DNA of 64,000 nt from contig NZ_CP045384.1 of the NCBI RefSeq assembly GCF_009363615.1, positions 2,540,501-2,604,500 on the forward strand, written 5' to 3'. Below the pieces are notes generated by a model, which was given only the letters and a program-made list of their open reading frames with translations, searched no databases and had not been told where the DNA came from. Of the stretch, positions 1-64,000 are shown in pieces. Source of the DNA: Ruegeria sp. THAF33 (GTDB taxonomy: Bacteria; Pseudomonadota; Alphaproteobacteria; Rhodobacterales; Rhodobacteraceae). The position numbers were made by a program, and so were the translations under genes. Each line of letters starts with the position of its first letter. Position 1 is the first letter of the stretch.

Positions 1-96
1 GCAACCCTTTTGTGCATCTGGCTGTACCGCCAAACACGGCAGGCCGCGCGTTCCATCCGCGTCAACCGAACCGATCTGAAAGACCCGCTGGACTGA
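1..96 (+). CDS. C-terminal fragment of an unidentified protein
   Basis: An open frame enters from the left edge and stops with TGA at 94-96, giving the last 31 residues of a protein. The visible part begins with a short hydrophobic stretch (ATLLCIWLY) followed by a basic segment (RQTRQAARSIRVNR) and an acidic tail (KDPLD). That pattern fits the last membrane helix and cytoplasmic tail of a membrane protein, but the fragment is too short to name. It is followed by a strong terminator, which supports its being a real gene end. Confidence 0.55.
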   Translation, partial: ATLLCIWLYRQTRQAARSIRVNRTDLKDPLD

Positions 97-119
97 CACA
101 CGCTGCCTGCGTGAAAAAT

Positions 120-147
120 CCGCCCGCGATACGCGGGCGGTTTTCTT
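120..147. terminator. Bidirectional intrinsic terminator
   Basis: A perfect hairpin (CCGCCCGCG, loop ATA, CGCGGGCGG) at 120-140 is followed on plus by TTTTCTT and preceded by AAAAAT, so both strands have a U-tract. It would end the incoming plus gene and aspS on minus. Confidence 0.85.
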
Positions 148-1924
148 ACTGGTCCTGAGGGATAATGCGAAGACCCAGCTCCATCAACTGATCCGAGGTC
201 GGGTCCGAAGGTGCGTCCATCATCAGATCTTCGGCGCGCTGGTTCATCGGGAACATCATGACTTCGCGGATATTGGCCTCATCTGCCAGCAGCATCACGA
301 TCCGGTCGATACCAGCCGCGCATCCACCGTGTGGCGGGGCGCCGTAGTGGAAGGCATTGAACAGGGCACCAAAGCGGGATTTTACTTCATCCTCGCCATA
401 GCCCGCCAGTTCAAAGGCCTTCAGCATGATTTCCGGCTTGTGGTTCCGGATCGCGCCTGAAACCAGCTCGTACCCGTTGCACGCCAGATCATACTGGTAG
501 CCGCGCACATCCAGCGGGTTGCCCTGCAACGCCTCCATACCGCCCTGCGGCATCGAGAACGGGTTGTGCTCAAAGTCGATCGCGCCGGTTTCCTCGTCTT
601 GCTCATAGATCGGGAAATCGACGATCCAGGCAAAGGCAAAACGGTCTTTTTCGGTCAGGTTCAATTCCTCACCGATCACGTCACGCGCCTTACCGGCAAC
701 CTTTTCAAAGGCTTTTGGCTTACCGCCCAGGAAGAAGGCTGCATCGCCGACACCCAGACCCAGTTGCTGACGGATTGCCTCGGTGCGCTCGGGGCCGATG
801 TTCTTGGCCAGCGGACCTGCGGCGTCCATCCCCTCACCCTGATCGCGCCAGAAGATATAGCCCATGCCTGGCAGACCCTCTTTCTGGGCAAAGGCGTTCA
901 TGCGGTCGCAGAACTTGCGGCTGCCGCCGCCCGGCGCGGGGATCGCGCGGATCTCGGTGCCTTCCTGTTCAAGCAGCTTGGCGAAGATCGCGAAACCGGA
1001 ACCGCGGAAATGCTCGGATACCACTTGCATCTTGATGGGGTTCCGCAGGTCCGGCTTGTCAGTGCCGTACCACAGCGCCGCGTCCTTGTAGGAAATCTGC
1101 GGCCACTCTTGGTCCACCTTACGACCACCGCCAAACTCTTCGAATACGCCAGTCAGAACCGGTTGGATGGTGTCGAACACGTCCTGCTGCTCGACAAAGG
1201 ACATCTCGAGGTCGAGCTGGTAGAAATCGGTGGGCGAGCGGTCGGCCCGCGGGTCTTCGTCACGGAAGCACGGCGCAATCTGGAAATACTTGTCGAAGCC
1301 CGACACCATGATCAGCTGCTTGAACTGCTGCGGGGCTTGCGGCAACGCATAGAATTTGCCCGGATGCAGGCGCGAAGGCACCAGAAAGTCGCGCGCGCCT
1401 TCGGGTGACGAGGCGGTGATGATCGGCGTCTGATACTCGCGAAAGCCCTGATCCCACATCCGTTTGCGCATGGACGCAACCACGTCCGAGCGCAGGGTCA
1501 TGTTCCGCTGCATCGCCTCGCGGCGCAGGTCCAGATAGCGATAGCGCAGGCGTGTTTCCTCGGGGTATTCCTGATCGCCGAAGACCATCAGCGGCAATTC
1601 GTCGGCGGCCCCCAGAACTTCCAGTTCGCGCACGTAAACCTCGATCTCGCCGGTGGGCAGTTTCGGGTTCACCAGATCCGGGTCACGGGCTTTGACGGTG
1701 CCGTCGATGCGGATACACCATTCGGACCGCACCTTTTCCAGCTCGGCAAAGGCGGCGCTGTCGCCGTCGCACAGGATCTGGGTTACGCCGAAATGGTCGC
1801 GAAGATCGATGAACAGCACGCCCCCATGATCTCGAACCCGATGCACCCAACCGGACAGGCGAACGGTTTCTCCAACATTGGCGGCGGTCAAGGCGGCGCA
1901 GGTGTGGCTGCGATAGGCGTGCAT
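146..1924 (-). CDS. aspS: Aspartate--tRNA ligase
   Basis: Class II aminoacyl-tRNA synthetase that charges tRNA-Asp with aspartate. The 592 residues match the bacterial-type enzyme. The N-terminal OB-fold anticodon-binding domain (about 1-110, [11 protein letters not shown]) is followed by the catalytic core with motif 2 ([19 protein letters not shown], around residues 218-236), the bacterial GAD insertion (about 290-420), and motif 3 (GIDRIVML) near the C terminus. The start is supported by AAGGGA six bases upstream of the ATG. It stands alone, ends in the shared terminator, and has no unusual features. Bacterial AspRS of this type may be discriminating or not; the sequence alone does not decide this. 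Confidence 0.97.
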
Positions 1925-2001
1925 GGAATATCCCTTCGGGCGCAGAATTCGTCGCGCCGATACACCCTGTCAGCCCCGGAAAGTCAAGGCGGGTTGCCCC
2001 T

Positions 2002-2673
2002 TCAAAACGGCCTTTGCACATTGCCCGAGTAGAAATATACGCCCAGCCCCACCGCAAAAATGATATTGCCCGCAATTGCGTGCAGCAACACCGCATAGAA
2101 GAATGACCCACGCTGCCGGTAGGCCCATGTGAACAGCAGGCCGCCGGCGAATGTCATCAGTGCGACGATCCAGCTCCAGTACATCAGGTGCGCGAACGAG
2201 AATATGGCCGCGTTCAGCAGATTGGCCGCACGCCCATCCGGCAGGATCGCGTGATAGCGGCGAAAGAACAGAGGGCGGAACAGCAGCTCTTGCGGCAGCG
2301 CTGACAAAAGTGGGTAGCCGACCCAGATGAAGGCTAGCATTTCGGGGCGGTGCACAAGCAGGAAGAACGCGGCATCCGGGCGCGTGATCTGAATCAGACC
2401 AACACAAAAGGCAGTCACGATGGCAGAGAACAAAGCCACCTCGCGCAGGGTCCAGTTGGCCCAGTCATAACGAAGCTCGGCCCATTGAAACCCGGGCGTC
2501 CGGTGCAGCAGCACGATACCAAGTCCGGTCAGCGCAAACAGCGCCGGAAACATCCAGTTCGGAGGGAAAAGAACAGCGATCAGCAGCGGCAAGCCAATAT
2601 AGAACAGGTTAAATTCCAGCCGCAGCCGTCGCAATGCAACCGGCGGTCCGATCATCATGCTGTTTTTTGTCAC
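2002..2673 (-). CDS. CPBP family intramembrane metalloprotease-like protein
   Basis: A polytopic membrane protein of 223 residues in the CPBP/Rce1 family (formerly CAAX amino-terminal protease or Abi). Family motifs are present: motif 1 as QELLFR (Q128, E129, R133), motif 2 as FAHLMYW (H162), and motif 3 as HAIAGN (H198, N203). The usual first glutamate of EExxxR is glutamine here. Hydrophobic segments occur near 22-58, 78-96, 112-128, 155-185 and 192-216. The substrate is unknown; relatives process prenylated proteins or bacteriocins, or act as scaffolds. The start codon overlaps the pabC stop by four bases (ATGA), so it is probably the last gene of the pabB-pabC transcript, although no functional link to folate is evident. 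Confidence 0.85.
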   Translation of the reverse strand: MTKNSMMIGPPVALRRLRLEFNLFYIGLPLLIAVLFPPNWMFPALFALTGLGIVLLHRTPGFQWAELRYDWANWTLREVALFSAIVTAFCVGLIQITRPDAAFFLLVHRPEMLAFIWVGYPLLSALPQELLFRPLFFRRYHAILPDGRAANLLNAAIFSFAHLMYWSWIVALMTFAGGLLFTWAYRQRGSFFYAVLLHAIAGNIIFAVGLGVYFYSGNVQRPF

Positions 2674-3317
2674 CCGTCTATCAGCTCCACCTCGATCAGT
2701 CCGCGCAGTGAATTTCCGATCCGCACAGTTTGCGCATTTTTCAGGTCGGTCAAGGTCAGCACGGCTTCGGTGACCGCTTTGTTTTCCAGCAGTTCTTCGC
2801 GCAGTATCCCCGGCAAGAGCCCACAGGACAAAGCGGGCGTCAGAACCCGGCCATCAGGCATTTCCAGAAACAGGTTCGTGATGGTGCCTTCACAAAGCTC
2901 ATCCAGTTCATTCAGAAACAACAGTTCGTCCAATCCCTCGGGCAGCGTTGCGCGCGCGGAATCATAGAGCGCACGGCGCGTGGTCTTGTGACGCAACCAC
3001 AGGTCATTCGAAGCCAGACGCTGATCCGACAGAGCGACGCGCCAGGTTCTGGGATTGTCCACCAGTTCGCCGGTCGACAGATCGAACGAGCCCGACACAT
3101 CCAGCGTAAGGCGGCAACGCAGCGTGGTGTCACAAGCAGCGCTTTTCAGTCTGGTGGTCGCTTCATCGGGGTTGAAAGGAATCTCGAACACCCGCGCAGT
3201 ACGGGCCATTCGCGCAAGATGGCGGTCCAGCCTGACAAAGCCCTGATCCGGGCGGAAGGCCAGTGTTTCAATCAGGCTGAAATCAGGTTCAGCTGGCGGG
3301 CGAAGCGGGCTTTCCAT
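2670..3317 (-). CDS. pabC: Aminodeoxychorismate lyase-like class IV aminotransferase
   Basis: A PLP-dependent fold-type IV enzyme of 215 residues. Together with the upstream pabB it most likely converts 4-amino-4-deoxychorismate to 4-aminobenzoate plus pyruvate for folate synthesis. The PLP lysine is visible in RHKTTRR (K111), and the cofactor-binding glutamate lies in ELCEGTITN (E143). The start has a very strong ribosome binding site (GAGGAGG, 4-5 bases upstream), which makes the 46-base overlap with the end of pabB credible. The protein is shorter than E. coli PabC (269 aa) but typical of alphaproteobacterial versions. A branched-chain or D-amino-acid transaminase cannot be excluded by sequence alone; the neighbour makes PabC the best reading. 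Confidence 0.85.
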   Translation of the reverse strand: MESPLRPPAEPDFSLIETLAFRPDQGFVRLDRHLARMARTARVFEIPFNPDEATTRLKSAACDTTLRCRLTLDVSGSFDLSTGELVDNPRTWRVALSDQRLASNDLWLRHKTTRRALYDSARATLPEGLDELLFLNELDELCEGTITNLFLEMPDGRVLTPALSCGLLPGILREELLENKAVTEAVLTLTDLKNAQTVRIGNSLRGLIEVELIDG

Positions 3318-4405
3318 AACGCCTCCTCATACTCTGACGGGGCGGTACTGTCCCAAACGACACCGCCGCCTACGTTCAGAGTGGCCTGATCATCCTCAAG
3401 CATCAAGGTGCGGATGGCCACGTTGAACTCGGACCGACCATCCGGCGCGGCCCAACCAATCGTTCCGCAATAGATGTCGCGCGCCCATGGCTCCAGTTCC
3501 GCCAGAATTTCCATCGCGCGGATCTTGGGGGCTCCGGTGATCGACCCGCAGGGAAACAGTGCTGTCAGTATTTCACCCAACCCCACGCATTTGTGCAGCT
3601 GCGCCCGCACCAGCGAGACCATCTGATGTACGGTGGCATAGGTTTCCACCCGGAACAGGTCAGGCACATGAACGGATCCGGGCAGCGCGACGCGGCTGAT
3701 ATCGTTGCGCAGCAAATCAACAATCATCAGGTTCTCGGCCCGATTCTTTTCGTCCGCGCTCAGAAAAGCCCGGCGGCGCGCATCCTCATCCGGGTCTTCA
3801 CTGCGCGGTTGCGTGCCCTTCATCGGCCGGGTTTCGATCCTCCCACCCTCATCGGTGCGGAAAAACAACTCCGGCGAGCGGCTGAGCAGATCGGGCAGCC
3901 CATCCTGTTGCACCAGTGCTCCGTGGCCCACCGGCTGCCCCGCCGCCAGCGCGGCGTAGAGCGTTTCGCTGTTGCCCGAGACGGTCAGATCAATCGGAAA
4001 GGTCAGGTTGGCCTGATAGATGTCGCCGGCACCAATGGCGTCATGCACGGCGCTGAAGGCCTTGCCGTATCGCGCTTCATCCCATCGCGGCCGGAATGCG
4101 CCCACTTCGCCCGCAGGCGACGGAAGGGCGACCCGATCCGGTGCATCATAGACCCCAAAGCACAACAAAGGCAGGCGTCGTTCTTCCGGCAAAAGACCAT
4201 TGAGCCGGGGTTCAAGCGTATAGCCCAGCTCGTAACTGGCATACCCTGCCAGCCAGGCACCAGCTGCGCGCGCCTCGTCCAATGCCGCCAGAGCCTGGGG
4301 CACGTCCTCCGCCACATCCGCGCGGATCACCTGAGACGGACGCTGAAACCGGGTTCCTCGCCCGGCCGGTCCCTGATCGAAACGAATACGCACTTGCATC
4401 CTCAT
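3272..4405 (-). CDS. pabB: Aminodeoxychorismate synthase component I
   Basis: Chorismate-utilising enzyme that makes 4-amino-4-deoxychorismate from chorismate and ammonia or glutamine. The catalytic lysine signature is RPMKGTQPR (K196), followed by ENLMIVDLLRND and the chorismate-binding motif GSITGAPKIRAMEIL. At 377 aa it is the short alphaproteobacterial form, lacking the longer N-terminal region of E. coli PabB. The open frame continues far upstream but only as an antisense shadow of carB, so the start is at 4405 (ATG AGG) or 4399 (ATG CAA); neither has a strong ribosome site. The glutamine amidotransferase partner (PabA/TrpG) is not in the window. It is divergent from carB. Confidence 0.93.
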   Translation of the reverse strand: MRMQVRIRFDQGPAGRGTRFQRPSQVIRADVAEDVPQALAALDEARAAGAWLAGYASYELGYTLEPRLNGLLPEERRLPLLCFGVYDAPDRVALPSPAGEVGAFRPRWDEARYGKAFSAVHDAIGAGDIYQANLTFPIDLTVSGNSETLYAALAAGQPVGHGALVQQDGLPDLLSRSPELFFRTDEGGRIETRPMKGTQPRSEDPDEDARRRAFLSADEKNRAENLMIVDLLRNDISRVALPGSVHVPDLFRVETYATVHQMVSLVRAQLHKCVGLGEILTALFPCGSITGAPKIRAMEILAELEPWARDIYCGTIGWAAPDGRSEFNVAIRTLMLEDDQATLNVGGGVVWDSTAPSEYEEALWKARFARQLNLISA

Positions 4406-4487
4406 TTGCCGTGAGGGGCCATATAGAGAATACTCTGCCAAGTGAAAGAGGGGAAAGCGGCAATTTCGCCCCTGTTTCCGATACCTC

Positions 4488-4515
4488 TTGCACCTTTTTG
4501 CGCGGTCCCTATAAC
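4488..4515 (+). promoter_or_regulatory. Predicted sigma-70-type promoter of carB
   Basis: TTGCAC (4488-4493) and TATAAC (4510-4515) are separated by 16 bases and lie about 60 bases before the carB ATG. This is inferred from consensus only. It predicts an untranslated leader of roughly 55 bases. Confidence 0.55.
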
Positions 4516-4576
4516 GCAGGACAATTTGGGCGCTGGGGCGGTGCCCTGACTCGCGGACAATCGAAGGAACAAGGCC

Positions 4577-7921
<3,345 letters not shown>

Positions 7922-7961
7922 CCCGCCTGAGCCACAATTGGCCCATCAATGAACGAAAAGA

Positions 7962-8003
7962 TGCGCGCCCGTTGACCTGAACGCAACGGGCGCGCATTTC
8001 TGG
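7962..8003 (+). terminator. Terminator-like hairpin after carB
   Basis: A perfect 12-bp inverted repeat (TGCGCGCCCGTT at 7962-7973, AACGGGCGCGCA at 7985-7996) closes an 11-base loop and is followed by TTTCTGG. The U-tract is short, but position and strength fit carB termination. Confidence 0.7.
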
Positions 8004-8073
8004 TTCTCGTAATCTTCACTGCACTGGCCGCCTGTGACGTGCCGTTTGTTCCTTTGATCTAACCTGATTGGAC

Positions 8074-8089
8074 CCAGCTTTTCAGCTGG
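8074..8089 (-). other. GNRA-type hairpin downstream of the RND operon
   Basis: On minus, CCAGCT and AGCTGG enclose GAAA, a stable GNRA tetraloop, 20 bases after the RND pump stop codon. There is no U-tract, so it may protect the mRNA 3' end or assist termination rather than act as a classic intrinsic terminator. Confidence 0.35.
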
Positions 8090-8108
8090 ACCCACAAGAG
8101 GCCAGTGT

Positions 8109-11100
8109 TCAGGCTGCCAGCGCCTCGCGTTTTTCATCGCGCGCAAAGAAGAGCAGGTAGAACACCGGCGCGGCGACCATTGTCAGGACGGTCGCAAAAG
8201 CCAGCCCGCCCATGATCGTCACCGCCATCGAGACGAAGAACGCATCGGTCAGCAGCGGCGCCATGCCCAGAATGGTCGTGATCGCAGCCAGCATCACCGG
8301 GCGCAAACGCGAGACCGAGGCTTCGACGATGGATTCGCGCAGGGGCTTGCCCGTGGCGCGAACCAGGTCGATCTCTTCCACCAGCACGATGCCGTTCTTG
8401 ATCAGCATGCCCGACAGGCTGAGCAGGCCCAGAAGGGCTGTAAAGGTGAAGGGCAGCCCAGTTCCCAACAGGCCGATGACCACGCCGTTGACCGACATCG
8501 GAACCAGCAGCCAGATGATGATCGGCTGTCGGATCGCGTTGAACAGCAGGACCGAGATCAGAACCATGATCAGCAGGCTCAGCGGCAATTGTTTGCCCAG
8601 GCTTTCTTGCGCGTCGCGCGAGTTTTCGAACTCACCGCCCCACTCCATCTTGTAGCCCGGTGGCAGTTCGATGGCCTCGATGGCGTCCCGAACTTCGGCG
8701 TGTACCTGAGCCGCCGTCAGGTCGGGCGGGATGTCCGCGCCGACGGTGATGGTCAGAACACGATCGCGGCGATGAACCAGCGTATTGAGGGATTTGTACT
8801 CGAATCCATCGACCATCTGTTCGATTGGTACAAATTTCCCGGATTGGTCCGAGTACACCACCTGATCGACGATGGAATAATCTCCGTCCGCCGGACGACG
8901 CAGGATGATGGGGATCAGGCGGTCACGTTCCCGCAGCACACCGCCCGTGATGCCATCGGTCGAAAATTGCAGCGTGGCCGCAATGTCTTCGCGCGTAACG
9001 CCCGCGGTCTGGGCCCGTTCCGTGGCATAGATCGGCTGCACCGCCAGTTCCTGTTCGCGCCAGTCATGATGAACGAGCAGGGCGTTGGGCGACGCCGCCG
9101 CCATGCGCTGCACGGCCTCGTCCGCAAGTTGTCGCAGTACCACCGGATCGCTGCCCGAGAACCGGGCCTGGATCGGATCGCCGCCGCCGGGGCCAAACAC
9201 CAGGCGCTTGGTTCCGAACTCGCCTTCGGGGAACTGGACCGACCCGAACGCTTCCAGATCCGCTTGCAAGGCCGGGATGTCATCCAGACTTTCCGTGCGG
9301 ATGATCATGTGACCATAGCTCGGGTTCGGTTTCTCTGCCGAATAGGTCAGCATGAACCGGGTTGCCCCCTGACCGACGAATGTCGTGACCGAAACCACGT
9401 CATCGCGTTGGGTCAGCCAATCTTCGAAAACCGCCATGTCCTGTGCCGTGCGGGCAATCGGCGTGCCTTGAGGCAGCTTGTAATGCACAAAGAACAAAGG
9501 CGTGTTCGAGTTGGGGAAGAATTGTTGTTTCATCAACCCGAACCCGGCATAGCACGCAACGGTTACGCCGATGAGACCCGCAACAACCAGCCACCGAAAA
9601 CGGAGCGCAAACCGCAGGATCGCGCCATATGTGCGGAACAGGATGCCCCCGTAGGCGTCGATCTCACCCTCCTTGCCCTGCTTGAAGAAATAGTGCCCAA
9701 GCAAAGGCGTGACCGTGATGGCAAGTATCCAGCTGAGCAGCAGCGAAATGCCGATCACCGCAAACAGGGAAAACAGAAACTCGCCCGTTGCGTCGGGGCT
9801 AAGACCGATGCCTGCAAAGGCCATGATACCGATTACGGTGGCCCCCAGCAGCGGGATCTGGGTTTTCGACGCCACATCTTCAGCGGCATCGCGCGAGGAC
9901 TTGCCGCGCAACATCGCGATCTGCATCCCTTCGGCAACCACGATGGCGTTGTCCACCAACATCCCCATGGCAATAATCAGGGCCCCGAGTGAAATTCGCT
10001 CCATCTCGATCGAAAACAGCGACATGAACAGAAGCGTGCCGACTACGGTCAGCAACAGGGTCGAACCGACGACGATGGCCGCGCGCCAGCCCATGAAGAT
10101 TCCCAGTACGGCGACCACGATGGCCACTGACATGGCCAGATTCACCAGAAAGTCGTTCGAGGCCTGCTCGACCACCACATGTTGCTGGTAGATCGGCAGA
10201 ATATCGACACCGAAGGGGATATTCGCATCCAGCTCGGCAAATTTGGCGTCAGCCCGCTTGCCGACCTCGACGATGTTTTCCGTCGCCAGACCGGCGATGC
10301 CGAGGGTAAAGGCTTCGGTCCCGTTGTAGCGGATCATGATGTCCGGATCGTTCTGACGGGCGCGATAGACATCGGACATGTCGAACAGGTTGATCACCTG
10401 CCCTTGCGAGCCGACAGACAGGCCCGCAATGGCCGAGACACTGTCCGAACCCTCGGCCGTCAGAATGGTGGTACGGGCATCTTCAGACCGCAAAGACCCC
10501 GAGGAATTCACCGAATCCGCATTGGCTATGGCTTCGTTGATCGCTTGCAGCGGGACGTTCTGGTTCACCGAGATCGCCAGGTCGGGCTCTACAAAAATCG
10601 CCTCGTCCGGCAGGCCCTGAACCTCGACATCGGCGACGCCGTCCACGGTCAGCAGTTCGCGACGCAGAAACGTTGCCAGTTCATGCTTTTCGGCGTCAGA
10701 AAACCCTTCGGCAGTCACCGCATAGAACAGGCCGAACACATCACCGAACCCGTCATTCACATAGGGTTGGCTGACACCCGACGGAAGCCCGCGGGCGGCA
10801 TCGCGCACCTTGGCCCGCAGGCGGGTCCAGATATCGGGCAGTTCGGTGCCGTCGTAGGTCGACTTGATCTCTACTTCGATCAGCGATTGTCCGGGTTGGT
10901 TGACCGAGGTGATGACGTCCACCTCGCCCATCTGCTGGATCGCGGATTCAAGGGGTTCGGACACTTCAAGCGCCACCTGTTCCGCCGTGGCACCGGGATA
11001 TTGCGTGGCGATGACCGCGTTCTTGATGGTGAAAGCCGGGTCTTCCAAACGACCAAGCGACGTGAATCCCCAGATGCCACCGAAGAGGGCAATGAGGATG

Positions 11101-11150
11101 ATCAGCCATGTGTAAAGCGGTCGATCAATCGAGGCGCGCGCGATGTTCAT
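8109..11150 (-). CDS. RND family efflux transporter permease (AcrB-like)
   Basis: The inner-membrane, proton-driven pump of a tripartite efflux system. The 1013 residues follow the RND plan: an N-terminal helix (12-30), a large periplasmic loop (about 31-330), a cluster of helices (about 335-540), a second periplasmic loop (about 560-850), and the final helix cluster ending in a charged tail. The helix-4 proton-relay region reads GMLVDNAIVVAEG, so one of the two adjacent aspartates of AcrB is asparagine here, as in many other RND subfamilies. It follows the adaptor gene by 11 bases, and a MarR repressor heads the operon. The substrate is unknown. An outer-membrane TolC-type channel is not encoded nearby and must come from elsewhere. 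Confidence 0.95.
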   Translation of the reverse strand: MNIARASIDRPLYTWLIILIALFGGIWGFTSLGRLEDPAFTIKNAVIATQYPGATAEQVALEVSEPLESAIQQMGEVDVITSVNQPGQSLIEVEIKSTYDGTELPDIWTRLRAKVRDAARGLPSGVSQPYVNDGFGDVFGLFYAVTAEGFSDAEKHELATFLRRELLTVDGVADVEVQGLPDEAIFVEPDLAISVNQNVPLQAINEAIANADSVNSSGSLRSEDARTTILTAEGSDSVSAIAGLSVGSQGQVINLFDMSDVYRARQNDPDIMIRYNGTEAFTLGIAGLATENIVEVGKRADAKFAELDANIPFGVDILPIYQQHVVVEQASNDFLVNLAMSVAIVVAVLGIFMGWRAAIVVGSTLLLTVVGTLLFMSLFSIEMERISLGALIIAMGMLVDNAIVVAEGMQIAMLRGKSSRDAAEDVASKTQIPLLGATVIGIMAFAGIGLSPDATGEFLFSLFAVIGISLLLSWILAITVTPLLGHYFFKQGKEGEIDAYGGILFRTYGAILRFALRFRWLVVAGLIGVTVACYAGFGLMKQQFFPNSNTPLFFVHYKLPQGTPIARTAQDMAVFEDWLTQRDDVVSVTTFVGQGATRFMLTYSAEKPNPSYGHMIIRTESLDDIPALQADLEAFGSVQFPEGEFGTKRLVFGPGGGDPIQARFSGSDPVVLRQLADEAVQRMAAASPNALLVHHDWREQELAVQPIYATERAQTAGVTREDIAATLQFSTDGITGGVLRERDRLIPIILRRPADGDYSIVDQVVYSDQSGKFVPIEQMVDGFEYKSLNTLVHRRDRVLTITVGADIPPDLTAAQVHAEVRDAIEAIELPPGYKMEWGGEFENSRDAQESLGKQLPLSLLIMVLISVLLFNAIRQPIIIWLLVPMSVNGVVIGLLGTGLPFTFTALLGLLSLSGMLIKNGIVLVEEIDLVRATGKPLRESIVEASVSRLRPVMLAAITTILGMAPLLTDAFFVSMAVTIMGGLAFATVLTMVAAPVFYLLFFARDEKREALAA

Positions 11151-11161
11151 CAGTCTGCCCC

Positions 11162-12199
11162 TCAGTTCGCGAAACCGGTGAACCGGCGCACGGGCTGGCC
11201 GTCTGTCAGCACAGCACCGCCAGCCACAACAACTTCGTCACCGTCAGACAAGCCCTTCAACACCCGAACATCGCCCGACTGCGTGGGTTCGATTGTCACC
11301 GGAACGCGGCGGACCGTGCCTTCATCCGCGCCAGCGGGAGAGAACACCATGACGCTCAGTTCACCTGTTGCATCCGCGATGACGGCCGTCGCCGGCACGA
11401 TGATGCCTGTGCGCTCATCCTGGACCTTTACGTTGACGGTGACGGACGAGCCGGGAAGAATTTGCAGCCCCTCGGGTGGGGTCAGGCCGAACTGAATGCG
11501 GAAGGTCTGCCCGACGCTGGAAGTTTCAGCGTCGAATTCACGGATTTCCAGCGGGAAGACTTCATCGCTTACGGGGAATTTGGCGGTGATGGTGATGTCG
11601 TCGTTCTGGCCCGAGCGTTGAAACAGGATCTCGGGCACATCCACCTCGATGCGCAGTTCGGACATGTCGTGGATGCGGACGATCGGCGTGCCGGCCGATA
11701 CGGTGGTGAAAGACTCGACCGCGCGGCTGGAGACCAGCGCGTCAAATGGCGCGGTCAGAGTCGCGTGTTCCAGTTCGTATTCGGCATCGCGCAGAGCGAT
11801 CGCGGCCAGTTGCGCTTCGGTCTCTGCGTCATCGACCGCCACCTGGCTGGCCGTGGTGCCCCGCAACCGCGACAGGCGTGCGACGGTTCGGTCGGCCTGT
11901 TCCTTTTGCAGCTGCGCCCGCTCGAGCCGCAGTTCGAACGGCTCCTGATCCAGTCGCGCAATCAGGCCGCCTTTGGGGATGACAAACCCTTCGTTGACCG
12001 GCATTTCGACGATCTGACCGGCGACCTGAAAGGCAAGATCGACCGTATGCCGCGCGGCAACACGACCGAAGAACTGGCGGGTGAAGCCGGGCGTCGTTTC
12101 GTGCACCTGCATCAGCTTGACCGGTTTCGGAGTATCTTGAGCGGCAATCGGAGTTGCCAGAACGGCCAGTGCAAGGCCCAGAGAGGTCAGGAGTTTCAT
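11162..12199 (-). CDS. RND efflux periplasmic adaptor subunit (MFP/HlyD type)
   Basis: Membrane-fusion protein of 345 residues that links the RND pump to an outer-membrane channel. It starts with a cleavable signal peptide (MKLLTSLGLALAVLATPIAAQD, residues 1-21; the AxA-type site is at IAA). A barrel-sandwich/lipoyl region follows (AGQIVEMPVNEGFVIPKGG), then an alpha-hairpin with the sequence FELRLERAQLQKEQAD, and a return through a beta-barrel (LRIEVDVPEILFQ). There is no lipobox cysteine, so it is predicted to be soluble or loosely membrane-associated. The ATG overlaps the marR stop by four bases, implying translational coupling. Confidence 0.94.
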   Translation of the reverse strand: MKLLTSLGLALAVLATPIAAQDTPKPVKLMQVHETTPGFTRQFFGRVAARHTVDLAFQVAGQIVEMPVNEGFVIPKGGLIARLDQEPFELRLERAQLQKEQADRTVARLSRLRGTTASQVAVDDAETEAQLAAIALRDAEYELEHATLTAPFDALVSSRAVESFTTVSAGTPIVRIHDMSELRIEVDVPEILFQRSGQNDDITITAKFPVSDEVFPLEIREFDAETSSVGQTFRIQFGLTPPEGLQILPGSSVTVNVKVQDERTGIIVPATAVIADATGELSVMVFSPAGADEGTVRRVPVTIEPTQSGDVRVLKGLSDGDEVVVAGGAVLTDGQPVRRFTGFAN

Positions 12200-12663
12200 T
12201 TCTTCAGTCCCTCGGGAATTCCCGTTTTCAAAACGTTGTCACGGATTTTGCGCGCCAGTCGCGCGAATTCGGCTGTTTCTTCGTCGTTCAGGCCCGAGGC
12301 CCTGTGAAACAGGTCTCCGGCCTCGGCCACCAGCATGTTGCGGGCTTCTTCACCACGCTCGGTCAGCACCAGCAACCAGGCGCGGCGGTCTTCCGGGTCA
12401 CGCTCGCGCGTGAGATAGCCGGCTTTTTCCAGCGAATCCGCGGTGGCGGTGATTGTGGACGGTACACTCAGCATATCCGCAGCCAGAACCCCCATGCGTT
12501 TCGGCTGATCCAGCTTGATCAGCATGTGGCATTCGGGGTGGCTCAGGTCGGTTTCGATGCTGTCGAATGTCTCTTCCAGTTTCCAGTACAGGGCATACAC
12601 CCCCATGATCGCCTGAATCTCGGGGCTGAGGCGGCCAAGTCTGGTGCTGATATCGTCGGGCAT
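12196..12663 (-). CDS. MarR family transcriptional regulator, probable efflux repressor
   Basis: A winged-helix regulator of 155 residues that heads the efflux operon and probably represses it until an effector binds. The winged helix lies at about 45-115, with the recognition region LSVPSTITATADSLEKAGYL followed by RERDPEDRRAWLLVLTERG, the typical MarR wing (DxRxxxLxLTxxG). An upstream ATG at 12693 would add ten residues but falls inside the predicted -10 box (TATATG), whereas ATG 12663 has GGAG seven bases upstream, so 12663 is chosen. The gene overlaps the adaptor gene by four bases. Confidence 0.92.
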   Translation of the reverse strand: MPDDISTRLGRLSPEIQAIMGVYALYWKLEETFDSIETDLSHPECHMLIKLDQPKRMGVLAADMLSVPSTITATADSLEKAGYLTRERDPEDRRAWLLVLTERGEEARNMLVAEAGDLFHRASGLNDEETAEFARLARKIRDNVLKTGIPEGLKK

Positions 12664-12690
12664 CGGGGGTCTCCGCGCGTTTGGAGGGGT

Positions 12691-12718
12691 CATATACTTC
12701 AGTTTCTGAACTATTCAA
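12691..12718 (-). promoter_or_regulatory. marR-efflux promoter with operator palindrome in the spacer
   Basis: On minus, TTGAAT (12718-12713) and TATATG (12696-12691) are separated by 16 bases. The spacer contains the palindrome TTCAG-TTT-CTGAA (12698-12710; five perfect base pairs with a three-base centre). A repressor bound there would block polymerase directly, the usual geometry for MarR autoregulation. Both promoter and operator are predicted by eye. Confidence 0.55.
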
Positions 12719-12822
12719 GATATGAAGCTACGGCTTTACGCACATTCCCTTGGGTCAACATACCTTGATCAAAACACAACGTGACTGCATTTTGGGCAAA
12801 TCCGAAACATTCAGGGCTCGCC

Positions 12823-13947
12823 ATGTATACCCCCGCCATCACCGGTACCGGTGTCTTCACGCCTCAGAACGTCATCACCAATGCCGAGCTTGTCGAGGCA
12901 TTCAACGCTTATGCCGACAAGCAGAACGCCAAGAATGCAGAAGCCATCGCCGCCGGACGGATGGAGCCGATGCAGCATTCATCGGAAGAGTTCATCGTCA
13001 AGGCATCGGGGATCGAAAACCGCTACGTGATGGACAAGAGCGGCGTGCTGGACCCGGACGTGATGCATCCACTGCTGCGGCAGCGCAGCGATGATGAACC
13101 CGGCATCATGACCGAAATGGCGGTGGATGCCTGCAACAAGGCGCTGGCACAGGCGGGGCGTACGGCGGCGGATGTTGATCTGGTAATCTGCGCGGCTTCG
13201 AACCACGAGCGCGCCTATCCGGCGATTGCGATCGAAATCCAGCAGGAACTGGGGATCAACGGGTTCGGCTTTGACATGAACGTCGCCTGTTCGTCAGCCA
13301 CGTTCGGCATTCAGGCCGCGGCGGATATGGTGCGGTCGGGATCGGTGCGGGCGGCGTTGGTGGTGAACCCCGAAATCTGCTCGGGCCATCTGGAGTGGCG
13401 CGACCGCGATTGCCATTTCATCTTTGGCGATGTGGCGACGGCAACGCTGATCGAACGGATCGAAGACGCAAAAGGACCGCATTTCGAAATCCTGTCGACG
13501 CGCTGCGCCACTGCGTTTTCCAACAATATCCGCAACAACAACGGCTTTCTGCGCCGCTCGCGCCCAGACGGGCTGACCGACCGGCGCGACATGCAGTTCA
13601 TGCAGAACGGTCGGAAAGTATTCAAGGAAGTACTGCCGATGGTCAGCAAGCATATTAGCGACCACATGGATGCCGAAGGGGTCGGAAACTCTGATCTGAA
13701 ACGCCTGTGGCTGCATCAGGCCAACAAGACGATGAACGACTTCATCGGCAAGAAAGTTCTGGGCCGCGAACCCGAGCCGGGCGAGCAACCCAACATCCTT
13801 CAGGATTATGCCAACACGTCATCTGCGGGGTCGATCATCGCGTTTTCGAAGTATTCCGACGACTTGCAGGAGGGTGATCTGGGCCTGATCTGTTCCTTCG
13901 GCGCCGGGTATTCGGTCGGGTCGGTGATCGTGAAGCGCCACACCTGA
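12823..13947 (+). CDS. Beta-ketoacyl-ACP synthase III family protein (FabH-like)
   Basis: A thiolase-fold condensing enzyme of 374 residues. The catalytic triad of KAS III enzymes is intact: Cys156 in NVACSSATF, His298 in LWLHQANK, and Asn331 in YANTSSAGS. The C terminus GAGYSVGSVIV is also typical. The sequence is longer than canonical FabH (about 320 aa). It resembles the longer KAS III relatives of Proteobacteria, of which Pseudomonas PA3286, acting on medium-chain acyl-CoA, is a known example; that substrate is an inference here. ATG 12823 is preferred because the protein begins MYTPAITGTGVF, the usual family start. The gene diverges from the marR-efflux operon across a 159-base region and has no operon partner. 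Confidence 0.88.
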   Translation: MYTPAITGTGVFTPQNVITNAELVEAFNAYADKQNAKNAEAIAAGRMEPMQHSSEEFIVKASGIENRYVMDKSGVLDPDVMHPLLRQRSDDEPGIMTEMAVDACNKALAQAGRTAADVDLVICAASNHERAYPAIAIEIQQELGINGFGFDMNVACSSATFGIQAAADMVRSGSVRAALVVNPEICSGHLEWRDRDCHFIFGDVATATLIERIEDAKGPHFEILSTRCATAFSNNIRNNNGFLRRSRPDGLTDRRDMQFMQNGRKVFKEVLPMVSKHISDHMDAEGVGNSDLKRLWLHQANKTMNDFIGKKVLGREPEPGEQPNILQDYANTSSAGSIIAFSKYSDDLQEGDLGLICSFGAGYSVGSVIVKRHT

Positions 13948-13965
13948 CGGTTGATCTTGTCTGGC

Positions 13966-15768
13966 CTAGCCTGCCCCAGTCACTTGGAAGATCTGAAAGG
14001 CTGCACCTTCCGCGCCTTGTATCCGTCTGAGATAGGCCGGGATTTCACCCGCAATCAATCGCGACTTCAAACCACGGCCCTGTGACGCCCAGGACCAGAA
14101 TTCGGCGCGCGGTGCGGACGTACAGAGCATGACGTAATCCACGTCCAGCTCGGTCAGACGTGATCCGATCTGGTCGGCGTCCGATCGGAAAAGTTCGATC
14201 TGCGCCAGAATTCCAGCCTGATTCCGGTGATAATTGCCCGCCAGAACGGAATGATCGGTATGGCGCAGCACGTTTGCGGCAAAGTCGAAATCAACAAGGA
14301 ATCTACCAGCTGGAAGATCACGCAGGGCCGCATAGGCTTCGGGCGTTTTGCAGGATGCGCCCGAGTTTTGCTGTGACTGTCGGGCCGGCTTCGCGGAAGC
14401 GGCAAGGGACGGCCCGGCAAAACGCCCCAGCTGCTCATCGATGCTGGCGCCGGTTTTCGGCGAGATGCAGAGGATGAAAGCAACCATCGCAAACCCTGAC
14501 AACGCGCGGCGACTGCTTGCATAAGAGCTGTACAGGACACGCAGGATCTGCGCCTGGACAGCCACCAGCGAAACACCCAGGAATGTCATCATTCTGGACT
14601 GATAGAGGAACACCACCAGGCCGGTCACGATCAGGGCCAGAAACAGGGCGTATTCCAGTCTGAAAGGCGATCTGACTGCAAAGATCAGGGCCACTGCCAT
14701 GCACAGGATCGACATCGCGATCAGGGCCAGCGCTTCGCCCCGGTGCAGTTGCAGAATGACGTTGATTTTCTGGGCTTCCGCCACCTGGCTCAACCAATAG
14801 TCGCGCATGTCCTGTGGCAGGGCTTCGATCGGGTTGCTGAGACAATGCGGGGCGAAGCCGTAAGCGCAGGCCAATGTCACCATACCAACCGCAACGCATG
14901 CGCCGATGCGACCCCAAAGTGACCAGCCAGACCCGATCCGGGCCGCAATGCAAAGCCCTGCCGCGGCAACGCTCGCCGGCAATGCCACGCTGAGAGTCAG
15001 GGCGTCACAGCTTGGAAACAGAAAGGCCTCGTGTCCCGTTGTTGCAAGGCTGGTCAGCACAAGCGTCAGGACCAGCCCGATACCAAACGCCATGGTCCGG
15101 CGACGGGTCGGTTCGCCGTTTACGATCCAGTCAATGGTAAAAAACACGGCGACAAGTGCGATCTGCAATATCGATTCGGTGCCTATCGACACCGAAAGCG
15201 CCAGGCAGGCACCCAGCAGCCATCCGGCATATGGTTTGTCCCTGCGCAAAGCAAACAGCATCAGGGCCGTGACGAACAGAAGAATCTGAGCATTGTGGTG
15301 ATCAAACGAAAAATAGTCGAACTTCCTGGAGTGTTCGAGCGCAAGCACCCCTACAACCAGCGCCGAAACAGCGCCTTCCCGCGCGCCCAAAACGCTGCCC
15401 GTCACCGCAAAGGCCCCCAAGGTCAGACCCGCCAAAAGTGAGGGCCAGACGAATGCCGTTACCTGAAGGGCCATATCGGGCGGCAAAACCAAACCGAATG
15501 CTCCGTAGAGCAAGGCAATCGGCGCGTCGATCAATCGGGACCAATGCATCAGCGTACCGCCCTCGGGGCCCAACCGATACTGATGGCTGTCGAACCAGCC
15601 CTGGCCCTGCAACAGATCCTGCACGACAACCCAGCGCATCACGTCGTCAGAGCCTTCCTGATGACCACTTAGGGCCATTAACACCAGAAGTGCCGCATAG
15701 GCGCATACAAAAAATCGCAGAACCACCCGGTCTGCGAAAATACTGTATGTTCCCTGCGATTTCTGCAT
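13966..15768 (-). CDS. Large polytopic membrane protein, GT-C glycosyltransferase-like
   Basis: A 600-residue protein with about ten to twelve hydrophobic segments in the first 430 residues and a soluble C-terminal domain (about 450-600). The first loop after helix 1 has an acidic pair and conserved-looking sequence (SDDVMRWVVVQDLL, then HWSRLIDAP), the pattern of GT-C enzymes such as STT3/PMT/ArnT, where loop-1 acidic residues bind the metal or lipid-phosphate sugar. A later FDYFSFDHHN is also loop-like. No specific family can be assigned. ATG 15768 is chosen because the preceding 34 residues in the same frame are hydrophilic, and ATG 15870 has no ribosome site. It is alone on its strand, without polysaccharide genes beside it. 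Confidence 0.75.
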   Translation of the reverse strand: MQKSQGTYSIFADRVVLRFFVCAYAALLVLMALSGHQEGSDDVMRWVVVQDLLQGQGWFDSHQYRLGPEGGTLMHWSRLIDAPIALLYGAFGLVLPPDMALQVTAFVWPSLLAGLTLGAFAVTGSVLGAREGAVSALVVGVLALEHSRKFDYFSFDHHNAQILLFVTALMLFALRRDKPYAGWLLGACLALSVSIGTESILQIALVAVFFTIDWIVNGEPTRRRTMAFGIGLVLTLVLTSLATTGHEAFLFPSCDALTLSVALPASVAAAGLCIAARIGSGWSLWGRIGACVAVGMVTLACAYGFAPHCLSNPIEALPQDMRDYWLSQVAEAQKINVILQLHRGEALALIAMSILCMAVALIFAVRSPFRLEYALFLALIVTGLVVFLYQSRMMTFLGVSLVAVQAQILRVLYSSYASSRRALSGFAMVAFILCISPKTGASIDEQLGRFAGPSLAASAKPARQSQQNSGASCKTPEAYAALRDLPAGRFLVDFDFAANVLRHTDHSVLAGNYHRNQAGILAQIELFRSDADQIGSRLTELDVDYVMLCTSAPRAEFWSWASQGRGLKSRLIAGEIPAYLRRIQGAEGAAFQIFQVTGAG

Positions 15769-15934
15769 GGTCCACTGCCCTTGACGTTCTTGCCCGCGAC
15801 GGACCTTACAGGACAGACGTGACTGAATTGAGGCAACAGGCACGGTCAGAGTTTCTGTCTTTTCGAGCATGAAAAGAGGTCGGCCGCACAGGCGAAAACT
15901 GGCCAGTCATGGGTGCAACGGTTCCCGACCCCGG

Positions 15935-16396
15935 CTAGCTGACGCTTTCTTCTTCCAGATGCAGCTTCATCTCGATCAGAACCTGTTGCAGCAAACTGGT
16001 TTCTTTCAGCAACCGTTTGGCTTCGTTGACGGTGATGATTCCGTCTTCGATTGCGGCCTGATACTCGGTCATCAACATCGCAAACCGCTGGCTGAGCGCA
16101 ATGACATCCGAATTGACACCACCGGTGCGGGGGGTGGAGGTATTGCGGTCGCTATAGGACAAGGTGATGTTCTTTAGGTCCGCCAAAGCCGACGTCACAT
16201 GCGGATACGTCGCCGCGTTTTCAAGGCGGGCCACCGCGTCCACTGGCATGAACCTGTCCTCGTGTTCAGCATTGTCGGAATAGTATCGTCCTAAAGTGGC
16301 CTTGGATTTCCCTGTAATTTCACACGCGGCTTCGATTCCAACATCCTTGACCAGCGCTTCTGTGTGTTTTTTCAGATAGGCCCCGATATCTGCCAT
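15935..16396 (-). CDS. Small DNA-binding-like protein, phage CII-type
   Basis: A 153-residue hydrophilic protein. Residues 16-40 (GIEAACEITGKSKATLGRYYS) look like a helix-turn-helix and resemble phage regulatory proteins of the CII type. The C-terminal half (about 100-150) is predicted to be helical and rich in Glu, Leu and Lys, suitable for oligomerisation. ATG 16396 is preferred over the upstream ATG at 16438 because AAAGG sits seven bases before it. There are no phage genes around it, so it is either a domesticated regulator or a lineage-specific gene. Its target is unknown. Confidence 0.7.
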   Translation of the reverse strand: MADIGAYLKKHTEALVKDVGIEAACEITGKSKATLGRYYSDNAEHEDRFMPVDAVARLENAATYPHVTSALADLKNITLSYSDRNTSTPRTGGVNSDVIALSQRFAMLMTEYQAAIEDGIITVNEAKRLLKETSLLQQVLIEMKLHLEEESVS

Positions 16397-16438
16397 TGTT
16401 TTACCTTTGTTACCTGCAAACGCCTGCCCGATGTCCAA

Positions 16439-16750
16439 ACGGGGGAAAGCGTGGGTAAATTTCCCATAACTAAGTCATAATTGAAATGTCATACATTGGC
16501 TATCCCTCAGATATGCGGGGGATTTTGTGAGTGAGTGGCGGCAGTTCAAGCCGGTAACGAGTGATTGCAGGGTGATATTGTTAAACCTTGCTGCGTTTTG
16601 GCCACATGTTGGCCGACGGCGTCGCTGTTGCAGATGTGGGGGTTCCATCCCCTAGAGCGTAGCTCGGCCTCTGCGAACGCAACGGCGACGTCGCTCCATC
16701 AAAACGATTGATATCTTGTTCCTTTTCCCCAAGCGTTTTAGACCCGCGTC
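16439..16750. other. Intergenic region between the CII-like gene and tdk
   Basis: About 310 bases without a convincing protein-coding frame. It contains upstream sequence of the minus-strand CII-like gene, a small ATCCC...GGGAT hairpin around 16502-16524, the long imperfect inverted repeat described separately at 16617-16693, and the upstream region of tdk. Confidence 0.6.
16617..16693 (+). ncRNA. Candidate structured RNA element upstream of tdk
   Basis: The arms 16617-16631 (CGGCGTCGCTGTTGC) and 16679-16693 (GCAACGGCGACGTCG) pair along all 15 positions if two G-U wobbles are allowed. Between them lie two further hairpins: GGGG-TTCCAT-CCCC and GAGC-GTA-GCTC. The fold would be a closed multi-branch structure of 77 nucleotides ending about 57 bases before the tdk ATG. 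It could be a 5' leader element of tdk or a small RNA. It does not match any riboswitch or RNA family I know, and no terminator U-tract follows it. Because both wobbles are G-U on plus, plus is the likelier strand. Confidence 0.35.
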
Positions 16751-17329
16751 ATGGCAAAGCTGTATTTCAACTATTCAACCATGAACGCGGGGAAATCGAC
16801 CGTGTTGCTGCAAGCCTCGCACAACTACCGCGAGCGTGGGATGCAGACATACCTGATGACCGCGGCCATTGACGGAAGGGCGGGTGCCGGACGGATCGCA
16901 TCGCGCATCGGCATCTCGGAGGAGGCCGATACCTTCACGCCCGGCGACGATGTCTTCGCGATGATCCGAAACCGCCTGGACGACGGCCCGGTAACCTGCG
17001 TGTTCATCGATGAGGCCCAGTTCCTGTCCGAAGCTCAGGTCTGGCAGCTGGCCCGGGCGGTCGACGATCTGGACGTACCGGTACTGGCCTACGGGCTGCG
17101 GGTGGATTTTCAGGGCAAGCTGTTTCCCGGATCAGCCGCGCTGCTGGCCCTGGCTGATGAGATGCGCGAGGTCCGCACCATCTGCAAATGCGGGCGCAAG
17201 GCCACGATGGTGATACGTCAGGACGAAAACGGCAACGCCATCACCGAAGGCGCCCAGGTGCAGATCGGTGGCAACGAGACCTATGTTTCGCTTTGCCGCA
17301 AACACTGGCGCGAGGCGGTGGGCGACTAG
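16751..17329 (+). CDS. tdk: Thymidine kinase
   Basis: Type II thymidine kinase of 192 residues, phosphorylating thymidine to dTMP in nucleoside salvage. The P-loop is STMNAGKST (residues 9-17), the Walker B-like motif is VFIDEAQF (about 85-92), and the substrate-lid motif is YGLRVDFQG. A zinc-binding region is visible as CKCG near residue 147 with a later cysteine and histidine (SLCRKHW). The frame ends with a four-base overlap with the convergent dehydrogenase gene. A candidate structured element lies upstream. Confidence 0.97.
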   Translation: MAKLYFNYSTMNAGKSTVLLQASHNYRERGMQTYLMTAAIDGRAGAGRIASRIGISEEADTFTPGDDVFAMIRNRLDDGPVTCVFIDEAQFLSEAQVWQLARAVDDLDVPVLAYGLRVDFQGKLFPGSAALLALADEMREVRTICKCGRKATMVIRQDENGNAITEGAQVQIGGNETYVSLCRKHWREAVGD

Positions 17330-18279
17330 ACCGGGTTGGGCAACGCCTCGCCCGCCACAAAGGCCGCCACGTTATCCAGCGCCATGTGCCCCATGCTGCT
17401 GCGCACTTCTTCGGTGGCCGTGCCCAGATGGGGCAGCAGGGTGACGTTTTCCATTTCACAAAGGGCCCGGGGCACTTTGGGTTCGAACTCGTAGACATCC
17501 AGCCCGGCCCCGGCAATCTGACCCGATTGCAGCGCCGCAATCAGGGCCGCTTCGTCCACGACCTCGCCCCGCGCGATATTGATCAGAATGGCCGAAGGAT
17601 TCATCGCCTGAAGAACCTGCGCGTCGATCAGGTGTCGGGTTTCGGCACCGCCGGGAACGGCGAGCACAAGGAAATCGACCGAGGCGGCAAGGGCTCCAAG
17701 GTCAGGTGTGAACTCGGCCGGAAAGTCCAGTTGCTTGGCGTTGCGGGATTGATAGGCAACCTGCATTTCGAAACCGAAATGGCACCGGCGCGAGATGGCC
17801 TGCCCGATACGGCCCATCCCGACGATACCGACGCGTTTGCCCGTTACATGATGACCCAGCATCTGCGTGGGATGCCAGCCTTGCCATTGGCCCGCGCGGA
17901 CCAGCCGTTCGCCTTCGCCCGCGCGTCGGGCCGTGCTCAACAGCAGGGTCATGGCGATATCCGCCGTGGCGTCAGTGACTGCGCCGGGCGTGTTGGTCAC
18001 CTCGACCGAGGCTGCGCGCGCGGCCTCGACATCGATGTGATTGTAGCCGACGCCGAAATTGGCCAGAAGCTTGCACCGAGGCGCGCCTGCATCCGCAAAT
18101 ATCCGAGCCGAAAACTGATCGCCCAGCGTGGGCACGACCACGTCGAAATCCGTCAGCGCCGAAAGCATTTCCTGCCGCGACATGGGCGCCGTATTGTCTC
18201 GAATCTTTACGTCAAACGCGGCGCGGGCGCGGGCCTCGACTGCCGGCGTCATCGGGCGTGTGATCAGCAGTTTCATCAA
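17326..18279 (-). CDS. D-2-hydroxyacid dehydrogenase (glyoxylate/hydroxypyruvate reductase type)
   Basis: NAD(P)-dependent 2-hydroxyacid dehydrogenase of 317 residues. The Rossmann motif is GIVGMGRIGQAISRR (about 150-164). The catalytic residues of the family are present: Arg in INIARGEVVDE, Glu in LDVYEFEP, and His in LLPHLGTAT. The N-terminal catalytic domain carries ANFGVGYNHID. Glyoxylate/hydroxypyruvate or formate-type specificity cannot be settled from sequence; a reductase role is most likely. It is the last gene of ybjN-proC-csaA, with an ATGA overlap to csaA. The first two codons are both ATG; either may start. Confidence 0.92.
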   Translation of the reverse strand: MMKLLITRPMTPAVEARARAAFDVKIRDNTAPMSRQEMLSALTDFDVVVPTLGDQFSARIFADAGAPRCKLLANFGVGYNHIDVEAARAASVEVTNTPGAVTDATADIAMTLLLSTARRAGEGERLVRAGQWQGWHPTQMLGHHVTGKRVGIVGMGRIGQAISRRCHFGFEMQVAYQSRNAKQLDFPAEFTPDLGALAASVDFLVLAVPGGAETRHLIDAQVLQAMNPSAILINIARGEVVDEAALIAALQSGQIAGAGLDVYEFEPKVPRALCEMENVTLLPHLGTATEEVRSSMGHMALDNVAAFVAGEALPNPV

Positions 18280-18614
18280 TGCATCCGCCCGCCTGTCGGA
18301 ACTCGGCCGTCGGGACCGATCAGAACAATCTCGCCGTTTTCATCGGGCAGACCCAGCACCAGAACTTCGGACATGAACCTGCCGATCTGGCGAGGGGGGA
18401 AATTGACCACGGCCATGACCTGTTTGCCCACCAAGGTCGACGGATCATAATGCGCGGTGATCTGGGCCGACGTCTTGCGCTCGCCAATCTCATCACCAAA
18501 GTCGATCCACATCTTGATCGCGGGTTTGCGGGCTTCGGGATAGGGTTCAGCGCGGATCACCTCGCCCACGCGGATATCAACCTTGAGAAAATCGTCGAAA
18601 GAAATCTCACTCAC
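18276..18614 (-). CDS. csaA: tRNA-binding domain protein CsaA
   Basis: A 112-residue stand-alone OB-fold of the tRNA-binding (EMAP II/Arc1p-like) family. B. subtilis CsaA is about the same size and has been described as a secretion-related chaperone. Typical features are FLKVDIRVGEVIRAE at the start, the dimer-interface segment KTSAQITAHYDP, and the closing VVNFPPRQIGRFMSEVLVLG. The start is a GTG at 18614, with GGAG seven bases upstream; no ATG is available in frame. It overlaps the proC stop by eight bases and the next gene by four, so it is translationally coupled. Confidence 0.92.
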   Translation of the reverse strand: MSEISFDDFLKVDIRVGEVIRAEPYPEARKPAIKMWIDFGDEIGERKTSAQITAHYDPSTLVGKQVMAVVNFPPRQIGRFMSEVLVLGLPDENGEIVLIGPDGRVPTGGRMH

Positions 18615-19422
18615 GTGACAGCTCCTTGGATCGGTCGGTTGCGGCCTTGACGGCACGGTGCAGCAAGTCAGGGAAGCCGCGTTCTTCATGCATCAGCACC
18701 TCAAGCGCGGCTTGGGTCGTGCCGTTCGGCGATGTTACATTGATCCGCAGTTGAGACGGATCCTCGTCAGCGGACATCGCCAGTGCGCCGGCTCCAGCCA
18801 CCGTCGATTTGGCCAGTTTCATCGCAAGGTCGTGCGGCAGGCCCTGCGCCTCGCCTGCTTTGGCAAGTGTTTCAATCAGATGGAACACATAGGCAGGACC
18901 GGATCCGCTGAGGCCGGTGACCGCATCCATCTGCGCCTCGTCTTCAAGACGCACCGTCTCACCCACCGCCGACAGCAGGTTTTCGGCCAGAGCCAGATCC
19001 TCGACCGAGGCGTGGCTGTTGCCAATCAGCGCGGTGATGCCCCGACGGATCGCGGCGGGGGTGTTGGGCATGGCGCGAATGATCGGCGTATCGCTGCCCA
19101 GAACGGATTCGAACGTGGCAATCGAGGTGCCCGCCGCGACCGAAACAAACAGCGTGCTGCCACCGCCCAGCGCCTGAATGGCGGGCAAGGCCTCGCCCAT
19201 CATCTGCGGCTTGACCGCGACCAACACTACGGCAGGGGCTTCGGGCAAGGGTGTGTTGATGTTGACGCCCTGCGCCTTCAGCCAGTCGGACGGGTGCGGA
19301 TCGATCACCCAAACGGACGCTGGCGGAAGGCCGTGTTCCAGCCATCCCGCCAGCATTGCGGACCCCATCTTTCCGCACCCCAGAAGCACAAGCCCCTGTT
19401 CGGCCACACGCGTCATGTCCAT
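18607..19422 (-). CDS. proC: Pyrroline-5-carboxylate reductase
   Basis: Catalyses the last step of proline synthesis, reducing 1-pyrroline-5-carboxylate with NAD(P)H. The 271 residues begin with the dinucleotide-binding motif LLGCGKMGSAML. They contain VAVKPQMM and the PNTPAAIRRG segment, and end with the family signature region (ALSGSGPAYVF-type as GLSGSGPAYVF, then NVTSPNGTTQAALE). It lies 39 bases after ybjN, a linkage common in alphaproteobacteria, and overlaps csaA. Confidence 0.97.
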   Translation of the reverse strand: MDMTRVAEQGLVLLGCGKMGSAMLAGWLEHGLPPASVWVIDPHPSDWLKAQGVNINTPLPEAPAVVLVAVKPQMMGEALPAIQALGGGSTLFVSVAAGTSIATFESVLGSDTPIIRAMPNTPAAIRRGITALIGNSHASVEDLALAENLLSAVGETVRLEDEAQMDAVTGLSGSGPAYVFHLIETLAKAGEAQGLPHDLAMKLAKSTVAGAGALAMSADEDPSQLRINVTSPNGTTQAALEVLMHEERGFPDLLHRAVKAATDRSKELSRE

Positions 19423-19461
19423 TTGCCCCTCCCGCGTTACATGTCGGTTCGGGGCAAAGCT

Positions 19462-19962
19462 TTACGCCCGGCCGTAGGCCTCTGCAATGGCCACTTGCAT
19501 GGCTTCTTCTGGCTCTCGATTGCCCCAGGTGACCAGTTGAATCGCCGGATAGTACCGTTCCGCGCTCATGACGGCGGCGGTGATCATCGTGTCGATCTGT
19601 TCGGCGCTAGCTGTCTGCCCCCCGGCAAGGACCAACCCGTACCGGTACACCATCAGCTTCTGGTTCGCCCAATAGGTAAAGGCACCTGCCCAGCACTGAT
19701 CATTCATCTTGTTGAGCAGCTCATAAAGCTGCATTTCCCGCTCGGCCGGTGGTTCCATTTCGAACGAACACACCATCCGCAGCGTTTCGTCATAGTTGGA
19801 CCAGGCCAGAGTGATCGAATAGGTCCGCCACTGGCCCTCGACAGCCATGGCGATCTGATCGTCCCCAATGCGGTCAAAATCCCAGTCGTGATGTTCGGCC
19901 AGATGTTCAACAATGTCGATCGGATGAATGTCTTCTTCGAGATACTGCTCGGAAAGGGCCAT
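19462..19962 (-). CDS. YbjN domain-containing protein
   Basis: A 166-residue protein of the YbjN family, whose fold resembles type III secretion chaperones and whose precise biochemical role is unsettled. The family pattern is seen in WRTYSITLAWSNYDETLRMVCSFE and ELLNKMNDQCWAGAFTYW. It begins behind a good ribosome site (GAGGTGG), downstream of a leader hairpin at 19982-20016. It is the first gene of the ybjN-proC-csaA-dehydrogenase operon. Confidence 0.9.
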   Translation of the reverse strand: MALSEQYLEEDIHPIDIVEHLAEHHDWDFDRIGDDQIAMAVEGQWRTYSITLAWSNYDETLRMVCSFEMEPPAEREMQLYELLNKMNDQCWAGAFTYWANQKLMVYRYGLVLAGGQTASAEQIDTMITAAVMSAERYYPAIQLVTWGNREPEEAMQVAIAEAYGRA

Positions 19963-20283
19963 AATGCCACCTCACTAATCTCTAGCATTTTGGGGCTGGC
20001 AGCGCCCCAGCGCTAGTTGCCTGCTCTACAAACCGGGCTTCCCCCATAGGCCTGTACTAAATATGGTGCGATGTGGCGTGTGTTCTGGCAACCCTATTTA
20101 TTGGGGATAACAGCAATAAGTTGTGGACAGAAGGCAACGGGGATCAAAATATTGGCTGCCGGGTCAGCTTTGTCTTGATTAAATCCCGCAATGCGTCAGA
20201 ATGCACGACACCGCACAATCCCGGTCGGATTGCGCGGCGTCGGACTTTGTCCAAAACTGTGAAATCAGGGAACGCCCGCGGCG
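19963..20283. other. Intergenic region between ybjN and ubiK with two hairpins
   Basis: No credible gene is present. On minus, this is the space between the ubiK stop and the ybjN start. It holds two strong inverted repeats: an interrupted stem at 19982-20016 (outer CTAGC/GCTAG, inner TGGGGC/GCCCCA) just before the ybjN ribosome site, and a 10-of-11-bp hairpin at 20211-20237 about 46 bases after ubiK. Neither has a U-tract on the relevant strand. Degenerate DnaA-box-like sequences near 20102 and 20119 differ from consensus. Confidence 0.5.
19982..20016 (-). promoter_or_regulatory. Leader stem-loop of the ybjN-proC operon
   Basis: Two nested paired segments (CTAGC with GCTAG, and TGGGGC with GCCCCA around a seven-base loop) end about 20 bases before the ybjN start codon and just before its ribosome site. 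This may influence translation or mRNA stability; the function is inferred. Confidence 0.35.
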
Positions 20284-20532
20284 TTACTTGTCCAGTTTCG
20301 CCTCGAGCGCGGCAATGCGGGCTTCGAGTGCGGCGTTTTCTTCGCGCGCTTTCTGGGCCATGGCGCGGACGGCGTCGAATTCTTCGCGGGTGACGAAATC
20401 ACGGTCGGCCAGCCAGCGGTCGATCATCGACTTCATCGCGTTCTCGGCCTCTTCCCGCGCGCCCTGCGCGACACCCATGGCGTTGGTCATCAGCTGGGAC
20501 ATGTCGTCCAGTATCTTGTTGCGGGTTTGCAT
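20284..20532 (-). CDS. ubiK: Ubiquinone biosynthesis accessory factor UbiK family
   Basis: An 82-residue protein of the BMFP/YqiC family, which supports aerobic ubiquinone synthesis by binding UbiJ or lipids at the membrane. The N-terminal amphipathic helix (MSQLMTNAMGVAQGAREEAENAM) is followed by the family core WLADRDFVTREEFDAVRAMAQKAREEN. The protein ends in a C-terminal coiled coil (LEARIAALEAKL). It is divergent from lgt, and the length and domain layout are normal. Confidence 0.9.
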   Translation of the reverse strand: MQTRNKILDDMSQLMTNAMGVAQGAREEAENAMKSMIDRWLADRDFVTREEFDAVRAMAQKAREENAALEARIAALEAKLDK

Positions 20533-20629
20533 ATCACTACTCCGGTATCGCGGTTGATCTCTATATGGGGAAAGAATGCCGCAGGCTCAAGGTTGACTTG
20601 CCCTGCAAACCCCGGGCAATGAGACGCAC

Positions 20630-21517
20630 ATGCAGGCTGTTCTGAATTTCCCCGATCTGTCGCCCGAATTGTTCTCGATCTCGCTGTTCGGGATGGAGTT
20701 CGCGTTGAGGTGGTATGCGCTGGCCTATATCGCGGGCATCCTGATTGCGTGGCGGCTGGCAGTCATGGCGTTGCGCCGCCCTGCCCTGTGGCCTACGGAC
20801 GGCCCGCCGATGAAACCGAACCAACTGGAGGATCTGGTCACCTGGATCATTCTGGGCGTGATCTTGGGCGGGCGGCTTGGCTTCGTGCTGTTTTACCAAC
20901 CCGGCTATTACCTGTCGTATCCGCTTGAGATCGTGAAGGTCTGGCAAGGCGGCATGGCGTTTCATGGGGGGCTGCTGGGCGTGATCCTAGCCTCGTACCT
21001 GTTTGCCCGCCGCCATCAGATCCCCGCCCTGTCGCTGGGCGACCTGGTTGCCTACACCGTGCCACCCGGCCTGGTGTTGGGGCGGCTTGCCAATTTCGTC
21101 AATGCCGAGCTGTGGGGCCGCCCGAGCGAGCTGCCCTGGGCCGTCATTTTTCCCGGTTTTGCCGCGCAGGACTGCCCCGGCGTGGTTGCGGGAATGTGCG
21201 CCCGGCACCCCTCGCAGCTGTATGAAGCGGCGCTGGAAGGCGTGTTGCTGGGCGCGTTGTTGCTGTGGCTGGTCTATCGCCGGGGGGCCTTTCGGAAACC
21301 CGGCCTGATCATGGGCACGTTTCTGACCGGTTACGGCGCATCGCGCTTTTTTGTTGAATTCTTCCGCCAACCTGATGCTCAATTCGTCTCGCCCGGCAAT
21401 CCGCTGGGATTGGCCTGGCATGTGGGCGGATATGGCCTGACCATGGGCCAGATCCTGTCATTGCCCATGATCGCGCTTGGCCTGTGGCTTGTCTTGCGCG
21501 CAGGGCGGGCAAAATGA
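20630..21517 (+). CDS. lgt: Prolipoprotein diacylglyceryl transferase
   Basis: Inner-membrane enzyme that transfers diacylglycerol from phosphatidylglycerol to the lipobox cysteine of prolipoproteins, the first step of lipoprotein maturation. The 295 residues have about seven transmembrane segments and the Lgt signature [16 protein letters not shown]. The essential histidine region is seen in FHGGLLG, with an arginine-rich site in [13 protein letters not shown] (ILGGRLGFV). The last four bases overlap the start of midA (ATGA), so lgt-midA-pgeF is one coupled operon, a gene order common in alphaproteobacteria. Confidence 0.96.
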
Positions 21518-22581
21518 GCCTGACCGATCACCTGATCGCCCGCATCCGACAGGATGGACCGATGAGCGTGGCCGACTACATGGCCGAATGCCTTCTGCAT
21601 CCGACGCTGGGCTATTACACAACGCGCGATCCGTTGGGGGCTGCCGGGGATTTCACCACGGCACCGGAAATCAGCCAGATGTTTGGCGAACTGATCGGGC
21701 TGTGCCTTGCGCAATGCTGGATGGATCAGGGCCGTCCCGCGCCATTCACCCTGTGCGAATTGGGGCCCGGGCGCGGCACTCTGATGAGTGACATATTGCG
21801 TGCCACCCGGGCCGTGCAGGGATTTCACGATGCTGCCCGGATCGTGCTGGTCGAGGCCTCGCCTGCCCTGAAGCAGGTGCAGGCGGACACCCTGAAGGAC
21901 TACACACCGAACTGGGCCGACAGTGTCGCAGAGTTGCCGGACCAGCCACTGCTGCTGGTGGCGAACGAGTTCTTCGACGCGCTGCCTGTCCGGCAGTTCC
22001 TGCGCGACGGTGACGGCTGGAGTGAACGCCTGGTCGGCGAGCGCGACGGCGAATTGCAGTTTGGGCGAGGGCCCAACGGGCCGCAGGTGGCGCTGGCAGA
22101 CAGGCTTTCGGACACCAAGGATGGTGATCTGGTCGAGCTGTGTGCGGCAGCGATCCCCATTCTGACCGTGATTGCCGGTCGGATCGCCAGCCACGGAGGT
22201 GCCGCGCTGATTGTCGATTATGGCGACTGGCATTCGTTGGGTGATACGCTGCAAGCCCTGCAAAACCACGAGCCCGCCGATCCGCTGGCGTCACCCGGTC
22301 AGGCCGACCTGACGGCACATGTGGATTTTGAGCCTCTGGCCATCGTGACCCGCGCGTGCGGAGCCAGGCACACACGCCTGACACCGCAGGGCGTGTTTCT
22401 GGAACGGCTTGGCATAACCGCCCGGGCGCAGGCTTTGTCCCGGTCGCTGAGCGGTTCCGAGCTGGATGCCCTGGCTGCCGCGCATCGCCGGTTGACGCAT
22501 CCGGCCGAAATGGGAAATCTGTTCAAGGTGATGGGCCTCTATCCGGCCTATGCTGCACCACCGCCGGGATTAGAGCCATGA
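21514..22581 (+). CDS. SAM-dependent methyltransferase, MidA/NDUFAF7 family
   Basis: A 355-residue methyltransferase of the DUF185 family. Mitochondrial NDUFAF7 methylates an arginine of complex I subunit NDUFS2, and bacterial members may do the same to NuoD; that target is inferred. Seen motifs are [19 protein letters not shown] and [14 protein letters not shown] near the start, the SAM-binding [10 protein letters not shown] (about 87-96), and [16 protein letters not shown]. It is coupled to lgt and pgeF by four-base overlaps on both sides. Confidence 0.92.
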
Positions 22582-23336
22582 CACTGGAAATTCTGACTTC
22601 GGACTTGCTTTCCCCATTTCGGCACGGGTTCTTCACCCGTCGCGGCGGGGCGTCCTCTGGTATCTTCGGCGGGTTGAATTGCGGTTATGGATCGTCAGAT
22701 CAAACCGAAATTGTCGCGCTGAACCGCCGGCGGGTTGCCGATGCGATGGGCGTCGCGCCCGAGGCGATGATCGGCGTGCATCAAGTTCATTCCCCAACAG
22801 TTCTGACGGTTGAACAGCCCCTGGAAGGTGAAAAACCGCGCGCGGACGCGGTCGTGACGGCGACACCCGGTCTGGCGCTGACGATTCTGACGGCAGATTG
22901 TCAGCCAGTTCTGTTTGCCGATCCCGCGGCCAATGTGATCGGAGCAGCCCATGCGGGCTGGCGCGGCGCGCTTGACGGTGTGCTGGAGGCGACGCTGGAC
23001 GCCATGGAAGCGCTTGGCGCAACACGCCGGAATACCAACGCCGTCATCGGCCCCAGCATTTCGCAACGCGCCTACGAAGTGGGCCCCGAGTTTCTGGACG
23101 CATTTATCGCCGATTCTCCAGACAACACCCGGTTCTTTGTAAACGGACAGGATGACCGGCTGCAATTCGACCTGCCCGCCTTTGGCTTGCACCGATTGCG
23201 GCAGGCCGGTGTCGGGCAGGCGGAATGGACCCGGCACTGCACATATTCCGACCCGGACCGGTTCTATTCCTATCGCCGCACAACACATGCAAACGAGGCC
23301 GATTACGGGCGGTTGATCTCGGTCATAAGATTGTGA
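22578..23336 (+). CDS. pgeF: Polyphenol oxidase / peptidoglycan editing factor PgeF family
   Basis: A 252-residue YfiH-type protein (multicopper polyphenol oxidase domain). Relatives act as a peptidoglycan-editing amidase-like factor and, for some homologues, as purine nucleoside phosphorylase or laccase. Metal-site residues are visible in GVHQVHS, TADCQPVLF and AAHAGWRG (His, Cys and His ligands). The end of the protein contains RHCTYSDPDRFYSYRR, a strong family signature. The start overlaps the midA stop by four bases. Confidence 0.94.
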   Translation: MTLEILTSDLLSPFRHGFFTRRGGASSGIFGGLNCGYGSSDQTEIVALNRRRVADAMGVAPEAMIGVHQVHSPTVLTVEQPLEGEKPRADAVVTATPGLALTILTADCQPVLFADPAANVIGAAHAGWRGALDGVLEATLDAMEALGATRRNTNAVIGPSISQRAYEVGPEFLDAFIADSPDNTRFFVNGQDDRLQFDLPAFGLHRLRQAGVGQAEWTRHCTYSDPDRFYSYRRTTHANEADYGRLISVIRL

Positions 23337-23515
23337 TTTTGGCCCAGATTTAGGCGTCGCGCCACTTTTCCGCCACATTTGTTGTGTTTACCGGACTCAG
23401 AATCGTAACGAGTTTTGCCAGCTATCAGATGGTCTTCTGACGTCCTTGTTTCGGACGCTGGCGTGTTGAGTGGAAGGATGGACCGAGTATAAATTTCTTG
23501 TCTGCAAAACATCCC

Positions 23516-23530
23516 GGATAAGCCTTATCC
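23516..23530. promoter_or_regulatory. Perfect 7-bp palindrome upstream of the small basic gene
   Basis: GGATAAG-C-CTTATCC is a perfect inverted repeat with a one-base centre, 74 bases before the small ORF at 23604. It has the size of a dimeric regulator site. The binding protein is unknown. Confidence 0.35.
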
Positions 23531-23603
23531 ATGCCGCAAACGTGCGTCACAAAAGGTTCATAACGGATGCGGGAAACAAACCCGTTCAGAGCAGGACCAG
23601 AAA

Positions 23604-23732
23604 ATGAAAACCAAATCTCGCTTTCTCAAAGCCATGGTTGCCGCCACGCGGAGCCAGAAGCTGGAAATGCCGTGGAAGCGGGTATCAAGCCATTCTGTCA
23701 GGGTCGCCAGCCGCATCGCGGCACGACGCTGA
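23604..23732 (+). CDS. Small basic protein of 42 residues
   Basis: ATG 23604 opens a 42-codon frame (begins MKTKSRFLKAMVAATRSQ, contains MPWKR, ends RIAARR) with AGGA eight bases upstream. The protein is strongly basic, with an N-terminal amphipathic helix. I recall very similar short proteins (MKTKSRF... followed by a MPW motif) annotated as hypothetical in Roseobacter genomes, which supports coding potential, but this is memory, not a search. No function is known. Its C-terminal half is rich in Arg, Ser and Val. Confidence 0.55.
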   Translation: MKTKSRFLKAMVAATRSQKLEMPWKRVSSHSVRVASRIAARR

Positions 23733-24066
23733 GACAGAAACACCCTGAGGCCAAGCTGCCGGTCTCGATTGGGTGAACGCGCTTCGGGCTTGCTCCTGCC
23801 CGATGTGTGGTGCGTCGCGATCTGAGGGGGTCGAGACGGATTCAGGAGTTGTGTGTGTGCGGGCAATTTTCGCCCGTGAAGTACGAGTTTGTCTGGGGGG
23901 TCAATGTGTTGACCATTGGAAAGCGAGATTTTGTCGCAATGCGGGGTCCGACCGACCGCCGCCCAAGGGTCACCCATTTGTTTCAAGACAAAGAACCAGT
24001 TCGCCAGGTTGGCCTGTACGGGGATACGCCGCGCCTGACCGGACAATTTGAGGGGAAGGAATATTT
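23733..24066. other. Upstream region of the Hint-domain gene, with repeated hairpins
   Basis: I see no convincing gene in these 334 bases. There are two hairpins with the same stem sequence (CGGGC/GCCCG at 23785-23802 and 23860-23876), so alternative pairing is possible. A perfect 6-bp inverted repeat GGTCAA-TGTG-TTGACC lies at 23899-23914. The end carries AGGGGAAGGAA, a strong ribosome site for the next gene. The pattern suggests a regulated leader. Confidence 0.45.
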
Positions 24067-24849
24067 ATGACTATTCCTAATTCACTGGCCCGTGCGGCCA
24101 GAAATGCGATCGAAACGACAGCCATGCTGCGGGAAGCACCGCGGCCGGTTGCGAAACCAAAGGCTCAGCTGCGCCGGTATGAAGTCAGCAGCCTGTTGAA
24201 AAACGGAAACGTGGTTCAGACCAGACACATCGCGCCCGCTCTGCCAATGTTCGAAGACGCCTTTTGTGCCTTCACGCGCGGATCGCTGGTTGAAACGGAA
24301 CATGGGCCCATGGCCATCGAAGACCTGATGCCGGGGGATACAGTCCTGACTCAGGATGGCGCGTCGGAAACCGTGCTGTGGAAGGGATCTGTCACTCTGA
24401 TCCCCGGACGCCCGGATTCGCGGGGCCGCACGCGGCCGCTTACGCGCGTCACGGCAGATACATTCGGGATGCAAAAGCCGATGTCGGGTGTAATCGCCGG
24501 GCCTGCAGCACGGATCGTGGGCACACCGACGCATTTACGGCATTTGTATGGAAATGACCCGATTCTGACACCTGTGTCCGAATTTCAGGATGGAACGGGC
24601 GTGATTGAAACAATGCCGCCGACGCCAGTTGAACTGTTTCACATTTGTCTGAAACGGCATTCCGTTATTCGGGTAGATGGTTTACAGTTCGAAACGTATC
24701 ACCCAGGTGTGAACGCGGTCCGGATGATCAGCCACTCGTTGCGGTCGGTTTATCTGAACCTGTTTGCGCATATCGAGTCGCTCAACGATTTTGGTCCGCT
24801 GCTGATGCCGCGTGCCGGGGACGGAGAAATCGACGCGATGACAGCCTGA
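24067..24849 (+). CDS. Hint domain-containing protein
   Basis: A 260-residue protein with a Hedgehog/intein (Hint) domain from about residue 67: CAFTRGSLVETEHGPMAIED followed by LMPGDTVLTQDG. This is the start of the family in Rhodobacteraceae, where such proteins are numerous and often attached to secreted repeats. The leading cysteine expected at a Hint start is present (C67). The last third carries VELFHICLKRHSVIRVDGLQFETYHPG, the end of the fold. There is no signal peptide or C-terminal extein-like repeat, so autoprocessing partners are unclear. It stands alone. Confidence 0.85.
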   Translation: MTIPNSLARAARNAIETTAMLREAPRPVAKPKAQLRRYEVSSLLKNGNVVQTRHIAPALPMFEDAFCAFTRGSLVETEHGPMAIEDLMPGDTVLTQDGASETVLWKGSVTLIPGRPDSRGRTRPLTRVTADTFGMQKPMSGVIAGPAARIVGTPTHLRHLYGNDPILTPVSEFQDGTGVIETMPPTPVELFHICLKRHSVIRVDGLQFETYHPGVNAVRMISHSLRSVYLNLFAHIESLNDFGPLLMPRAGDGEIDAMTA

Positions 24850-24883
24850 GTACGATAGCGATTACTGCATTATGGGGGGCATC

Positions 24884-25042
24884 ATGCAGCTGTTACTAAG
24901 TTGGATTCTATCCTTGGCGGTGGCTGCCATGCTGCCACCGAACACCGCACCTGCAAAACGTCTGGGGGTTACGCCGTCCGGTTCATTCGTTCTTCCAGAA
25001 CGTCGAACGGCACGCCTGGTTCGTCTTTTGCGCCGCGGATAA
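24884..25042 (+). CDS. Possible 52-residue secreted peptide (weak)
   Basis: An ATG after a G-rich stretch opens a short frame whose first 16 residues (MQLLLSWILSLAVAAM) resemble a signal peptide. The remainder overlaps the 3' end of lrp on the other strand by 74 bases and is arginine-rich, so it may be an artefact of antisense codon use. Low confidence. Confidence 0.15.
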   Translation: MQLLLSWILSLAVAAMLPPNTAPAKRLGVTPSGSFVLPERRTARLVRLLRRG

Positions 25043-25469
25043 CAAGCGAAGTCTTGACGCTGGCCACGTTTGGCGTGGTCAGCAGTTCACCGGTCAGAAA
25101 CTGCTGAAAACTGCTGAGATCGGGTGCGACGCATTTCAGGATGAAGTCCACCTCGCCGTTCAGCATGTGGCATTCACGGACAAGCGGCCATTCGCGGCAG
25201 CGTTCTTCGAACGCGCGCAGCTCGGTCTCGGCCTGACTGTCAAGACCGACCATGGCGAACACCTGCACCTCGAATCCCAACTCACGGGAATTCACCTCGG
25301 CGTGGTAACCGGTGATATAGCCGGATTCTTCCAGTGTGCGCACCCGGCGCAGACAGGGCGGCGCCGAAATTCCGACCCGTTTGGCAAGTTCCACATTGGT
25401 CATACGACCGTCTGCCTGTAGTTCCGCCAGAATTTTGCGGTCGATATCATCCAGCCGAGTCGTGACCAT
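24969..25469 (-). CDS. Lrp/AsnC family transcriptional regulator
   Basis: A feast/famine regulator of 166 residues. The helix-turn-helix at about 10-55 (ILAELQADGRMTNVELAKRVGISAPPCLRRVRTLEESGYI) is followed by the RAM ligand-binding domain (about 68-150), with the family segments VRECHMLNGEVDFILKC. The start is ATG 25469, with AGGAG seven bases upstream; a TTG codon three bases earlier is not needed. It is divergent from trxB, a pairing often seen in Rhodobacteraceae. A long inverted repeat upstream (25492-25525) is a candidate self-binding site. Confidence 0.94.
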   Translation of the reverse strand: MVTTRLDDIDRKILAELQADGRMTNVELAKRVGISAPPCLRRVRTLEESGYITGYHAEVNSRELGFEVQVFAMVGLDSQAETELRAFEERCREWPLVRECHMLNGEVDFILKCVAPDLSSFQQFLTGELLTTPNVASVKTSLVIRGAKDEPGVPFDVLEERMNRTA

Positions 25470-25491
25470 CAAATGCTCCTGATTATTGCGG

Positions 25492-25525
25492 TTCTTATAT
25501 CAGCCCCCCACGCGCGCGCAATAAT
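25492..25525. promoter_or_regulatory. Perfect 9-bp inverted repeat in the lrp-trxB intergenic region
   Basis: ATTATTGCG (25492-25500) and CGCAATAAT (25517-25525) are exact complements separated by 16 bases, just upstream of the lrp start. A further GCGCAAT lies at about 25536. The spacing places the arms on about the same face of the helix, as expected for a multimeric Lrp-type autoregulator. Identification of the bound protein is inferred. Confidence 0.45.
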
Positions 25526-25624
25526 GTTTCGTACATGCGCAATTTTCTTTGTTTTCAATTCTCTCATTTCGCCCTCACACTGCGCACGGCGGCTTGAACG
25601 GCCTTGAACAGTAAAGGGCTTTAA

Positions 25625-26638
<1,014 letters not shown>

Positions 26639-26706
26639 CGCGCGTTCTGAATGTTGCAGGGCTGCCGTGGTGAATTCAGATCCGAAGGCCGTCAGCCTTT
26701 TCAGTA

Positions 26707-26735
26707 CAGTGCCCCCGGGGTTTAAGGGGGCACTG
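26707..26735. other. Perfect 10-bp hairpin between trxB and the cyclase gene
   Basis: CAGTGCCCCC (26707-26716) and GGGGGCACTG (26726-26735) are exact complements enclosing GGGGTTTAA. No U-tract follows on plus, so it could stabilise the trxB 3' end or mark a Rho-type termination zone. It sits 69 bases after trxB. Confidence 0.4.
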
Positions 26736-26853
26736 CACAGCATACGCTGCTCTGCAATCACTGATCGGCAGCCGATGCCACCTGCCAATCCCTTGACCCC
26801 CAGCCGGCGGCGTATCAGGATTGCCGAGGGAAAAGCGAAAAACAGGTGAACAT

Positions 26854-28545
26854 TTGAACAACGCTCTTTGGCGCGGCGGGTGGTCAACCCGACTCAGGAT
26901 CGTCAGTGGTCTTGTGTTGTTTGTGTTCGCGTTCTTTCACTTCATAAATATTGGCTTGGGCCTATTTCACACGGATTACCTGCACGGGATGCAGGACGGT
27001 CGAAAGGCCGTCACCCGCCACGATGTCATGAGCGTGCTTCTCTATGCTGCCCTGTTCACGCATGCAGGTCTGGCCCTGACATCGATCGCGCAACGCAGAA
27101 CCCTGCGCATGCCCTTCAGCACGGCGTTGCAGGTCGTTCTGGGCTTGCTGATTCCGCTGCAACTGATCTCGCACATCGTGCAGACGCGGGTCGCGCACGA
27201 AGTCTATGACGTCAATGACGAGATGGGATATATCATCATTTTGATGTGGCCCAGTATCGCCGTATGGATGCAAAGCGCCTTGTTGCTGATCGTTTGGATA
27301 CACGGCTGCATCGGTTTGCATATGTGGTTGCGGCTGACCCGGTGGTGGTCGCGGGTCGTGCCCTATCTGATCGGCGTTGCGGTTTTCGTGCCATTATTCG
27401 CGTTGGCCGGATTGCTGACCGAAGGTCGACGCATATGGGCCGACTTTGCTGATGAATTCCTGCGCGAGCAATATATCGAGCACTACAATTGGCCATCGCC
27501 CGAAGCCTTCCAGACCCTGTTCAGTGTAAAAGATTATGGCCTTTTGATCTTCTGGCTGGCTCTGGGGGCGACGGGTCTGGTTTACATCGGGCGCAAACTG
27601 TGGCGGCGCAGGCATTCGGTGCGCGTGAATTACGCCAAAGGGCCCGAGGTGGTCGCGGAAAAAGGCATGACGTTACTTGAGATTTCGCAGGTGAACGGCG
27701 TGCCGCACGCCGCCTTGTGCGGTGGAAAGGGGCGCTGCACCACATGCCGTGTCATCGTAGAGGATGGCAGCGACGCCCTGCCGCCGCCCGGCGACGTCGA
27801 AGCACGCAGCCTTGCCGCTGTGGGCGCCTCGCCGCAGACGCGACTGGCCTGCCAGATACGCCCAACGGAACCCACCACTGTTTTTCGGGTTTTCAGGCCA
27901 GATGGCGGGCGCATACGCGGACATGCCAGCCAGGGTCAGGAACGTCAGTTGGCTGTTTTGTTTCTGGACATGCGCAGCTTTACCGCGCGCACGACCGGCC
28001 AATTGCCTTATGACATCGTGTTCCTGCTGAACCGGTTTTTCGATGCGGTCGTACCTGCCATCACCAAGGAAGGCGGTGTCGTGGACAAATATATGGGAGA
28101 CGGGCTGCTTGCCGTTTTTGAAAAGCCGAAAGCGGCGGCGTCCGCCCGTGCCGGGTTGAAAGCCGCCATCGACATCAGTCACGCCCTTGATGAATTCAAC
28201 GCACAGCTCGAGGCCGAAGGAAGCCCCGGCATTCGCATCGGGATGGGTCTGCATCTTGGGGATCTGGTGGTGGGTGAGATCGGAGCCGCGGGCCATGCGT
28301 CGAAAACCATAATCGGCGACGCCGTCAATGTCGCCAGCCGTCTGGAAAGCGAAACCAAGGCGCTGAAGGTCGAACTGCTGGTCTCGGAAGAGTTGCTGAA
28401 GGCCGCAGGTGTCGTCGTGCCCCAGAACGGCATCAGATTGTTCCAGCTGCGCGGCGTGTCTGAACCGATTCCCGCCCTGCCCGTCACCCGTGCGTCCACA
28501 CTTGAGCAGAACGCCACAAAACAGGAACAGAAATTCTCTGCATGA
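26854..28545 (+). CDS. Membrane adenylate cyclase with diheme-b-like anchor and 2Fe-2S ferredoxin domain
   Basis: A class III nucleotidyl cyclase of 563 residues with three modules. (1) Residues 15-250 have six predicted transmembrane segments and histidines in or at helices (H29, H70, H107, H115, H150, H156), as expected for heme b ligands in succinate dehydrogenase-type anchors. (2) A plant-type 2Fe-2S ferredoxin domain at about 255-345 has cysteines C289, C295, C298 and C333. (3) A cyclase domain at about 365-545 has metal Asp D372 (FLDMRSFT) and D416 (KYMGDGLLAVF), the adenine-selecting lysine K412, and the transition-state Asn/Arg in DAVNVASRLE (N493, R497). All catalytic residues are intact, so it should make cAMP. 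TTG 26854 is preferred because AGGTG lies five bases upstream; an in-frame TTG at 26821 lacks a site. S. meliloti CyaC is a known cyclase with a quinone-responsive diheme-b anchor, so redox or quinone sensing is the likely job here, by analogy. Confidence 0.85.
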   Translation: MNNALWRGGWSTRLRIVSGLVLFVFAFFHFINIGLGLFHTDYLHGMQDGRKAVTRHDVMSVLLYAALFTHAGLALTSIAQRRTLRMPFSTALQVVLGLLIPLQLISHIVQTRVAHEVYDVNDEMGYIIILMWPSIAVWMQSALLLIVWIHGCIGLHMWLRLTRWWSRVVPYLIGVAVFVPLFALAGLLTEGRRIWADFADEFLREQYIEHYNWPSPEAFQTLFSVKDYGLLIFWLALGATGLVYIGRKLWRRRHSVRVNYAKGPEVVAEKGMTLLEISQVNGVPHAALCGGKGRCTTCRVIVEDGSDALPPPGDVEARSLAAVGASPQTRLACQIRPTEPTTVFRVFRPDGGRIRGHASQGQERQLAVLFLDMRSFTARTTGQLPYDIVFLLNRFFDAVVPAITKEGGVVDKYMGDGLLAVFEKPKAAASARAGLKAAIDISHALDEFNAQLEAEGSPGIRIGMGLHLGDLVVGEIGAAGHASKTIIGDAVNVASRLESETKALKVELLVSEELLKAAGVVVPQNGIRLFQLRGVSEPIPALPVTRASTLEQNATKQEQKFSA

Positions 28546-28591
28546 ACCAATAACCTCTGATCGCAAGGATCAGATCATCGATTTGACCCGT

Positions 28592-28604
28592 GAATTAGAA
28601 ATTC
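28592..28604. promoter_or_regulatory. Palindrome upstream of sat/cysC
   Basis: GAATT-AGA-AATTC is a perfect inverted repeat about 140 bases before the sat/cysC start. It may be a regulator site, but the AT-only pattern makes chance occurrence possible. Confidence 0.2.
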
Positions 28605-28741
28605 CTTCCAATTCAAAAATATTCGGCGCATATCCTCCTTTGTTACATTCCCGCCTGTGGACTTCGCCTGTCAGTCGGTGCAAACGCCTCGAAACCGCCT
28701 GATATCCACTGGCAAATCAACACTGCGACAAGAGAATTCCA

Positions 28742-30463
28742 ATGACGATGTTAAGCAATCTGGCCCCGATCCCCGAACTGTATGTGTCATACGATTCGGC
28801 GCAGAAACTGAAGGTGGAAGCGGCTGACCTGACCAGCTGGGATTTGAGCCCGCGTCAGATCTGCGACCTGGAACTTCTGATGAATGGCGGGTTCAACCCG
28901 CTCAAGGGATTTCTGAGCGAAGCGGATTACGACAATGTGGTCGAGAATATGCGCCTGGCCGATGGAACGCTTTGGCCAATGCCCATCACATTGGATGTCA
29001 GCGAAGACTTCGCGGATCAGATCGAACTTGGGCAGGATATCGCTCTGCGTGATCAGGAAGGCGTAATCTTGGGCACCATGACCGTGACCGACCGCTGGAC
29101 TCCGGACAAGTCACGCGAGGCAGAGAAGGTCTTTGGTGCCGATGACGATGCCCACCCGGCAGTGAACTATCTGCACAACGTGGCCGGCAAGGTCTATCTG
29201 GGCGGACCGGTGGTCGGAATCCAACAACCCGTGCATTACGATTTTCGTGGGCGCCGCGACACCCCGAATGAATTGCGCGCCTATTTCCGCAAGCTGGGCT
29301 GGCGCCGCATCGTGGCCTTCCAGACCCGCAACCCGCTGCACCGCGCGCATCAGGAGCTGACCTTCCGCGCCGCCAAAGAGGCACAGGCCAACCTGCTGAT
29401 CCACCCGGTCGTGGGCATGACCAAACCGGGCGACGTCGATCATTTTACCCGCGTGCGCTGTTACGAGGCGGTGCTGGACAAGTACCCCGCCTCGACCACC
29501 TCTATGAGCTTGTTGAACCTGGCCATGCGCATGGCTGGCCCGCGCGAGGCCGTCTGGCACGGCCTGATCCGCGCCAACCACGGCTGCACCCACTTCATCG
29601 TCGGCCGCGACCACGCAGGCCCCGGCAAGAACAGCAAGGGTGAGGATTTCTACGGCCCCTATGACGCGCAGGATCTGTTCCGACAGTTTCAGGACGAAAT
29701 CGGCGTTGAAATGGTGGACTTCAAGCACATGGTCTATGTGCAGGAACGCGCCCAGTACGAACCGAATGACGAGATTCTCGACAAGGACAACGTCACGATC
29801 CTGAACATCTCGGGTACCGAACTGCGCCGCCGCCTGCGTGAAGGGCTGGAAATCCCCGAATGGTTCTCGTTCCCCGAAGTGGTCGAGGAACTGCGTCGCC
29901 GCTTCCCGCCGCGCTCCAAGCAGGGTTTCACCGTCTTCTTCACCGGCTTTTCGGGCTCGGGCAAGTCGACCATCGCAAACGCGCTGATGGTCAAGCTGAT
30001 GGAGATGGGCGACCGCCCGGTGACGCTGCTGGATGGCGACATCGTGCGCAAGAATCTCAGCTCGGAACTGGGCTTCTCGAAGGAACACCGCGACCTGAAC
30101 ATCCGTCGCATCGGATATGTGGCGTCCGAGATCACCAAGAACGGCGGCATCGCCATCTGCGCCCCGATTGCGCCCTATGCCACCACACGCCGTGCCGTGC
30201 GGGAAGAGATCGAACAGTTCGGAGCCTTCTGCGAGGTGCATGTGGCCACCAGCATCGAGGAATGCGAACGCCGCGATCGCAAGGGTCTGTACAAGCTTGC
30301 GCGCGAGGGCAAGATCAAGGAGTTCACCGGCATCTCGGACCCTTACGATGTTCCGGAAAACCCCGAGCTGCGCGTCGAAACCGAAAATGTCGAGGTCGAC
30401 AACTGCGCCCATCAGGTGCTGCTGAAACTGGAAAGCATGGGCCTGATCGCAGCAAACGGATAA
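28742..30463 (+). CDS. Bifunctional sulfate adenylyltransferase / adenylylsulfate kinase
   Basis: A fusion of 573 residues. The N-terminal ATP sulfurylase (about 1-390) activates sulfate to APS; its ATP-binding signature is QTRNPLHRAHQEL (about 198-210), with GRDHAGPG later. The C-terminal APS kinase (about 395-570) makes PAPS; it has the P-loop FTGFSGSGKSTIA, DGDIVRKNLSSELGF, and APYATTRR. This serves assimilatory sulfate activation or supplies PAPS for sulfotransfer. It stands alone, with no reductase genes nearby. A strong terminator follows. The start is the first of two nearby ATGs. Confidence 0.95.
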   Translation: MTMLSNLAPIPELYVSYDSAQKLKVEAADLTSWDLSPRQICDLELLMNGGFNPLKGFLSEADYDNVVENMRLADGTLWPMPITLDVSEDFADQIELGQDIALRDQEGVILGTMTVTDRWTPDKSREAEKVFGADDDAHPAVNYLHNVAGKVYLGGPVVGIQQPVHYDFRGRRDTPNELRAYFRKLGWRRIVAFQTRNPLHRAHQELTFRAAKEAQANLLIHPVVGMTKPGDVDHFTRVRCYEAVLDKYPASTTSMSLLNLAMRMAGPREAVWHGLIRANHGCTHFIVGRDHAGPGKNSKGEDFYGPYDAQDLFRQFQDEIGVEMVDFKHMVYVQERAQYEPNDEILDKDNVTILNISGTELRRRLREGLEIPEWFSFPEVVEELRRRFPPRSKQGFTVFFTGFSGSGKSTIANALMVKLMEMGDRPVTLLDGDIVRKNLSSELGFSKEHRDLNIRRIGYVASEITKNGGIAICAPIAPYATTRRAVREEIEQFGAFCEVHVATSIEECERRDRKGLYKLAREGKIKEFTGISDPYDVPENPELRVETENVEVDNCAHQVLLKLESMGLIAANG

Positions 30464-30486
30464 CGGTCTCATCAGACTTTGTTTGG

Positions 30487-30522
30487 CGGCCTCCGGTCAT
30501 TCCGGGGGCCGTTCCTTTTTTT
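30487..30522 (+). terminator. Intrinsic terminator after sat/cysC
   Basis: A GC-rich hairpin (CGGCC-T-CCGG, loop TCATT, CCGG-G-GGCCG) at 30487-30511 is followed by TTCC and a run of seven T. It fits a standard terminator. Confidence 0.85.
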
Positions 30523-30590
30523 GGTCTTCGATTGACAATTGCCGCTGGTCCTGATGGTTTTCAGGACCTCAAGGCGGGTGTGAAACTGAG

Positions 30591-31427
30591 ATGACGAACA
30601 GGTCTCCGACCATTGCCAGTTTCTGGTTTGGATCCGATCTGAGTTGGTTGGAGCAACTCTGCCTTCAGTCCTTTCTGGATCATGGCCACCGCTTCGTCCT
30701 GTATGTCGCGCACGAGGTAAAAGGCATTCCGGCAGGCGTCGAAACCCGCCCTGCCAGCGACGTTTTCTGGCCCCCGCCTTTTGTGGTCAAGGCCGAAGAC
30801 AGACAGGGCGTTGCCGTCTTCTCGGATATTTTCCGGCTGCACCTGATGCGGCAAGGCGAGATGATCTGGGTCGATCTGGATGCCTATTGCGTACGGGCGT
30901 TTGAATTTTCGACGGATTTCGTGTTCGGTCGCTCCAGGCGGGGTGACTTCCCAACTGGTGTGCTGCGCCTGCCCACAAGATCGGCGACCCTGGAACAGAT
31001 GCTGGAATTTGTCATGTCGTCTAACCCGTCCCAACCCTGGCGTGGACGCAGATTGCAGCGCCACAATCGGGAACGAACCGCCAGAGGGGAACGCTGGGGC
31101 ATCGAAGCCCTGCCCTGGGCCAGTTCGGGGCCCAAAGCCTTTGGCCATTTCCTGCGCCAGACGGCAGAAGACCACCATGCCATGGCTGCCGAAACCTTTT
31201 ATCCGCTGGCCCAGGAGGAATTGTGGAAGCTCCATGATCCGCGCATCGCGACGAACGAAATCGAAACCGAAGCCGTGCATTCGGTACACATCTACGGCCA
31301 TCAGAAGAAACTGATGGCCAACCGGATGGCCGGGCTGCCGGTTTCAGGGTCATATCTGGACAGGTTGTGTAAACGACACGGGATCGAACCAAGTACGGCC
31401 CCGATTCTGCGGTTGGCCTGGATGTAG
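30591..31427 (+). CDS. GT-A type glycosyltransferase-like protein with a DXD motif
   Basis: A 278-residue soluble protein. It starts with SFWFGSDLSWLEQLCLQSFL, typical of the sugar-binding DXD family (GT32-like or capsule-type transferases), and has the metal-binding DXD at D95-D97 (VDLDAY). FRLHLMRQGE precedes it, as in that family. There are no surface-sugar biosynthesis genes nearby, so the acceptor is unknown. It lies just after the sat/cysC terminator and appears to be its own transcription unit. A related unassigned hypothetical family is possible. Confidence 0.7.
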   Translation: MTNRSPTIASFWFGSDLSWLEQLCLQSFLDHGHRFVLYVAHEVKGIPAGVETRPASDVFWPPPFVVKAEDRQGVAVFSDIFRLHLMRQGEMIWVDLDAYCVRAFEFSTDFVFGRSRRGDFPTGVLRLPTRSATLEQMLEFVMSSNPSQPWRGRRLQRHNRERTARGERWGIEALPWASSGPKAFGHFLRQTAEDHHAMAAETFYPLAQEELWKLHDPRIATNEIETEAVHSVHIYGHQKKLMANRMAGLPVSGSYLDRLCKRHGIEPSTAPILRLAWM

Positions 31428-31478
31428 CCCGTGGCATCCGGCCAGGGTTTCGCGGGTCAGCCCTTGGTCGGCTCCCGC

Positions 31479-32369
31479 CTAGTTTATCGGCATTTCCGGA
31501 AGGTCGACCTGCCCGCGCATCAGGATATGCCCCTGACCAGAAACCTTGATGCCCGTCATCGCATCAGACGGGCCGACACGCGTGACGATGGCTTTCCCGG
31601 GGCGGCCCATATCGTGACCCTGCTGGGCGATGAAGCTTTCCTTTTGCATCAAGCCATGTTTCCACAAATAGGCGGCCATCGCACCGGTGGCAGACCCGGT
31701 AAACGGATCTTCGGGCGGGCTGGGCGGTGCTAAGAGAAGGCGTGAAAACGTATCCCCCTCATCGGTTGCCCCTTGCAGCGTGACAAGAAACGGCTCGGCC
31801 ATGTCCGAGCCGGAATACCCCGCAGTTTCAGCCACTTTGCGCAACGGGCCTTCAACCAGTTGAGCGGCCCGCAAGGCCGCATGATCCCGCAGAACGGTGA
31901 TGCAGAACGGTAAGCCGGTTGAAACCATTTGAGGCGGAGAAATGATGGCTTCCGGTGGCAGGCTGACCGCTTCCGCCACCAGTTCCGCTGGGACGCGCGT
32001 ACCGAATTGCGGTGCGACCTGAGTCATTTCGATCTGATCCCCCTGCAAACGGATCGACACCAGGCCGGCACCGGTTTCCAGCGTCAGACGATCGCCCGAG
32101 ATCATGCCGCGGGATCGCATCGCCGCGACGGTGGCGATAGTCGGATGCCCCGCAAAGGGAATTTCGCGGCTGGCCAGAAAGTAGCGGACGCGGATGTCGG
32201 CCACGTCGGACGGCCCGGTAAAGGTGCATTCGACCAGAGAGGTTTCGCGCACATAGGCCATGCAGACCTCTTGCGTCAGGCGCGCACCTTCATGGACGAC
32301 GGCACATCCGTTGCCACCGAAGGCGCGATCACTGAAGGCGTCCACCCAGTCAAAGTCAAACCAGCCCAT
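31479..32369 (-). CDS. PhzF family isomerase/epimerase-like protein
   Basis: A 296-residue protein of the diaminopimelate-epimerase-like fold (phenazine biosynthesis PhzF family). The start VDAFSDRAFGGNGCAVV and the catalytic glutamate region YVRETSL (E42) are seen. The conserved REIPFAGHPTIAT and DPFTGSATGAMAAYL also match. No phenazine genes are present, so a housekeeping isomerase role is likely. It stands alone, and the substrate is unknown. Confidence 0.9.
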   Translation of the reverse strand: MGWFDFDWVDAFSDRAFGGNGCAVVHEGARLTQEVCMAYVRETSLVECTFTGPSDVADIRVRYFLASREIPFAGHPTIATVAAMRSRGMISGDRLTLETGAGLVSIRLQGDQIEMTQVAPQFGTRVPAELVAEAVSLPPEAIISPPQMVSTGLPFCITVLRDHAALRAAQLVEGPLRKVAETAGYSGSDMAEPFLVTLQGATDEGDTFSRLLLAPPSPPEDPFTGSATGAMAAYLWKHGLMQKESFIAQQGHDMGRPGKAIVTRVGPSDAMTGIKVSGQGHILMRGQVDLPEMPIN

Positions 32370-32453
32370 GATGCCACTCCTGCTTTAGCATTTGTGGCAC
32401 GATCACTGCATAGGCAGAAAATGTCACGTCTTTTCAGCAGTGTTTCAGGCCGC

Positions 32454-32678
32454 CTAGTGAACCGCCACCGGAGACAGATCATGTTCGCGCGCCAGCACGA
32501 AGGCCAGCTTGCGGTCAGCGACCAGCGCCAGTTGCTGCCCGTCGGAATCGTGGACGGCGTAAAGCTGATCCAAATCGCCGGCCTGTTCACGAACTTCCCG
32601 AGGCAATTCAGATACTTCAACCGTTTTGACATAGACAATACGGTTGCCCTGGGTGTTGATTTCAATCGGTGTATTCAT
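32454..32678 (-). CDS. DUF1150 family protein
   Basis: A 74-residue protein of the alphaproteobacterial DUF1150 family, commonly encoded right after a small heat-shock gene, as here. The closing segments YAVHDSDGQQLALVADRKLAF and VLAREHDL match the family. No signal or transmembrane segment is visible. The close coupling to hsp20 (stop to start gap of five bases) implies heat-inducible co-expression. Confidence 0.85.
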   Translation of the reverse strand: MNTPIEINTQGNRIVYVKTVEVSELPREVREQAGDLDQLYAVHDSDGQQLALVADRKLAFVLAREHDLSPVAVH

Positions 32679-32683
32679 TGCTC

Positions 32684-33097
32684 TTACCCCTTCCGTATGT
32701 TGATCGTCTGAACCACAGTTTCCGGCACGGCGCGGGTCAGATCCACATGCAGCAGACCGTTTTCCATGATCGCCTCGCCCACTTCGACGCCATCGGCCAG
32801 CACGAACATGCGCTGGAACTGACGCGCCGCAATGCCGCGATGCAGGAAGATGCGCCCCTCGCTGTCGTCGCGCTGACGGCCCCGGATCACCAACTGGCGA
32901 TCCTCGATCGTGATTGACAGATCCTCTTCGGCAAACCCGGCCACCGCAAGAGTGATGCGATAGGAAAAATCCGAGGTCTGTTCGATGTTATAGGGCGGGT
33001 ATCCCTCATTTCCGGCCTTTGCAGACCGTTCCAGAAGGCGTTCCAACTGCTCGAACCCCAAAAGATGCGGGTATGAGCCAAGAGTAAGTTTCGACAC
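32684..33097 (-). CDS. Small heat shock protein, Hsp20/alpha-crystallin family
   Basis: A 137-residue IbpA-type chaperone that holds unfolding proteins. The alpha-crystallin domain (about 35-125) includes YRITLAVAGFAEEDLSITIE, the L-I-R-G-R turn, and the AARQFQRMFVLADGVEV segment. The C terminus has an IxI motif (INIRKG). The start is GTG 33097, with AAGGA upstream; no ATG fits, and the upstream frame is not conserved-looking. A sigma-32-type promoter lies 68 bases upstream, and DUF1150 is coupled downstream. Confidence 0.93.
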   Translation of the reverse strand: MSKLTLGSYPHLLGFEQLERLLERSAKAGNEGYPPYNIEQTSDFSYRITLAVAGFAEEDLSITIEDRQLVIRGRQRDDSEGRIFLHRGIAARQFQRMFVLADGVEVGEAIMENGLLHVDLTRAVPETVVQTINIRKG

Positions 33098-33164
33098 GTA
33101 TTTTCGTCCTTCTTTGTAAAAGCGACGTGGTGTGCGGCCCCGTTCTGGCAACCGCCTGCAATAG

Positions 33165-33194
33165 AATATGGGAAGAAACCAGGATGTCCACAAG
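33165..33194 (-). promoter_or_regulatory. Predicted heat-shock (sigma-32) promoter of hsp20-DUF1150
   Basis: On minus, CTTGTGG (33194-33188) and CCCATATT (33172-33165) are separated by 15 bases, close to the sigma-32 consensus (CTTGAAA ... CCCCATNT). The leader is about 60 bases and has no clear ROSE-type thermometer, although a weak CGTC/GACG pairing encloses the ribosome site. Confidence 0.65.
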
Positions 33195-33260
33195 GTCTGG
33201 CGCGATAACGTCTGACACACTATCTTGTTGGCCAAGCACCACAACCAACTCGAGTCGCCA

Positions 33261-33485
33261 ATGAACGCGCCTACCGATCTTTCGATGAAAACAGATGAAG
33301 TATTGCGTGTTGAGCTTGAGGTTTTCCGCCGACAGCACCGCGATCTGGATGAGGCGATTCAGGCATTGCATGACAAGGGAACGGCCGATCAACTGACCTT
33401 GCGGCGCCTGAAAAAAGAGAAACTGCGCCTGAAAGACATCATCCGCCTGATCGAAGACCGCCTGACGCCCGATATCATCGCCTGA
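33261..33485 (+). CDS. YdcH family protein (DUF465)
   Basis: A 74-residue, highly charged helical protein of the YdcH family. LRVELEVFRRQHRDLDEAI and LTLRRLKKEKLRLKDII match the family coiled-coil hairpin, and the protein ends in EDRLTPDIIA. The function of the family is unknown. It lies 70 bases upstream of purE, a frequent arrangement in Rhodobacteraceae, and diverges from hsp20. ATG 33261 is the start that gives the typical length. Confidence 0.88.
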   Translation: MNAPTDLSMKTDEVLRVELEVFRRQHRDLDEAIQALHDKGTADQLTLRRLKKEKLRLKDIIRLIEDRLTPDIIA

Positions 33486-33555
33486 ACGCCCTGTACCGCA
33501 TTGCCAGCCAACCGGATTTGGCTATAGTGCGCGCTCTTTCTGAGCGCGGGGACGT

Positions 33556-34047
33556 ATGCGGATGAGCGATGTGAAAGTGGGGATCATCATGGGCAGCCAG
33601 TCGGACTGGCCAACGATGAAGGAAGCCGCGGATATTCTGGACGAACTGGGCGTCGCCTACGAAGCGCGCATCGTATCGGCTCACCGCACGCCGGACCGGC
33701 TGTGGGATTATGGCAAAACCGCTGTTTCGCGTGGGTTGCAGGTGATCATTGCAGGTGCAGGTGGGGCTGCGCATCTTCCGGGCATGATGGCGTCGAAAAC
33801 GCGGGTGCCTGTGATTGGCGTCCCGGTGCAGACCCGAGCCTTGTCGGGCGTGGATTCGCTGTATTCCATCGTGCAGATGCCCAAGGGATTTCCGGTGGCG
33901 ACTATGGCGATCGGGTCCGCCGGCGGGGCCAATGCCGGCCTGATGGCGGCGGGCATTCTTGCATTGCAGGATGATGCTTTGGCCGAAAGGCTGGACAGCT
34001 GGCGTGACGCGTTGTCAGCCTCGATCCCCCAGGAACCGCAGGGATGA
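33556..34047 (+). CDS. purE: N5-carboxyaminoimidazole ribonucleotide mutase
   Basis: Class I PurE that converts N5-CAIR to CAIR in purine synthesis. The 163 residues hold the signature [13 protein letters not shown], the active-site [12 protein letters not shown], and the glycine-rich [15 protein letters not shown]. Two ATGs six bases apart are both possible starts. It overlaps the next gene by four bases. Together with purK it forms the usual purEK pair, here interrupted. Confidence 0.96.
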
Positions 34048-34799
34048 ACCGGATCGGCTTTATCGGAACCGGCCATATCGCCGCGCCGATTGCGCGGCTG
34101 ATGGCCGCCAAGGGGCACCAGATCAGCGTGACCGAGCGCAACGCCAAGGTTTCAGCCGCATTGAAGGCGGAACTGGGCGTAACCGTAGCTGCGCCTCAGG
34201 CCGTGATTGACACCTCGGACATCGTGTTCCTGTGCCTGCGCCCGCATATCGCGGCCGAGGTTCTGGACCCGCTGACATTCCGCGCCGATCAGCAGATCGT
34301 GTCGGTCATGGCGGCGGTTTCGGCCGAGCACCTGGCCGCGCTTTGCGCCCCGGCGTCGGATTTCGTGCAGACCATCCCGCTGGGCTTTCTGGAAACCGGC
34401 GGCTGCCCGATGGCGGCTTTTGGCAATGATCGCCTGCTGGCGGATCTGTTTGAACCGGAGAACCCCGTGGTCAAGGTTGCGGATGAAGCCGCGCTGAACG
34501 CGCATTTCGCCATTTGTGCCATGGTTCCCGGCATTCTGGACCTGATGGCCACCGGTGCCGAATGGCTGGGTGACGCAACCGGTGATGCGGACGGGGCCGA
34601 GTTCTATACAACGCAGTTGATGGCGGGTTTTCTGGCCTCGATGGAAAAAGGCGCCGCCGGACGGTTGGCACAGGAGCGTGACGCCCTGGCGACAGAGGGC
34701 ACGCTGAGCCTGCAAATGACGGACGCCCTGAAAGACGGGGGCGCGCACGAGGCGCTGCGGTCCGCGCTTGGGGCAATAGGCAAACGTTTGGAGAGTTGA
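34044..34799 (+). CDS. ProC-like NAD(P)-binding oxidoreductase inside purEK
   Basis: A 251-residue Rossmann protein related to pyrroline-5-carboxylate reductase and F420-type NADP oxidoreductases. Seen are [20 protein letters not shown] (about 4-23), [13 protein letters not shown] (like VAVKPQ of ProC), and a helical C-terminal domain. The ProC catalytic C-terminal signature is not clear, so it is likely a different reductase. It is coupled by ATGA to purE, and purK starts two bases after its stop. The substrate is unknown. Confidence 0.8.
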
Positions 34800-34801
34800 A
34801 G

Positions 34802-35869
34802 ATGGCGGAAATGCTTGCCCAAGGTGCAGTGATCGGGATTCTGGGGGGCGGTCAGCTGGGCCGGATGCTGTCCGTGGCAGCCGCCAGGCTGGGTTTTGTC
34901 AGCCATATCTACGAACCGGGTGCGAACCCGCCCGCCGGGCAGGTTGCGGATCGCGTCACCACTGCGGCCTATGACGATGCAGATGCGCTGAAAGCCTTTG
35001 CCGATGCGGTCGATGTCGTCACCTATGAGTTCGAGAACATCCCGACCGAAGCGCTGGACATTCTGGAAGCGCACCGCCCGATCCGCCCCGGGCGCGAGGC
35101 CTTGCGGGTCAGCCAGGACAGGTTGACCGAGAAGACATTTCTGCAAGAGCTGGGTCTGAAGACGGCCCCGTTTGCGGATATCGCCGACCTGAACAGCCTG
35201 AATGCGGCGATCGAACAGATCGGGACACCCGCCATCCTGAAAACCCGTCGCTTTGGCTATGACGGCAAGGGGCAGGCCCGGCTGCGCAGCCCCGAGGACG
35301 CCGAGGCCGCTTTGGCCGATATGGCCGGGGCACCAGCCATTCTGGAAGGGTTCGTGGAATTCTCGCACGAGGTGTCGATCATCGCGGCCCGTGGTCTGGA
35401 CGGTCAGGTCGCCTGTTTCGATCCGGGTGAGAATGAGCACCGCGATGGCATCCTGCGCACCACCACCATCCCCGCCCGCCTGTCCCCGGCCCAGCGCACA
35501 GATGCAATCCTGCTGGCGGCGAACATCCTGAACGCTCTCGAATATGTCGGCGTGATGGGCGTTGAGCTGTTCGTGACGCCCGGTGGCCTGATCGTGAATG
35601 AAATCGCTCCGCGGGTTCACAATTCGGGGCACTGGACGCAGAACGGCTGTGCTGTCGATCAGTTCGAACAGCATATCCGCGCCGTGGCGGGGTGGCCTTT
35701 GGGGGACGGGCAGCGCCATTCCGACGTCGTGATGGAGAACCTGATCGGCGACGACATGGACCGTGTACCCGAGCTGGCCCGCGAGCGGGATGTGGCGCTG
35801 CATCTCTATGGCAAGGCCGAGGTAAAGGCCGGGCGCAAGATGGGGCATTTCAACCGCATCAAACGTTGA
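34802..35869 (+). CDS. purK: 5-(carboxyamino)imidazole ribonucleotide synthase
   Basis: ATP-grasp enzyme that makes N5-CAIR from AIR, ATP and bicarbonate. The 355 residues begin ILGGGQLGRMLSVAAARLG and contain TYEFENIP, ILKTRRFGYDGKGQ, and the ATP-grasp end VNEIAPRVHNSGHWTQNGC. ATG 34802 has GGAG eight bases upstream; an in-frame TTG six bases earlier is unnecessary. It is the last gene of purE-X-purK. Confidence 0.96.
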   Translation: MAEMLAQGAVIGILGGGQLGRMLSVAAARLGFVSHIYEPGANPPAGQVADRVTTAAYDDADALKAFADAVDVVTYEFENIPTEALDILEAHRPIRPGREALRVSQDRLTEKTFLQELGLKTAPFADIADLNSLNAAIEQIGTPAILKTRRFGYDGKGQARLRSPEDAEAALADMAGAPAILEGFVEFSHEVSIIAARGLDGQVACFDPGENEHRDGILRTTTIPARLSPAQRTDAILLAANILNALEYVGVMGVELFVTPGGLIVNEIAPRVHNSGHWTQNGCAVDQFEQHIRAVAGWPLGDGQRHSDVVMENLIGDDMDRVPELARERDVALHLYGKAEVKAGRKMGHFNRIKR

Positions 35870-35883
35870 GGGTGTCGCGGCGA

Positions 35884-35905
35884 GAGTATTTTGGAAAAGA
35901 TGAAG
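35884..35905 (+). other. Recurrent-looking intergenic motif after purK
   Basis: A 22-base stretch beginning GAGTATTTTGG and ending AAAGATGAAG lies in the purK-phnM gap. I recall very similar GTATTT...AAAGATGAAG strings repeated in intergenic regions of Rhodobacteraceae genomes. Only one copy is found in this window. Its function is not known, and the recollection needs a genome-wide count. Confidence 0.25.
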
Positions 35906-35917
35906 GTTTTGCGGGGC

Positions 35918-37069
35918 CTATCCCAGAAACCGGGCGGCGATGTCGCCTGACATGTAACTGACGCGCCCACCGGCCAGGGCGGCCGCAACGCGATGGGTGT
36001 CCGCATCCAGGATGACCAGATCCGCGCGTTTTCCCGGCGCGAGCGTGCCCCTGTCCTGCATGTCCAGCACCCGCGCGGGGCCGGACGAGACCAGCGCCCA
36101 GGCACCGGCCAGATCCAGCAGACCGGTTTTGGCCAGCATCAACGCTGCGCGGCGCGGGCTGGGATAGTGATAATCCGAGGCCAACGCATCACAGAGCCCC
36201 ATGGCGATCAGTTCGACGGCGCTTGCGTTCCCCTTGTGTGATCCGCCCCGCACAACGTTGGGAGAGCCGAGGATAACGTGATCCCCGGCGGAACGCGCGG
36301 CTTCGGCGGCTTCAAGCGTTTCGGGGAATTCGGCAATGCGCACGCCCCGGTCGCGCCACCATGCCCTTGTCTCGGCGGTCGCGTCATCATGGCTGCCCAA
36401 ACGCACCCCCATTGAGACAAGTTCGGCGCTGAGTGCTTCGACGGTAGCGGGAACCTCGTTCCTGCGGGCATGCATATTGAGCAGCATCTCAAAATGCGCA
36501 TCCGGATTGCGTCCGGCCTTCAACGCCTGCCCGGTCAGGCGCGGCGGCTTTTTGCCCTGCGCCAAACGATCATGCGGTAGGTGATCATTGAACACCACAT
36601 AGGGCACCTGCCATTCGGCGATGCGATGGGCCAGACCCTGGTAATCCTCCAGCATGTTGGTCTCGAACCGCAATTGCGGGATCAGATCCGTGACGGTGCT
36701 GTTCTTGACCGCAGCGATGGCCTGAAACACCTGCGCGGCAAACTCGGGGCCACGCACGCCACCTTCCCAGCTGTAGAATTGGGCCAGAACGGCGGTGGTG
36801 ATACCATTGGCGGCCAGTTCGGCTTCGGCTGCCAGTATGCCTTCGCTCATTTGCTTCATTGCGCCCCGGCGCGGGGCGATGTGGCGTTCGAACCCGTCCC
36901 CGTGCAGATCGACGATACCGGGCAGGACAAGATAACCGGTCAGGTCAACCTTGCGCCCGGTCCGATCTTGCTGAATGACGCCCTCCGCCATCGAGAGATC
37001 GCAGCGTGACAGACCATCCTCCGGCAACAGAACCTCTGCACCGGTCAAAGTCAGATCCAGAGAGGTCAT
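35918..37069 (-). CDS. phnM: Alpha-D-ribose 1-methylphosphonate 5-triphosphate diphosphatase (PhnM)
   Basis: A 383-residue amidohydrolase-fold enzyme that removes pyrophosphate from the C-P lyase intermediate in phosphonate breakdown. Motifs seen are the metal site [10 protein letters not shown] (about 54-63), SHDDAT in the middle, and [14 protein letters not shown], a strong PhnM signature. The tail FSLA-type amidohydrolase end reads KRADLVILD. No other phn gene is nearby, so it is detached from the C-P lyase operon. A separate PhnM-like function is possible. It overlaps the hydrolase gene by four bases. Confidence 0.93.
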
Positions 37070-37839
37070 CGTGTGGGCTCCGAGTCAGGTTCCGAGCAAT
37101 CCTGCCCGATGCAGATCTCGTCGATTATCTCCATCACGCCGTCCAGCCAGGTGATCTGCCGATCGAATTGGCCAAATTCGATGAAATGCAGCGCCTGTGC
37201 CATAACCCGCGGGTTGTTCATCATGAACGTGTGGGTCACCGGTAGAACAAGATGATCCTTCATCCCTTCGACCTTGGTGGTTTCAACCGAAACCTTACCG
37301 TCATCCGGCCCGTCGATCAGCGATGAAAACAGCGGGTTGAGCGAATTCTCACCCGCGATCACCCCCAGCTCAAAATCCACCGGCGGCAGGCGGCGCGGAA
37401 TGCCTTCGGGACCTGTGCCCAATTGCAGGCCCGCCGGGCCGTTCAGATACCCGAACACTTCCCATGCGCTCAGCTCATCGACCAACTGGCTGCCCTGATT
37501 GGGCGGGCCGAGCATGACGACACGACCCAGGTTTTCGGACCGATGGTCCTTGAGCCAATAGCGCAACAGGATACCGCCCATGGAATGCGCAACGACATTG
37601 GCTTTGTCATCACCACATGCCTCAAGCGCGTCCGGTATGGTTTGCCTTGCCAGTTCCGGAATACCGATTTCGGTCGATGGATACCCGTGGCGCACAACGG
37701 TATAGTCATGCGCCTTGAACAGCTGCTCCATCACGGTGAACGAGGCCTCGGTGCGCGCGAGACCATGCAGAAGGATCACGCATTTCGCACTGGCTGCGGC
37801 AGGAGCGAGGCAGAAGAGCAAGGCAATCAAAAGTTTCAT
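37066..37839 (-). CDS. Secreted alpha/beta hydrolase, lipase-like
   Basis: A 257-residue protein with a signal peptide ([18 protein letters not shown], cleavage near 18) and an alpha/beta hydrolase fold. The oxyanion region is ILLHGLART, and the nucleophile elbow is AHSMGG (S86). The fold is close to triacylglycerol lipase-like or PGAP1-like hydrolases. A histidine near the end ([10 protein letters not shown]) may be the catalytic His. The start codon is ATG 37839. It is coupled by ATGA to phnM, but no functional link is evident. Confidence 0.85.
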
Positions 37840-37877
37840 AACCGCCAGATAAAGCCTATCAGCCCTTGATAAAAGCC

Positions 37878-38720
37878 CTAGCCCCGGTGACGTCGCAGCA
37901 CGGCCAGCGCGATACCGCCCAAAACAAGCGTGGCGCCGATGATCAGCCGCACTCCGGCAATCTCGCCCAGAAAGGCGACACCGCCGAAAATTGCGATCAC
38001 TGGCACGCTGAGTTGAACGACAGCCGCCACGGACGGGGCCAGTTGAGGCAAAACACGGTACCACAAAGCATAACCAAGCCCGGATGTTACCGCGCCGGAC
38101 AGGACGGCCAGCAGATACCCCGCCCCGCTCATCTGCCAGGCGCTGCCGCCGGCAAGCATCGCCAGGGCAGTCACCGGCAAAGCGACGATGAAATTGGCGG
38201 CCGTTCCCTCCAGCGGGTTTGTTTCTGATCGGCCCGCTATAGAGTAAAGGGCCCAACCAATACCGGCGGCGGCCATCAGAGCCGCGCCAGCCAAGTCGAC
38301 TTGAACGGCGCCAGTCGGCCACAGCACATAGGCAAGACCTGCAAGCGCAACCCCTGCCCCCGCCACCTGCCGGGCGGTCGGAGTCGCGCCCGTCAATGCG
38401 CCCACAGAAAACATCGTAATTTGCACCACGCCGAACAGAATCAATGCACCCAAGCCTGCATCCAGCGTCAGGTAGGCGATTGAAAATCCGATCATGTAGA
38501 GCGTCAACGACCCCGCGCCAATGATCCGCCTTCGATTGCGCAGCGGAAGGCGCCCTCCGCGTGCCAGCACAAGAGCGGCCAGGACCACGGCCCCCGCCAA
38601 AACCCGAACGATGGCAAATCCGGTTGGATCGCTGGCTCCGCTGTCGATGGCCAGCCGGTTCAGAATGGAGTTCGCCGCAAAGGCACACATGGTCAGGGCG
38701 GTGAGCAAAAACAATCTCAT
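37878..38720 (-). CDS. EamA/DMT family exporter
   Basis: A 280-residue drug/metabolite transporter with ten predicted helices in two EamA repeats. The N-terminal repeat contains [17 protein letters not shown], and the second repeat ends in [17 protein letters not shown], typical of the family. ATG 38720 is chosen as the first methionine at the family start. The substrate is unknown; relatives export amino acids or metabolites. It precedes the hydrolase gene by 38 bases and may share its transcript. Confidence 0.9.
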
Positions 38721-38839
38721 GCCATCCGCATAGCCGTTCGGGCGGGATTTGCACACTCACTTTCGCGAAGGTTGTGGGAACAGACATCCGGCGCCGGACA
38801 AAGCAGCGTCTAAACACGCCTTGAAAACAGAACTGTCAA

Positions 38840-38869
38840 CACAAAACGGGGCCGCCCGAAGGCGACCCC
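38840..38869 (-). terminator. Terminator of groESL
   Basis: On minus, GGGGTCGCC-TTCG-GGCGGCCCC (38869-38848) forms a stable stem with a TTCG tetraloop, followed by GTTTTGTG. It ends the groES-groEL operon. Confidence 0.8.
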
Positions 38870-38900
38870 TTTCTCAAGCTCCAAGGCTCCCCCCTCGGCA

Positions 38901-38957
38901 GCTTGGCGATACCGCCAAGCGCCTGTCGGGTCGCCAGAATTCGCCAGAGGCGAATTC
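38901..38957 (-). other. Two perfect hairpins in the groEL 3' untranslated region
   Basis: GAATTCGCC-AGA-GGCGAATTC (38937-38957) has nine perfect pairs, and GCTTGGCG-ATAC-CGCCAAGC (38901-38920) has eight. They lie between the groEL stop and the terminator, making three successive stems. They may stabilise the mRNA 3' end. Confidence 0.45.
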
Positions 38958-38964
38958 GGCGTGC

Positions 38965-40644
<1,680 letters not shown>

Positions 40645-40663
40645 TCAGAGAAAGCGCGCGGGC

Positions 40664-40951
40664 TTACTCGATGATCCCCATGATGTCGCTTTCTTTCATC
40701 ATCAGCAGCTCTTCGCCGTTGACGTTGACCTCGGTGCCCGACCATTTGCCGAACAGGATCTTGTCCCCAGCTTTGACAGCCATTGCGATCAGTTCGCCGC
40801 TGTCCTTGCGCGCGCCTTCGCCGGTTGCGACGACTTCGCCTTCGCTCGGCTTTTCTTTTGCGCTGTCAGGGATGATCAGGCCGCCTGCGGTTTTCTCTTC
40901 GCTCTCTACGCGGCGAACCAGCACACGGTCATGAAGCGGTTTCAATGCCAT
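40664..40951 (-). CDS. groES: Co-chaperonin GroES
   Basis: A 95-residue heptameric cap of GroEL. Typical start [13 protein letters not shown], mobile loop [21 protein letters not shown], and the closing [24 protein letters not shown]. It is the first gene of groESL, preceded by a CIRCE element and a promoter. Confidence 0.99.
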
Positions 40952-41009
40952 CTTTGCAGCTCCTTGGGCTCAAAGTTTATCTATCCTCCCCCCGCCTTCC
41001 GACGAGGCG

Positions 41010-41036
41010 TTAGCACTCGGGGTGTGTGAGTGATAA
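41010..41036. promoter_or_regulatory. CIRCE operator upstream of groESL
   Basis: TTAGCACTC (41010-41018), nine bases, then GAGTGATAA (41028-41036). This is the HrcA-binding CIRCE element with one mismatch in the second arm (consensus GAGTGCTAA). It indicates repression of groESL by HrcA. Confidence 0.93.
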
Positions 41037-41043
41037 CGACGCA

Positions 41044-41072
41044 TAGCTAGGGAGTCTAAAAGTCCGAGTCAA
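41044..41072 (-). promoter_or_regulatory. Predicted groESL promoter
   Basis: On minus, TTGACT (41072-41067) and TAGCTA (41049-41044) are separated by 17 bases, just upstream of the CIRCE element, so the operator overlaps the start region. It reads as a sigma-70-type promoter. Confidence 0.6.
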
Positions 41073-41104
41073 CAATTTGTGAGAGATTTTTTTTGCAAAA
41101 TGGA

Positions 41105-41779
41105 TCAGTCAGCCTGTTCCCAGCTATAGGCCCAATGCTTCAACCCTTCTGCGCCCTCTGACGTAAGCCCATAGATGCCTTTTTCAACCTTCTCGAACCA
41201 CCCGTAGTGGTTTTCCCACATAAGCCGGGTGGCGACCGGGACCGCGACCGATCTGGCGACGTCCGCCCCCTTGGACGGGCCATTCTCGGCCAGATAGGCC
41301 GCACATTTCAGCGCATCCTGCCGATACGCCGTCACGATACCATGGCGCGTCGCGCCTCCGGCGTTCGGGTCGCCTTGCAGCCGGTCGAATTCGCGCAGCA
41401 ACCGTGCGGCCCTGGCTTTGTTCTTACGGGGCGCGTAGGGGCCGGGATCGCACTGAACCTCGACCGTGCCATCAGCCCGCACGGTGATAAGGCCCAGGCC
41501 AAGCCTACGACACAGTGCCAGATTATCCTTGAGCGCCCGCCGGGCCGTTCGGCCCGTGGGTTTGCAGACGGCAACATAAACCAGATCAGTGAGTTTCAGC
41601 CGAGTGATCGCCTGATGAAACAGGGCCAGCGTGAACCGCAGTTTCAGTTCGACAATCACCGGCGCATCCCCATCGCGCACCGCAACGATGTCGGCTGCGC
41701 CGACTTCACCTTTGACGGTGTATCCCTGACGCTCCAGCAGCGCCTTGACCGGGGGATAGAGATCCTGCTCGCGGTTCAT
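41105..41779 (-). CDS. DUF2161 family, PD-(D/E)XK phosphodiesterase-like
   Basis: A 224-residue protein of the DUF2161 family, with a PD-(D/E)XK nuclease-like core. D30 in GAADIVAVRDG and E44/K46 in VIVELKLRF form the D...ExK active-site pattern. The N-terminal domain (about 1-115) is followed by a helical C-terminal domain (about 130-224). The nuclease role is predicted but not shown for the family. It is common in Rhodobacteraceae. It diverges from the GumN gene. Confidence 0.85.
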   Translation of the reverse strand: MNREQDLYPPVKALLERQGYTVKGEVGAADIVAVRDGDAPVIVELKLRFTLALFHQAITRLKLTDLVYVAVCKPTGRTARRALKDNLALCRRLGLGLITVRADGTVEVQCDPGPYAPRKNKARAARLLREFDRLQGDPNAGGATRHGIVTAYRQDALKCAAYLAENGPSKGADVARSVAVPVATRLMWENHYGWFEKVEKGIYGLTSEGAEGLKHWAYSWEQAD

Positions 41780-41889
41780 GCGGCCATGCTACGCAGATTG
41801 CCGGAGAATACCAGACGGGCGGCTTGAACATCGGCAGGTGGCGTGGCTAAGTCTGGGTTCAACTTCTTGACACCATTCAGGCTGGCCCC

Positions 41890-42870
41890 ATGCGTTTGCT
41901 CACTTTTCTTGCGTTCCTTCTGTTTCCGATCTCGGCTCAGGCCGCATGCGAGGGGGTGGACCTGCGCCCGCAACTGCCCGAGGAAACCCGGACCAAATTG
42001 CAAAGTGCAGTGGCCCAGATCGCTTATCCCGAAGGCAATCACTGGATTGCACGCAAGGGCGACACGGTTTTGCACATCATCGGCACGTTGCATAGTTACG
42101 ACCCGCGCATGGAAGACGTGATTGACCGCCTGTCGCCCGAACTCAGCAAAGCGGACGCCTTTTATTTCGAAGTCACTCAAGACGACATGGACGCCTTCGA
42201 AAAAACCATGGCCAACGACCTGAGTGCGGTGATGATTACCTCGGGCCCTACGTTGATCGATCTGATGGCAGAAGACGACTGGGATGCGCTGTCCGCAGCC
42301 CTGGCCCAGCGCGGCATCCCCGGCTGGATGGCTGCGAAGATGCGTCCGTGGTTCCTGACCATGATGCTGAGCATTCCGCCCTGCATGATCGAAGACCCGA
42401 ATTCAACTTATGGAATGGACGCCCGCCTGAACGATCTGGCCGTTGAAAAAGGTGTTCCGCAGCACTCGCTGGAACGAATCGAAGACCTGATGGCCATGTT
42501 CGACAGTTATCCGCTCGAGAAACAGGTCGAGTCGCTTGTGCGCCTGTCCGGGGCGATGCAGGGCAATGCAGACCAATTGGCCACCATGGCCAACGCGTAT
42601 CTGGAAGAAAAGCACGCCGAGATCATACAGCTTGCCCGCCTACAGGGGCTTGAGCAGTCGGGCCTGAGCCCCGAAGCCTTTGATGCGGAATGGCAAAATT
42701 TCGAGCAGCAGTTGCTGGTGCAGCGAAATGCCAACTGGATGGCGCAGATTCTGGACATCAGGGATCAGACAGTTGTGATTGCGGTCGGCGCGGGACACCT
42801 GAGCGATGATTACGGCCTGCTGAACCAACTGGAAGAAGCCGGATACGTTCTGACACGCGCCGAATTCTGA
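41890..42870 (+). CDS. Secreted TraB/GumN family protein
   Basis: A 326-residue protein with a signal peptide (MRLLTFLAFLLFPISAQAA, cleavage near 18). The TraB/GumN (Tiki-like) fold is shown by IGTLHSYDPRM (first GxxH) and the closing VGAGHLSDDYGLLNQLEEAGY (second GxxH). Relatives have been proposed as metalloproteases because of the paired GxxH and a Glu, but the activity in bacteria is not settled. A Cys-containing segment near 165 (PPCMIEDP) could form a disulfide with C20. It stands alone. Confidence 0.88.
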   Translation: MRLLTFLAFLLFPISAQAACEGVDLRPQLPEETRTKLQSAVAQIAYPEGNHWIARKGDTVLHIIGTLHSYDPRMEDVIDRLSPELSKADAFYFEVTQDDMDAFEKTMANDLSAVMITSGPTLIDLMAEDDWDALSAALAQRGIPGWMAAKMRPWFLTMMLSIPPCMIEDPNSTYGMDARLNDLAVEKGVPQHSLERIEDLMAMFDSYPLEKQVESLVRLSGAMQGNADQLATMANAYLEEKHAEIIQLARLQGLEQSGLSPEAFDAEWQNFEQQLLVQRNANWMAQILDIRDQTVVIAVGAGHLSDDYGLLNQLEEAGYVLTRAEF

Positions 42871-42980
42871 ACGGACCCAGCGGTTTTCAGACCAAGCGTC
42901 GCAGACAGTGCTCAGCGGCGTGACAACGGCTTTTAGCCGCCCTATAAGGCGCGCAAATTTCCATTCCGCAGGACACTGAC

Positions 42981-43901
42981 ATGACGACGCTAGTATTTGG
43001 CCACAAATCCCCCGACACAGATTCCACAGGTTCGCCGATCCTGTGGTCGTGGTACCTGAACGAGGTCAAGGGTGAGCAGACCGAACCCGTGCTGCTGGGT
43101 GAACCCAACACCGAAGCAACATTCATGCTGGAAAACTGGGACCTGCCCAAGCCGCGGATCCTTGAGGACCTGCCTGCGGAAACCCCGGTGGTTATCGTCG
43201 ACACCAACAACCCCGCCGAACTGCCGGCCAACATCAACGACGCGGATATCCGCGCCATCATCGACCATCACAAGCTGGTCGGTGGCCTGGAAACCAAAGG
43301 CCCGATCGACATCACCGTGCGCCCCCTGGCCTGCACCGCCACCATCATGGTTGATCTGATGGGCGAAGATGCGGCCAAGATGCCCGACGCAATCAAGGGC
43401 GCCGCGCTTACCTGCATTCTGTCGGATACTCTGGAATTCCGCTCTCCGACCACCACAGCGCATGACCGCGAGGTTGCAGAACGTCTGGCGGCTGAGCTCG
43501 AGCTGGACATTTCGGCATATGCGGCAGACATGTTCGCGGCGAAATCGGATGTCTCGTCCTTTTCGGACGCCGAGTTGATCCGCATGGACAGTAAAGAATA
43601 CGAGGTCGACGGCACCAAATTCCGGGTCTCGGTTCTGGAAACCACCGCCCCCGGCGTCGTTCTGGACCGCAAGACCAGCCTGGCGGACTCGATGGTGGAC
43701 GTTGCCAAGGAAGACGGCGTCGATCAGGTGCTGCTGTTCGTGGTTGATATCCTGAACGAAGAGGCCACGCTGCTGGTCCCCAATGATCTGGTCAAAACCG
43801 TGGCCGAGAAGAGCTTTGGCGCAACCGTGGACGGGGACGCCGTCGTTCTGCCCGGTATCATGAGCCGCAAAAAGCAGATCATTCCGAACCTGAAGGTCTG
43901 A
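42981..43901 (+). CDS. ppaC: Manganese-dependent inorganic pyrophosphatase
   Basis: Family II pyrophosphatase of 306 residues. The DHH-type metal sites are visible: GHKSPDTDS (N-terminal), VDTNN, IIDHHK, and the C-terminal substrate-binding SRKKQIIPNL. It hydrolyses pyrophosphate in the cytoplasm with Mn. It replaces or adds to the more usual type I enzyme. It is followed by a clear terminator and stands alone. Confidence 0.97.
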   Translation: MTTLVFGHKSPDTDSTGSPILWSWYLNEVKGEQTEPVLLGEPNTEATFMLENWDLPKPRILEDLPAETPVVIVDTNNPAELPANINDADIRAIIDHHKLVGGLETKGPIDITVRPLACTATIMVDLMGEDAAKMPDAIKGAALTCILSDTLEFRSPTTTAHDREVAERLAAELELDISAYAADMFAAKSDVSSFSDAELIRMDSKEYEVDGTKFRVSVLETTAPGVVLDRKTSLADSMVDVAKEDGVDQVLLFVVDILNEEATLLVPNDLVKTVAEKSFGATVDGDAVVLPGIMSRKKQIIPNLKV

Positions 43902-43924
43902 TCCTCAAACGACCCAAATCTGAA

Positions 43925-43952
43925 GGCGTCCAATTCGGGCGCCTTTTTCTTT
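43925..43952 (+). terminator. Intrinsic terminator after ppaC
   Basis: GGCGTCC-AATTC-GGGCGCC (43925-43943, one G-U pair) followed by TTTTTCTTT. Typical form and position. Confidence 0.9.
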
Positions 43953-44032
43953 GCTGACAGCCATTTGCGGACGCGTTGTCGGTTGTTAGTCTGACCGGGG
44001 GTCCAAAGCCTATCCCAGGTCAGGTAAATGCA

Positions 44033-45109
44033 ATGGTCGTACGAAAACTGAGCACCACCCGCAGCATCCTTCTTTTTGAAGGTGCCGACAAGGCGGCGTA
44101 TTGGCGACGCTTTGCAATGCTGCTGACGCTGTCGGTCGTGATTGCCACCATGGGGTTGCTGCGCAACTCCGGCGCCGTCGTGATCGCGGCCATGCTTGTG
44201 GCGCCGCTGATGACCCCGATCCTCGGGGTGGCCGCCGCGATGGTCATGGGATGGCTGAAACGCGCGGTGACGCTGGCGCTTACGGTCTGTCTGGCTGCCA
44301 TTGTCTGTGTGATGATGGCATGGTTTCTGGTCTATGTCGCAGATGTTCCCCGTGGCATTTTGATCCCCGATCAGGTCCTGGCGCGCACCGATCCCGGCAC
44401 CGAAGACCTGATCGTCGCGCTCGCTGCCGGTGTGGCCGGGGCCTATGTTCAGATCAACAAATCCGAATTGAGCCTTCTACCCGGCGCGGCCATCGGTGTT
44501 TCGCTTGTTCCCCCGCTGTCGGCCTCGGGCATTCTTTTATATTTTGACGAACCCGCCGAGGCCTATGAGGCAGGGCTGCTTTTCGCAACGAACCTTGGCG
44601 CGATCATTCTGTCAGCCTGCGCGGTTTATCTTGTCTATGCCGCGCGGTCCGTGGTTTTCAGCAAGGGAAAGCGCAAGCTGAACTTCACCGCCAGCGTCTT
44701 TGTCGCGATCGCGTTTCTGGTCGTCGTCGTCCTGCAACTTGGGAAGTCCACCTACAACCGTTATCTGGAGACGCGCACCGAGGCGCAACTGGCCGATGCC
44801 ATTCGCGAATGGGCCGATCCGGTTTCCGTGGAAATCATCCGCATCGACGTCAACGCTCAGCGCAAGCGGGCCGAGGTTTGGCTGATCGTCGATCTGCCGG
44901 CCGAAGCGCAGTTCAAGGTTTCTTCCATTGCCGGTTTGTTGCCACCCAAGCTGCGTGAGACCCCTCTGGTCGGGGTGCTGGAGGAGGAGCTTGGACCCGG
45001 ATACCTGGCCATTATCCGGTATCAGCCGCGTATCGGGGCCCAGATCATCCTGGGAACGGAAAACGTTCAGCAGGCCCCGGACGTCACTGAAATTACCGAA
45101 GACGAGTAG
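44033..45109 (+). CDS. DUF389 family membrane protein
   Basis: A 358-residue protein with six or more transmembrane segments in its first 240 residues and a soluble C-terminal domain (about 250-358). The family mark APLMTPILGVAAAMVMG and the repeated small-residue helices (LPGAAIGVSLVPPLSASG) are seen. DUF389 proteins have been proposed as transport-related, but the function is not established. ATG 44033 is used, as AGGT lies eight bases upstream; an upstream ATG at 43976 would add 19 residues. It is free-standing between terminators. Confidence 0.85.
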   Translation: MVVRKLSTTRSILLFEGADKAAYWRRFAMLLTLSVVIATMGLLRNSGAVVIAAMLVAPLMTPILGVAAAMVMGWLKRAVTLALTVCLAAIVCVMMAWFLVYVADVPRGILIPDQVLARTDPGTEDLIVALAAGVAGAYVQINKSELSLLPGAAIGVSLVPPLSASGILLYFDEPAEAYEAGLLFATNLGAIILSACAVYLVYAARSVVFSKGKRKLNFTASVFVAIAFLVVVVLQLGKSTYNRYLETRTEAQLADAIREWADPVSVEIIRIDVNAQRKRAEVWLIVDLPAEAQFKVSSIAGLLPPKLRETPLVGVLEEELGPGYLAIIRYQPRIGAQIILGTENVQQAPDVTEITEDE

Positions 45110-45211
45110 CAGTTTCACCCATTCCTTCGCGCAAACGGGAATGCGGGATGGTGTTCGGTCCCAAGCTTTGCCATAGCTGTCGCCAGCGCGATATCAGACC
45201 CAGAGGCCCCC

Positions 45212-46087
45212 ATGACCCAGATCGTTTCCTCGCTTTCCGAGATCTCGGACCGTTACAAAGCACTGTTCGTCGACCTTTGGGGCTGTGTTCACAACGGCAT
45301 CACGGCCTACCCCGAAGCCGTCGAAGCGTTGAAGGCCTATCGCGCCAAGGGTGGCCTTGTGGTTTTGGTCACGAACTCTCCCAAACCCCGCGCCGGGGTG
45401 GCAGAGCAACTCGTGCAATTCAACGTCCCCGCCGACGCGTATGACACCATCGCCACCAGCGGGGATTCCGCGCGATCTGCGATGTTCCGGGGTGCTGTGG
45501 GGCACAAGGTTTACTTTATGGGCGAGTGGCAGCGCGATGCGGGCTTTTTCGAACCGCTGAAACTGCTGGATCACCCCATCCATATCGAGCGTGTGCCGCT
45601 GAAGGAAGCCGAGGGTATTGTCTGCTGCGGCCCGTTCGACCCGATGGCCGACCCGGATGTGAACCGGCCGGATTTCCTTTACGCCAAGCAGATGGGGATG
45701 AAACTGCTTTGTGCGAACCCTGACATTGTCGTGGACCGCGGCGAGGTGCGCGAATGGTGTGCCGGTGCTTTGGCCAGGCTGTACACCGAAATGGGCGGCG
45801 AGAGCCTGTATTTCGGCAAACCGCATCCCCCGATCTATGATCTGGCCCGTCGCAGGTTGCAGGAACTGGGGTACGATATCCCCGACAGTGACATTCTGGT
45901 GATCGGCGACGGCCCCCACACGGACATTCTAGGCGGCATGGGAGAGGGCATTGATTCTCTGTTCATCTCGGGCGGATTGGCCGCGGCAGAAACAAAAACG
46001 TCGCATCATCCGCACCACGAATCCTTAACCGCCTATATTGAAAGGGAAAAGATCAATCCAACCTACACGATCGGGCGCTTGAGGTAG
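45212..46087 (+). CDS. TIGR01459 family HAD-type hydrolase
   Basis: A 291-residue HAD superfamily hydrolase of the NagD-like branch. The nucleophile aspartate lies in LFVDLWGCVHNG (D21), where the second usual Asp is Trp, as in TIGR01459. VVLVTNSPKPR is motif 2, and IGDGPHTDILGGMG is motif 4. In alphaproteobacteria this family is often encoded close to ribF, as here, so a role around flavin phosphates is possible but not shown. A MaoC gene follows. Confidence 0.9.
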   Translation: MTQIVSSLSEISDRYKALFVDLWGCVHNGITAYPEAVEALKAYRAKGGLVVLVTNSPKPRAGVAEQLVQFNVPADAYDTIATSGDSARSAMFRGAVGHKVYFMGEWQRDAGFFEPLKLLDHPIHIERVPLKEAEGIVCCGPFDPMADPDVNRPDFLYAKQMGMKLLCANPDIVVDRGEVREWCAGALARLYTEMGGESLYFGKPHPPIYDLARRRLQELGYDIPDSDILVIGDGPHTDILGGMGEGIDSLFISGGLAAAETKTSHHPHHESLTAYIEREKINPTYTIGRLR

Positions 46088-46188
46088 CAAGAAAAGACTT
46101 GATTTTCTGCAACTGCGAAGTAATAAAGTTGCCAACCTTGGCCAAATGATGGTTTTTTCTTTCACGGCCGACTTCGAGTGAGGGCAAC

Positions 46189-46632
46189 ATGTTGGACAAT
46201 CTTCCGCGCGGAACGATCTGTATCGAAGACATCGAAATGGGCATGTCCCGCCACCTGCGCAAAGTGGTGACGGATGAAGATATCGAAATGTTCGCGCAGG
46301 TCTCGACCGACCGGAATCCGGTGCATCTGGACGACGACTATGCCCGCGATACGATCTTCGAAGGCCGTATTGCCCACGGAATGCTGACGGCGGGTCTGAT
46401 CTCGGCCGTGATTGGTGAACAACTGCCGGGTCATGGTACTGTTTACATGGGGCAGTCACTGAAGTTCCTGGCGCCTGTGCGTCCGGGTGACATGGTCTAT
46501 GCCGAGGTGAAGGTGATCGACATCGATTTTGCCAAGCGCCGCGTCAAGCTGGACTGCCATTGTTCGGTCGAGGGCAAGAAGGTCCTGATCGGCGAAGCCA
46601 TGGTGCTTGCCCCGTCGCGCAAGTTCGACTGA
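46189..46632 (+). CDS. MaoC family (R)-specific enoyl-CoA hydratase-like protein
   Basis: A 147-residue hot-dog fold hydratase. The catalytic pair D41 and H46 is visible in STDRNPVHLDDDYA, and RIAHGMLTAGLIS is the conserved following segment. Such enzymes supply (R)-3-hydroxyacyl-CoA to polyhydroxyalkanoate synthesis or act on acyl-CoAs; which applies here is unknown. It lies 101 bases after the HAD gene and is followed by a bidirectional terminator. Confidence 0.9.
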   Translation: MLDNLPRGTICIEDIEMGMSRHLRKVVTDEDIEMFAQVSTDRNPVHLDDDYARDTIFEGRIAHGMLTAGLISAVIGEQLPGHGTVYMGQSLKFLAPVRPGDMVYAEVKVIDIDFAKRRVKLDCHCSVEGKKVLIGEAMVLAPSRKFD

Positions 46633-46651
46633 CTGGCAAACACAGTTTTGC

Positions 46652-46679
46652 AAAAGGCGCCGGACCGGCGCCTTTTTTG
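46652..46679. terminator. Bidirectional terminator after maoC-like and metF-like genes
   Basis: Perfect GGCGCCGG-A-CCGGCGCC (46656-46672), flanked by AAAA and TTTTTT, works on both strands. It separates convergent genes. Confidence 0.92.
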
Positions 46680-46707
46680 TTTGGGCGCTCAATTGCACAC
46701 AAGGTCG

Positions 46708-47697
46708 TCAGGAAGAACGAGTTCGTTTTCGCCCTTTCAGCGCACCTGATTCCAGAATGATTTCCGACACCACGTGTTCACGCCTGTAGGCCATCACATG
46801 AACCCCGGAAACACCGGCGATGTCCCGGATCTGCTGGATCAGTTCGATACAGATCTTCTTGCCCTCTTCCGCGGGCTTTTCGGCCTTTTCCATCCGCTCG
46901 ATGACATGATCCGGGATGTGAATTCCGGGCACATTGCTGCGCATCCAGCGTGCCGCGCGCGCCGAAGCGATGGGGCCCACACCGGCAATGATGAATACTT
47001 TTTCGTCCAGACCGGCATCCCGAACCCGATCCATGAACCTTTCAAAGAGCGGAATGTCGTAGATATAGTTGGTCTGAATAAACTCGGCCCCCGCCTCGAC
47101 CTTCTTTGCAAGGCGTTCCGGGCGCCAATCATAAGGTGGAATACAGGGGTTTTCCGCCGCACCCAAAAACAGTTGAGGGGGGCGCGTGATCTTGCGGCCG
47201 GAAAGAAACTTTCCCTGATCGCGCATCGTTCGGATCGTCCGCAGCAAGGTCAGGGAATCAAAGTCGAACACCGGCTTTGCGCCCGGTTGATCCCCAACCC
47301 CGACACCGTCGCCCGTCAGGCACAGCACGTTGCTGACGCCCAGCGCCGCAGCCCCCAGAACATCCCCCTGAATGGCGATCCGGTTCCGGTCTCGGCAGGA
47401 AATCTGATAGACCGGAGAATACCCCGCGCGGGTCAACAACGCACAGATCCCTATCGAAGACATGTGGCAGTTGGCACCAGACGCATCGGTTGCATTGATC
47501 GCATCCGCCACTTCACCCAGCGGCTGCGCCGCCTGAAAAACATCCTCGGGGTCAGCGCTGTCTGGCGGGTTCAGTTCAGCGGTCACCGCAAAGCGGCCCG
47601 AACGCAGAACTCTTTCCAATCGACTGTGCGAGACATAGCCTTCGGGAACAGGCACATAGCCGATCGGCTCGACCTCGCTGCGATGGGCATCATTCAT
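46708..47697 (-). CDS. metF: Methylenetetrahydrofolate reductase (MetF-like)
   Basis: A TIM-barrel, flavin-dependent reductase of 329 residues that converts 5,10-methylene-THF to 5-methyl-THF. FAVTAELNPPDSADP starts the barrel; TDASGANCHMSSIG, LCLTGDGV and FIQTNYIYDIPLFERFMDRV contain the folate and FAD contacts. It lacks a C-terminal regulatory domain, as bacterial forms do, and differs from canonical E. coli MetF (about 296 aa) by being longer. It is coupled to the Cys-rich MTHFR C-terminal-domain gene immediately upstream by an ATGA-type overlap. Confidence 0.92.
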   Translation of the reverse strand: MNDAHRSEVEPIGYVPVPEGYVSHSRLERVLRSGRFAVTAELNPPDSADPEDVFQAAQPLGEVADAINATDASGANCHMSSIGICALLTRAGYSPVYQISCRDRNRIAIQGDVLGAAALGVSNVLCLTGDGVGVGDQPGAKPVFDFDSLTLLRTIRTMRDQGKFLSGRKITRPPQLFLGAAENPCIPPYDWRPERLAKKVEAGAEFIQTNYIYDIPLFERFMDRVRDAGLDEKVFIIAGVGPIASARAARWMRSNVPGIHIPDHVIERMEKAEKPAEEGKKICIELIQQIRDIAGVSGVHVMAYRREHVVSEIILESGALKGRKRTRSS

Positions 47698-48275
47698 TTC
47701 TTCAGCTCCCGGTTCACCGCGTTGGGGGGTTCAGCAGCCAGAGGTGCCGCAGAGGGTTCGTTTTCGCGCGCCTCCGGGAACGCCTGCGCAAGCGTTTCGC
47801 GGGCAGCGTCCCGGGCCTCGCGTTCCTGTGCGGCGATCTCGCGGCTGACCCGCAGCCAGGATGATGATCCCTTCAACGTGTGTTCCAAAGGCGGAAGAAC
47901 CTCTTTTATCTTGTCGCCCCCATGTTGCATGCGGCTGGCCCCGTCCCAGGCCAAAGCCCAGACGCATTTCATATCGGGCTTCACCTCGCAGAACTCACCG
48001 GGGCGTACGCCGCCGCATGGGCCGTTGCGCAGTTGCTTGGGGCAGTTCATCGGGCAAGACATACCCGTCGAAGACAAAACGCATTGTCCGCACATCTTGC
48101 AATCAAACAAAAGACTTTTGACGCCTTTTTCGACCAGCGCTATGGGGCGTTCAACGCGGTTGTAGCCGATCCTTGCAAAGACCGGATCCATCGCGACCAT
48201 GCCCCGTTCGACACATTTGTAAATCCACTCGAACGCACGGGCGTTGCGAATCGCGAACAGTCGCAATCGATACAT
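47694..48275 (-). CDS. MTHFR C-terminal domain protein, Cys-rich (MetV-like)
   Basis: A 193-residue protein of the methylene-THF reductase C-terminal family (PF12225-type). A cysteine-rich region (about 58-100: CKMCGQCVLSSTGMSCPMNC, then PCGG and later CEV and C) fits one or more Fe-S clusters or zinc. Acetogens pair MetF with a partner called MetV, in which such a subunit mediates electron transfer; the same pairing here suggests an NADH-independent or ferredoxin-linked electron route, by analogy. It begins after a strong site (AGGAGG) and overlaps metF by four bases. Confidence 0.85.
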   Translation of the reverse strand: MYRLRLFAIRNARAFEWIYKCVERGMVAMDPVFARIGYNRVERPIALVEKGVKSLLFDCKMCGQCVLSSTGMSCPMNCPKQLRNGPCGGVRPGEFCEVKPDMKCVWALAWDGASRMQHGGDKIKEVLPPLEHTLKGSSSWLRVSREIAAQEREARDAARETLAQAFPEARENEPSAAPLAAEPPNAVNRELKK

Positions 48276-48293
48276 GGTCTGCCTCCTGTGCTG

Positions 48294-48307
48294 GGTTCAT
48301 TTGAACC
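48294..48307. promoter_or_regulatory. Palindrome upstream of the MTHFR pair
   Basis: GGTTCA-TT-TGAACC is a perfect 6-bp inverted repeat, 18 bases before the start of the Cys-rich gene on minus. It may be an operator or fortuitous. Confidence 0.3.
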
Positions 48308-48534
48308 TGGCCGGGCCATCGTCCGCCCCCGAGCGTGTTCCGAGGGCCGGAAACTCAGTCTACACCCAGTATTTTTTTTGGATCAAGCAGTTGGCCGAAT
48401 GTCGCACAGCAATCCGGGGATGCCCCGCGTGCAATCAGGTCTGACAAATGGTTTTGGTGTGTTTCGCCGGGACGCGCGCCTTGAATTCAAACTGCCGCTT
48501 GAACAAATCGCAACGCAACGCTACGCAATCGCCT

Positions 48535-49467
48535 ATGCACATCATCCGGGATTTCCAGTTTGTCGAGCCAGAAGATCGCGGCGCCAGCGTTGCGATCGGG
48601 AATTTTGATGGCGTCCATTTGGGGCACCAGTCGGTCATCGAACTGGCCCGCGACGCGGCCCCGGATGCGCCACTGGGTGTCATGACCTTCGAGCCGCATC
48701 CACGTGAATACTTTGCGCCGGACTCTCCTCCGTTCCGCCTGATGCGCGGCAATGCGCGGGCGCATCGGCTTGAGAAGCTGGGTGTGGAGAAACTGTATGA
48801 ACTGCCGTTCAACGCGGCGCTGGCCGGGCTTTCCCCCGATGAATTCGCGCGCAACGTGATTTGCGACGGTCTGGGACTGTCCCATGTCGTGGTCGGGGCC
48901 GATTTCTGTTTTGGCAAGGGCCGCAGTGGGACGGCTGACGATCTGGTTCGGTTCGGGCAAGAGATGGGATTTGGCGTGACGATTGCCCCTTTGATGCAGC
49001 GGTCGGAAAACGTGGTCTCGTCAACCGCCATCCGCACCGCATTGAGCGAGGGTCGCCCAAGGGATGCCGCCGCGATGCTGGGCCATTGGCACAGGATCGA
49101 AGGCGAGGTGATCGGCGGCGAGCAACGCGGGCGGGAACTGGGTTTCCCAACCGCGAACATGTCCATCGAAGGGCTCCACCCGCCGAAATTCGGTGTCTAC
49201 GCGGTATTGGTCGACGTGCTGGATGGCCCGCATCAGGGCAGTTATCACGGCGCGGCCTCGGTTGGGGTGCGCCCGATGTTCCATGGCGAAGTGCCAAATA
49301 TCGAAACCTTCCTGTTCGACTTTTCCGGCGACCTGTACGGGGCGACCTTGTCGGTGGGGCTGATCGAATTCCTGCGCCCTGAAATGACATTTGACGGGCT
49401 GGATGGTCTGATCGCGCAGATGAATGCCGATTGTGAACAGGCCCGGGACATTCTGGCCGCCCTATGA
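48535..49467 (+). CDS. ribF: Bifunctional riboflavin kinase / FAD synthetase
   Basis: A 310-residue enzyme converting riboflavin to FMN and then FAD. The N-terminal FMN adenylyltransferase (about 15-160) has AIGNFDGVHLGHQ and GADFCFGKGRSG. The C-terminal kinase domain (about 180-310) has GRELGFPTANM and the GVYAVLVDV barrel. ATG 48535 gives the family length; an earlier in-frame ATG at 48448 lacks support. It is followed closely by ycgN. Confidence 0.97.
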   Translation: MHIIRDFQFVEPEDRGASVAIGNFDGVHLGHQSVIELARDAAPDAPLGVMTFEPHPREYFAPDSPPFRLMRGNARAHRLEKLGVEKLYELPFNAALAGLSPDEFARNVICDGLGLSHVVVGADFCFGKGRSGTADDLVRFGQEMGFGVTIAPLMQRSENVVSSTAIRTALSEGRPRDAAAMLGHWHRIEGEVIGGEQRGRELGFPTANMSIEGLHPPKFGVYAVLVDVLDGPHQGSYHGAASVGVRPMFHGEVPNIETFLFDFSGDLYGATLSVGLIEFLRPEMTFDGLDGLIAQMNADCEQARDILAAL

Positions 49468-49937
49468 GCGCTGATCCGATTCAACGCACTGGCCTGCCCG
49501 CCCGGTTCTGGGAACGCAAACCCCTGCGCAAGATGAACCAGCGCGAATGGGAAGCTTTGTGCGACGGTTGCGGCAAATGCTGCCTGAACAAGTTGGAGGA
49601 TGAGGACAGCGGTGAGGTTGCCCTGACCTGCGTCGCCTGCCGCCTGCTGGACGATGAAAGCTGCCGCTGCACGCAATACGACATCCGGCATCAATTTGTC
49701 CCGGAATGCATCGTCATGACACCCGACAATATCGACGAACACGCCTATTGGTTGCCGCAAACCTGCGCCTATCGGCTGCTGTGGGAGGGCAAACCGCTTT
49801 ACGACTGGCACCCATTGTTGTCTGGTACGCCGGAAACCGTGCACGCCGCAGGCGTGTCGGTCCGAGGGCGCACGGTGTCCGAGTTCGAAACCCCCATGGA
49901 AGAGTGGGAAGACTACATTATCGAGGAGCCTAGCTGA
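49464..49937 (+). CDS. YcgN family cysteine-cluster protein
   Basis: A 157-residue protein of the YcgN/UPF0260 family. Conserved cysteines cluster in ALCDGCGKCCLNKL (about 32-42), with more in TCVACRLL and CRCTQYD, and in TCAYRLLWEGKPLYDWHPL. The motif resembles zinc/iron-sulfur cysteine clusters of the family. The function is unknown. It overlaps ribF by four bases and the threonine aldolase by one. Confidence 0.9.
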   Translation: MSADPIQRTGLPARFWERKPLRKMNQREWEALCDGCGKCCLNKLEDEDSGEVALTCVACRLLDDESCRCTQYDIRHQFVPECIVMTPDNIDEHAYWLPQTCAYRLLWEGKPLYDWHPLLSGTPETVHAAGVSVRGRTVSEFETPMEEWEDYIIEEPS

Positions 49938-50971
49938 TGTATTTCGCATCTGACAATTCCGGGCCGGTTCACCCGCAGGTCATGGCCAAACTGGCCGAGG
50001 CCAACCAGGGCTACCAGATGGCCTATGGCGCCGACACGATGATGAACGAGGTGCGTGACCGCATTCGCAGCATCTTTGAAGCTCCGGGGGCGGCCGTCTA
50101 TCTGGTGGCGACGGGGACAGCGGCAAATTCGCTGGCCCTTGCCACATTGTCCAACCCCTGGGAAACGATCTTCTGCTCTCCGGTTGCCCATATTCACGAA
50201 GACGAGTGCAACGCACCCGAGTTTTACACCGGCGCCAAGCTGACCCTTGTTCCCGGTGGCGACAAGATGGCGCCGGACGCGCTGCGCGGGTCCATCCTGG
50301 GCGAAGAAACCCGTGGTGTTCACGGGCCGCAACGCGGGCCGGTGTCGATCACCCAGGTCACCGAGCGCGGATCGGTCTATTCGCTGGAGGAGTTGCAGGC
50401 GCTGTGCGGGGTCGCAAAGGAATATGGCTTGCCGGTCCATCTGGATGGGGCCCGGTTCAGCAATGCCCTGGTGGCCCTGAATTGCTCTCCGGCTGACATG
50501 ACATGGAAAGCTGGGGTGGACGCGGTCAGCTTCGGCGGCACCAAAAACGGCCTGATGGGCGTTGAAGCGGTGGTGTTCTTTGACGAGAGCAAGGCCTGGG
50601 AATTCGAGCTGCGGCGCAAACGCGGGGCGCATCTGTTTTCCAAGCATCGCTACCTGTCCGCTCAGATGGCGGCCTATCTTGAGGATGATCTGTGGCTGAA
50701 GCTGGCGCGTCAGGCCAATGCAAACTGTGCCCGGCTGGCCGATGGCTTGCGTGCAAAAGGCGCCGAGTTCCTGCACGAACCACAGGCCAATATGATCTTT
50801 GCCGCTTTTTCACGCGCAAAGCACAAACAGCTGCATGAGGCCGGGGCAATCTACCACCTCTGGGGGGCAGAGTTGGAAGGTGATGATGGCGACGAAAGCC
50901 TTGCATGCAGACTGGTCTGCGACTGGTCGATCGGGACAGCCGAGATCGATCAGTTTCTCAGCCTGTTGTAA
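49937..50971 (+). CDS. Low-specificity L-threonine aldolase family enzyme
   Basis: A 344-residue PLP enzyme of fold type I that cleaves L-threonine and related beta-hydroxy amino acids to glycine and an aldehyde. It begins FASDNSGPVHPQVM, and the PLP lysine lies in SFGGTKNGLMG (K203). Substrate-side residues HEDECNAPE and LDGARFSNAL are typical. Glycine and C1 units connect to the folate genes elsewhere in the window. The 3' end overlaps the convergent hydrolase gene by 14 bases. Confidence 0.94.
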   Translation: MYFASDNSGPVHPQVMAKLAEANQGYQMAYGADTMMNEVRDRIRSIFEAPGAAVYLVATGTAANSLALATLSNPWETIFCSPVAHIHEDECNAPEFYTGAKLTLVPGGDKMAPDALRGSILGEETRGVHGPQRGPVSITQVTERGSVYSLEELQALCGVAKEYGLPVHLDGARFSNALVALNCSPADMTWKAGVDAVSFGGTKNGLMGVEAVVFFDESKAWEFELRRKRGAHLFSKHRYLSAQMAAYLEDDLWLKLARQANANCARLADGLRAKGAEFLHEPQANMIFAAFSRAKHKQLHEAGAIYHLWGAELEGDDGDESLACRLVCDWSIGTAEIDQFLSLL

Positions 50972-51791
50972 CACCCGTCTCTTGGCCAGCTTTCCAGAGA
51001 TCCTCAAGCAGCACGCTGGTTTCACCGGGGTGCGAAATGGGCAGCATGTGCCCCGCACCTTGAACGACCTCATGGCGTGCGTTCGGCAGACGGCGCTGCA
51101 ATCCTTTACAGATTGCGGGGATCGTCGGGTGGGTCTTTGATCCGCTCAGCAACAGGGTTGGCATCGATACGCGCTTGCATCCGTCGGGGTCAAGCAACCC
51201 GGCGCGGTCATCGTACAGAACGGGATAAGACGCGGGAACAACATGAATCCCACGCACCATGCTGGCGCGCGTCCGCTCTGGCAGGTCAGGCCATTTGGGG
51301 CTGATGTCAGTGCTCCACATCCGGTTGAACAACCGCGCGGCCAGCGCCTTGTCGCCTGCTTGGAACGCTGCTTCAATCGGCTGGGACTCTCGCAGGTGCT
51401 GATCGTACAAATGGGGCGCGTCCTGTTTTGCCACGGCAAAGAACACAGGCTCGATCAGGGTCAAGCTTCGAATAAGGTCCGGGTGCTCCATGGCCAGTCT
51501 GAGCGCAACGATCGCCCCAAAGGAATGGCCGACCAGATCCGTGGGCTCGGTCAATTCGACCGCCGCCAGCCCTGTCACAGCGTCAAAGAAATCGCTTTGA
51601 CCGTCCCAGTCCGGACTGCGCCCATGAGACAGCATGTCCGGTGCAACAAGACACACGCTGCCATCCAATGCCTTGGCCAGGCCGGACCACGCGCCGGAAT
51701 GTGCAATGGTGCAATGAAGGGCAAGCAAATTGCGCCCTCCGTCGCCCAATCGTCTCACGAAACCGGATTGCATCGCCGTCGGGGCTGTCAT
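50958..51791 (-). CDS. Alpha/beta hydrolase
   Basis: A 277-residue hydrolase with the nucleophile elbow GHSFGA (about residues 93-98). The fold resembles enol-lactone or esterase types (LALHCTIAHSGAWSGL start, HGRSPDWDG), and GAGHMLPISHPG near the end carries the catalytic His. The substrate is unknown. It overlaps the HCCA isomerase gene by four bases and may act with it on an aromatic degradation intermediate. Confidence 0.88.
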   Translation of the reverse strand: MTAPTAMQSGFVRRLGDGGRNLLALHCTIAHSGAWSGLAKALDGSVCLVAPDMLSHGRSPDWDGQSDFFDAVTGLAAVELTEPTDLVGHSFGAIVALRLAMEHPDLIRSLTLIEPVFFAVAKQDAPHLYDQHLRESQPIEAAFQAGDKALAARLFNRMWSTDISPKWPDLPERTRASMVRGIHVVPASYPVLYDDRAGLLDPDGCKRVSMPTLLLSGSKTHPTIPAICKGLQRRLPNARHEVVQGAGHMLPISHPGETSVLLEDLWKAGQETGVTTG

Positions 51792-52390
51792 CCATTCATC
51801 TCGGACAGATGCCGATCCAGATCGTCCAGGCGATCCTGCCCCCAGAAGCGTTGACCATCCGGCGTGATGTAGAACGGCGCGCCGAACACGCCGCGATCCA
51901 CGGCTTCTTCCAGATTGGCGGCATAGGTTTCGGCCCCGACCAGCAGACCGCTGTTGGCCAGCTCCGGGTCAAACCCGGCATTTGCCAGGCAGTCCCTGAT
52001 CACATCATCCTGAGCGACGTCCTTTTCTTCGGCCCAGCAGGCGCGCAGGATCAACTGGCACAACTTGCCCACGTCGCCCGAACCATCCTTGATCGCGGCG
52101 ATGATCGCATAGGAAGACGGCGCCATGTTGGTCGGCCAGTGCGCCGGTTGCAGGTTGAACTCCATCCCCAGATTCTTCGATTGGCGCAGCAGCTCCTGAG
52201 CGCGGTATTCGATGCGCGATACATGACGGTCCTTCGGCGGCGTGCCCCCGGTGCGTGCGAACAGGGCCATGATGTCCAGCGGCTTGTAGTTGATCGTTGC
52301 GTCGTGTTTCGCCGCAATCTCTTCCAGCCGGTTCCCCGCAAGATAGCTGTAGGGCGAAATTGTCGCAAAAAAGTAGTCAATCCGGGTCAT
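51788..52390 (-). CDS. 2-hydroxychromene-2-carboxylate isomerase family protein
   Basis: A 200-residue DsbA-like, thioredoxin-fold protein of the glutathione-dependent HCCA isomerase (kappa GST) family. The start DYFFATISPYSYLAGNRL, the central KPLDIMALF and the closing VFGAPFYITPDGQRFWGQDRLDDL match the family. No catalytic Cys-pair is expected or seen. ATG 52390 has GGAG nine bases upstream. The HCCA-naphthalene route is not encoded, so it is probably a general glutathione enzyme. It is coupled to the hydrolase gene. Confidence 0.9.
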   Translation of the reverse strand: MTRIDYFFATISPYSYLAGNRLEEIAAKHDATINYKPLDIMALFARTGGTPPKDRHVSRIEYRAQELLRQSKNLGMEFNLQPAHWPTNMAPSSYAIIAAIKDGSGDVGKLCQLILRACWAEEKDVAQDDVIRDCLANAGFDPELANSGLLVGAETYAANLEEAVDRGVFGAPFYITPDGQRFWGQDRLDDLDRHLSEMNG

Positions 52391-52497
52391 GTTCACTTTC
52401 TCCGCTGCGTTACCTTTGCGGGACGGTAAGGCCATGCTAAGCGGTGTCAACATCACGAATCTGTCACATTGCCATTGCTGCCCGGGGACCTCAGCCG

Positions 52498-53517
52498 ATG
52501 CCGACACTTCACGAACCCAAGCTTATCGCTGGGAACGCCAACCTTCCACTTGCCGAAACCATCGCCCGCCGCATGAGCCTGTATCGCGGTGTCGACCAGG
52601 GATTGGTCGATGCGCGCGTCGAACGGTTCAATGACGGCGAGATCTTCGTCGAGGTTTTCGAAAACGTTCGCGGCGAGGATATGTTCATCATCCAGCCGAC
52701 CTCGAACCCGGCCAACGACAACCTGATGGAGCTGCTGATCATCGCCGACGCACTGCGCCGCTCGTCGGCGCAACGGATCACGGCCGTGATCCCGTATTTC
52801 GGCTATGCCCGCCAGGATCGCCGCACCAAGGCCCGCACGCCCATCAGTGCCAAGCTGGTGGCCAATATGCTGACCGGTGCAGGGATCGAGCGGATTCTGA
52901 CGATGGATCTTCATGCCGCGCAGATTCAGGGCTTTTTCGATATGCCCGTCGACAACCTGTACGCCTCGCCGATCTTTGCGCTGGATGTCAAAAACCAGTT
53001 CAAGGACAATCTGGATGAGATCATGGTGGTTTCACCCGACGTGGGCGGCGTGGCGCGCGCGCGTGAACTGGCCAAGCGTATCAACGCCCCCTTGTCGATC
53101 GTTGACAAGCGGCGCGAGAAAGCAGGCGAAGTCGCGGAAATGACCGTTATCGGGGATGTGAAGGACAAGATCTGCCTGATCGTCGACGACATGTGTGACA
53201 CCGCCGGAACGCTTTGCAAGGCCGCGCAGGTCCTGTTGGACAATGGCGCCAAGGAAGTTCACTCCTACATCACGCATGGCGTCATGAGCGGCCCTGCGGT
53301 CGAGCGGGTGACGAACTCGGTCATGAAGTCGCTGGTGCTGACCGATACGATCCAGCCGACCAAAGAGATTTTGAAGGCAAAGAACATCCGCATCGTTCCG
53401 ACTGCACCGATCTTCACCCAGGCGATCCTGAACATCTGGAACGGAACCAGTGTGTCTTCGCTGTTCGAAGACAAGACGCTGACCCCGATCTACGAATCCA
53501 TGTATCAGATGGATTGA
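52498..53517 (+). CDS. prs: Ribose-phosphate pyrophosphokinase
   Basis: PRPP synthetase of 339 residues that provides the ribosyl donor for purine, pyrimidine, histidine and tryptophan synthesis. Seen are [32 protein letters not shown], the flexible loop KRREKAGEV and the PRPP-binding motif [17 protein letters not shown] 52498 gives the normal length. It diverges from the isomerase gene. Confidence 0.98.
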
Positions 53518-53523
53518 GCAACA

Positions 53524-53546
53524 GGGGCGACCGAACATGTCGCCCC
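53524..53546 (+). other. Hairpin between prs and rpiB
   Basis: GGGGCGAC-CGAACAT-GTCGCCCC is a perfect 8-bp stem, seven bases after the prs stop. It has no U-tract, so it may protect the prs 3' end rather than terminate. Confidence 0.4.
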
Positions 53547-53620
53547 CTGATATCTGAAATGCCGATTGCGCGGATATCTGACCATGCGGCGCGATCGGCG
53601 ACACAAGTGGAATCACCTCC

Positions 53621-54070
53621 ATGACTGCCAACAAACGTATTGTTCTTTCCAGCGATCACGCGGCGATCGAGCTGCGTCAGTCCGTGGCCAACCACATCGC
53701 GCAGCAAGGTTGGGACGTGGTTGATATCGGCCCGACAACCCCCGAAAGCACCCATTACCCCAAGCATGGAAAGGCCGCGGCGCAGGCCGTTGCCTCGGGC
53801 GATTGCAGCTTGGGTATCGTCCTCTGCGGCACTGGGCAGGGTATCATGATGGCTGCGAACAAAGTGCCCGGCATTCGCTGTGGCGTTTGTTCAGACGCAT
53901 TCTCGGCCCGCATGATCCGCCAGCACAACAACGCCAACATGCTGTCGATTGGTGCGCGGGTTGTCGGCGAAGGTCTGGCGCTGGACATCGTTGACGCGTT
54001 TCTGGGTGCCGAATTCGAAGGCGGCCGCCACGCCACGCGCGTGGACATGATCGAAGCGCAGGACGACTGA
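53621..54070 (+). CDS. rpiB: Ribose-5-phosphate isomerase B
   Basis: A 149-residue sugar-phosphate isomerase of the LacAB/RpiB family. The substrate-binding start LSSDHAAIELR, the catalytic cysteine in LCGTGQG (C69), and RQHNNANMLSIGARV are standard. It interconverts ribose-5-phosphate and ribulose-5-phosphate, feeding prs. It lies 103 bases after prs. Confidence 0.96.
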   Translation: MTANKRIVLSSDHAAIELRQSVANHIAQQGWDVVDIGPTTPESTHYPKHGKAAAQAVASGDCSLGIVLCGTGQGIMMAANKVPGIRCGVCSDAFSARMIRQHNNANMLSIGARVVGEGLALDIVDAFLGAEFEGGRHATRVDMIEAQDD

Positions 54071-54114
54071 GCCCAATCAATCGTTCAAACGCCTGAAAAC
54101 ATGGCGAACCCGGA

Positions 54115-54465
54115 TCAGGAAATATTCCAATCGTCCGGGTGTGCCACCTCTCCTATCGCGGTCCAGCTTGCCCGGATGCGGGCAATCCGAGTGTCGGACC
54201 AGGTCCGGAATACTGCGTCAAAACCCTCGGCGGTGATATGTTCGGCCTGAACCTCTGCGCGCAGCGCCGAGGACGTATCGACATCCCACAGCGAGATCCC
54301 GATCTGCACCACGGGCGGGGTCCGAAATGCTTCTTTGAACCGAATGTGTGTGCGGCGTTCACGCGGCCCCTGCCCGGTCCACATATCGCCGCCTTCAGCA
54401 AACTCCGAGAACAGGACATCTTCACCCTGCTCAATTCCAATGGGATGGGTTAGAAACTTTTTCAT
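54115..54465 (-). CDS. H-type lectin domain protein
   Basis: A 116-residue protein with an H-type (Helix pomatia agglutinin-like) lectin fold. FKEAFRTPPVVQIGISLWDVD and AEVQAEHITAEGFDAVFRTW match the family, as does WTAIGEVAHP near the end. Bacterial H-type lectin proteins of this kind occur widely in Rhodobacteraceae, often alone. The start ATG 54465 gives the typical length, but the ribosome site is weak. No signal peptide is visible. Binding partner and location are unknown. Confidence 0.85.
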   Translation of the reverse strand: MKKFLTHPIGIEQGEDVLFSEFAEGGDMWTGQGPRERRTHIRFKEAFRTPPVVQIGISLWDVDTSSALRAEVQAEHITAEGFDAVFRTWSDTRIARIRASWTAIGEVAHPDDWNIS

Positions 54466-54525
54466 CTTATCATCATTATTCTTGAATTCCCGCAACTTAC
54501 CCCGGCATTTCGGCAAAAGCACGAC

Positions 54526-54554
54526 AAAAAAACGGCCCCGCAATTGCGAGGCCG
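54526..54554 (-). terminator. Terminator of the atp operon
   Basis: On minus, CGGCCTCGC-AATT-GCGGGGCCG (one G-U pair) followed by seven T, 26 bases after atpC. Strong and well placed. Confidence 0.92.
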
Positions 54555-54579
54555 CTCAAATTTTTCACCAGTGGGCCCG

Positions 54580-54990
54580 TTACAGGCTCATATGTGTTCC
54601 TAGGGCTTCCATGTCAGCCAGCAGCTTGGCAGCATCGTCGACGATGGTCTGATCGTCGCCAGCCTTCGCAGCCTCGTGCGAAGCGCGGGCTTCGGCGATC
54701 AGGTCATCCAGATGCGACCGGGTCACTTCGGCAACCGGGATCGCCTTTTCGGCCAGAACCGAAAGGCCATCGCCATTGATCTGAGCAAACCCACCGGTGA
54801 CCAGATATTCACTGGAACCTTCGGGTGCCTCGACCTTCAGGATGCCCGGGCGCAGCGTGGTGATAGTGGGGGCATGATCGGGCATCGCCGTCATGTCCCC
54901 GTCCGCGCCGGGAATCTGGACCGCGCTCGCCGCAAGCGAAGCAAGGCTCCGCTCGGGGCTGACGAGGTCGAATTGCATCGTGTTTGCCAT
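54580..54990 (-). CDS. atpC: ATP synthase F1 subunit epsilon
   Basis: A 136-residue rotor-stalk subunit with an N-terminal beta sandwich ([26 protein letters not shown]) and a C-terminal helical hairpin ([20 protein letters not shown]). It regulates the F1 ATPase. It is the last gene of the operon, 12 bases after atpD. Confidence 0.96.
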
Positions 54991-55002
54991 CAGGTGTGCT
55001 CC

Positions 55003-56445
<1,443 letters not shown>

Positions 56446-57324
56446 TTACAGCGCTTCGGCGCCGGAAATAATTTCAATCAGCTCGTTGGTGATCACGGCC
56501 TGACGCGAGCGGTTGAACTGGATCGTCAGTTTGTCGATCATCTCACCCGCGTTGCGTGTCGCGTTGTCCATCGCGGACATCCGTGCACCCTGTTCAGACG
56601 CCCCGTTTTCGAGCAGAGCCGAGAAGATCGCGGTCGCAACCCCCTTGGGCAGCAGGTCGGCCAGAATGGCTTCTTCGCTGGGCTCGTAGTCGAAGATGGC
56701 ACCGCTGTCGTCACCCGCCGCTTCGTCCTCGAACGAGGCAGGGATGATTTGCTGTGCCGTCGGGATCTGGGTCACGACGTTGACGAACTTCGAGTAGAAG
56801 ATCGTGGCCACGTCGAACTCTCCCCCGTCGAAACGAGACAGGATGTCCTTCGCGATGTCCTGCGCGTTGGCATAGCCAAGACGCTTGACCTCGCTCAGGT
56901 CAATATGTCCAACGAACAGATCGCCAAAATCACGCTTCAGCGCGTCGCGGCCCTTCTTGCCGACAGTCAAAACCTTGACTGTCTTGCCTTTCAGGCGCAG
57001 CTCTTCCGCTTTGACACGGGCCAGCTTGGCGATGTTCGAGTTGAAGCCGCCGCAGAGGCCGCGTTCAGCTGTCATGACAACCAGCAGATGGACATCATCG
57101 CTGCCCGTACCACGGAGCAGCTTGGGGGCGCTGTCGCTGCCCCCGACCGAAGCCGCCAGCCCTGCCATCACGGCGTTGAACCGTTCGGCATATGGACGCG
57201 AGGCTTCGGCAGATTCCTGGGCGCGGCGCAGTTTTGCAGCCGCGACCATCTGCATGGCCTTGGTGATCTTGCGGGTCGATTTGACCGACTCGATCCTGTT
57301 TTTAAGGTCCTTAAGATTTGGCAT
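56446..57324 (-). CDS. atpG: ATP synthase F1 subunit gamma
   Basis: The 292-residue central-stalk subunit. It starts [20 protein letters not shown] and has [13 protein letters not shown] in the middle and the C-terminal helix [36 protein letters not shown]. It transmits rotation to the catalytic hexamer. It is 15 bases after atpA. Confidence 0.98.
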
Positions 57325-57339
57325 ATGCCCGCCTCTCCC

Positions 57340-58878
57340 TTAAGCGAAGGTTGCGGCGTATTCGTCCAGCGCAGCCTTGATCTTGTCGGAAGCGTCACCC
57401 TTGATCTTGGGGTCTTCGTCCGTGATCCACTGAAGCAGATCCGCGTGCTTGCCACGCAGGTGTGCCAGCAGGCCAGCTTCGTAACGGCCAACGTCGGACA
57501 CATCGATCTTGTCGAGGTAACCGTTGGTCCCTGCGAAGATGACGCAGACGATTTCAGCGTTGGTCAGCGGCGAGTACTGCGGCTGTTTCATCAGTTCGGT
57601 CAGACGCGCACCACGGTTCAGCAGCTGCTGGGTTGCGGCGTCGAGGTCGGAACCGAACTGCGCAAAGGCCGCCATTTCGCGGTACTGAGCCAGTTCCAGC
57701 TTAACCGGACCGGCAACCGACTTCATCGAGTTGGTCTGAGCCGAAGAGCCCACACGCGAAACCGACAGACCGGTGTTCACGGCAGGACGGATGCCCTGGT
57801 AGAACAGTTCGGTTTCCAAGAAGATCTGGCCATCGGTGATCGAGATCACGTTGGTCGGAATAAACGCCGAAACGTCACCACCCTGGGTTTCGATAACCGG
57901 CAGAGCGGTCAGCGAGCCCGCGCCGAAGTCTTCGTTCAGCTTCGCCGAACGTTCCAGCAGACGGGAGTGGAGGTAGAAAACGTCGCCAGGATAGGCTTCA
58001 CGTCCGGGCGGACGACGCAGCAGCAGCGACATCTGACGATAAGACACAGCCTGTTTCGACAGGTCATCATAGATGATCAGCGCGTGGCGGCCGTTGTCGC
58101 GGAAGTATTCAGCCATCGCAGTTGCGGCGTAGGGTGCCAGGAACTGCATCGGAGCCGGGTCCGAAGCGGTTGCGGCCACAACGATCGAATATTCAATCGC
58201 ACCGGATTCTTCCAGTTTCTTCACCAGCTGTGCAACGGTCGAACGCTTTTGACCGATCGCTACGTAAACGCAGTACAGTTTCTTCGACTCGTCGTCGCCT
58301 GCTGCGTCGTTGTAGGTTTTCTGGTTCAGGATTGCGTCCAGAGCAACGGCGGTTTTGCCGGTCTGACGGTCACCAATGATCAGCTCACGCTGGCCACGGC
58401 CGATCGGGATCATCGCGTCAACCGATTTCAGGCCCGTTGCCATCGGCTCGTGAACCGATTTACGCGGGATGATGCCGGGGGCCTTGACGTCTGCAACGCC
58501 ACGCTTGGTTGCGTTGATCGGGCCTTTGCCGTCCAGCGGGTTGCCCAGACCGTCCACAACGCGGCCCAGCAGCTCGTCACCGATCGGAACGTCCACGATC
58601 GAGTTGGTGCGCTTGACGGTGTCACCTTCTTTGATGTCACGGTCGGAACCGAAGATAACGACACCGACGTTGTCGCTTTCCAGGTTCAGCGCCATGCCCA
58701 TGATGCCGCCGGGAAATTCGACCATCTCGCCGGCTTGCACATTGTCCAGACCGTATACACGGGCAATCCCGTCACCGACGCTCAGCACGCGACCGATCTC
58801 GGCCACTTCGGCTTCCTGACCAAAATTCTTGATCTGGTCCTTCAGGATTGCAGAAATCTCTGCAGCTTGGATTCCCAT
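57340..58878 (-). CDS. atpA: ATP synthase F1 subunit alpha
   Basis: The 512-residue noncatalytic nucleotide-binding subunit. The P-loop is [13 protein letters not shown] (about 169-181), and the conserved segment is [19 protein letters not shown]. It begins [20 protein letters not shown]. It starts directly after the atpH stop with no gap. Confidence 0.99.
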
Positions 58879-59445
58879 TTATCCGACCTCTTTCATTGCA
58901 TTCTGTAGGGAGTTCAGCTTCGAACGGATCGAACTGTCGATCATTTTCGAGCCCACTTTAACGACAAGACCGCCGATGAGGCTTTCATCCACGGTCGCAT
59001 TGATTGTCACCGTCTTGCCCACACGCTCGGACAGTGTCTTGGACAGTTTTTCCATCTGGGTCTTGGTCAGTGCCTTGGCCGAGGCAACCTCGGCGGTCAC
59101 TTCGCCGCGCTCTTCGGCCAGCATGTCGCGCAGAACCTTCAGCAGTTGCGGCACGACGAACAGGCGGCGCTTCTGCGCCATCAGACCCAGCGTGTTGTGC
59201 AGGATGGGGTTCAGACCCATCTTGTCTGCGATCGCAGTGATCGCGCCTTCCTGTTCAGCGCGGGAAACCAGCGGCGATGCGATCAGGTCGCGCAGCTCTG
59301 CACTGTCGTCCAGCGCGGCTGCCAGATCATTGATGCCGGATTCCAGACCTGCAAGGTCGTTGTTCTCTTTTGCGATCTCGAAGATCGCGGTGGCATAGCG
59401 CTCGGCGATGCCAGTGGAAATCGAAGCTGGTTCGGACACGTCCAC
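58879..59445 (-). CDS. atpH: ATP synthase F1 subunit delta
   Basis: The 188-residue peripheral-stalk subunit that joins F1 to F0. IAERYATAIFEIAKENND is the conserved start, and MAQKRRLFVVPQLLKVLRD and VKVGSKMIDSSIRSKLNSL are typical. The start is GTG: the first GTG at 59445 or a second six bases later, which has a better-spaced GGAAGG. It heads the five-gene F1 operon; the F0 genes are elsewhere, as usual in alphaproteobacteria. Confidence 0.95.
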   Translation of the reverse strand: MDVSEPASISTGIAERYATAIFEIAKENNDLAGLESGINDLAAALDDSAELRDLIASPLVSRAEQEGAITAIADKMGLNPILHNTLGLMAQKRRLFVVPQLLKVLRDMLAEERGEVTAEVASAKALTKTQMEKLSKTLSERVGKTVTINATVDESLIGGLVVKVGSKMIDSSIRSKLNSLQNAMKEVG

Positions 59446-59497
59446 CCTTCCGATATTTTGGGCCCCGAATTCGCGTGCGGCAGCTACCCCGGGGGCG

Positions 59498-59525
59498 TGA
59501 AGAAACCCCGGCCAGACGGTCGGGG
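59498..59525 (-). promoter_or_regulatory. Terminator-like hairpin in the leader of the atp operon
   Basis: On minus, CCCCGACC-GTCT-GGCCGGGG (59525-59506) is an 8-bp stem with one G-U pair, followed by TTTCTT. It lies about 60 bases before atpH and downstream of a predicted promoter at about 59573-59600. It could attenuate atp transcription or stop read-through from the upstream methyltransferase gene. Confidence 0.5.
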
Positions 59526-59572
59526 ATCAAAATCACCGGGGATGTAGCAGAGCCGAACCAACCAAGCAATAC

Positions 59573-59600
59573 GCTATAGCGGTAACAGATTTATCCACAA
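59573..59600 (-). promoter_or_regulatory. Predicted atp operon promoter overlapping a DnaA box
   Basis: On minus, TTGTGG (59600-59595) and TATAGC (59578-59573) are 16 bases apart. The -35 region overlaps a perfect DnaA box on plus, TTATCCACA (59591-59599). A single DnaA box is not an origin. Direct DnaA control is inference. Confidence 0.45.
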
Positions 59601-59739
59601 ATTGTTATTTTTCATTAACTTACGGCAAGTGCGACGGTTTGAACACATTGGCCCAGTTGAAAAATGTTACGAATATGCAGGTTTTTGCGATTCCTGTGAC
59701 TTTTTTTCCTCAATTTTTCGCATGGAATTGCCCGGGGTC

Positions 59740-60474
59740 TCAGGCGGGCTTCAGCAAGCCGTCCAGCGCCTTGATCGGTTTTTTGACCGCATCCTTGGTC
59801 ACGCTGCCGCTTGGCGGGCGGATATGTTTGCTGACTTCGACCATCAGCACCCCACCCGCCATCACCGTCGGAATCCGCTGGCCGGTCTTTTCGATCAGGT
59901 TGCCGGATTTCAACCAGAATCGCCGGAACGACGGAGGCATATACAAGGCCGAGCAATGCACCTCGGGCAGAAAGTGATGCGCCTTGAGCTGGTTCTCCAG
60001 CTGAGTTGCCGAGTATGGGCGCCCGAACCCGAACGGGGTCTTGTCCGACCGTGACCACAGACCCGCCCGGTTGGGTACTATGAAGACGGCCCGGCCACCG
60101 GGGCCCAGCACGCGCCAGCATTCGTCAAGCAACTGGTTTGGCCGTTCCGACGTTTCCAGCCCATGCATCACCACAAGCTTGTCCACGTGGCCGGTCTCGA
60201 TCGGCCAGAGGGTTTCTTCGGTCAGGACCGAAACGTTGGGCATGCCTGCCGGCCAGGGCATCACGCCCTGCGGTCCCGGCATCAACCCGATGACCCGGCG
60301 CGCATCCGACAGGTAAGGGCGCAGCAAAGGCACCGCGAAACCGAATCCCGCCACTGTCTGGCCTTTTGCTTCGGGCCAAAGCTCGATCAGACGCCCGCGA
60401 ATGGCCGCCTGCGCCGCACGCCCCAATGTGCTGCGGTAATAGAAGTTCCTCAGATCCTGTACATCAAGATGCAT
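59740..60474 (-). CDS. Class I SAM-dependent methyltransferase
   Basis: A 244-residue methyltransferase of the type 11 fold. The SAM region is [18 protein letters not shown], and the later motif is [20 protein letters not shown], characteristic of small-molecule methyltransferases. The substrate is unknown. ATG 60474 is used; an ATG nine bases earlier is also possible. It is divergent from gloB, which in many Rhodobacteraceae lies next to such a methyltransferase. Confidence 0.88.
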
Positions 60475-60535
60475 TGCGGACATCCGGTCAATCGGCTTAG
60501 CTGGGCGTAGTCTAGCAATGAAAGGGCAAAAGGCC

Positions 60536-61303
60536 ATGCCTCTTGAAATCGTTACAATCCCGTGCCTGAGCGACAATTACGCCTTTCTGGCGCATGACGC
60601 CGTCACTGGCCAGACCGCGCTGATCGACGCGCCCGAGGCCGCACCGGTCCTGAAGGCGCTGGATGACCGGGGGTGGACGCTGTCACATGTGCTGTTGACC
60701 CATCATCACTGGGATCACGTGGACGGGCTTGCGGGAATTTTGGCCAAACAGCCGGCAAAGGTCATCGGGGCCGCCGCTGACGCAAATCGCCTGCCGCAGC
60801 TGGATCAGCAAGTCACCGAGGGGGACAGTTTCGAGATAGGCGGCGAACCGGTTCAGGTTCTGGACGTTTCCGGGCACACGGATGGCCATATCGCATTCTA
60901 CATGCCGCAGAGTTCCGCCGTGTTCACCGCCGACAGCCTGATGGCGCTGGGTTGTGGGCGCCTGTTCGAGGGCACACCCGCGCAAATGTGGGCCTCTTTG
61001 AACAAGCTGGCCGCCCTGCCGGACGACACTTTGGTCTGTTCAGGGCACGAATATACACAATCCAACGCCAAATTCGCGATTACAGTCGATCCCGAAAACC
61101 AAGCCTTGAAAGATCGCATTGCGGATATCGACCGCGCGCGTGCGGCCGGAAAAGCCACTGTTCCTTCGACTCTGGCCCTTGAAAAGGCCACAAATCCGTT
61201 CCTGAGGGCCGCCGATCCGGCGATTCAGGCGAAATTGGGTATGGTGGGTGCTGACCCCGAGGCCGTTTTTGCCGAAATTCGGGCTAGAAAAGACCGGTTC
61301 TGA
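60536..61303 (+). CDS. gloB: Hydroxyacylglutathione hydrolase (glyoxalase II)
   Basis: A 255-residue metallo-beta-lactamase-fold enzyme that hydrolyses S-D-lactoylglutathione. The metal motif is THHHWDH (H56, H57, H58, D60, H61), with [11 protein letters not shown] and [17 protein letters not shown]. The C terminus has KATNPFLR, the glutathione-contact segment. ATG 60536 matches the family start MPLEIV. It is close upstream of clpA. Confidence 0.96.
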
Positions 61304-61477
61304 TGCCTATTTGCTCCTCTTCAGGGCCACGGTCACAACAAATGTGACTGTCAAGTGAAAGAAAACCCTTGAAGCCGGGCCACGATCAACCAAACTCTAA
61401 TAGTATGAGGACATGGTTGGGATGGGGTTCCGGCCAAGAAACCGCCCCCTTCTGACCCAAGACAGAGGAGCACCCGC

Positions 61478-63802
61478 GTGCCTTCATTCTCGAGCACATT
61501 GGAACAAGCCATCCACGCGGCCCTGGCGGCTGCGAATGAACGGCGCCATGAATTCGCAACGCTGGAGCATTTGCTGCTGGCCCTTCTGGAAGAACCCAAT
61601 GCCGTGCGCGTCATGAAAGCGTGCAGTGTCGATCTGGACGAGTTGCGCAGCACTTTGGTGGAGTTCATCGACGAGGATCTTTCGAATCTGGTCACGGATA
61701 TCGACGGATCCGAAGCCGTACCCACCGCAGCGTTCCAGCGCGTCATTCAGCGCGCCGCGATCCACGTGCAAAGCTCGGGCCGGACCGAAGTGACCGGCGC
61801 CAACGTTCTGGTCGCCATATTCGCCGAACGCGAAAGCAATGCCGCCTATTTCCTGCAAGAGCAGGACATGACCCGTTACGACGCGGTCAATTTCATCGCG
61901 CATGGCGTCGCCAAGGATCCTGCCTACGGCGAAAGCCGCTCGGTATCCGGTGCGGATCAGGTGGAAGAAGACGCCCAGACCACATCCGGCGAAGCCGAAC
62001 AGAAAGAAAGCGCGCTGGGAAAATACTGCGTGGATCTGAACGCCAAGGCTCGAGCGGGCGATGTCGATCCGCTGATCGGACGCTCGGATGAGGTGGAACG
62101 CTGTATCCAGGTGCTGTGCCGCCGCCGCAAGAACAACCCGCTGTTGGTGGGGGATCCGGGTGTGGGCAAGACCGCCATCGCAGAAGGCCTTGCGCACAAG
62201 ATCGTCGGTGGCGAGGCCCCCGATGTGCTGGCCAATACCACGATCTATTCGTTGGACATGGGCGCGCTGTTGGCCGGAACCCGCTATCGCGGTGATTTCG
62301 AAGAACGTCTAAAAGCGGTTGTGACCGAACTGGAGGATCACCCGGACGCGGTGTTGTTCATCGACGAAATCCATACCGTGATCGGTGCCGGGGCGACCTC
62401 GGGCGGGGCTATGGATGCCTCGAACCTGCTGAAGCCTGCGCTTCAGGGCGGCAAACTGCGCACCATGGGCTCGACCACCTACAAAGAGTTCCGTCAGCAC
62501 TTCGAAAAGGACCGTGCGCTGAGCCGCCGGTTCCAGAAGATCGACGTGAACGAGCCTTCGGTGGAGGACAGCGTAAAGATTTTGCGCGGGCTGAAGCCTT
62601 ATTTCGAAGAGCATCATGACATCAAATACACCGCCGATGCGATCAAGACGGCGGTCGAGCTGTCGGCGCGTTACATCAACGACCGCAAGCTGCCCGACAA
62701 GGCCATCGATGTGATCGACGAGGCCGGCGCGGCGCAGCATCTGGTCGCGGAAAGCAAGCGGCGCAAGACCATTGGCGTCAAAGAGATCGAGGCGGTTGTC
62801 GCCAAGATCGCGCGTATTCCGCCCAAGAACGTCACCAAGGATGATGCGTTGGTGCTGAAAGACCTCGAAGCATCGCTGAAACGGGTGGTGTTTGGTCAGG
62901 ATCTGGCAATCGAGGCGCTGTCCAGTGCGATCAAACTGGCCCGCGCCGGTCTGCGCGAACCTGAAAAACCCATCGGCAACTATCTGTTTGCCGGTCCGAC
63001 GGGGGTTGGCAAAACCGAGGTGGCGAAACAGCTGGCGGATACCTTGGGTGTAGAACTGCTGCGTTTCGACATGTCGGAATACATGGAGAAACATGCGGTT
63101 TCCCGCCTGATCGGTGCCCCTCCGGGCTATGTCGGGTTTGATCAGGGTGGTCTGCTGACCGACGGTGTCGACCAGCATCCGCATTGCGTGTTGCTGCTGG
63201 ACGAAATCGAAAAGGCCCACCCGGACGTGTTCAACATCCTGTTGCAGGTGATGGACCACGGCGAGCTGACCGATCACAACGGGCGCACGGTGAATTTCCG
63301 CAACGTGGTGCTGATCATGACCTCGAACGCGGGCGCGCAGGAACAGGCCAAGGCCGCCATCGGCTTCGGTCGCGATCGGCGCGAAGGCGAAGACACGGCC
63401 GCGATTGAGCGCATGTTCACACCGGAATTCCGCAACCGTCTGGATGCCGTGATCTCCTTCGCACCGCTGCCGAAAGAGGTCATTTTGCAGGTAGTCGAGA
63501 AATTCGTCCTACAGCTTGAGGCACAACTGCTGGATCGTGGCGTGACCATCGACCTGACCCCAAAAGCTGCCGAGTGGCTGGCCGACAAGGGATATGACGA
63601 CAAGATGGGTGCACGCCCGCTGGGTCGCGTGATCCAGGAGCACATCAAGAAACCCCTGGCCGAAGAGCTGTTGTTCGGCAAGTTGGCCAAGGGCGGCGTG
63701 GTTCGTGTCTCGGTCAAGAAAGGCGAACTGGATCTTGAAATTCTTGGCCCGGACCAACGGCGCATTTCAGGAGACAAACCACCTCTGTTGACGGCAGACT
63801 GA
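61478..63802 (+). CDS. clpA: ATP-dependent Clp protease ATP-binding subunit ClpA
   Basis: A 774-residue AAA+ unfoldase that feeds ClpP. Modules: N-terminal Clp repeat domain (about 1-145), a linker, the first AAA domain (P-loop GDPGVGKT at about 225-232, with [10 protein letters not shown]), and the second AAA domain (P-loop GPTGVGKT at about 505-512). The ClpP-docking IGF loop is visible as AAIGFGRD. It starts with GTG 61478 behind GAGGAG. No ClpS gene is adjacent, although clpS often lies beside clpA, so the adaptor is presumably encoded elsewhere. A strong terminator follows. Confidence 0.97.
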
Positions 63803-63824
63803 CCAAAATACAGACAACTCCTTC

Positions 63825-63856
63825 AAAGCCCGGCGATCCCCATCGCCGGGCTTTTT
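63825..63856 (+). terminator. Intrinsic terminator after clpA
   Basis: AAAGCCCGGCGAT-CCCC-ATCGCCGGGCTTT followed by more T. A 13-bp perfect stem with a U-tract, 22 bases after clpA. Confidence 0.95.
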
Positions 63857-63940
63857 CTCTGCTGGCAGCATAAAATGCGACGGAAAAAGACTTCTGCTGC
63901 GTGTCATCTTCAATGATGAACGCAAGACAGGGATCGACAC

Positions 63941-64000
63941 GTGAGCAAAATTTCAATCCTCTGGGGCGCCGCCTTTGCCCTATCCGCCGTTGCCGCTGTG
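63941..64000 (+). CDS. N-terminal fragment of a secreted or exported protein
   Basis: GTG 63941 with AGGGA seven bases upstream opens a frame that runs off the window edge. The 20 visible residues (after the start, SKISILWGAAFALSAVAAV) look like a signal peptide with a hydrophobic core. The product cannot be named from this fragment. Confidence 0.7.
   Translation, partial: MSKISILWGAAFALSAVAAV

Follow-up and report, generated by a model that had tools for sequence, protein, structure and literature searches.

What does a protein respond to when it joins a membrane anchor, a [2Fe-2S] ferredoxin domain and an adenylate cyclase in one chain, and by how many routes do electrons reach the cyclase? 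The question is raised by a gene of Ruegeria sp. THAF33 that lies in the window, i.e., the whole stretch of 64,000 nucleotides that was analysed. An earlier note had likened its product to CyaC of S. meliloti, but had taken the ferredoxin domain for an added module that implied a second electron input. The gene is here considered likely to encode the ortholog of this CyaC in Ruegeria, having an anchor like the diheme cytochrome b of fumarate reductase and succinate dehydrogenase, and a single path from quinone via hemes and cluster to the cyclase. The basis obtained for this reading is the domain order, the conserved ligands, the match of the anchor fold, purifying selection and homology over the whole length.

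The gene and its three modules

The gene and the parts of its product are as follows:
26854-28545, + strand: cyaC-type gene, 563 amino acids, starting at a TTG that AGGTGA precedes by four bases
26854-27609, + strand: membrane anchor of six helices (residues 1-252); two hemes B predicted, H29, H70, H107 and H150 being their axial ligands
27643-27867, + strand: [2Fe-2S] ferredoxin domain (Fer2), residues 264-338, Pfam E 1.2e-8, with C289, C295, C298 and C333
27943-28377, + strand: class III cyclase catalytic domain, residues 364-508, with D372, D416, K412, T485, N492 and R496

The open reading frame lies where the earlier note had placed it, and the length of 563 amino acids from the TTG is common to many Ruegeria database entries, which are 95-99% identical to the THAF33 protein. 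Other predictions, including one listed for the window, give a form of 543 amino acids that starts 20 residues later, so the choice of start codon is uncertain; the start codons nearest to the aligned position in 59 Rhodobacteraceae loci are TTG (28), GTG (18) and ATG (12), with none usable in one. Comparison with seven relatives gave dN/dS of 0.06-0.09 in six and 0.23 in one (Nei-Gojobori; dS saturated in some pairs), thus the gene has been maintained by purifying selection. Scans of the locus returned 0 promoters (1.4 expected) and 3 terminator-like sites (3.4 expected).

The six transmembrane helices proposed earlier are borne out by an AlphaFold2 model of the anchor alone (mean pLDDT 96), which has six long helices: residues 10-37, 57-79, 88-118, 136-159, 165-199 and 216-251. 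The predicted anchor has the fold of the b subunits of succinate:quinone oxidoreductases, a match to which the search tool's caution on helical bundles applies. Fold searches with the whole model returned only cyclases among the best 50 matches in each of two listings. A Pfam scan of the 563-residue protein gave no match within the anchor, and in NCBIfam the sdhC b558 family left no more than a hint, at residues 9-47, far below its cut-off (E 0.3; 10.7 bits versus 96).

The four His and the four Cys had been named correctly: none of the 184 aligned sequences lacks any of them (this set includes the window protein and about 30 rows of its genus, and redundant rows were kept). Thus the pattern holds across distant relatives, as the earlier note had asked to see, and all eight ligands are also kept in a set of 58 sequences gathered by translated search alone. 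Two further histidines of the earlier note, H115 and H156, are His in 85 and 126 of the 184 rows, and for this variation they were rejected as ligands. The Ruegeria protein is predicted to hold two hemes B, ligated in the pairs H29/H107 and H70/H150, and a [2Fe-2S] cluster, whose domain with its four Cys sits between anchor and cyclase, as in CyaC-type proteins.

The cyclase domain (Pfam Guanylate_cyc, residues 364-508, E 5.6e-12) has the two metal-binding Asp, the Lys/Thr and the Asn/Arg of a class III cyclase; hence the earlier description of a metal Asp, an adenine-selecting Lys and an Asn/Arg pair applies to D372, D416, K412, N492 and R496. D372 and D416 are kept in 184/184 rows, and D416 in 93/94 rows of a second alignment. 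N492 is kept in 180/184 (Met 2, His 1, gap 1) and R496 in 181/184 (Gln 2, gap 1), one miss at each position being a truncated row, and T485 is kept in 169/184 (Ser 12, Ile 2, gap 1). K412, which is taken here to be the adenine-selecting Lys, corresponds in the 94-row alignment to Lys in 72, the window protein among them, Gln in 19, Gly in 2 and Thr in 1. As this position varies within the family, the choice of nucleotide may vary too: the members with Gln may differ, to judge by this residue, in nucleotide choice or in activity.

Relatives at E 1e-40 or better were found in 54/54 genomes of the genus and in 35/248, 111/385 and 50/398 genomes of the family, class and phylum samples, respectively; these samples overlap and include the genome itself, and some of the matches counted cover only the anchor and ferredoxin or only the ferredoxin and cyclase. 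Degraded relatives are under-sampled, because the patterns that led to loci L066-L145 include part of the Cys motif and part of the cyclase, and because the loci from the class and phylum samples are the 30 best of each. All four plasmid records fetched (from 30 of 165 matches listed) include the cyclase.

The [2Fe-2S] domain as part of CyaC

The primary CyaC paper, Wissig 2019, reportedly names the [2Fe-2S] cluster in its abstract. According to a figure legend, S. meliloti CyaC contains two hemes B and a [2Fe-2S] cluster (PMC10463352); in the parts of the same paper drawn on here, the protein is described as responding to quinone and as activated after oxidation. Diheme regulation of CyaC is also mentioned in passages of two reviews (PMC9552081, PMC13259868). 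In the alignments, S. meliloti CyaC is represented by the Sinorhizobium protein P0135 (557 amino acids, named CyaC by a source), matched by residue numbering: its Lys, Thr, Asn and Arg at 410, 484, 491 and 495 have the numbers given for S. meliloti CyaC in that part of PMC10463352. Two other proteins, P0127 and P0128, share this numbering, and P0140 is off by one.

P0135 carries a Fer2 domain. The alignment with CyaC-type proteins that the earlier note had called for extends over all three modules, at 37% identity in 522 columns, with the same order of modules, the same catalytic residues, and the four His and four Cys aligned. The figure legend and this alignment together rule out the [2Fe-2S] domain as an addition to CyaC: the three-module architecture of the window protein is the CyaC architecture already published. 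Thus, of the earlier likening to CyaC, the part that stands is that the window protein is, as judged from its sequence and the His and Cys patterns of distant relatives, a CyaC-type, probably diheme, quinone-responsive cyclase; the idea of a new 2Fe-2S module is removed. Since the cluster is already part of CyaC, it implies no second electron input, and nothing else found here shows one.

A proposed path of electrons to the cyclase

The quinone pool would exchange electrons with the two hemes B in the anchor, the H29/H107 heme lying in the half away from the cytoplasm and the H70/H150 heme in the cytoplasmic half. The inner heme would equilibrate with the [2Fe-2S] cluster, which lies in the ferredoxin domain on the cytosolic side and would be the final relay to the cyclase. 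The redox state of this cluster would in turn control how active the adjoining cyclase dimer is, and cAMP would thereby report how oxidised the respiratory chain is. As to receptors, nine cNMP-binding domains in the genome exceed the Pfam cut-off, none tied to the cyaC-type gene; cAMP receptors may therefore be present.

The alternative retained from the earlier note is that the [2Fe-2S] domain is an independent second input, fed for example by a soluble reductase of the NAD(P)H or thioredoxin type, with the trxB product as one candidate, and that the protein integrates two redox signals. The neighbourhood bears on this:
25697-26638, + strand: trxB-like neighbour, upstream, Pfam Pyr_redox_2; outside the system as far as shown
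26707-26735, + strand: hairpin of 29 bases between trxB and the cyaC-type gene, -22.1 kcal/mol, with no T run after it
28742-30463, + strand: ATP-sulfurylase / APS kinase neighbour (sat/cysC), downstream, by Pfam; outside the system

Fer2 domains usually take electrons from soluble reductases, and a gene for a candidate reductase adjoins the cyaC-type gene. Within the Rhodobacteraceae trxB is upstream in all 13 named loci, and in 45 of 46 further genus and family loci (1.5-kb flanks), and sat is downstream in 12 of the 13; neither is beside the gene in any of the 67 other named loci, some of which have short flanks. Because trxB is found beside the gene only in Rhodobacteraceae, its place there is read, from gene order, as an inherited position. 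The 215-base gap between the two genes holds the strong hairpin, which argues, short of proof, against simple co-transcription; with the restriction to Rhodobacteraceae, it led to the rejection of a trxB operon, a link which the earlier note had itself called unproved. Elsewhere in the window, a Hint_2 domain protein (24067-24849; PF13403, E 2.7e-32) is encoded near an Lrp-type regulator and trxB, and an open reading frame of 278 amino acids (30591-31427), without a Pfam match at E 1e-4, has a 60% identical counterpart in L066.

A further point for a second input is that ferredoxin-cyclases without an anchor exist, from which it follows that a Fer2 domain can work without hemes. L198 is such a protein by family scan, and L197, L199 and L200 resemble it by match range and translation only; L197-L200 come from other Proteobacteria. 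Two more carry a C-terminal Rieske domain:
L201, 6077-7456, - strand: ferredoxin-cyclase-Rieske, by family scan (Rieske E 1.3e-9)
L203, 6251-7636, + strand: ferredoxin-cyclase-Rieske, by family scan (Rieske E 4.1e-11)
These proteins have Fer2 followed by a class III cyclase as in the window protein, but no anchor was matched; in L201 and L203 two different [2Fe-2S] types lie within one cyclase. Among the matches listed in open-licence PMC (titles and abstract starts), no paper pairs ferredoxin, Rieske and cyclase. Against a second input stands the observation, described below, that anchor and Fer2 remain joined with the eight ligands kept even where there is no cyclase, as one continuous path predicts. 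Two separate inputs are therefore considered unlikely, and a single chain from quinone to hemes, cluster and cyclase is the simpler reading. That the cofactors are structural or vestigial, the cyclase being regulated otherwise, e.g. by protein partners or a ligand of the anchor, is very improbable: the cyclase domain does fold like other class III domains, but invariant ligands in 184 rows and the redox response reported for S. meliloti CyaC in the cited part of PMC10463352 argue against it.

Anchor and [2Fe-2S] domain without a cyclase

The more surprising part of the family is a heme and iron-sulfur unit that lacks the cyclase and adjoins a membrane-channel gene: in 12 of 12 cases examined a gene for an MscS-type channel comes directly after the stand-alone gene. 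In three of them (L192, L193 and L195; 385-386 amino acids, with Fer2) the next gene on the same strand encodes 643-768 amino acids with MscS-channel domains (PF00924, E 6e-12 to 5e-17), for example:
L192, 3491-4651, - strand: stand-alone anchor and [2Fe-2S] gene; 1188-3494, - strand: MscS-type gene
L193, 6920-8080, + strand: stand-alone anchor and [2Fe-2S] gene; 8077-10008, + strand: MscS-type gene

L263 is a fourth such pair (channel E 3.8e-16). Further stand-alone genes at E 1e-60 or better number seven in the genus of G154 (8/58 genomes, G154 included) and one in the family of G060 (2/39, G060 included). The genes adjoining these eight (L278-L285) were assigned by identity, being 43-71% identical to channel proteins checked with Pfam; the family scan itself covered the partners of L192, L193, L195 and L263. 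The pairs overlap by 1-4 bases in nine cases and are separated by 5, 8 and 56 bases in three, distances which depend on start codons chosen by script. Eight of the 12 pairs are in one genus, two in other Rhodobacteraceae genera and two in another family, so they represent about three or four independent lineages. Left out before this count were G217, G287 and G367, with a contig end on the downstream side, and L194 (G348) and L196 (G079), with a cyclase in another frame just downstream. In these last two (6697-7902 / 5919-8474 and 6845-8134 / 7705-8565, respectively) the cyclase continues after the ferredoxin domain, and the change of frame is a frameshift or a sequencing error.

The stand-alone proteins have the same anchor and Fer2 domain as the window protein, with the four His and four Cys, but no cyclase. 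Seven of the ligands are present in all 12, and H29 in 11, the twelfth being cut by a contig start. Among the relatives found with a stand-alone query, 107 of the 120 listed (184 in all) are 340-430 amino acids long; all four His and three Cys are kept in 107/107 of these, and the fourth Cys in 106/107. A tree built from 27 stand-alone and 94 cyclase-fused proteins (quick method, midpoint root) is divided by a single branch into these two kinds (SH-aLRT 99); on the strength of this separation, the reading of the stand-alone proteins as merely truncated CyaC was rejected. The sampling favours a tight stand-alone group: a stand-alone query supplied 15 of the 27 rows from the database, and queries of this sort also supplied L263 and L278-L285, whereas it was the window protein that served as query for L192, L193 and L195. 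No MscS-type channel was found near the cyclase-fused genes in 183 loci (two channel queries, E 1e-6; 80 loci with flanks of up to 6 kb, 103 with up to 1.5 kb), and the Ruegeria genome has no stand-alone copy at E 1e-30, the one match being the window gene. No paper pairing MscS with ferredoxin is among the matches listed in open-licence PMC (titles and abstract starts).

Gene order and conservation make it a real possibility, at somewhat less than even odds, that the heme and iron-sulfur unit is a portable sensor of quinone redox state with interchangeable outputs; the MscS arrangement would then be a new kind of redox-controlled channel, linking respiratory redox state to membrane permeability. 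What the iron-sulfur domain does can be put to a direct test by comparing the outputs of the unit.

Comparison with known systems

The anchor of the window protein can be set beside subunit C of Wolinella succinogenes quinol:fumarate reductase (14% identity), which is without a ferredoxin or cyclase domain and works with separate catalytic subunits. The gene surroundings differ from those in S. meliloti: there cyaC adjoins the TetR gene cycR and a LysR gene, whereas the Ruegeria gene lies between trxB and sat/cysC, and no TetR gene is among the eight window neighbours (Pfam, E 1e-4); the downstream cascade CyaC-CycR-Clr is not claimed for Ruegeria. The closest counterpart is S. meliloti CyaC itself (SMc01818), as described in the cited parts of PMC10463352: both proteins have a six-helix membrane anchor, a [2Fe-2S] domain and a class III cyclase, the cofactors of the Ruegeria protein being predicted, and from this likeness we infer strict orthology. 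Thus, the window gene extends a biochemically studied redox cyclase to the roseobacters.
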